Source: a virus | Direction: 5' to 3' (one strand) | IMG/VR virus record: IMGVR_UViG_3300025417_000595 | Coordinates: 1-25,492 of that record | DNA: 25,492 nt | Part shown: positions 1 to 25,492 of the stretch, one piece after another | How the letters are laid out: each line of letters begins with the position of its first letter | Numbering within the stretch: the first letter of the stretch is position 1 | Translations under genes and position numbers: made by a program | Notes under the pieces: model-generated | What the model was told of the DNA's origin: nothing | Seen by the model: only the letters and a program-made list of their open reading frames with translations | Database searches by the model: none

Positions 1-1
1 A

Positions 2-463
2 AAGTTTGATTGGAACTGGCAACCAGATAGAATGCAAATTCCAAAGCATTATATTTTCCAAGCAAAGAATCCTGTGAATGGTCTAGTTTATGGTCACCAA
101 GCCATGATTGCATATAACAAGAAACTTACACTTGCTAACGAGGGTAAAGGTCTTGACTTTACATTAGACGACCCGCATGAAGTTGTGCAATTGTTGTCTG
201 GTACAGCAGTATATAACACAGATGCATTTAGCACATGGCGTACTGCGTTCCGTGAAGTATTAAAACTACGTGCAGAAGATAGTGATATCGCACGTGAACG
301 TTTACATGCTTGGTTGAACAAAGCAGAAGGTGACTTTGCACAATATAGTATCAAGGGTGCAGTTGATGCAGATGAATACTATGATGAAGTAAACGGAGAC
401 TTTGACAAGATCAAACTCAGTTATGAGTGGGCATGGTTACGCAACATGTTTGACATGTCATGA
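2..463 (+). CDS. C-terminal part of an unrecognised phage protein (5' end outside window)
   Basis: The reading frame is open from the left edge with no stop, so the first in-frame ATG (position 32) is probably internal and the gene begins outside the window. Before that ATG the frame reads KFDWNWQPDR, an aromatic motif I associate from memory with modular proteins of marine T4-like phages. The visible part has no signal peptide or membrane segment and no catalytic motif I can name. It contains a Trp/Arg-rich stretch (STWRTAFREVLKLR) and an acidic end. Its stop overlaps the start of the radical SAM gene by 4 nt (ATGA), so the two are probably translationally coupled. A glycosyltransferase-related role is possible but not supported by anything decisive here. 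Confidence 0.75.
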   Translation, partial: KFDWNWQPDRMQIPKHYIFQAKNPVNGLVYGHQAMIAYNKKLTLANEGKGLDFTLDDPHEVVQLLSGTAVYNTDAFSTWRTAFREVLKLRAEDSDIARERLHAWLNKAEGDFAQYSIKGAVDADEYYDEVNGDFDKIKLSYEWAWLRNMFDMS

Positions 464-1611
464 TTGAAATCATTCCAGACTTTAAATGTAGCGCGCCATG
501 GGAAGGTGTGTTTATTAATCCTGACGGAGACTTTAGATTTTGTTGTGCAGGACAAAAAGGCTCAATTGGTAATTTAAATAAAAACACACTACAGGAACTT
601 ATTGACGGTCCTGTTAAGCGTGTGCAAGATGACATACTTACAAAAGGTCACAGTGATTATTGTACCAACTGTATGGAGTCTGAACAAAAGTCTGGTAGAA
701 GTTTGCGTGAAAGTTTTACACAAGACTTTACCAAATTTGATACAACAAAATTTGTAGCAAGACAGTTAGATGTTCGTTGGAGAAACACTTGTCATTTACG
801 TTGTGGATATTGTAACAGCGAATGGAGTAGTGCATTCGCACAATGGGAAGGTAAGAACTATAAAGTATCTGAAACATCTTGGCAAGAAGATGTATTAGAA
901 TTCTTGCGTGAGAATAGTGATATGCAAGTTGTTAACTTTTTAGGTGGTGAGCCACTGTTATTAAAAGAAAACGTTGACTTGATTGATTTGATGCCAAGAA
1001 GAATACACGGAGGTGTAGTTACTAATCTTTCAATTGAAAACATTGAAACACTTCCTGTATATCAAAAATTACTTAACCGTAGAACCTCTTGGCTAGTTAG
1101 TTTAGAGGCAACAGGCAATAAATTTGAATACATCAGACGCAATGCCAAATGGGAACTTACTAGCGAAAATTATAAAAATTTACATAAGAACTTAAATCCT
1201 GAAAGTAACTTGGGGATACACATGACATATTGTATCCAAAGTGCGTTCTCATTAGTAGAAACATTTGATTGGTTGTTTAGTGTCGATCCCAACCCAGTTA
1301 ATAATTTTAGTTTCCCGTCTTTACTGTTGGGACCAAAACAGTTTTCTATATACACTTTTCCAAAAGAAATCAAAGAGTTAGCAATACAAGAGTTTGATTT
1401 ATTGATGGAAAAGCACGGTGACTACATTAATCAGCGAACCAAAGACTTTGTAATCAACACACGACAGTCATTGGTAGACACAATGGATGAAATGGATTTA
1501 CAACATTTGGATATATTTAAAGAATATATAAAGAAAACTGATAATGAAATTAACCCAATTACTTTTGCTAAAGAATGGCCCGAAGTCTACGAGATTTTGG
1601 AAAAATATTAA
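460..1611 (+). CDS. Radical SAM protein with N-terminal SPASM/twitch-like cysteine cluster
   Basis: A 383-aa predicted radical S-adenosylmethionine enzyme. The CxxxCxxC motif that binds the catalytic 4Fe-4S cluster is at residues 112-119 (C112, C116, C119), and the SAM-binding GGEP motif is at 164-167. A second cysteine set (C10, C28-C29, C69, C72) lies before the radical SAM core and resembles the SPASM/twitch arrangement that binds an auxiliary cluster. Such enzymes are often peptide- or protein-modifying, but no obvious precursor peptide is encoded beside it, so the substrate is unknown. It starts by a 4-nt overlap with the upstream gene and ends about 30 nt before the likely start of the methyltransferase. 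Family assignment is firm; function is not. Confidence 0.9.
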   Translation: MIEIIPDFKCSAPWEGVFINPDGDFRFCCAGQKGSIGNLNKNTLQELIDGPVKRVQDDILTKGHSDYCTNCMESEQKSGRSLRESFTQDFTKFDTTKFVARQLDVRWRNTCHLRCGYCNSEWSSAFAQWEGKNYKVSETSWQEDVLEFLRENSDMQVVNFLGGEPLLLKENVDLIDLMPRRIHGGVVTNLSIENIETLPVYQKLLNRRTSWLVSLEATGNKFEYIRRNAKWELTSENYKNLHKNLNPESNLGIHMTYCIQSAFSLVETFDWLFSVDPNPVNNFSFPSLLLGPKQFSIYTFPKEIKELAIQEFDLLMEKHGDYINQRTKDFVINTRQSLVDTMDEMDLQHLDIFKEYIKKTDNEINPITFAKEWPEVYEILEKY

Positions 1612-1642
1612 ATCCTTTTCTCTTGCAATTTGGTCAAGGTTG

Positions 1643-2929
1643 ATGTATACTCAATCTCTAATGCTAAATCAATATTTTAAAAATAATTCTGATGCTAGGG
1701 GTATCCCATATATCCCCAATGACCAGTGGTTGTTGTTTATAGCACAAAACAACAAAGATGATGTAAGAGTAGCATTGGCTGATTACATTACAAGCAATAA
1801 CATTCCATTCCCCAGTAAGCAATTTACAAAGACTGAATTTGAAAACTTGTTCACACGTTTTTGTAATACATCAATGATGGGTGAATACAAAGATTTTAAT
1901 ACTGTACTAGAAAAAGTAGATTACAAGTACAAGTATTCAGATAACCCATTGGGAGTTATCGATAAATCGCACGCATATAATACTGTAAGCAATTACTTTC
2001 AGCAAGAAAATCGTATGCGTTGTGGTAGCAATCTTGTTGACAGTCCATGGGATATTTGGCACGACAAGACTAAACTAGAAAAAATGAACTGGCACTTTTG
2101 GCGTAAAGGTGCATTAGGCAAAGATGATGTGTGTGATGCAACATTCCGTAGTGCATTTCGCATTGGCACATATACAGCAACACAGTTTAGACCCAGTGTT
2201 GCAAAAGCCCTTTATGAAAAGCACAATGCTGTAAATGTATTAGATACAAGTTGTGGTTGGGGCGATAGACTAGCAGGGTTCTATGCGACAAAATCTACAG
2301 AACGTTATGTTGGTTGTGACCCAAATCCTGAAGTGTTTGAGACATATAAACAACAGTGCCTAGAGTACGAACGATTGTTAGGAAATGTGCCCATTTTAAC
2401 GGAGTCTGTCAACTATTTTAAGTGTCAGGGCGTTAAAGTAGTAGAGATTTATAATTTGCCTAGCGAAGACGTAGATTGGACACAGTATGTTAATACTTTT
2501 GACTTCTATTTTACCAGTCCCCCATATTATGAGACTGAACGATATGGTGTGTCAACTGTCAAATCTAATGAGCAGTCTTGGTCTAGATACCCTGACTTTG
2601 AGAGTTGGAAAAACAATTTCTTTTTCAAAGTCAATCGTATGGTCTGGGACACAATTAAGCCAGAGGGTTATATGATGCTAAACATTATCGAACCACGTAT
2701 AAATAATGGCAAGCGTTTAAACCTATGTGACGATATGGTTGATGACATATTGACTTATCCAAACAGTAACTATCTTGGTAAGATTGGTATGCGTATGCAA
2801 GCAAGGCCACATGCGATTGTTAACGCTGATAAAAACAGCATTTTTGTTGAACCCATATGGGTGTTTCGTAAAGGTTCAGTTGATTATCCAAAAGCAAGCA
2901 CATTTGACGAATTGTTTGATGTTAAATAA
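1643..2929 (+). CDS. SAM-dependent methyltransferase with SPPY motif (N4/N6 amino-methyltransferase type)
   Basis: Predicted 428-aa methyltransferase. The SAM-binding loop DTSCGWGDR is at residues 201-209, followed by a GCDPNP acidic segment. The catalytic motif TSPPYY is at 291-296 and has the SPPY form found in DNA N4-cytosine and some N6-adenine methyltransferases. The order (SAM motif first, catalytic motif second) fits those classes. The frame is open further upstream to an ATG at 1544, but that would overlap the radical SAM gene by 68 nt. I chose ATG 1643, after a weak AAGG; ATG 1661 is also possible. No restriction endonuclease is adjacent, so self-protection of phage DNA against host restriction is the simplest role. 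Modification of another substrate cannot be excluded. Confidence 0.82.
   Translation: MYTQSLMLNQYFKNNSDARGIPYIPNDQWLLFIAQNNKDDVRVALADYITSNNIPFPSKQFTKTEFENLFTRFCNTSMMGEYKDFNTVLEKVDYKYKYSDNPLGVIDKSHAYNTVSNYFQQENRMRCGSNLVDSPWDIWHDKTKLEKMNWHFWRKGALGKDDVCDATFRSAFRIGTYTATQFRPSVAKALYEKHNAVNVLDTSCGWGDRLAGFYATKSTERYVGCDPNPEVFETYKQQCLEYERLLGNVPILTESVNYFKCQGVKVVEIYNLPSEDVDWTQYVNTFDFYFTSPPYYETERYGVSTVKSNEQSWSRYPDFESWKNNFFFKVNRMVWDTIKPEGYMMLNIIEPRINNGKRLNLCDDMVDDILTYPNSNYLGKIGMRMQARPHAIVNADKNSIFVEPIWVFRKGSVDYPKASTFDELFDVK
2921..2928 (+). promoter_or_regulatory. Possible T4-like late promoter box (GTTAAATA)
   Basis: TAAATA core overlapping the stop codon of the methyltransferase gene, 16 nt before the glycine-zipper gene start. 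The leader would hold that gene's ribosome binding site. Support is position and similarity to the other TAAATA boxes in gaps of this window. Confidence 0.35.
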
Positions 2930-2944
2930 GTAAGGGAGATGATT

Positions 2945-3355
2945 ATGAATAAGTTTATTTTAGGTTCATTATTAGCATTATTAGCAGTTCCTGCATTTGC
3001 TCAAACAGCAGATGTAGCAACAGTTATCGGTGTTAGACCTCGATGGGTAGTTGGGCAACAAAAGCAATGTGAATTGCGTGAAGTTGTACGTGATAACAGT
3101 CGTGGTGACACTACAATCGGAGCACTAGCCGGTGGCGCAATTGGTAGCACAATTGGTGGCAACAGCAAAGACCGACTAGTTGGTGGAGTTGTTGGTGCAT
3201 TGGTCGGTGGTGCTGTAGGCAATGAAGTTGGTAAAGAAGGTGCTAAGCCAGAAGTACGTGAAGTATGTCGTTTAGTACCGGTTCAAATGCAACAAGGCAC
3301 AGTAGTGACATTTGAATATCATGGTAAGTTTTTCACGCAAGATTTTCCACAGTAA
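2945..3355 (+). CDS. Exported glycine-zipper protein
   Basis: A 136-aa protein with a Sec signal peptide: basic N-terminus, hydrophobic core, and AFA before Q20 as a likely cleavage site. The middle (about residues 55-97) carries two glycine-zipper helices rich in GxxxG steps (GALAGGAIGSTIGG and GGVVGALVGGAVG), as in the glycine zipper 2TM family of bacterial envelope proteins such as the 17-kDa antigen and SlyB. There is no lipobox. The start was set at 2945 because GGGAG at 2933-2937 sits at good spacing from it; an in-frame ATG at 2939 is too close. The next gene begins with an almost identical ribosome site and MNKF start. In a phage this could alter the host envelope or block superinfection, but that is inference. 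Confidence 0.85.
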   Translation: MNKFILGSLLALLAVPAFAQTADVATVIGVRPRWVVGQQKQCELREVVRDNSRGDTTIGALAGGAIGSTIGGNSKDRLVGGVVGALVGGAVGNEVGKEGAKPEVREVCRLVPVQMQQGTVVTFEYHGKFFTQDFPQ

Positions 3356-3365
3356 GGAGATTATT

Positions 3366-3722
3366 ATGAATAAGTTTCTATTAGCAAGTTTAATCGTATT
3401 AGCAAGTGTATCAACAGCACAGGCTCATGAGGAACATGGTTGGGGACGAGGATATCCTCAACGTGAACATTATCGCGGTGGATGCTGTGGTTGGGTAGCA
3501 CCAGCATTGATTGGTGGAGTAATTGGAGCAGAGTTGGCTCGTCCATATTACTATCCTCCAGTAGTTGTTGAGCAAGTACCTGCACCAGTTACAGTTACTC
3601 CATATCAACCACAACGAATCATTTTAGGTCCTAATGATGTAGTAATCAATGGTGTTGTTTATACTAAGCAACTTGTTGTTATCAATGGAATCACACAGGA
3701 AGTTCTAGTCGTAAAACAATGA
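3366..3722 (+). CDS. Small exported protein, unknown function
   Basis: A 118-aa protein with a clear signal peptide (likely cleaved after AQA, residue 20). The mature part begins with a His/Gly/Arg-rich stretch, then a double cysteine (GGCCGW), a short glycine-zipper-like hydrophobic segment (ALIGGVIGAELA), a Pro/Val/Tyr-rich stretch, and a C-terminal region that reads like a small beta domain (INGVVYTKQLVVINGI). An upstream in-frame ATG at 3312 lies inside the previous gene; ATG 3366 follows AAGGAGA and is the better start. It is 10 nt downstream of the glycine-zipper gene and overlaps the next gene by 4 nt, so the three form an operon. I do not recognise the family. Confidence 0.82.
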   Translation: MNKFLLASLIVLASVSTAQAHEEHGWGRGYPQREHYRGGCCGWVAPALIGGVIGAELARPYYYPPVVVEQVPAPVTVTPYQPQRIILGPNDVVINGVVYTKQLVVINGITQEVLVVKQ

Positions 3723-4816
3723 AAATTTTAGGTTTGGAAGTGTGGGGACAGTCCGAAGGGAATGTCTCCACTTTTTTTGATAGATTAGAAAAAGAAACAT
3801 TTGATTATATTGTATTGTTTGGACAAAACGAATGGCAATACTATATAGCATACTCGACTGTATTAGATAGAGCAATCGAAGAAGTTTGCGTTAAACGTAA
3901 TCAAAACCTTTATATATTTACCGGCGCAAGTATCATTAATGAAATTGATGAACCAACACTTCATCCATTAGTAAAATTAATTAAATGGAGTGAATGGTAC
4001 TTTATTAAAACTTATGTGCAGATGTGTTCTTATGCCGTAAACAATGATGAAAACATTGAAGAAGTATTGGACTATACTAAAAATGTTGTAGACTATAACA
4101 AAAATGTTTATGTTGATGATTACGAATATCATTACATTACATTAAACAATCGTGCGCACAAACATCGTTGCCACATGATGGACATATTAGCAAAATATAA
4201 TTTAATTGATAAAGGTGCAATATCATGGGCAAACGTACACAATAGCAATGGATACGACTATCCTTGGCAATATTGGACTCCACAAATATTACAATTAGGA
4301 ACTTATGAGGCCAATAACAAGGCTTGGGGTAACATACCAACTGAGTACTATGAATCATTTGTTTCACTTATAAATGAATCTACAATCAATTCTGTAATCT
4401 TTAGTGAAAAAACTGTTTTTGCATTGGTGTGTGGTCAACCATTTATTTGTGTATCAGGTCCAGGACATCATAAATTTTTAGAAAGTATGGGGTTTGAGTT
4501 ATATGATGAACTGTTTGACTATTCATTTGATAGTGAAACAAACAATAACAAACGAACCGAGTTGGTAGTACAAAATATAGATAGGCTATGCAAACTACCT
4601 ATCTCTGAATTAACTAACCTTAAAAAACAAATTAGACCTAAACTTATCAGAAACAAACAAAGGGTAAAAGATATTGCATTGTCACCCAATTCGTATTGCA
4701 ATATTATTGAAGAAGTGCTAAAGTTAGATGACATTGAGTGTGCAACAGCATGTGGATGGATATGGCACGTGTTTTGGTTATTGAAGGATTGTCATAAAGA
4801 TAATACTCTTTTATAA
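3719..4816 (+). CDS. Unrecognised phage protein with glycosyltransferase-like C-terminal pattern
   Basis: A 365-aa cytoplasmic protein with no signal peptide or membrane helix. I do not recognise the N-terminal half. The stretch around residues 223-262 (IFSEKTVFALVCGQPFICVSG, then HHKFLESMGFELYDELFDYSFD) has the look of an EKT...G.PFI...G...L...GF.....DE.YD pattern that I recall from hypothetical viral and bacterial proteins sometimes linked to glycosyltransferases of the GT-B type. The evidence for enzymatic function is only this resemblance. The ATGA overlap with the exported-protein gene suggests coupled translation, and a TAAATA box directly follows its stop codon. Confidence 0.75.
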   Translation: MKILGLEVWGQSEGNVSTFFDRLEKETFDYIVLFGQNEWQYYIAYSTVLDRAIEEVCVKRNQNLYIFTGASIINEIDEPTLHPLVKLIKWSEWYFIKTYVQMCSYAVNNDENIEEVLDYTKNVVDYNKNVYVDDYEYHYITLNNRAHKHRCHMMDILAKYNLIDKGAISWANVHNSNGYDYPWQYWTPQILQLGTYEANNKAWGNIPTEYYESFVSLINESTINSVIFSEKTVFALVCGQPFICVSGPGHHKFLESMGFELYDELFDYSFDSETNNNKRTELVVQNIDRLCKLPISELTNLKKQIRPKLIRNKQRVKDIALSPNSYCNIIEEVLKLDDIECATACGWIWHVFWLLKDCHKDNTLL

Positions 4817-4822
4817 TAAATA
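4815..4822 (+). promoter_or_regulatory. T4-like late promoter box (AATAAATA)
   Basis: AATAAATA begins at the stop codon of the preceding gene and lies about 30 nt before the 51-aa gene. It matches the core of the T4-family late promoter (TATAAATA) and recurs in other gaps of this window. Confidence 0.5.
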
Positions 4823-4852
4823 ATATTACGGTTTTATGAAAGGAAGTACATT

Positions 4853-5008
4853 ATGAAACAGAGTAAATTAGTATCCAAGATGTACAAGGCATGTTTCACA
4901 CATGATGATGAGAAACAGCAAGAACTACGTAAGTTAGAATTTATTAAGATTTTAAAACGCAAGGCAAAAGGCAAAAAGTTTGATGCCAAGTGGACTGTAA
5001 TGCAATAA
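4853..5008 (+). CDS. Small basic protein, 51 aa, upstream of the tmRNA gene
   Basis: A complete short frame from ATG 4853 to TAA 5006-5008, preceded by AAAGGAAG at good spacing. The product is strongly basic and charged: an N-terminal half with MKQSKLVSKMYKACF and a Lys/Arg-rich C-terminal half (FIKILKRKAKGKKFDAKW). It is predicted helical, without membrane segment or signal peptide. Its stop codon overlaps the AATAAATA box in front of the tmRNA gene, so the two are immediate neighbours. The charge would suit nucleic-acid binding, but nothing shows this directly. It is far too short to be SmpB. Family unknown. Confidence 0.72.
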   Translation: MKQSKLVSKMYKACFTHDDEKQQELRKLEFIKILKRKAKGKKFDAKWTVMQ

Positions 5009-5011
5009 ATA
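5004..5011 (+). promoter_or_regulatory. T4-like late promoter box (AATAAATA) before tmRNA
   Basis: AATAAATA overlaps the stop codon of the 51-aa gene. A T4-type late promoter here would start transcription near 5017, just before the first nucleotides that can pair within the tmRNA (5020). No sigma70 -35/-10 pair was seen at suitable spacing. Confidence 0.5.
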
Positions 5012-5012
5012 A

Positions 5013-5306
5013 GAGATATTGCTGTACGAAGCGAATCCAAAGACGGACAAGACGGGGGTGCGATTCCCCCCGCCTCCACCATATACGCATTATTGATTAG
5101 TGCCTATATGATGGGGGCGACCAGGATCGATTGACGGACAAGTAGACGAGTGGACAGCACGGGAAAGCAGAACCCGTAGGGTTGGGGGAACTCGACCGTA
5201 GAAGCAAAAACTATAATTGCAAACGACAATTATTATTACGAGGATCTACGCTTAGCCGCGTAACCCGTGGGGGCAGGAAAGGCCTTCTAACCCAACAAAC
5301 CAGAAA
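5013..5306 (+). ncRNA. ssrA: Circularly permuted (two-piece) tmRNA
   Basis: Transfer-messenger RNA, which rescues stalled ribosomes and tags the unfinished peptide. The acceptor piece comes first: T stem GGGGG/CCCCC (5054-5058, 5066-5070), loop TGCGATT, then CGCCTCC-A-CCA (5071-5081). The coding piece follows: GGGGGCG (5113-5119) pairs with CGCCTCC to make a 7-bp acceptor stem with G-U at the third pair, the alanine identity mark of tmRNA. The resume codon is GCA 5219, and the tag frame reads ANDNYYYEDLRLAA, stop TAA 5261-5263. Between the pieces, ATATA-c-GCA (5081-5089) pairs with TGC-c-TATAT (5101-5109) as a precursor hairpin. GCTGT (5021-5025) can pair with ACAGC (5154-5158), joining the pieces. 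ACGGG/CCCGT (5159-5163, 5173-5177) forms a hairpin. The exact 5' end and processing sites are inferred. Confidence 0.93.
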
Positions 5307-5330
5307 AGGCTCGCAAGAGCCTTTTCTTTT
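5302..5330 (+). terminator. Rho-independent terminator of the tmRNA gene
   Basis: An 11-bp perfect stem (AGAAAAGGCTC 5302-5312 with GAGCCTTTTCT 5317-5327) closed by a GCAA tetraloop and followed by a T run. It is the strongest terminator in the window and separates the tmRNA from the next gene. Confidence 0.92.
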
Positions 5331-5345
5331 GGATGCTTTAACGTA

Positions 5346-5353
5346 ACTAAATA
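5346..5353 (+). promoter_or_regulatory. Late promoter box ACTAAATA, 5 nt before ATG
   Basis: ACTAAATA followed by exactly 5 nt and ATG 5359. The gene has no visible Shine-Dalgarno. With T4-type spacing transcription would start at the A of ATG, giving a leaderless mRNA. Confidence 0.55.
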
Positions 5354-5358
5354 TTATC

Positions 5359-5838
5359 ATGGCACTTCCAATCGTAACACATATTGAACGCTTACCCAAT
5401 TTAAAAGTTGAATTGAGCAAACTAATTTCCGAGTATCAAACAGTTCAGGATAAACTAGAAGACGTTACTACGCACAATAATTCTACGTTAGTACAGCGAA
5501 AATTTCATTTAATTAAAAATGATATAAGTTCTGATGAATTAAGTTTGTTACCTTATACCAATAGTATTATAGAAGAAGTTTTTAAATTACAAAAATTTAA
5601 CTCAGTAACTTATAGAAGTGTGTTGCCCAATACTTGTTATAACTGGCACACAGATCCAGGAAAATATTGTGTGCATATCCCATTGATAACCAGTACTGGC
5701 GCACGATTTGTATACGAAAACAGGTCATTTTATATGCCAGCAGATGGATCATTGTATGTAGTTCATAATGGAATATCACACACATTTGCTAATGCAGGTA
5801 TCGAACCTAGAGTGCATATAACTTTTGAAAATCTCTAG
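5359..5838 (+). CDS. 2-oxoglutarate/Fe(II) oxygenase-like protein (Asp/Asn beta-hydroxylase type)
   Basis: A 159-aa protein whose C-terminal half fits the double-stranded beta-helix fold of iron/2-oxoglutarate dioxygenases. The metal triad is visible as H97-T-D99 and H141, and R151 is placed to bind 2-oxoglutarate, followed by VHITF. The spacing and the WHTDPG...GISHTFANAG...PRVHITF pattern recall the aspartyl/asparaginyl beta-hydroxylase family. The N-terminal 80 residues are probably substrate-binding or helical. Such small oxygenases are frequent in aquatic T4-like phages; the substrate is unknown. The gene sits behind the tmRNA terminator and has its own late-promoter-like box directly at the start codon instead of a ribosome binding site. 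Confidence 0.8.
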   Translation: MALPIVTHIERLPNLKVELSKLISEYQTVQDKLEDVTTHNNSTLVQRKFHLIKNDISSDELSLLPYTNSIIEEVFKLQKFNSVTYRSVLPNTCYNWHTDPGKYCVHIPLITSTGARFVYENRSFYMPADGSLYVVHNGISHTFANAGIEPRVHITFENL

Positions 5839-5852
5839 CATCAAAATTTGTC

Positions 5853-5860
5853 AATAAATA
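5853..5860 (+). promoter_or_regulatory. T4-like late promoter box (AATAAATA)
   Basis: AATAAATA in the 48-nt gap before the SpeD-like gene. A start near 5866 would leave a short leader carrying AAGGAGA (5874-5880) ahead of ATG 5887. Confidence 0.5.
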
Positions 5861-5886
5861 CACTTCTTTAACCAAGGAGAATTTCG

Positions 5887-6309
5887 ATGACTACAAAATA
5901 TTGGGGATACCATTTGCTTTTAGATTGCACAGCGTGTAATAAAGAAAAGATTATGGATGGCGATAACATCATTGCTTTCACTAAAGAATTGATCAAGCGT
6001 ATTGATATGGTTCCAGTTGGGGAACCTCTAGTAAAGCGTTTTGCATTGCATGATGACACTAAAGCAGGATATAGTATGCTTCAATGGATTGAAACATCAC
6101 ATCTTTCTGGTCACTTTATTGATTCTAATGGCGATGCATACTTTGACGTTTTTTCTTGCAAACCATTTAGCAATCAAGTTGTAATTGATACAGTTCGTGA
6201 GTATTTTGCTCCCGAAAACATCAATTCTGCTTATTTGCCAAGAGACACTAGAGTTAAATCAGCAGAAGTTGAGCAATTCCAAGATCCATGGGATATCGCA
6301 CAACGTTAA
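5887..6309 (+). CDS. speD: S-adenosylmethionine decarboxylase-like proenzyme (SpeD-like)
   Basis: A 140-aa protein of the bacterial AdoMet decarboxylase type, which makes decarboxylated AdoMet for spermidine synthesis after self-cleavage to a pyruvoyl enzyme. The GYHLLLDCTAC N-terminal strand, SHLSGH at 71-76 and DVFSC at 87-91 match the family. Key residues keep the spacing known from the Thermotoga enzyme: candidate pyruvoyl Ser71, His76 (+5), Cys91 (+20) and Ser63 (-8). The residue before Ser71 is Thr70, not the usual Glu; a Glu sits one position further back. This ETS..(S/T)GHF form is one I recall from cyanophage homologues. A strong AAGGAGA precedes the ATG. No spermidine synthase is nearby, so it would feed the host pathway. 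Confidence 0.85.
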   Translation: MTTKYWGYHLLLDCTACNKEKIMDGDNIIAFTKELIKRIDMVPVGEPLVKRFALHDDTKAGYSMLQWIETSHLSGHFIDSNGDAYFDVFSCKPFSNQVVIDTVREYFAPENINSAYLPRDTRVKSAEVEQFQDPWDIAQR

Positions 6310-6337
6310 TTGAAAGAGTGATCGTTCTTTAATCTCA

Positions 6338-6345
6338 CATAAATA
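6338..6345 (+). promoter_or_regulatory. Late promoter box CATAAATA, 4 nt before ATG
   Basis: CATAAATA ends 4 nt before ATG 6350, and no Shine-Dalgarno is visible. It resembles the ACTAAATA-5-ATG layout seen at four other genes but with one nucleotide less spacing. Confidence 0.45.
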
Positions 6346-6349
6346 CAGT

Positions 6350-8227
6350 ATGGATATTAAAGAACTTCACTCATTTAAACTTTCTGACGCAGTTAAATTT
6401 CACGACCGATTAAATCCTAAATTATGGATCGGTGAACATTTGGACCCTCAGGTTAGAAAACAGTTATTGGTCATTGCTAAAGACTTTATGACTGAGTTAG
6501 GTATCCACACTCCAGCGGTAGATGACATTACAATTTCGGGAAGTAACGCCGCATATTCATATACTCCGCATAGTGATTTAGATTTGCATATCTTAGTAGA
6601 TATGAGCAAACTACTTGACAATGATGTATACAAAGAATTATTCCATGCAAAGAAAACACTATACAATGATAGCCATGATATCACAATCAGGGGTGTTCCA
6701 GTAGAATTATACATTCAGGATAGCAATGAACCTGTAGTTAGTTTGGGTGAGTACAGCATTTTAAATGATCGCTGGATAAAACGCCCAACTAAACGCAGAG
6801 CCAACCTAGATCAAAACGCTACACGTGCTAAGTTTGACAAACTATTAGAGATGGTAAGTCTAGCATTAAAGACCAAAGATTTAAAGAAACTTACCAAAGT
6901 TATTAAAAACATCAAGCGTTATCGTCAAGCAGGGTTAGACAAGGGCGGTGAATTCAGCCCAGAGAACCTAGCATACAAAGCATTGCGCAGTCAAGGCTTG
7001 ATAGAAAAACTATACAAGTTGCGTGATAAACTGCATAGTGAATTATTAAGCATTGATGAAATGTATCGTGATCCTGTTACTATACAAAAAGAAGAACAAG
7101 AAAAAACATTTAAGGCTAGTCAAGTTTGGAACTATGTTAAAAAGATACACCCTGCTGATCAACAAACTGATGCTGGTGCTGGCTTCTGGGATAAACATCG
7201 TCCTAATCAAAATATTTGGGAAGCATTTGATCAACCTTATCCTATTAAATGGGAAAAAGGCGAATTCGCTGATTATGATGCATTGGCTACATTACCAGAT
7301 GGTAAACCTTTGCACATCATGTTCAACAACGAAGGTGATGGTGAGTTCTTTATTGAGTTCTATAGAAACAACAGTCAAGAAGTTACTGGCGAAGGTGATG
7401 CACAAAGAGTATTTTCTACTGTGTTAAATGCTATACAAGAGTTTATTAAAAAAGAACATCCTTGGCGTTTGATGTTTTCAGCAAGTAAAGATAACTGGGC
7501 AAAACAACAGAAAAATAGTGAGAGTAGAGCCAAATTGTATGATAGATTAGTACAACGATATGCTAATGCTTGGGGATATGATATGTACCACGAAGATCAC
7601 GGTGATCAAGTTACATATGAACTAACTCAATTAAAACAAAATGTAAAAGAAGCCTCAGGGTATATTCCCAGTGCCAAGCAAAAGAACGATCCACGATTCA
7701 AAACTGCCCTAACAGTTGATGTAGCAGAAGAAAAAGAACCATTGATAATGTATCATGTTACTCCAACTCGTAATTTACCTTTTATAAAGCGTAGAGGGTT
7801 GATTCCAACTATGGGTAGTAGATCGAGTCAAATAGAACACGAAGTCCATGGTGTATTTTTATTTCCCGATAAAATAAGTGCAGAAGATGCAGTGATGAAT
7901 TGGTTAGGTGACCAGTTTGACGAAGATGAAGACCTAGCAATGCTAGCAGTTAATGTATCGGGTTTAGAGGATAGTATTCAAGCCGGTGCAGAATACGAAA
8001 AAATAAGCACTGTTCCTATAGAACCAAGCAGAATTAAAGTAATACATACAATGTTAGAATGCTCAGGATATATTCCTAGTGTAAAACAAAAAAATGACCC
8101 AAGGTTTGAGAAAGCATTGACAGTAGACGTACATCCTGACACAATGAAAAAAGGTGCTAAAAAATTCGGCTGGAAAATCAGTCGTGCAGGGATCCCTCCC
8201 ACGGCCAACCCCAATGGGAAGTTCTAA
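6350..8227 (+). CDS. Multidomain protein: nucleotidyltransferase, unknown domain, ADP-ribosyltransferase-like domain, twin SGYIPS motifs
   Basis: A 625-aa cytoplasmic protein. Residues 55-120 look like a minimal nucleotidyltransferase: G64-S65, then D76-x-D78, with ELYI(Q)D later as a possible third acidic strand. Residues about 290-432 form a conserved-looking domain with a C-terminal SRAKLYDRLVQRYA...GY segment that recalls acetyltransferases, but I cannot assign it. Residues about 465-565 (YHVTPTRNLPFIKRRGLIP, then HGVFLFPD) resemble the ADP-ribosyltransferase fold. The motif SGYIPSxKQKNDPRFxxALTVDV occurs at 436-458 and again at 572-594, bracketing the last domain; the second copy leads into a basic tail. 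The start ATG 6350 has no ribosome site but a TAAATA box 4 nt upstream. By analogy with T4 Alt it might be packaged and injected; that is inference. Confidence 0.82.
   Translation: MDIKELHSFKLSDAVKFHDRLNPKLWIGEHLDPQVRKQLLVIAKDFMTELGIHTPAVDDITISGSNAAYSYTPHSDLDLHILVDMSKLLDNDVYKELFHAKKTLYNDSHDITIRGVPVELYIQDSNEPVVSLGEYSILNDRWIKRPTKRRANLDQNATRAKFDKLLEMVSLALKTKDLKKLTKVIKNIKRYRQAGLDKGGEFSPENLAYKALRSQGLIEKLYKLRDKLHSELLSIDEMYRDPVTIQKEEQEKTFKASQVWNYVKKIHPADQQTDAGAGFWDKHRPNQNIWEAFDQPYPIKWEKGEFADYDALATLPDGKPLHIMFNNEGDGEFFIEFYRNNSQEVTGEGDAQRVFSTVLNAIQEFIKKEHPWRLMFSASKDNWAKQQKNSESRAKLYDRLVQRYANAWGYDMYHEDHGDQVTYELTQLKQNVKEASGYIPSAKQKNDPRFKTALTVDVAEEKEPLIMYHVTPTRNLPFIKRRGLIPTMGSRSSQIEHEVHGVFLFPDKISAEDAVMNWLGDQFDEDEDLAMLAVNVSGLEDSIQAGAEYEKISTVPIEPSRIKVIHTMLECSGYIPSVKQKNDPRFEKALTVDVHPDTMKKGAKKFGWKISRAGIPPTANPNGKF
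7655..7723 (+). repeat. Copy 1 of the 23-residue SGYIPS motif
   Basis: Encodes residues 436-458 of the multidomain protein. Eighteen or more of the 23 residues match the second copy at 8063-8131 (SGYIPS, KQKNDPRF and ALTVDV are kept). DNA identity is lower, so the copies are old and held at protein level. Confidence 0.85.
8063..8131 (+). repeat. Copy 2 of the 23-residue SGYIPS motif
   Basis: Encodes residues 572-594, with the same SGYIPS...KQKNDPRF...ALTVDV layout. It is followed by a basic tail of about 30 residues ending the protein. Confidence 0.85.
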
Positions 8228-8277
8228 GTTGTTGTTTTTAAACAACAAAAAATCCTAAAAAAAGTGGCTAAAAAGGC

Positions 8278-8306
8278 TTGACTTTTAATCAGTTTGGGCG
8301 TACAAT
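8278..8306 (+). promoter_or_regulatory. sigma70-type promoter 1
   Basis: TTGACT (8278-8283), 17 bp, TACAAT (8301-8306). The spacer contains TTTAATCAGTTTGGG, shared with promoter 2. It begins the likely early/middle block and drives the 90-aa gene, whose ribosome site AAAAGGA follows. Confidence 0.88.
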
Positions 8307-8339
8307 ACATGTATTGAAACTGATTAAAAGGACTCAAAA

Positions 8340-8612
8340 ATGACTCTTTCTGATATCACTAGTGCTATTATCAATGGCAATCTTACCAATGACCAACTCA
8401 ATACTGTAGCCGATTCGATCAGGTTTGCACGTGCCCAGCTGGTCAAGCAGACCAAACGTAGCATTAGTGTTGGTTCTAGTGTAAAGTTTTTCAATTCACG
8501 TGATGGTATCGAGGTCCTCGGTACTGTTTCTAAAATCAACACTAAGTATGTTATTGTTAAGTCCGGTTCTACTAACTGGCGTGTTCCTGCAAACATGCTA
8601 GAAAAGGCTTGA
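8340..8612 (+). CDS. Small phage protein with SH3-like C-terminal half
   Basis: A 90-aa protein. The N-terminal half (about 1-43) is predicted helical (LSDITSAIINGNLTNDQL..). The C-terminal half (SVGSSVKFFNSRDGIEVLGTVSKINTKYVIVKSG...WRVPANML) reads as a small barrel of the KOW/SH3-like kind: V.F....G....G.V..I...Y..V......W.VP...L, common in RNA- or protein-binding modules. I cannot name the family. It stands between two strong promoters and its stop codon overlaps the -35 box of the second. Codons are richer in C/T-ending synonyms (CTT, ATC, AAC) than in the flanking late genes, consistent with high expression. Confidence 0.85.
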   Translation: MTLSDITSAIINGNLTNDQLNTVADSIRFARAQLVKQTKRSISVGSSVKFFNSRDGIEVLGTVSKINTKYVIVKSGSTNWRVPANMLEKA

Positions 8613-8637
8613 CATTTAATCAGTTTGGGTATATAAT
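8609..8637 (+). promoter_or_regulatory. sigma70-type promoter 2 (full consensus)
   Basis: TTGACA (8609-8614), 17 bp, TATAAT (8632-8637): both hexamers perfect. The -35 box overlaps the stop codon of the preceding gene. The spacer starts TTTAATCAGTTTGGG, as in promoter 1. Confidence 0.93.
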
Positions 8638-8667
8638 ACACTTATACACTTAAGAAACGGAGCAGTT

Positions 8668-8970
8668 ATGTTAGAACCTCTTACAGAACGTCAAAAGACA
8701 CTTATTGTTAACAATGTTGTTAAGGCAGTTAAGAACATCAACAGCCTCAACAAGACCGGGTACAAGTATCTGTATCTCTGCTCCGGTTTTATCGCACACT
8801 ATGACCTTTATGGTTTCATTAGTCACTACTCGGACTATAGTTTAAAACAAGATATCTTGTCGTTTGCAGGTCAAAATCAGTGGAAGAATTTTCGCCCGGG
8901 TGAACGTGACTACGAATACTATCAGTCTAAGGCTGATGTGTATGCCCGAATTCTTGAACAAATTGCTTGA
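8668..8970 (+). CDS. Small phage protein, unknown function
   Basis: A 100-aa soluble protein with no signal or membrane segment. It is rich in tyrosine, especially in the middle (TGYKYLYLCSGFIAHYDLYG), and ends in an acidic/aromatic helix (DYEYYQSKADVYARILEQIA). I do not recognise a fold or active site. It is transcribed from a perfect sigma70 consensus promoter, has CGGAG upstream of the ATG, and its last codons overlap the -35 box of the promoter for the MoxR-type gene. This suggests a host-takeover or early regulatory role, by position only. Confidence 0.85.
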   Translation: MLEPLTERQKTLIVNNVVKAVKNINSLNKTGYKYLYLCSGFIAHYDLYGFISHYSDYSLKQDILSFAGQNQWKNFRPGERDYEYYQSKADVYARILEQIA

Positions 8971-8995
8971 CATTAATTCAGGCTTCTGTTATAGT
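8967..8995 (+). promoter_or_regulatory. sigma70-type promoter 3
   Basis: TTGACA (8967-8972), 17 bp, TATAGT (8990-8995), overlapping the end of the preceding gene and leading into the MoxR-type ATPase. The spacer has TTAATTCAGG, related to promoter 4. Confidence 0.88.
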
Positions 8996-9023
8996 ATCAA
9001 CATTATCAACTTAAGGACAAACA

Positions 9024-10118
9024 ATGCAAGTTTCAGACAATCTTACAGTCACTAGCGTACAGGCACGCAAGGCTATTCTTAAGGCGTTTAAGGTCAAGCG
9101 CCCTGTTTTTCTCTGGGGTCCTCCCGGTATCGGTAAGTCTGAGGTTGTCTCAGAAATTACCGATGAACTGAATGGTCTTATGATTGACTTGCGCATGGCG
9201 CAAATGGAACCTACTGACATTCGTGGTATTCCATACTTCAACAAAGACATCAACAAGATGGACTGGGCTCCCCCAGTTGATCTGCCCGACGAGGAACTGG
9301 CTAGTCAGTATCCCCTCATTGTTCTTTTCCTTGACGAAATGAATAGTGCGCCCCCTGCTGTTCAGGCTGCAGGCTATCAATTGATTTTGAATCGCCGTGT
9401 TGGTAAGTACAAGTTGCCCGATAATGTTGTTATCGTTGCGGCAGGTAATCGTGAAAGTGACAAGGGTGTTACTTATCGCATGCCGATGCCCCTTGCTAAT
9501 CGTTTTGTTCACATTGAAATGCGTCCCGATTTTGCAAGTTGGCAGAACTGGGCTGTTAACAAGAACATCCATCAAGACGTGGTTGGTTACTTGTCTTTCA
9601 GCAAGCAGGACCTGTATGATTTTGATAGCAAGAGTTCCAGCAAGGCATTCGCTACTCCCCGTAGTTGGTGTTTCGTAAGTGACCTGCTTGATGACGAGGA
9701 TACCGATACTGATACTCTGTACAATCTTGTTGCAGGTGCTGTTGGTGAAGGTCTTGCTGTTAAGTTTATGGCTCACCGCAAGGTTGCAGGTCGTATGCCC
9801 GCACCCAGCGATATCTTGAGTGGTAAGGTAACTGACCTTGCAGTTAAGGAAATTTCTGCAATGTACTCTCTTACTGTTTCAATGTGCTATGAACTCAAGG
9901 ATGCAGTTGAAAACAAGAAGGTTGACAAGAAAAAGTTCCATGAAATGGCAAACAACTTTGTCACTTATATGATGAACAACTTTGAAACTGAATTGGTCGT
10001 GATGGGTGCTAAAATCGCCCTCAAGACTTATGGTCTTCCAATTGAACCTAGTCAATTGAAGAACTTTGATGAGTTCCACAAGAAGTATGGCAAGTACATT
10101 GTGGAAGCAGGTAATTAA
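9024..10118 (+). CDS. MoxR-type AAA+ ATPase
   Basis: A 364-aa AAA+ ATPase of the MoxR type. Walker A GPPGIGKS is at 32-39, a MoxR-like EPTDIRGIP loop at 62-70, Walker B VLFLDE at 100-105, sensor-1 N142 (AAGN), and a probable arginine finger R160 (LANRF). The C-terminal 190 residues are a helical lid plus an extension. MoxR ATPases normally work with a von Willebrand A partner to remodel proteins or insert cofactors; here the VWA protein is encoded at 11662, two genes downstream, which supports a functional pair. The target is unknown. The gene has its own sigma70 promoter and an AAGGA ribosome site, and uses many CTT/GGT/AAG codons unlike the late genes. Confidence 0.92.
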   Translation: MQVSDNLTVTSVQARKAILKAFKVKRPVFLWGPPGIGKSEVVSEITDELNGLMIDLRMAQMEPTDIRGIPYFNKDINKMDWAPPVDLPDEELASQYPLIVLFLDEMNSAPPAVQAAGYQLILNRRVGKYKLPDNVVIVAAGNRESDKGVTYRMPMPLANRFVHIEMRPDFASWQNWAVNKNIHQDVVGYLSFSKQDLYDFDSKSSSKAFATPRSWCFVSDLLDDEDTDTDTLYNLVAGAVGEGLAVKFMAHRKVAGRMPAPSDILSGKVTDLAVKEISAMYSLTVSMCYELKDAVENKKVDKKKFHEMANNFVTYMMNNFETELVVMGAKIALKTYGLPIEPSQLKNFDEFHKKYGKYIVEAGN

Positions 10119-10136
10119 TACTACTAAAGGAAGTAT

Positions 10137-10892
10137 ATGAAATATGGTAATACAGGTCTATTAACAGCGGTTACAGGAGCATTGCTGTTATCAGCATGTG
10201 CTACTAAACCACCCGAAGTTAAGGTCGAGGCTCAGGCTCCGATCAAACTCTCGACACTTAACAAGGATGAACGGGTAGTTGAGGAGAAACGTGAACGTGC
10301 CATTGAGGAACGTAAAACGGTTCTTGTCAACTTACCTGAATGGTTCATGAACCCTCCTAAATCTGATGACAGCACATTATATGCTGTTGGCACTGATACT
10401 AGTGATCGCCTTAATCTAGCGTTAGAAAAGGCGATCCTAGATGCCAAACGTCAATTGGCAGATCAGAAGGATGGTAAACTAAACAGTAATACACGCCAAA
10501 TTGTGCGTGATGGCGATAGCAAACGTAAGTCAATTACACAATATGATCGTGCTACATCAAACATTATTTTGCGAACCTCATTAAAAAATTATGTGGTTCA
10601 AGAAAAGAGTGTACATGTAACTGAAAAAGGTTATAGTGCGTTTGTATTATTGAAGTACGATATTGAAGATACCAGTGACAATGGTAGCACTACAATTGAT
10701 AACTTTCCGGCCATGAAGGAATTGGATCAAAAGGTTCAAAGTGAATCTAAGACACAACCTCAACCAATCAGTAGCACTAAGGCTGAAAGTTCTGTCACGT
10801 TACTTGATGTAGACAATGAAGAATACAAAAAGAAACGTGATGAGGCTCTTCAAAAACCCGGAGCAGTAATCGGTCAGGTTACTGTTCGCTGA
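10137..10892 (+). CDS. LPP20-like lipoprotein
   Basis: A 251-aa lipoprotein. Residues 1-21 form a lipoprotein signal ending in the lipobox LSAC with Cys21 as lipid site; the following residues (ATKPP) do not include Asp at +2, so outer-membrane sorting is likely in a host with Lol sorting. Residues about 78-180 (LPEWFMNPPK.. then LYAVGTDTSDRLNLALEKAILDAKRQLADQ) resemble the LPP20 domain of bacterial envelope lipoproteins. The C-terminal third is low-complexity and charged. It lies 18 nt behind the MoxR-type gene with GGAAG before the start, so it is co-transcribed. A bacterial-type envelope lipoprotein in a phage early operon is unusual; acquisition from a host is plausible. Confidence 0.87.
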   Translation: MKYGNTGLLTAVTGALLLSACATKPPEVKVEAQAPIKLSTLNKDERVVEEKRERAIEERKTVLVNLPEWFMNPPKSDDSTLYAVGTDTSDRLNLALEKAILDAKRQLADQKDGKLNSNTRQIVRDGDSKRKSITQYDRATSNIILRTSLKNYVVQEKSVHVTEKGYSAFVLLKYDIEDTSDNGSTTIDNFPAMKELDQKVQSESKTQPQPISSTKAESSVTLLDVDNEEYKKKRDEALQKPGAVIGQVTVR

Positions 10893-10905
10893 TTAGGAGC
10901 GCAAC

Positions 10906-11601
10906 ATGCGCAGTTTAGTAGGATGTTGTATTATGTTAGCGTGGCACTTATGCCACGCTGAAACTATGACAATGGATATAGAAGCCCATTATAAAATGGG
11001 AAAAAATGAATCCGTTGTGCAAGGACGCAATTATTGCATTGCTAATGCTAAACAACAAGCAGTAGACACTAGCGATAGTTTTATAGAATCCTCAATAACG
11101 GTTCGTACTCACGAAGGTCCTGACGGGAAAGAAACTTCTCAGGCACGTAAGGATACAAGGTCCTTGAGTGCCCAATTAGTGTCTGCTAAACTGTTAGAAG
11201 AAAACATACAATCCGAAGACGGACATATGGTTTTCTATTGTACAGTTGAAACTGCATTTGATCCTGACAAAATGCAAGACAAGTTACAAACGTTGATGGA
11301 TACCAAACGTTTAGAATTAGAACTAAAGGCCCAACAAGAGCAAATAGTTTTATTGCGTAAACAATTACAAGCCCAACAGTCTGTAAAACCTGCGGCCCCT
11401 GTATATACTCCAACCCCTACGACATATACACAACCGGCCCCTGTATATACTCCACCGGTGACATATACACAACCTGTTTATACAGCCCCTACCCAAGTAA
11501 TCTATACCCCTGCCCCAACTGTAACATACTATAAACAGCCGGTTTGCGTGGTTAAAAGGGGCTATATTGCGGCAGGATATCGTGTTTTCTGCTCAAATTA
11601 G
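10906..11601 (+). CDS. Exported coiled-coil protein with Pro/Thr/Tyr repeats
   Basis: A 231-aa protein with a short signal peptide (MRSLVGCCIMLAWHLCHA, cleavage before Glu19). Residues about 20-125 contain an (N/A)AKQQA-type helix and paired cysteines, a layout that loosely recalls LPP20/FlgT-like envelope domains. Residues about 126-162 are a Gln/Leu-rich coiled coil. Residues about 165-207 repeat YTPxP / YTQP / VYTxP units, an extended linker, and the end holds three cysteines and a GYxxxGYRVFC segment. It follows the lipoprotein gene by 13 nt with TAGGAG ahead of the ATG, so the two probably act together in the periplasm. Function unknown. Confidence 0.85.
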   Translation: MRSLVGCCIMLAWHLCHAETMTMDIEAHYKMGKNESVVQGRNYCIANAKQQAVDTSDSFIESSITVRTHEGPDGKETSQARKDTRSLSAQLVSAKLLEENIQSEDGHMVFYCTVETAFDPDKMQDKLQTLMDTKRLELELKAQQEQIVLLRKQLQAQQSVKPAAPVYTPTPTTYTQPAPVYTPPVTYTQPVYTAPTQVIYTPAPTVTYYKQPVCVVKRGYIAAGYRVFCSN

Positions 11602-11604
11602 AGC

Positions 11605-11633
11605 TTGACTTTTATTCAGGTCGGTGCTATAAT
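11605..11633 (+). promoter_or_regulatory. sigma70-type promoter 4
   Basis: TTGACT (11605-11610), 17 bp, TATAAT (11628-11633), immediately after the preceding stop codon. The spacer begins TTTATTCAGG, related to promoters 1-3. It drives the VWA/metallopeptidase-like gene. Confidence 0.92.
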
Positions 11634-11661
11634 ATATACATAATCGAATAAAGGATATTTC

Positions 11662-12954
11662 ATGTCAGAAGTTCTGAACCCAACTAAAAAGCGTAAGCGT
11701 AGCAAGAACCTCGAAAAACTTGTAGGTCCTACTGACCCCAAAATTGATGCGGCCGCACGTGAACGACTGATTACGGCACGTATTGGTTTGCTGTTGCGCC
11801 ATTCGTTTTTTGGTAATCTTGCAACCCGTTTGCAATTGATTAATGCCGACGAATGGTGTTCTACTGCGGCAACTGATGGCTTGAAGTTTTATTACAATGC
11901 ACGTTTCATTATGATGCTAAAGCCTAAGGAAGTTGAATTCCTTGTAGGTCATGAAGTGTTGCACGTTGTATATGATCACATTGGTCGCCGAGGTAATCGT
12001 GACCCTCAAATCTGGAACATCGCCGATGACTATGCTGTTAACGCTGACCTCAAGCGTCACAAGGTAGGCGACTTTATCACTACTGTGCCTTGCTTGTATG
12101 AAACAAAGTATGATGGCAAGCCTGCTGAGGAAATCTATGATGACCTCATGCAAAACGTGCAACACATTGATATCGATTCATTGGTCGATAAAATGATTGA
12201 CGATCACCTCGAGGCTGATGGCGAAGGTGGTGATGAAGGCGAAGACGGTGATGGCGACAAGCAAGGCAAAGGTCGTCCTAAGATGAGTCCTGAGGAACGT
12301 GAACGTGTTCGTCAGGAAGTCAAGCAGGCTATCATCAATGCCGCACAAGGTGCCGAACCCGGAAGTGTCCCTAAGGGTGTTGAACGTCTTATCAAGCAAC
12401 ATACTAACCCTATTATGCCTTGGCGTGAATTGATTCAAACTAATCTGACCAGTGCAATCAAGACTGACTTTAGTTGGATTCGTCCTTCACGTAGAAGTTG
12501 GCACATGGATGCTATCATGCCTGGTATGACTCCTGGTGAGGAAATTGACGTTAACGTGTTCATTGACTTGTCAGGCAGTATTTCAACTGAACAGGGCAAG
12601 GCATTTATTAGTGAAGTTGCAGGCATGATGCAGGCATTTGATGGTTATAAAATCAATATCGCATGTTTCGATACTGAGGTATATAACTACAAAACTTACA
12701 CTAGCGAAACCCTCGAGGATATCGGTGAGTATGAATTGATGGGCGGTGGTGGTACCGACTTTGATTGCATCTTTAAGTATCTTAAGGAAAACGCAATTGA
12801 ACCAAATCGACTGATTGTCTTTACTGATGGTTATCCGTTTGGTTCGTGGGGTGACCCGGACTATTGTGATACGACATGGATTATTCATGGTGATCCCAAT
12901 CCAAATCCCCCGTTTGGAACTTACGCAATTTACGATGATCATAAAAAGCGTTGA
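11662..12954 (+). CDS. VWA-domain, metallopeptidase-like protein (DUF2201 type), partner of MoxR-type ATPase
   Basis: A 430-aa protein in three parts. The N-terminal domain has HEVLH at 97-101 followed by VVYDH106, a zinc-peptidase-like HExxH...H site, in the setting LVGHEVLHVVYDHIGRRG typical of DUF2201-type proteins. An acidic Gly/Asp/Glu linker spans about 184-206. The C-terminal domain is von Willebrand A with a metal-ion site DLSGSIS at 302-308, a GGGGTDFD threonine segment, and FTDG. This is the usual partner of MoxR AAA+ proteins, and the ATPase is encoded at 9024 in the same block. Whether the HExxH site cuts substrates is unknown. It has a promoter of its own and an AAAGGA ribosome site. 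Family assignment is firm. Confidence 0.9.
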   Translation: MSEVLNPTKKRKRSKNLEKLVGPTDPKIDAAARERLITARIGLLLRHSFFGNLATRLQLINADEWCSTAATDGLKFYYNARFIMMLKPKEVEFLVGHEVLHVVYDHIGRRGNRDPQIWNIADDYAVNADLKRHKVGDFITTVPCLYETKYDGKPAEEIYDDLMQNVQHIDIDSLVDKMIDDHLEADGEGGDEGEDGDGDKQGKGRPKMSPEERERVRQEVKQAIINAAQGAEPGSVPKGVERLIKQHTNPIMPWRELIQTNLTSAIKTDFSWIRPSRRSWHMDAIMPGMTPGEEIDVNVFIDLSGSISTEQGKAFISEVAGMMQAFDGYKINIACFDTEVYNYKTYTSETLEDIGEYELMGGGGTDFDCIFKYLKENAIEPNRLIVFTDGYPFGSWGDPDYCDTTWIIHGDPNPNPPFGTYAIYDDHKKR

Positions 12955-13180
12955 GGAGATTTATATCTACGAATCACCAGACGGCGGTAAAACAATTTAT
13001 CGCCGTGCCCCGGGTTCTACTGATCGGGAAATGATTCGTGAGGACCCTGAACGTAAGTATATTGACCAATGGAATACTTGGCGTGAAATATTAAAATTGG
13101 CTAGAGACAATGTTACATTACGTGATGCTGTTGAACGTGCTGAAATGATTTATAAGTTGATCAAAGATGAAAACCACTAG
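12935..13180 (+). CDS. Small phage protein, unknown function
   Basis: An 81-aa soluble protein that begins with a small beta segment (EEIYIYESPDGGKTIYRRAPG) and ends in amphipathic helix (WREILKLARDNVTLRDAVERAEMIYKLIKDE). The start is uncertain: the frame is open well into the VWA gene, and ATG 12935 overlaps that gene's end by 20 nt. GAGGAG at 12952-12957 lies after this ATG, so initiation at a non-ATG codon about 7 nt further on is conceivable. The ESPDGGKT.Y pattern is one I recall from many phage hypothetical proteins. It overlaps the next gene by 14 nt. Confidence 0.75.
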   Translation: MIIKSVEEIYIYESPDGGKTIYRRAPGSTDREMIREDPERKYIDQWNTWREILKLARDNVTLRDAVERAEMIYKLIKDENH

Positions 13181-13523
13181 ATTTCTTGCCATGTGGGATA
13201 ACACTGGACTTGAATGTTTGCTTAATATTTCTAAGTTGCAACAAGAACATGAGCAGTGGGAAAAAGATACAATGTGGAAAACCCTTAGGGGTGATCCGTT
13301 GCGTAATATCAAACCACCTGGTGTTCCGTTAGATGCTATGATGATGCGGGCAAGAGTTAATAGCCAACGCCATTATGAAATATATTTGTTTGATTCGGAA
13401 ATTTCTGAAAGTGATATTGAAGAAATGTTTGAATCTAGTCCACAAGTAATTGTAGATAGCATTCGTAACATAGGTAAAAAATTGTTTTGTAACCGTGCAA
13501 CAAAAAAAGAGGTTATAGTATGA
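13167..13523 (+). CDS. Phage hypothetical protein, 118 aa
   Basis: A soluble protein with an aromatic N-terminus (FLAMWDNTGLECLLNISKL), a central Met/Arg-rich stretch (LDAMMMRARVNSQRHYEIYLF), and an acidic helix (SEISESDIEEMFESSP). Ends in a basic tail. No catalytic motif is visible. It overlaps its upstream neighbour by 14 nt and the next gene by 4 nt, so the run 12935-14205 is a single translationally coupled cluster. I do not recognise a function. Confidence 0.82.
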   Translation: MKTTRFLAMWDNTGLECLLNISKLQQEHEQWEKDTMWKTLRGDPLRNIKPPGVPLDAMMMRARVNSQRHYEIYLFDSEISESDIEEMFESSPQVIVDSIRNIGKKLFCNRATKKEVIV

Positions 13524-13957
13524 TGTATATTGGTACAAGTTTGGGCGGATGCTTGAAATCCATCATGGCAGGTGAAGTGTCCAGGGACGATGTTTTGTTG
13601 ATTGTTACTCGCACAGACTGTCCTGATTATGATACATTTGTTAATGTGGTAAAGGCTTATTATGAACGGGGAAATCCTTATGCAAGTAATCCCGAACGTT
13701 ATGATTTATGCGATTACGAATTTGATGCTGTATTACTCTTAGCCCAATATCTATGGAGTATGGGAAAGATTCATCAGCCTAGAACATATGGTGCTCCTAG
13801 TGGTTATGTTCATTCAGAATTGGGTCAAAGTCTTTGGATTGAAATTATTCCTCCTAACAGAATGAATAATCCCGCAGTTAAGAATACGTGGGAACAATTA
13901 AAAATGTTGACAACATTAACTGCCGACCATCACAATGCTGGTATCTATGTTCGATGA
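13520..13957 (+). CDS. Phage hypothetical protein, 145 aa
   Basis: A soluble protein beginning with tandem ATG codons (MMYIGTSLGGCLKSIMAGEV); either may be used, after a GAGG. The first part looks alpha/beta (VLLIVTRTDCPDYDTFVNVVKAYY), the middle is rich in Tyr and acidic residues, and the end has a conserved-looking GQSLWIEIIPPN stretch and HHNAGIY. I do not recognise the family. ATGA overlaps on both sides tie it to its neighbours. Confidence 0.82.
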   Translation: MMYIGTSLGGCLKSIMAGEVSRDDVLLIVTRTDCPDYDTFVNVVKAYYERGNPYASNPERYDLCDYEFDAVLLLAQYLWSMGKIHQPRTYGAPSGYVHSELGQSLWIEIIPPNRMNNPAVKNTWEQLKMLTTLTADHHNAGIYVR

Positions 13958-14205
13958 CTTTTGAAGATATCAATATTGAAGAATGGGTAGAGTGTAGGGA
14001 ATTATCCTATAAACCTATCCATTTTGTTAAATCACAAACTCCACTAACCGATAAATCTAAACTTTGGATAAAAGAAACACTCAAAGGTAGATATTGCATT
14101 ATCAAAAGTGATGATAGCGATTATACATTTTTATTTTCTGATAAAGAAGTTCCTTGTTTTGAGGACCCTAAGGAAGCAGTTTTTTACGAATTAACATGGT
14201 CGTAA
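13954..14205 (+). CDS. Small phage protein, 83 aa
   Basis: Starts at ATG 13954 in a 4-nt ATGA overlap; the frame is open further upstream but only inside the preceding gene. The product is soluble and mixed alpha/beta (ITLKGRYCIIKSDDSDYTFLFSD-like strands near the end, with acidic loops). Ends the coupled cluster; a 56-nt gap with a TAAATA box follows. Function unknown. Confidence 0.78.
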   Translation: MTFEDINIEEWVECRELSYKPIHFVKSQTPLTDKSKLWIKETLKGRYCIIKSDDSDYTFLFSDKEVPCFEDPKEAVFYELTWS

Positions 14206-14230
14206 AAAAATATTAACGTCACAATCTATT

Positions 14231-14238
14231 ATTAAATA
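14231..14238 (+). promoter_or_regulatory. Possible T4-like late promoter box (ATTAAATA)
   Basis: TAAATA core within the 56-nt gap before the 234-aa gene; it also lies in a 7-bp hairpin (14224-14241). A start near 14244 would leave a leader with AAGGAGA ahead of ATG 14262. Confidence 0.4.
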
Positions 14239-14261
14239 GATATACAAACAAGGAGAACACT

Positions 14262-14966
14262 ATGAGTTTTTTAAGACACGTTGGTAAGCATGGAGATCGT
14301 AAGGTTGCGGTCGTATTCCGTGAAGTGCCCGGCGAGCCTCATATGTGTTTGGTTGTCTATCCTGAGATTCTCAATCAACACATTCACGATCCTTTGATGC
14401 AATGCATTGAAAGTGATATTGGCCAAAGCAGTGAAAATTTGGCTGATGCTTTAAACCGTACCTATACTAAAGATGGCACTATCATTTTGCAGAAGTTGCA
14501 TAGTGAAGGTATGTTGAAAAAGGTTAACACCGAACAAATTTTAATGACCCCACAACCTAACACTAAGATCAGATTAAATGAACTTAACAAGATGTTAGAT
14601 GAAATGAAGTTAGGTGAAGAGGCTGTTAAGCGTATGGCAGAACTAGATGCCAGCCGTGGAATGCAGGATCCAGCAGAAGTTGCAAGACGTATGCGTGGTA
14701 ATAAGGATGCACAAGTTAATCAGCCAGTAGTCGCTGCCAGTGGTGATGCATTAGGTGATGCGGCATTAGCAAACAACTTGCGTCAACAGGCTACCAAGAT
14801 GACAAACGAGGCTAAGGGCTTAATGGCCGAAGCACAGCGTTTGCTCAAAGAAGCAGCCAGTATGGATCCAGTGAAGCCTAAGAAGGAGACTACAAAGAAA
14901 ACTGCCACCTTAGATGCTACTCCTAAAACAAAAACTTCTAGGGTGAAAAAGGTAAATGTCGCCTGA
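14262..14966 (+). CDS. Phage hypothetical protein, 234 aa, with helical and basic C-terminus
   Basis: The N-terminal half (MSFLRHVGKHGDRKVAVVFR, then MCLVVYPEILNQHIHDPLM) looks like a compact alpha/beta domain; I recall close look-alikes in other aquatic phages but no known function. Residues about 100-200 are Ala/Met/Leu-rich helix, probably coiled coil (QATKMTNEAKGLMAEAQRLL). The last 35 residues are Lys/Thr-rich (PKKETTKKTATLD) and basic, as in nucleic-acid-binding or virion-scaffold tails. AAGGAGA precedes the ATG. It overlaps the next gene by 11 nt. Confidence 0.82.
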   Translation: MSFLRHVGKHGDRKVAVVFREVPGEPHMCLVVYPEILNQHIHDPLMQCIESDIGQSSENLADALNRTYTKDGTIILQKLHSEGMLKKVNTEQILMTPQPNTKIRLNELNKMLDEMKLGEEAVKRMAELDASRGMQDPAEVARRMRGNKDAQVNQPVVAASGDALGDAALANNLRQQATKMTNEAKGLMAEAQRLLKEAASMDPVKPKKETTKKTATLDATPKTKTSRVKKVNVA

Positions 14967-15252
14967 TTTTATTAAGAAATGGGAGACTTTACTTGAGGAC
15001 GTTGAGAAACAAAAAATACCTGTAGAATTTATTAAGAAGTTAATTATTAAACTTCACGGTAAACGACAACAGACTATTAATATTGAAAAGTTTCTCAATC
15101 AAGGTTTGGAGCCTGAACAGATTGAAGAAGCCGTAAGTAGAAAACTTGCGGAGTTGGATGATCAGGTTTCAAGTATTGAATTCATTCTCAATGTAAAGAA
15201 TATTGCCGAAACTGTACAACCTGAGACTGACCGTTTATTGAACGGACTGTGA
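14956..15252 (+). CDS. Phage hypothetical protein, 98 aa, helical
   Basis: A small, charged, all-helical protein (DFIKKWETLLEDVEKQ; PVEFIKKLIIKLHGKRQQ; EPEQIEEAVSRKLAELDDQ). It overlaps the 234-aa gene by 11 nt and is its probable partner. GGGTGAAAAAGG upstream could serve as ribosome site. A short stem-loop follows its stop. Function unknown. Confidence 0.8.
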   Translation: MSPDFIKKWETLLEDVEKQKIPVEFIKKLIIKLHGKRQQTINIEKFLNQGLEPEQIEEAVSRKLAELDDQVSSIEFILNVKNIAETVQPETDRLLNGL

Positions 15253-15276
15253 GTTGAAGGAAGTATTGTAGATACA

Positions 15277-15301
15277 ATTGCCCTGGTATATCCGGGGCAA
15301 T
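15277..15301 (+). terminator. Probable weak terminator
   Basis: ATTGCCC (15277-15283) pairs with GGGCAAT (15295-15301), followed by only a short T run. It lies between the end of the hypothetical-gene cluster and the thyA promoter, where a terminator would make sense. Confidence 0.5.
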
Positions 15302-15314
15302 TTGCCAAATGTGC

Positions 15315-15343
15315 TTGCAATAATTTGTTTAAATTGCTACAAT
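15315..15343 (+). promoter_or_regulatory. sigma70-type promoter for thyA
   Basis: TTGCAA (15315-15320), 17 bp, TACAAT (15338-15343), 21 nt before the thyA ATG. The spacer is unlike that of the four promoters upstream. Confidence 0.72.
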
Positions 15344-15364
15344 AATACATAACTGAAAGACCAC

Positions 15365-16276
15365 ATGAAACAGTACCTAGATTTATTACAAGATATTTTA
15401 GACAACGGCGAAACAAAAGACGACCGTACTGGAGTAGGCACAATTAGCCTATTTGCCAGACAATTGCGTTTTGATTTGCGTGAAGGCTTTCCAGCAGTAA
15501 CAACTAAAAAATTAGCATGGAATGCTTGTAAAGCAGAGTTGCTTTGGTTCATTGAAGGATCAAGTGATGAACGTAGATTAGCAGAATTAACATACAAAGA
15601 CCCAACAGGAAAAGTTACTATTTGGACTCCAAATGCTTTAGCAAGTTATTGGAAACCCAAAGCAAAGTATGATGGTGATTTGGGTCGAGTATATGGAGTA
15701 CAATGGAGACATTGGAGAAAACCTGTACTAAATCACGAACATGAAATGTTCCGTGATGACTTTGGTAGTTGGTACAGTGGTCCAGGACCAAGTCATATTG
15801 AAGTAGATCAATTGGAAAATTTGATTGAAGGATTAAAGAATGACCCTAATGGTCGCAGACATATTATCAGTGCATGGAATCCAGGTGAACTAGATCAAAT
15901 GGCATTGCCACCTTGTCACGTTATGTGCCAGTTCTATGTTAATAAAAACCGTGAACTTAGTTGCCATATGTATCAACGCAGTGTTGATGTGTTTTTAGGC
16001 TTACCTTTCAACATTGCTAGTTATGCATTGTTTACACATTTGATTGCACAAGTATGTGGTTATGGTGTTGGTGAGTTGATTATCAGTACAGGTGACACAC
16101 ATATCTATAAGAACCATGTTGAACAAGTAAAAGAACAATTACAACGTAAACCTTTACCACTCCCTACTTTGAAGTTAAATAAAAGTATCAAGGATATCAA
16201 TGATTTTAAAATGAGTGATATTGAATTGTGTGATTACGAAAGTCATGGCTCAATCAAAGCCGAGATGGCAGTATGA
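15365..16276 (+). CDS. thyA: Thymidylate synthase (ThyA type)
   Basis: A 303-aa folate-dependent thymidylate synthase that converts dUMP to dTMP with methylene-tetrahydrofolate. Phosphate-binding Arg21 (DDRTGVGT), WFIEG, the RVYGVQWRHWR segment, catalytic Cys184 in ALPPCHVM, RSVDVFLGLPFN and GDTHIYKNH are all present. The length is slightly above the 264 aa of the E. coli enzyme because of an insertion near residues 120-160. Many lytic phages carry it to raise dTTP supply. It has its own promoter and a GAAAGA upstream of the ATG, and its stop overlaps the next start by 4 nt. Confidence 0.97.
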   Translation: MKQYLDLLQDILDNGETKDDRTGVGTISLFARQLRFDLREGFPAVTTKKLAWNACKAELLWFIEGSSDERRLAELTYKDPTGKVTIWTPNALASYWKPKAKYDGDLGRVYGVQWRHWRKPVLNHEHEMFRDDFGSWYSGPGPSHIEVDQLENLIEGLKNDPNGRRHIISAWNPGELDQMALPPCHVMCQFYVNKNRELSCHMYQRSVDVFLGLPFNIASYALFTHLIAQVCGYGVGELIISTGDTHIYKNHVEQVKEQLQRKPLPLPTLKLNKSIKDINDFKMSDIELCDYESHGSIKAEMAV

Positions 16277-16494
16277 TAAACAAACCACTAGTGTTCTATG
16301 TTAAATGGACAGGGACATTTGGAAGTCTATTGACTGTGTTTTTGACTAGTCATGACTATGTACCATATAACAAGTATTCAGGATTAACAACTGCTATACT
16401 TTGGACATTAAGTGGTGTGTTGTGGAAAGAGGCAGCATTAGTAATACCAAATATTATTATTGCATTGATTTATTTGTCAGGTATACTCAAATGA
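16273..16494 (+). CDS. Small membrane protein, 73 aa
   Basis: Two or three hydrophobic segments (about 5-25 around FYVKWTGTFGSLLTVFLTS, 37-50 and 54-71 ending VIPNIIIALIYLSGILK) suggest a small inner-membrane protein. There is no signal peptide. It is coupled by ATGA overlaps to thyA and to the next gene. A holin role is conceivable because of size and topology, but the spanins are encoded 2.5 kb away and no endolysin is near, so this is weak. Confidence 0.75.
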   Translation: MINKPLVFYVKWTGTFGSLLTVFLTSHDYVPYNKYSGLTTAILWTLSGVLWKEAALVIPNIIIALIYLSGILK

Positions 16495-16736
16495 ATATTA
16501 TAAAAACTAAAGTTCATACGATTAGAATGGCAGATGTTGAAGATCCCGATCTGTTTGTTGCTGAACCGATATATCATTGGCAACAAACTGACGCAGGAAA
16601 GTTTATTATGAATAATAGTAAACAACAGCCAGAATGGCATAGACGTATCGACACTTACAAGTATGGATATCAATATGATATCATAGCATATTTGGAAGAG
16701 AAAGACTTAACATTTTATAGATTGAAATACGAATGA
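16491..16736 (+). CDS. Small phage protein, 81 aa
   Basis: Starts at ATG 16491 by a 4-nt ATGA overlap; the frame is open upstream but only inside the previous gene. The product (MNIIKTKVHTIRMADVEDPD, then PIYHWQQTDAGKFIM, then YKYGYQYDIIAYLEEKD) looks like a small beta-rich domain. The pattern IxxxDVEDPDLxVAxP recalls phage proteins related to small virion or nucleotide-binding factors, but I cannot assign it. It overlaps the epimerase start by 4 nt. Confidence 0.78.
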   Translation: MNIIKTKVHTIRMADVEDPDLFVAEPIYHWQQTDAGKFIMNNSKQQPEWHRRIDTYKYGYQYDIIAYLEEKDLTFYRLKYE

Positions 16737-17704
16737 GAATATTAGTAACTGGAGGCCTAGGATTAATAGGTCATAACATTGTAGCAAGGCTTGAGGCTTT
16801 AGGACATGAAGTCTCTATCACAGATATCCGTACTAACTATGGAATAATCCCGCAGGAAGAACTTGGGTATCTTATAGGAGAACGCACAGAAAAAATCAAA
16901 AATTCTCCATGTTATAAGATTGATATCAGTGACCAAGAAGGCATGGATTGGTTATTCAAAAATCATAAACCTGAAATAGTTATCCATACAGCAAGTTTCC
17001 CCCGTCAAAAAGTTGTCAACGCCAATCCCATGATTGGTGCAAAAACAATGATGGAAGGATTAATGAATCTATGCGAATTGAGTAAAAAATATTCAGTACG
17101 TAGATTTATGTATATTAGTAGTAGTATGGTCTATGGTGACTTTACTGATGATGTTACAGAAGATGCCATCTGTAAACCACAAGGGCAATATGGCATTATG
17201 AAATTAGCAGGAGAACAGATTGTCAAAGATTACGCAAGGCGAGGTTGTTTTGATTATACTATTGTGCGTCCTAGTGCTGTATACGGGCCGCTTGATGTCG
17301 AGGATAGAGTTATTGCAAAATTTATGCTTACAGCAATTAGAGGAGGAACCCTCAAAGTCAACGGCGCCGGAGAAACCCTCGATTTCACCTATGTTGACGA
17401 TGCAGCTGACGGAATCGTTGCAGCCTCACTCAGCGACAACACAGCAAACAAAACATACAACATCACCAAAAGCCATAGCAGAACTTTAATTGATGCGGCT
17501 AATCTAGCAATAAGTATTGTTGGTAAAGGTAATATTGAAGTGCGTGACAAAGACGCAGATTTCCCTAGCCGAGGCGCATTAAATATTGATAGAGCAAGGC
17601 AGGATTTTGGATTTGATCCAAAGGTAGATGTAGAAGAAGGTTTTCAGAAATATTATGAATGGCTGAATACTTCTAACTTTTGGAAAGCACAATTGTCAAA
17701 GTGA
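16733..17704 (+). CDS. NAD-dependent epimerase/dehydratase (extended SDR)
   Basis: A 323-aa extended short-chain dehydrogenase. The nucleotide-binding GGLGLIG is at 7-13, a conserved ISSSMVYG strand precedes the catalytic Y153-GIM-K157, and RPSAVYGP follows, as in UDP-sugar epimerases and dehydratases. Together with the aminotransferase 10 nt downstream it would act on a nucleotide sugar, for host or phage glycan. Codon use is odd in the segment 17341-17481: there, C-ending codons (ACC, CTC, GCC, ATC, AAC) dominate, while the flanking parts prefer A/T-ending codons. The start is by a 4-nt overlap with its upstream neighbour. Confidence 0.9.
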   Translation: MRILVTGGLGLIGHNIVARLEALGHEVSITDIRTNYGIIPQEELGYLIGERTEKIKNSPCYKIDISDQEGMDWLFKNHKPEIVIHTASFPRQKVVNANPMIGAKTMMEGLMNLCELSKKYSVRRFMYISSSMVYGDFTDDVTEDAICKPQGQYGIMKLAGEQIVKDYARRGCFDYTIVRPSAVYGPLDVEDRVIAKFMLTAIRGGTLKVNGAGETLDFTYVDDAADGIVAASLSDNTANKTYNITKSHSRTLIDAANLAISIVGKGNIEVRDKDADFPSRGALNIDRARQDFGFDPKVDVEEGFQKYYEWLNTSNFWKAQLSK

Positions 17705-17714
17705 TATCTTATCT

Positions 17715-18773
17715 ATGGGCTTACAAATTCCTCATTTTGGTCTGCAAAGACAGTACAATAATTTAAAGGCGGAATTACTATTTGCAACTGATCAAGTACT
17801 TAGAAGTGGGTGCTTGATTGGTGGCCACTACACTAATAAATTTGAGCAGTGGTTAAAAGATTACACCGGCGCACAATATGCATTAACTGTACATAGTGGA
17901 ACGCAAGCGTTAGAAATGCTTGCTAAGTTTCACTACTTAGATATACATCCTTTAGAATTTGATATTCGACCTAAGATTTATATCCCTAATATATCATACC
18001 CTGCGACACTAAATGCATTTATAAACACAGGCTGGGATATTGAACTATGCGATACTGATAGCAATGGTTTGATAAACATGTCAAATACTGATAGTTCAAG
18101 TTACAAATGTTTTGTAGGACTCTATGGTGCACCGCAAACGTATGACATAACTTCTGGAATGATTGTTGATGGGGCGCAACATTGGATAGTTGCTGATGGA
18201 AACATTGGTGAAGGCATGGCAATCAGTTTTGACCCTACAAAGAACTTAAATGCCAGTGGTAATGGTGGTGCTATCGTTACTAATAATGAAACACTTTATG
18301 AATTTGCAAAACGTCATAGAGACAATGACAAAGGATACAACGAATATCCTGGCACCAATAGTAAAATGAGCGAATTAGATTGCGCACATATCTTAGTAAG
18401 AGCGCAATATTTAAATGACTGGCAAAGACGTAGAGAAGTCACACGTTTATATTATTTGGACCAGTTTAAGAATTTACCAATCAAATGTTTAAGTGCAGGG
18501 TTTAGAACTCATGCCGATCAAAAATTTGTAATTTATTCTGAACAAAGAGACCAATTAAAGAATTACTTGACTAGTAAAGGAATCGAAACCAAGATTCATT
18601 ATGAACGTGCATTAAGCGAACTACCAGTCGCTAAACATTATGTTAAACCAACTATGCTAGCAACTAGCGTGTTCTTAACTAGGGGAGTATTAAGTCTCCC
18701 TATCTACCCCGAACTAACAGACGGAGAAATTGAATACATTGTACAAAGTGTTTTAGAATTTTTTGCTAAATAA
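17715..18773 (+). CDS. DegT/DnrJ/EryC1/StrS-type sugar aminotransferase
   Basis: A 352-aa pyridoxal-phosphate enzyme of the sugar aminotransferase family. The SGTQALEM segment, Asp152 (VDGAQ) and Lys176 (SFDPTKNL, the PLP lysine), followed by NGGAIVT, are in place; a late LPIYPEL segment also fits. It would transfer an amino group to a keto-sugar nucleotide made by the epimerase/dehydratase gene just upstream, giving a modified glycan such as a surface or virion decoration. There is no clear ribosome site before ATG 17715. Length is close to the family norm (about 370-400 aa). Confidence 0.9.
   Translation: MGLQIPHFGLQRQYNNLKAELLFATDQVLRSGCLIGGHYTNKFEQWLKDYTGAQYALTVHSGTQALEMLAKFHYLDIHPLEFDIRPKIYIPNISYPATLNAFINTGWDIELCDTDSNGLINMSNTDSSSYKCFVGLYGAPQTYDITSGMIVDGAQHWIVADGNIGEGMAISFDPTKNLNASGNGGAIVTNNETLYEFAKRHRDNDKGYNEYPGTNSKMSELDCAHILVRAQYLNDWQRRREVTRLYYLDQFKNLPIKCLSAGFRTHADQKFVIYSEQRDQLKNYLTSKGIETKIHYERALSELPVAKHYVKPTMLATSVFLTRGVLSLPIYPELTDGEIEYIVQSVLEFFAK
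18765..18772 (+). promoter_or_regulatory. Possible late promoter box (GCTAAATA)
   Basis: TAAATA core at the end of the aminotransferase gene, 8 nt before ATG 18781. Spacing to the ATG differs from the 5-nt layout elsewhere; low confidence. Confidence 0.3.
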
Positions 18774-18780
18774 GAGTACA

Positions 18781-19245
18781 ATGTGGTTACTTCATTTTAT
18801 CCCTGATAGTTTTCTTCATCTGGTAGTAATGGCAGTACTATTCAGTGGTATTGGTCTATACGTGGCTGGTTTAGTAATGAATTTTTGGTTAGCCACATTA
18901 CCTTACAGAGAACCTGTAAGAATCATTTCAACAATTCTTATTATTGCCGGCGTATATTTCTATGGAAGTTACGATACAGAAATGACTTGGCGCAACAAGA
19001 TTGCTCAAACTGAAGTAAAAATTGCAAAAGCAGAAGAAGAATCACAAAAAGAAAATGTTCAGATAGTCACTAAAGTATTGACTAGAAAACAAATCGTACA
19101 ACAAAAGGGCGATACTATCATACAGTATGTTGATAGAGAGGTTGCTAAGTACGATAGCAAATGTGAAATCCCAGTAGAATTCGTTAAAGCACATAATGAT
19201 GCAGCCGCACAGCCTGACTTTAGAAAACCACCGGAGAAGAAATGA
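18781..19245 (+). CDS. Probable i-spanin (Rz-like)
   Basis: A 154-aa protein starting at ATG 18781; an earlier TTG in frame lies inside the aminotransferase gene. It has two N-terminal membrane segments (about 13-35 and 46-63), then a charged periplasmic coiled coil (RNKIAQTEVKIAKAEEESQKE) and a Pro-rich end (QPDFRKPPEKK). The next gene, overlapping by 4 nt, encodes a small lipoprotein; this order and overlap are typical of spanin pairs that join inner and outer membrane in the last step of lysis. One membrane segment is usual for i-spanins; a second is odd but seen in some phages. Confidence 0.75.
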   Translation: MWLLHFIPDSFLHLVVMAVLFSGIGLYVAGLVMNFWLATLPYREPVRIISTILIIAGVYFYGSYDTEMTWRNKIAQTEVKIAKAEEESQKENVQIVTKVLTRKQIVQQKGDTIIQYVDREVAKYDSKCEIPVEFVKAHNDAAAQPDFRKPPEKK

Positions 19246-19508
19246 GAATTCTAGCAGTTTTAGGATTAATATTATTGACAGGTTGTGCTAGTACAGTACC
19301 TGTAGTACCTAAATTCCCCGATGTTCCGCCGGCAATGTTGACCCCTTGCCCTGAACTAGAAAAGTTACCCGATCAGACTAAATTAAGCGAAGTTGATGAA
19401 GTTGTAGTCAGAAACTATACAACTTACTATAAGTGCGCAGTTAATAATGACGGCTGGATCGAATGGTATAATACTCAAAAGAAGATTTTTGACAATATCT
19501 CCAAATAA
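19242..19508 (+). CDS. Probable o-spanin lipoprotein (Rz1-like)
   Basis: An 88-aa lipoprotein: signal with lipobox LTGC at residues 12-15 (Cys15 lipidated), then a Pro-rich stretch (VPVVPKFPDVPPAM), then a helical part ending WIEWYNTQKKIFDNI. The Pro-rich region and small size are typical of outer-membrane spanin subunits, and the gene overlaps its partner by 4 nt. The C-terminal W.EWY.TQK..FD pattern recalls o-spanins of other phages. Confidence 0.82.
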   Translation: MRILAVLGLILLTGCASTVPVVPKFPDVPPAMLTPCPELEKLPDQTKLSEVDEVVVRNYTTYYKCAVNNDGWIEWYNTQKKIFDNISK

Positions 19509-19516
19509 GTTTTTGT

Positions 19517-19524
19517 GATAAATA
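19517..19524 (+). promoter_or_regulatory. T4-like late promoter box (GATAAATA)
   Basis: GATAAATA in the 34-nt gap before the virion-like gene; a start near 19530 would leave a leader with AGGAAG ahead of ATG 19543. Confidence 0.5.
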
Positions 19525-19542
19525 CATGATAGGAAGATAATC

Positions 19543-20088
19543 ATGGCCACACAAGAAATTATTAATATAGGCACTACCCCGAACGATGGACAAGGCGATC
19601 CGTTACGTACCGCGTTTACCAAGATTAATGATAACTTCACTAATCTTTTTGCCAGTTTCACTAACTTCAGCAACGTATTGACTACAGGAAACACAGCAGG
19701 ACAAATCATCTTTGAATCTCCTGCAAATACTTTTAGTCAAGGCCAATTCTATATTCAATCTACAGATACATCTACCTCAGACAGTCAAACAATTCAATTA
19801 TATTCTCAAGTAAGTGCAGATTCAAGCAATGTGAAATTCACAGCATATGGTTCAACATTCTTTGGTAATTGCGTTTCAAGTTTTGATATGACTGTTGACG
19901 GAACATCAGGAAACGTACAAATTTTAGCAAATCCGATCTCAAATAACACCGTACTTCACTTCATTGGATCACAAGTAATGTGGTTAGGAAACGTGGTTTC
20001 TGGATTGGGAATTGGTCTAGACGGATATACAGATTCAGACATGGCTACAGAAAGCAATGTAGTAATGGCAACAACACAAGGTTCATGA
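19543..20088 (+). CDS. Virion/tail-fibre-like structural protein
   Basis: A 181-aa protein. The N-terminal segment INIGTTPNDGQGDPLRTAFT followed by KINDNFTNLF is a recognisable motif at the start of tail or fibre proteins in many phages (NxGxxPNDGTGDPxRxAFxKxNxNF). The rest is Ser/Thr/Asn/Gly-rich and low in charge, typical of a beta-structured fibre or baseplate-type protein. It lies after the spanins with a TAAATA box and AGGAAG ahead of it, consistent with late expression. The length is short for a fibre, so it may be one piece of a larger assembly. Confidence 0.8.
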   Translation: MATQEIINIGTTPNDGQGDPLRTAFTKINDNFTNLFASFTNFSNVLTTGNTAGQIIFESPANTFSQGQFYIQSTDTSTSDSQTIQLYSQVSADSSNVKFTAYGSTFFGNCVSSFDMTVDGTSGNVQILANPISNNTVLHFIGSQVMWLGNVVSGLGIGLDGYTDSDMATESNVVMATTQGS

Positions 20089-20089
20089 A

Positions 20090-20494
20090 ATGAGAGCAAG
20101 AGAATTTATTAGTGAAGGTTTAGCAGATAATCCTGCCGATCCAAGTTTATATGCACCTGGCACATTAAGTGCGATTAAGGGCGCTATTTCAATGCCAGAC
20201 TTAAGCATGAACAGAACCAGCGGTAGTCCTTATATGCAATGGCGTTTTGGTGTTGCTATGGCAGGCGCACCCGATTTTGAACAAGAGGTACATCAGTCTA
20301 CAGCAACAGGTGGTGACCCACTATTAGCAACTTATTCAGATGCAGAATTGGAAATTATTCAAGCCACTGCTAAAAAGATTGGTGCAGGTAGAGTTTCAAA
20401 ACTTACAGACAACCGTAGTAGAGAAGAAGATCACGTGCATAAAGTAAGCCCAGTTTCTAAGCGTAAGTTAAAAAATTATCGTACTGGAAAATAA
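20090..20494 (+). CDS. Candidate internal head protein with T4 CTS-like N-terminus
   Basis: A 134-aa protein that begins MRAREFISEG. From memory the T4 internal-protein capsid targeting sequence reads MKTYQEFIAEA and is cut by the prohead protease after (L/I)xE; here ISE-G fits that rule. The remainder has a Met/Gly/Pro-rich stretch (SMPDLSMNRTSGSPYMQWRF) and a basic C-terminus (SPVSKRKLKNYRTGK), as expected for a DNA-binding head protein. The gene begins 1 nt after the virion-like gene. A role in the capsid is inference from the N-terminal peptide; otherwise the family is unknown. Confidence 0.75.
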   Translation: MRAREFISEGLADNPADPSLYAPGTLSAIKGAISMPDLSMNRTSGSPYMQWRFGVAMAGAPDFEQEVHQSTATGGDPLLATYSDAELEIIQATAKKIGAGRVSKLTDNRSREEDHVHKVSPVSKRKLKNYRTGK

Positions 20495-20544
20495 TTTAAC
20501 AGCATAAAATCCTAATAAGTAATAGTATCAACATTAGGAAACTT

Positions 20545-21258
20545 ATGCAAAATTTAATCGATATCAACAATACACTTGACTTGATCAAGTTAAAATTCTA
20601 TAACGAATGGCTTTATACTGCACACATCTATGACGAGGGTGATAGTCAACTTCACAAGAACATCACCGAACAAGTCGTTAAGCAATACATCGACCCATTA
20701 AACTTACCAAAAGACGCTAAAATCTTAGATTTAGGATGCGGACCTGGTTACTTCTTAGATGAAATGAAGAACCGAGGATACACAGACCTAGTAGGAGTTA
20801 CACTAAGTCCGGGTGATATCGCTATTTGTGAGAGCAAAGGTCACATTATCAAAAAGTATGACTTGAGTTTTATCCCACAAAGTGATGGATATTATGATGA
20901 AAGTGTAGACTTTATCTTTTTACGTCAAGCACTAGAACATAGTCCATATCCTATCTTTAGTTTAATGGAGTACAATCGTATTCTAAAACAAGGTAGCAAA
21001 ATTTATATTGAAATCCCTGCACCAGACAGTGATCGTAAGCATGAATACAATCCAAATCATTATAGCGTGTTAGGTCCGCAGATGTTAGCGGCATTGTTGC
21101 AACGTACTGGTTTTGATATTGATACATTTAATGATTATCAATTTGATATCAGTTTGCCCACTGATGTAAAAGACCCAGAAAACAGCGAACGCATTCAAAT
21201 GAAAGAAAAGTATTTCTGCATTGTTGCAACTAAAAAGCGTCCATTAGATATCAAGTAA
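20545..21258 (+). CDS. Class I SAM-dependent methyltransferase
   Basis: A 237-aa Rossmann-type methyltransferase. The SAM motif ILDLGCGPGYFLDEM begins near residue 59 and is followed by LVGVTLSPGD (acidic/serine second strand), a DFIFLRQALEH post-motif, and MEYNRILKQGSKIYIEIPAP, the usual layout of the UbiE/small-molecule methyltransferase group. The substrate is unknown; sugar or lipid methylation would fit the nearby epimerase and aminotransferase. AGGAAAC precedes the start. No SPPY motif is present, so it is not a DNA amino-methyltransferase. Confidence 0.88.
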   Translation: MQNLIDINNTLDLIKLKFYNEWLYTAHIYDEGDSQLHKNITEQVVKQYIDPLNLPKDAKILDLGCGPGYFLDEMKNRGYTDLVGVTLSPGDIAICESKGHIIKKYDLSFIPQSDGYYDESVDFIFLRQALEHSPYPIFSLMEYNRILKQGSKIYIEIPAPDSDRKHEYNPNHYSVLGPQMLAALLQRTGFDIDTFNDYQFDISLPTDVKDPENSERIQMKEKYFCIVATKKRPLDIK

Positions 21259-21259
21259 A

Positions 21260-21898
21260 GTGAATGCAGATTATTTTTGCATAGTATACCCCGGGGGCAC
21301 AGGTGGAAATCATATGGCAAATATGATTCGCTTGTGTCCCGAAGTTCATTCTGAAGTAGAAGATTATCAAAAAAAGATTATTGAATTTTACGAGAATGAG
21401 ACATTACGATTACAAAATACAACCTACTTAGATGCTAGAGATGTAAAGGCTCATTTTTTTGATAGCCATAGTGTACAACGATTTCCCAAATCAGATAAAC
21501 TTGTATTACTAGAAGGTCATTTTCAGCAATATGAGCAGTCTATCTTGGATGGTAAGTTCCCGTATAATCCTAAATGTTTTTGGCTAATAGTAGCATTTCC
21601 TAATTGGGATTCACTGCCAGGTAAAAGAATTAGAGCCATGAATTTTTGGCCGCAAAATCCTAATTATTATACTATTCCTTTTAACTTTTTCGTAAACAAT
21701 AAAATAACAGCAACAGATGAAAATGGCACGTTATTTGATAGTGAAATACTATTTACTGATCAAGGCTCTGAATATTTACGAACTGAGTTAAGAAAATTTG
21801 ATTTAGAACTTCCTGCTAGTGCTGACATATTGCATAGACATTGGATTGGTTGGATGAGGTTGATTGAGAACTGTCCACCTTTGTTTGATCCAAACTAA
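21260..21898 (+). CDS. P-loop-like protein (sulfotransferase-like?), GTG start
   Basis: A 212-aa protein that starts at GTG 21260, right after the preceding stop (TAA 21256-21258). The N-terminus reads FCIVYPGGTGGNHMANMI, a Gly-rich P-loop-like turn (GGTGGNH) after a hydrophobic strand, as in some sulfotransferase- or kinase-like proteins; no clear Walker B is visible. The rest has Trp/Phe/Pro-rich segments (CFWLIVAFPNWDSLPG) and an acidic C-terminus with HRHWIGWM. I recall similar phage proteins but no proven function. No ATG in frame is close to the start. Confidence 0.75.
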   Translation: MNADYFCIVYPGGTGGNHMANMIRLCPEVHSEVEDYQKKIIEFYENETLRLQNTTYLDARDVKAHFFDSHSVQRFPKSDKLVLLEGHFQQYEQSILDGKFPYNPKCFWLIVAFPNWDSLPGKRIRAMNFWPQNPNYYTIPFNFFVNNKITATDENGTLFDSEILFTDQGSEYLRTELRKFDLELPASADILHRHWIGWMRLIENCPPLFDPN

Positions 21899-21901
21899 AT
21901 A
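21894..21901 (+). promoter_or_regulatory. Late promoter box ACTAAATA, 5 nt before ATG
   Basis: ACTAAATA overlaps the stop codon of the previous gene and lies exactly 5 nt before ATG 21907, where no Shine-Dalgarno is visible. Same layout as at 5346, 22199 and 23767. Confidence 0.6.
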
Positions 21902-21906
21902 CTGTT

Positions 21907-22188
21907 ATGTTCGATGCATTCAAACAAGCCAAATTACAAAATGCATATAAAAATATGCGTAATTTTAATTTGGGCCCTGAAAAAGAAATGACATTAGACG
22001 AATTAAAACGTCTAAGTGGTTCGGGAAAGATTACAGGGGAAATCAATCAACCTATTGATGCGCAACTTATGGCTAAGAAACAACAATATATGCGTGATAA
22101 CAACATCAAACCAGGTGATAAAGAATGGTTTAAAGTTATGTTTGCCAAACCACATCTTACTGGTGAAGACCCTTTTTCAAAAAAGTAG
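21907..22188 (+). CDS. Small protein upstream of the large terminase
   Basis: A 93-aa soluble, helical, basic protein (MFDAFKQAKLQNAYKNMRNF; EMTLDELKRLSGSG; AQLMAKKQQYMRDNNIKPGD). It directly precedes the large terminase gene, the place of the small terminase in many phages, but it has no recognisable helix-turn-helix or T4 gp16 features and is shorter than most small terminases. It starts with the ACTAAATA-5-ATG layout. Function unknown; a packaging role is only suggested by position. Confidence 0.78.
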   Translation: MFDAFKQAKLQNAYKNMRNFNLGPEKEMTLDELKRLSGSGKITGEINQPIDAQLMAKKQQYMRDNNIKPGDKEWFKVMFAKPHLTGEDPFSKK

Positions 22189-22198
22189 CATATTAAGT

Positions 22199-22206
22199 AC
22201 TAAATA
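22199..22206 (+). promoter_or_regulatory. Late promoter box ACTAAATA, 5 nt before ATG of terminase
   Basis: ACTAAATA in the 23-nt gap before the large terminase, exactly 5 nt from ATG 22212, with no Shine-Dalgarno. Confidence 0.6.
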
Positions 22207-22211
22207 GTATT

Positions 22212-23759
22212 ATGGCAAACGCATTCTCACTAGTAAAGACACCCTATCAGAAAACACTTTTTGCTAATCAAAAGCAATTAGATGATTTTGTGAAATGTTG
22301 TGATCCCAATACAGGGTATCTATACTTCATGGATAACTTCTTTCACATACAACACCCAACTAAGGGTAGTATGTTATATCATCCATGGCCTTATCAACAA
22401 AAACTAATTGATACCTATCACAATTATAGATTTAGTATCAACTTGATGCCTCGACAAAGTGGTAAGTCAACTAGTGCCGCGGGTTATTTGTTGTGGTATG
22501 CAATGTTTATACCAGACAGTACCATTCTTATTGCCGCACACAAGTATACAGGTGCGCAAGAAATTATGCAACGTATACGTTATGCATATGAGAACTGCCC
22601 TGATCATATTAAAGCAGGTGTCACAACATACAACAAAGGATCACTGGACTTTGAGAACGGTAGTCGTATTGTAAGTGCAACAACTACTGAAAATACTGGT
22701 CGTGGTATGTCTATTACACTGTTATATCTTGACGAGTTCGCATTCGTAAGACCTAGTATTGCTAAAGAATTCTGGACTGCTATTACTCCAACACTATCAA
22801 CTGGTGGTAAAGCGATTATCACAAGTACCCCAAACAGTGACGAAGATCAATTCGCATTAATTTGGAAAGGTGCAAACAAAACAGAAGATGAATATGGAAA
22901 TCAAACAGATGTTGGTATAAACGGTTTCAAAGCATATCGTGCGCATTGGAGAGAACAGCCCGGTCGTGATGACAAGTGGGCTGAAGAAATGAAAGCACAG
23001 TTAGGTGAAGATCGTTTCAATCGTGAAATCGGTTGTGAATTCATTATTGCTGATGAAACATTAATTAATCCAAACACATTGATTCAATTAGATGGCATTG
23101 AACCTATTACACGTATGGGACAAGTACGTTGGTATAAACAACCTACTAAAGGTAATATCTATGTAGTAGGACTTGATCCAAGTCTTGGTACAGGTGGAGA
23201 TAATGCGGCTATTCAAATCTATGAAGCAAACACTACAACACAGATAGGTGAGTGGAAGCACAATAAAACAGATATCCCTAATCAAATTAAACTGTTAGCA
23301 CAAATCAACAAGTATATTACAGACATTACCAAAGAACCTAACAATTTATATTACTCAATTGAGAACAACAGTATTGGCGAAGCCGCATTGGTCAGTTTAG
23401 CAGAATACGGCGAGAGCAATATTCCAGGTATCTTTATCAGCGAACCGGGCAAAAAGCGTAAGGGCTTTACAACAACACAAAAACCTAAACTAGCGGCCTG
23501 TGCAAAATTCAAAACACTACTAGAATCTAAAAAGATGACAGTAAACAGCAAGTCATTAATAAGCGAACTAAAAGAATTTGTTGCTAGTGGTGGCAGTTAT
23601 GCAGCCAAAGTTGGTGGAACGGACGATCTAGTTATGTCATCCTTACTAGTAGTTAGAATATTCCAACTATTAAGCGACTATAATAGTGACTTAGAGTCAC
23701 ATATTAGGGATCACCAAGAGATCATTGCACCATTGCCCTTCTTTGCCGTTCTAGGGTAA
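22212..23759 (+). CDS. Large terminase subunit (T4 gp17 type)
   Basis: A 515-aa DNA packaging motor. The N-terminal ATPase has Walker A RQSGKST at 81-87, Walker B LLYLDE around 170-175 (D174-E175) and the coupling motif ITSTPN. The C-terminal RNase H-like nuclease has D322 (GLDPSLGTGGDNAA) and acidic D471-D472 (GTDDLVMSS). It cuts concatemeric DNA and drives it into the prohead. The pattern and length (T4 gp17 is 610 aa) place it in the T4-like superfamily. No ribosome site is visible; an ACTAAATA box lies 5 nt before the start. It is followed 20 nt later by the long structural-type gene, not by T4 tail sheath, so gene order differs from T4. Confidence 0.96.
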   Translation: MANAFSLVKTPYQKTLFANQKQLDDFVKCCDPNTGYLYFMDNFFHIQHPTKGSMLYHPWPYQQKLIDTYHNYRFSINLMPRQSGKSTSAAGYLLWYAMFIPDSTILIAAHKYTGAQEIMQRIRYAYENCPDHIKAGVTTYNKGSLDFENGSRIVSATTTENTGRGMSITLLYLDEFAFVRPSIAKEFWTAITPTLSTGGKAIITSTPNSDEDQFALIWKGANKTEDEYGNQTDVGINGFKAYRAHWREQPGRDDKWAEEMKAQLGEDRFNREIGCEFIIADETLINPNTLIQLDGIEPITRMGQVRWYKQPTKGNIYVVGLDPSLGTGGDNAAIQIYEANTTTQIGEWKHNKTDIPNQIKLLAQINKYITDITKEPNNLYYSIENNSIGEAALVSLAEYGESNIPGIFISEPGKKRKGFTTTQKPKLAACAKFKTLLESKKMTVNSKSLISELKEFVASGGSYAAKVGGTDDLVMSSLLVVRIFQLLSDYNSDLESHIRDHQEIIAPLPFFAVLG

Positions 23760-23766
23760 GGGTTGG

Positions 23767-23774
23767 ACTAAATA
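23767..23774 (+). promoter_or_regulatory. Late promoter box ACTAAATA, 5 nt before ATG
   Basis: ACTAAATA in the 20-nt gap after the terminase, exactly 5 nt before ATG 23780, no Shine-Dalgarno. Confidence 0.6.
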
Positions 23775-23779
23775 TACAT

Positions 23780-25492
23780 ATGGCAGTAGATACAGAAAAT
23801 TTCAATACTAAATTATACGACCTTTTAAAAGTCAGGGGTTATAAACCTGTCCCATTAAATGCAAAAAACCAGCGTGTTGAGGCTAGTCCACAGGCTGACG
23901 TTATTGAATTCAACTTTACCAAAGACGGTGAAGATTATGGTAAGGCATGGGTCAGCATTGATGATGCACAGAAACTAGTCGTATATTATAGCAACGAACA
24001 AGCAGATAGTCCAAGTGGTGCAACTCCTGGGCTAGATTATGATGATACGTGGACAGGATTACTAAAGCAACTCAAAAATTGGGCACAACGTAGACAATTA
24101 AGTTTTGAGTTATCCGACAAGGACCGTATTAGTGACGATATGAGACATAGGGAATACTACAAAATGAAAGACAATCTATCAGAAGGCTACTACCCAATGG
24201 GTAAAAGTGCTAGTTACAGCGATTCAGTACCTAGCGTAAAAATCATATTACAACATACCAGACAAATCCAAGAAGGTGAACAACGTTTCCGTAACATTGC
24301 ACGTATCTTCTTAGAAAACTCACAAGGTGAAAGAATTCTTGCACCTACAACACGTCCTGGTATTGCCCGTGTCTATGCCCGTCACTTAGCAGAAGGTGGT
24401 GTTCCAAATGATGATCGTTGGAATCACATTAAAGGTCTTTGTGAAGAATACAATAAAATGGCTGGATTCGTTCGTGCCACTCGCAATGGACAATTCAATG
24501 AATCAGCACAACAATTAGTAAATGAAGGTATCAATCATTATAACAAACTACGTGAATCATTAAGTCGTATGACAGGTAAACGTGGTTATACTGCTTACTT
24601 TGAAAGTTGGACTCCTACATTAATGGAGACAGAAGGTGATGATCAAACTAACTTAAATGAATTGTTTGTACAAGAAACACTTGACCCACGCATTGAAAGT
24701 GTAATGCCTATCTTATCACGCCTACGCAAAAACATTGGCGAGATGAAAGAAGTAACTGAATTAAGCGAATGGGCTGAAAGCGTTGGCATGGAAGAAGCCA
24801 CAGACATGAAGACTATTCCTGAAGAGGAAGAAGTTGAAGAAGGCATGGTAGGTAAAATACTTGGTGGCGCGGCATTGATTGCGGCATTGCAAGGAATTAG
24901 TTACTTAGAAGCAAAAGATGCATATGATCATAGCCCACAATTACAAAAATTAGAAAAATTCTATCAACGTGCTAAAAAAGAAGGCGACGTAGAAAAGATC
25001 AAAGAGATTGAACATAGAATTGAAATGCAAAAAGATCGCTTATCATTAGATAAGGGTGAAGTAATGGGTGATAATGGTAAGCCAATTGATCCTGTTTATG
25101 AATCAGACGATGAATTAGCAAAAATTAAAGAATTGTTAAAAAAAAATCCTGAACTTGCCAAAAAATTTGCAAGGATGGAACCCAAAGATCAAGACGAATT
25201 AGTTACTAAATTATCTATTGCTAGCAAAAAAGCCAGAGAAAAATCTGATGGTTCAGGTGCTAGCGCAGAAGATTGGGGCCGTGCATTAAAAGGCATCGTA
25301 GGATTAGCAGGTATTGGTGGTATGGGATTGCCAGCAGGTTACTATGAAGAGGGCGAAGAACATGAAGAAGGTGTAGCAGAAAGTTCATTAAACGAATTTG
25401 CACCAGGTGAAAACCCCGGTGGTAATAGTGGTGATGAATATATCAGAACGCTAGCAAGTGCTTGGTATAACCAAGATTTAAGTGCTATTGCT
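23780..25492 (+). CDS. Large phage protein, probable virion component (3' end outside window)
   Basis: The frame is open from ATG 23780 to the window edge (571 residues seen). I recall this kind of protein next to terminase in aquatic T4-like phages, but no function is established to me. Residues 1-115 are mixed alpha/beta; 140-250 are helical and charged with an RIFLENSQGERI-type segment; acidic Glu-rich stretches occur at about 345-355 and near 540. Two hydrophobic glycine-rich segments (MVGKILGGAALIAALQG at 356 and GIVGLAGIGGMGLPAG near 515) could be membrane-interacting. Near the end it has SLNEFAPGENPG followed by YIRTLASAWYN. L-N-E before F matches the T4 prohead protease rule. A role in head or DNA ejection is plausible but unproven. 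Confidence 0.85.
   Translation, partial: MAVDTENFNTKLYDLLKVRGYKPVPLNAKNQRVEASPQADVIEFNFTKDGEDYGKAWVSIDDAQKLVVYYSNEQADSPSGATPGLDYDDTWTGLLKQLKNWAQRRQLSFELSDKDRISDDMRHREYYKMKDNLSEGYYPMGKSASYSDSVPSVKIILQHTRQIQEGEQRFRNIARIFLENSQGERILAPTTRPGIARVYARHLAEGGVPNDDRWNHIKGLCEEYNKMAGFVRATRNGQFNESAQQLVNEGINHYNKLRESLSRMTGKRGYTAYFESWTPTLMETEGDDQTNLNELFVQETLDPRIESVMPILSRLRKNIGEMKEVTELSEWAESVGMEEATDMKTIPEEEEVEEGMVGKILGGAALIAALQGISYLEAKDAYDHSPQLQKLEKFYQRAKKEGDVEKIKEIEHRIEMQKDRLSLDKGEVMGDNGKPIDPVYESDDELAKIKELLKKNPELAKKFARMEPKDQDELVTKLSIASKKAREKSDGSGASAEDWGRALKGIVGLAGIGGMGLPAGYYEEGEEHEEGVAESSLNEFAPGENPGGNSGDEYIRTLASAWYNQDLSAIA

What the first reader, a model, noticed from the sequence alone, without database searches (positions are those of the whole stretch)
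5013..5330. Phage-borne circularly permuted tmRNA with a visible precursor hairpin
The acceptor piece (T arm, CCA at 5079-5081) lies upstream of the coding piece (5' acceptor strand at 5113, tag, stop), the order of the permuted, two-piece tmRNAs known from alphaproteobacteria and some cyanobacteria and betaproteobacteria. The 7-bp acceptor stem with G-U third pair, an extra pairing of the spacer (5081-5089 with 5101-5109, 11-nt loop) and an inter-piece helix (5021-5025 with 5154-5158) all agree. Phage tmRNAs are reported, but permuted ones in a T4-like phage are, to my knowledge, uncommon. The phage could use it to redirect host rescue and proteolysis late in infection.
Basis: partly seen in the sequence, partly recalled or inferred. 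Interest (0 to 1): 0.88.

Follow-up and report, generated by a model that had tools for sequence, protein, structure and literature searches.

The report
Phage-carried two-piece tmRNA gene
A large freshwater phage carries its own complete 'split' version of the RNA that bacteria use to free stuck ribosomes; such phage genes are already known, but here relatives hold different bacterial types of it in the same genomic slot, and some phages tuck small protein genes into its discarded spacer.

Summary
ARAGORN and Rfam's permuted-tmRNA model (112.6 bits against a cut-off of 47) call a complete circularly permuted tmRNA. The acceptor piece lies upstream of the coding piece; there is a G-U third acceptor pair, an inter-piece helix, an intact 14-aa tag (ANDNYYYEDLRLAA) and a terminator. 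The precursor hairpin is real and is kept by compensating base changes in relatives. So "uncommon" is wrong. The phage is a T4-terminase relative nearest to giant phages. Most likely the tmRNA supplies ribosome rescue during infection, using host SmpB, AlaRS and ClpXP. Late expression is hinted at only by a late-promoter-like motif.

Beyond the brief: (1) in this phage family the same slot holds alpha-type tmRNA in one well-supported clade and beta-type elsewhere, a tmRNA swap that may mark a host switch; (2) in relatives and unrelated aquatic phages, the excised spacer carries small protein genes with a Shine-Dalgarno-like motif, apparently under purifying selection. I found no description of this. 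The window's own 31-nt spacer has none.

The parts
5004..5011 (+). late-promoter-like element (CATAAATA-type: N-ATAAATA), 16 nt 5' of the tmRNA model start; it overlaps the stop codon of the upstream 51-aa ORF (4853-5008)
   Evidence: Same motif at 12 nt upstream in L204, L206, L211, L239 (TATATAAATAG) and at 16 nt in L237. In the window 6 copies on +, 0 on -, and 5 of 6 lie within 60 nt upstream of a gene start. The total count is not above shuffles (mean 6.8), so this is suggestive only.
5020..5081 (+). acceptor (tRNA-like 3') piece: inter-piece helix strand 5020-5025, T arm 5054-5070, acceptor 3' strand 5071-5077, A5078, CCA 5079-5081; the exact 5' end of the mature piece is not known
   Evidence: RF04321 positions 1-63; sequence reading; helices with compensatory changes in relatives
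5082..5112 (+). 31-nt intervening sequence (spacer), presumably excised; hairpin 5081-5092/5098-5109 stacked on the acceptor stem, then GAU 5110-5112 before the coding piece; no ORF
   Evidence: spacer length 31; GAU boundary kept in most relatives with a long spacer
5113..5300 (+). coding (mRNA-like) piece: acceptor 5' strand 5113-5119, inter-piece helix strand 5154-5159, tag, and the pseudoknot-prone 3' part; 3' end approximate
   Evidence: RF04321 and RF01850 alignments
5219..5263 (+). tag reading frame: resume codon GCA 5219-5221 to UAA 5261-5263, ANDNYYYEDLRLAA
   Evidence: ARAGORN; sequence reading
5302..5330 (+). intrinsic terminator-like hairpin AGAAAAGGCUC-GCAA-GAGCCUUUUCU followed by UUU
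   Evidence: fold; aligned to the terminal hairpin of RF01850; the same sequence type ends L220, L235 and L236

Best explanation
This is a functional, phage-encoded, circularly permuted tmRNA gene. Inferred working: it is transcribed as one precursor from a promoter just upstream (possibly the phage's late type) and stops at the hairpin at 5302-5330. Host RNase P and 3' tRNA-processing enzymes remove the 31-nt hairpin spacer, leaving an acceptor piece of about 60-65 nt and a coding piece of about 190 nt, held together by the acceptor stem and the 6-bp inter-piece helix. Host alanyl-tRNA synthetase recognises the G3.U70 pair, host SmpB and EF-Tu deliver the RNA to ribosomes stalled on broken mRNA, and ANDNYYYEDLRLAA is added so that ClpXP-type proteases degrade the product. 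The benefit to the phage is that ribosomes are kept in circulation while mRNAs are being cut and host ssrA expression falls. Shown here: gene architecture, covarying helices, intact tag, presence in relatives. Inferred: transcription, processing, charging, function and timing.
For: RF04321 112.6 bits and ARAGORN call. Every helix recurs with compensatory changes in related phages: inter-piece helix UGCUGU/ACAGCA in the window against GACUGU/ACAGUC (L234), AUUAGUC/GACUAAU (L208), AUCAGUU/GACUGAU (L206); acceptor GGGGGCG/CGCCUCC against GGGCCUG/CAGGUCC, GGGGAUG/CAUCUCC, GGGGGUG/CACCUCC, all with G-U at position 3; precursor stem AUAUACGCAUUA/UAGUGCCUAUAU against AAAAGCAUACUG/CAGUGUGCUUUU and AUUAACACACUU/GAGUGUGUUAAU. 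13 of 22 records of this phage family have an RF04321 match above cut-off and 14 any match. Of 111 permuted tags in the IMG/VR scan, 95 end in LAA and 110 in [LMIQ]AA, so a protease-recognised end is kept. Phage genes surround it (T4-type terminase at 22212-23759), and an identical copy lies on an independent contig, L203.
Against: No RNA data of any kind. The window scores below the beta cut-off (76.7 against 84) and matches the alpha model only in part (40-275 of 355), so the 3' pseudoknot region is divergent and was not verified. SmpB was not sought in the phage genome (the contig is a fragment). The T loop reads UGCGAUU, lacking U55, which is unusual though shared with CcrRogue, L209, L228 and others.
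Confidence: 0.85

Rival explanations
1. Host take-over tool: the phage expresses this tmRNA late to re-tag proteins and steer proteolysis, rather than mainly to keep ribosomes available.
For: The tag keeps -LAA; a T4-late-promoter-like motif lies 16 nt before the model start, with the same motif at 12-16 nt in five related loci.
Against: Tags of phages in this family resemble bacterial tags of the matching tmRNA type rather than a new signal. The Melnitz authors infer early expression for theirs. No expression data exist here.
Confidence: 0.2
2. Passenger: a tmRNA captured by imprecise excision or recombination that now decays without function.
For: Phages are known to pick up ssrA fragments; score against the alpha and beta models is reduced.
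Against: The gene is complete, with stems kept by compensatory changes, in the same slot in many relatives and with several tags. No integrase was found among the window proteins scanned.
Confidence: 0.07
3. Decoy: an inhibitor of host tmRNA that titrates SmpB, like the tag-less tmRNA of mycobacteriophage DS6A.
For: A precedent exists (PMC4131195; PMC11915505).
Against: Here the tag, resume codon, stop and coding piece are all intact, unlike the DS6A form, which is little more than the tRNA-like domain.
Confidence: 0.03

Closest known systems
Two-piece SsrA of Methylophilales phage Melnitz (MZ577097.1) and Pelagibacter phage Mosig (MT647606.1); PMC9004378
   Same: Permuted tmRNA in T4-related aquatic myophages; precursor stem; intact -ALAA tags (ANDNYVPVDYALAA, GEDNFALAA); RF04321 113.4 and 93.6 bits
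   Different: Different phage group and neighbours; Melnitz has a glutamine riboswitch beside the gene and the window does not. Spacer 142 nt in Melnitz and 44 nt in Mosig against 31 nt here. Melnitz is called alpha-type, the window is intermediate.
Betaproteobacterial tmRNA (Rfam RF01850)
   Same: Best of the lineage models by E-value over the whole gene, including the terminator hairpin (76.7 bits, E 2.1e-23)
   Different: Below the family's cut-off of 84; the start of the tag region (AUAAUUGCAAACGACAA) resembles the alpha consensus instead
Alphaproteobacterial tmRNA (Rfam RF01849)
   Same: 58.7 bits, above the cut-off of 50; alpha-like tag start
   Different: Only model positions 40-275 of 355 match; weaker than the beta model over the whole gene
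tmRNA annotated in Brevundimonas phage Bajun and Sinorhizobium jumbo phage AP-J-162 (PMC11242549)
   Same: tmRNAs in giant phages of alphaproteobacteria; Bajun's scores with RF04321 and RF01849
   Different: Unrelated or only distantly related phages; the form of the AP-J-162 tmRNA was not checked here

Membership tests
permuted (two-piece) tmRNA | Acceptor piece upstream of coding piece, joined by a spacer | tested here: met
   RF04321 full-length, 112.6 bits; ARAGORN tmRNA*
permuted (two-piece) tmRNA | 7-bp acceptor stem with G3.U70 and CCA | tested here: met
   5113-5119 with 5071-5077, G5115.U5075, CCA 5079-5081
permuted (two-piece) tmRNA | Helix joining the two pieces outside the tRNA-like part | tested here: met
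   5020-5025/5154-5159, covarying in relatives
permuted (two-piece) tmRNA | Tag frame with resume codon, stop and a hydrophobic protease-recognised end | tested here: met
   ANDNYYYEDLRLAA*, 5219-5263
permuted (two-piece) tmRNA | Pseudoknots of the coding piece | tested here: inconclusive
   The beta model aligns through the 3' part, but with gaps and non-pairs; pseudoknots were not modelled
permuted (two-piece) tmRNA | Transcript processed into two stable pieces, alanylated, active with SmpB | not testable with these tools
   Needs RNA from infected cells and biochemistry
beta_tmRNA RF01850 | Score at or above the curated cut-off of 84 | tested here: not met
   76.7 bits
alpha_tmRNA RF01849 | Score at or above the curated cut-off of 50 over the whole model | tested here: inconclusive
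   58.7 bits but only positions 40-275 of 355; the beta model ranks higher by E-value
T4-like phage | T4-type large terminase | tested here: met
   phrog_36964, phrog_2
T4-like phage | Close relationship to T4 or its isolated relatives | tested here: not met
   Best isolates are giant phages (PA5oct group, Phosso, GAP32) at 43-50% terminase identity; all 2,567 hits are under 60%

The most novel reading that the evidence does not exclude
The permuted tmRNA locus of aquatic phages is a modular site with two kinds of exchange. First, in the window's phage family the whole gene has been replaced by a tmRNA of another bacterial lineage (alpha in one clade, beta elsewhere) in the same slot, possibly tracking a change of host. 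Second, the spacer that is thrown away during maturation serves as a nest for small protein genes with a Shine-Dalgarno-like motif, under purifying selection; their ribosome-binding site can lie in the precursor stem, and some frames have no stop before the RNase P site, so that processing would turn them into non-stop messages, the substrate of tmRNA itself. The window shows the gene without such an insert.
Probability: 0.6. Interest if true: 0.68.

Novelty: new member of a known kind. Interest (0 to 1): 0.45.

Why it matters
It adds an uncultured freshwater giant-phage family to the phages known to bring their own ribosome-rescue RNA. Because the slot and its neighbours are conserved, the family gives a natural comparison of alpha- and beta-type tmRNAs carried by closely related phages, which makes it testable whether phage tmRNA must match the host's SmpB, AlaRS and proteases. 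The spacer genes found in relatives, if confirmed, are a new kind of gene nesting: a protein gene inside the part of a non-coding RNA gene that is excised and discarded. They are un-annotated even in a cultured phage (Melnitz).

Tried and rejected
1) A bacterial source for the window's tmRNA: an exact-pattern scan of genome contigs for its T arm, acceptor and coding-piece start gave 0 hits; the start of its tag region matched only Ca. Tokpelaia and a 'Rickettsiales' MAG contig, which tells nothing firm about the host. 2) Sequence-only phylogeny of the tmRNAs: not attempted, since the genes are short and mosaic; covariance-model scores and trees of neighbouring proteins were used instead. 3) ORF in the window's own spacer: none (31 nt). 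4) Terminase-based loci with 10-kb flanks showed no tmRNA because the gene lies about 17 kb away; searching the whole records fixed this. 5) My first two scripts for measuring spacer lengths used too strict a T-arm rule and missed nearly all bacteria; one search replaces them. 6) In one search the residues after the end of the spacer are wrong (four G were skipped in joining); only the part inside the spacer is used. 7) In one search the script's helix choice for L228-L235 and a few others (UUGCUG/CGGCAA) is a chance competitor of the true UGCUGU/ACAGC pairing; I use only rows where the pairing is unambiguous. 8) Late-promoter motif: the total count in the window is not above shuffles (6 against 6.8), so only its placement is used.

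Full report
WHAT IS THERE. The window is a 25,492-base IMG/VR virus record. At 5020-5263 on the + strand Rfam's permuted-tmRNA model matches over its full length with 112.6 bits (gathering score 47, E 1.5e-21), and ARAGORN independently calls a permuted tmRNA at 4988-5354 with the tag ANDNYYYEDLRLAA. The acceptor 3' strand, discriminator and CCA occupy 5071-5081; the coding piece begins at 5113; the seven acceptor pairs include G.U at the third position, the main identity element for alanyl-tRNA synthetase (established knowledge). The inter-piece helix is real and is six pairs long (5020-5025 with 5154-5159). The precursor hairpin is real and longer than stated: 5081-5092 pairs with 5098-5109, 11 of 12 pairs with one C.C mismatch. 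The region 5048-5125 folds at z = -4.5 with no shuffle as good, and the whole gene at z = -4.9.

WHICH LINEAGE. The alpha model gives 58.7 bits (cut-off 50) but covers only positions 40-275 of 355. The beta model gives 76.7 bits over its full length, with a better E-value but below its cut-off of 84. The start of the tag region reads like the alpha consensus, the rest more like beta. I therefore do not file it under either; it is a member of the general permuted family.

THE PHAGE. The large terminase is T4-type, but its nearest isolates are giant phages (PA5oct group, Sinorhizobium phage Phosso, GAP32) at 43-50% identity. Related IMG/VR contigs reach 524 kb. Of 22 related records searched whole, 13 have an RF04321 match above the cut-off and 14 any match. 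'T4-like' is thus right for the terminase type only.

NOT UNCOMMON. Buchholz and co-workers reported a two-piece tmRNA in the OM43 phage Melnitz and counted 53 two-piece tmRNAs among 133 unique phage tmRNA structures, 50 of them from marine or aquatic phages (PMC9004378). Pelagibacter phage Mosig is annotated with one too. The element is a new member of a known kind.

ONE SLOT, TWO LINEAGES OF tmRNA. Using the gene just downstream (5359-5838, Asp/Arg hydroxylase-like) I fetched 24 loci, 19 of them clear relatives. The order upstream gene - tmRNA - hydroxylase-like gene - 6350 gene - MoxR-like ATPase - DUF2201 protein is largely kept, with flanking proteins up to 85-87% identical. In this slot L204-L212, L214 and L255 carry alpha-type tmRNA (RF01849 91-100 bits, tag VAANDNNVDLALAA in those that ARAGORN calls), whereas L215-L221 and L247-L254 carry beta-type (RF01850 72-131 bits, some below its cut-off; tags such as ANDETFALAA, ANDSQFALAA); L209 and L210 hold it about 3 kb further upstream. 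L213 has a row of tRNA genes there instead. In trees of the ATPase and of the DUF2201 protein the alpha-type phages form one clade (support 100/97 and 98/97), with the window outside it. The simplest reading is one replacement of the whole tmRNA gene within a phage lineage, plausibly at a change of host between beta- and alphaproteobacteria, as argued for Melnitz on other grounds. Hosts were not determined here.

EXPRESSION. An N-ATAAATA element, like the T4 late promoter TATAAATA, ends nine bases before the model start (5004-5011). The alpha-type relatives L204, L206, L211 and L239 have TATATAAATAG at a similar place, and L237 has CAATAAATA at the same 16-nt distance. In the window the heptamer occurs six times on the coding strand, never on the other, and five of six lie within 60 nt upstream of a gene start, where 8% of positions lie. 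The total number is not above shuffles, and several relatives lack the motif, so late transcription is a hint, not a result.

HOW IT MOST LIKELY WORKS. By analogy with bacterial two-piece tmRNAs: one precursor, removal of the spacer by RNase P and 3' processing, two pieces held by base pairing, charging by host AlaRS, delivery with host SmpB, tagging for ClpXP. The gain is ribosomes kept available during infection. Only the anatomy is shown; the rest is inference from the known family.

THE SPACER IN RELATIVES. The precursor stem is kept by compensatory changes in relatives with a long spacer, usually followed by a constant GAU before the coding piece, but the spacer is 5 to 127 nt long in this family. 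In L228/L273, L229/L258, L230 and L235 it holds a Shine-Dalgarno-like AAGGA within the stem, then an ATG and a short hydrophobic protein. Homologues of the L230 protein stand outside the tmRNA in L204, L206, L211, L215, L229 and L240, and of the L229 protein in L237. Outside the family, the cultured phage Melnitz has an un-annotated ORF (MFKWLSKTRLVVITRDYF...) inside its SsrA gene, and scans for long spacers with a TAAACA/TGTTTATGAT stem found 35 distinct ones, 19 with such an ORF over at least 70% of the spacer, against 24 of 1,750 shuffles. These are true permuted tmRNAs by Rfam. Substitutions are mostly synonymous: pS 0.16-0.44 against pN 0-0.04 in one family, and pS 0.27-0.39 against pN 0.08-0.12 between the two groups of another. 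One ORF resembles DUF2061 just under the Pfam cut-off. In a sample of 38 spacers from bacterial genomes, chosen mainly by tmRNA score with some picked for length, the median is about 30 nt; none of the six longer ones tested showed such an ORF, and the only spacer with one (L276) lies on a contig whose length equals that of an IMG/VR virus record with the same spacer ORF. Searches of the held literature found no description, which is weak evidence because most subscription papers are not held. The ORF scoring was set after the first examples were seen, so the shuffle comparison is a strong hint rather than a planned test.

VERDICT. Observation confirmed; interpretation partly supported; the element itself is ordinary for its kind, while its family context and the spacer genes of relatives deserve follow-up.

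Noticed in passing
L230 1575-1679; L228/L261, L273, L229/L265, L258, L235/L266; L003 (Melnitz MZ577097.1, about 46096-46224); L333, L316, L318, L331, L340, L341, L350, L352, L360: Small protein genes with a Shine-Dalgarno-like motif lie inside the spacer of permuted tmRNA genes; 19 of 35 distinct long spacers against 1.4% of shuffles, with mostly synonymous substitutions. Un-annotated in Melnitz.
   Followed up: partly
L229 1727 onward, L258, L003, L318: In some spacer ORFs no stop codon occurs before the RNase P site, so processing of the tmRNA precursor would leave a non-stop message, itself a tmRNA substrate; a possible self-regulation.
   Followed up: no
L242 1472-1790 (CcrRogue), L243 1472-1765 (CcrColossus), L246 1472-1790 (phiCbK), L244 1479-1734 (Kabachok): Un-annotated permuted tmRNA genes in Caulobacter and Brevundimonas giant phages (RF04321 57-88 bits), between annotated tRNA genes (tRNA-Cys before, tRNA-Met after in most); Bajun (L245) has it annotated.
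   Followed up: partly
L246 477-963: GOLLD RNA (RF02032, 165 bits) in Caulobacter phage phiCbK, with a tRNA-Gly inside it.
   Followed up: no
L213 4138-4778: A row of tRNA genes stands in the place of the tmRNA just upstream of the same neighbour gene.
   Followed up: no
L234, spacer of the tmRNA: The spacer holds tRNA-like fragments, including a second GATGGGCCCGAC acceptor-like start and two T-arm-like stretches.
   Followed up: no
L276 and L346 (PALK01000009.1, 29883 bases): A contig binned as a 'Rickettsiales' MAG has the same length as an IMG/VR virus record that carries the same spacer ORF, so it is probably the same sequence and a phage.
   Followed up: partly
window 460-1611, 5359-5838, 5887-6309, 15365-16276, 16733-17704, 17715-18773: Metabolic and modification genes: radical SAM/SPASM enzyme, Asp/Arg hydroxylase-like protein, S-adenosylmethionine decarboxylase, thymidylate synthase, an epimerase-like protein (by sequence reading) and a DegT-type aminotransferase.
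   Followed up: no
window 9024-10118 and 11662-12954: A MoxR-like AAA ATPase and a DUF2201 (VWA/metallopeptidase-like) protein form a conserved pair, 72-87% identical across the family; PHROGs labels the second 'HNH endonuclease', which the Pfam match does not support.
   Followed up: no
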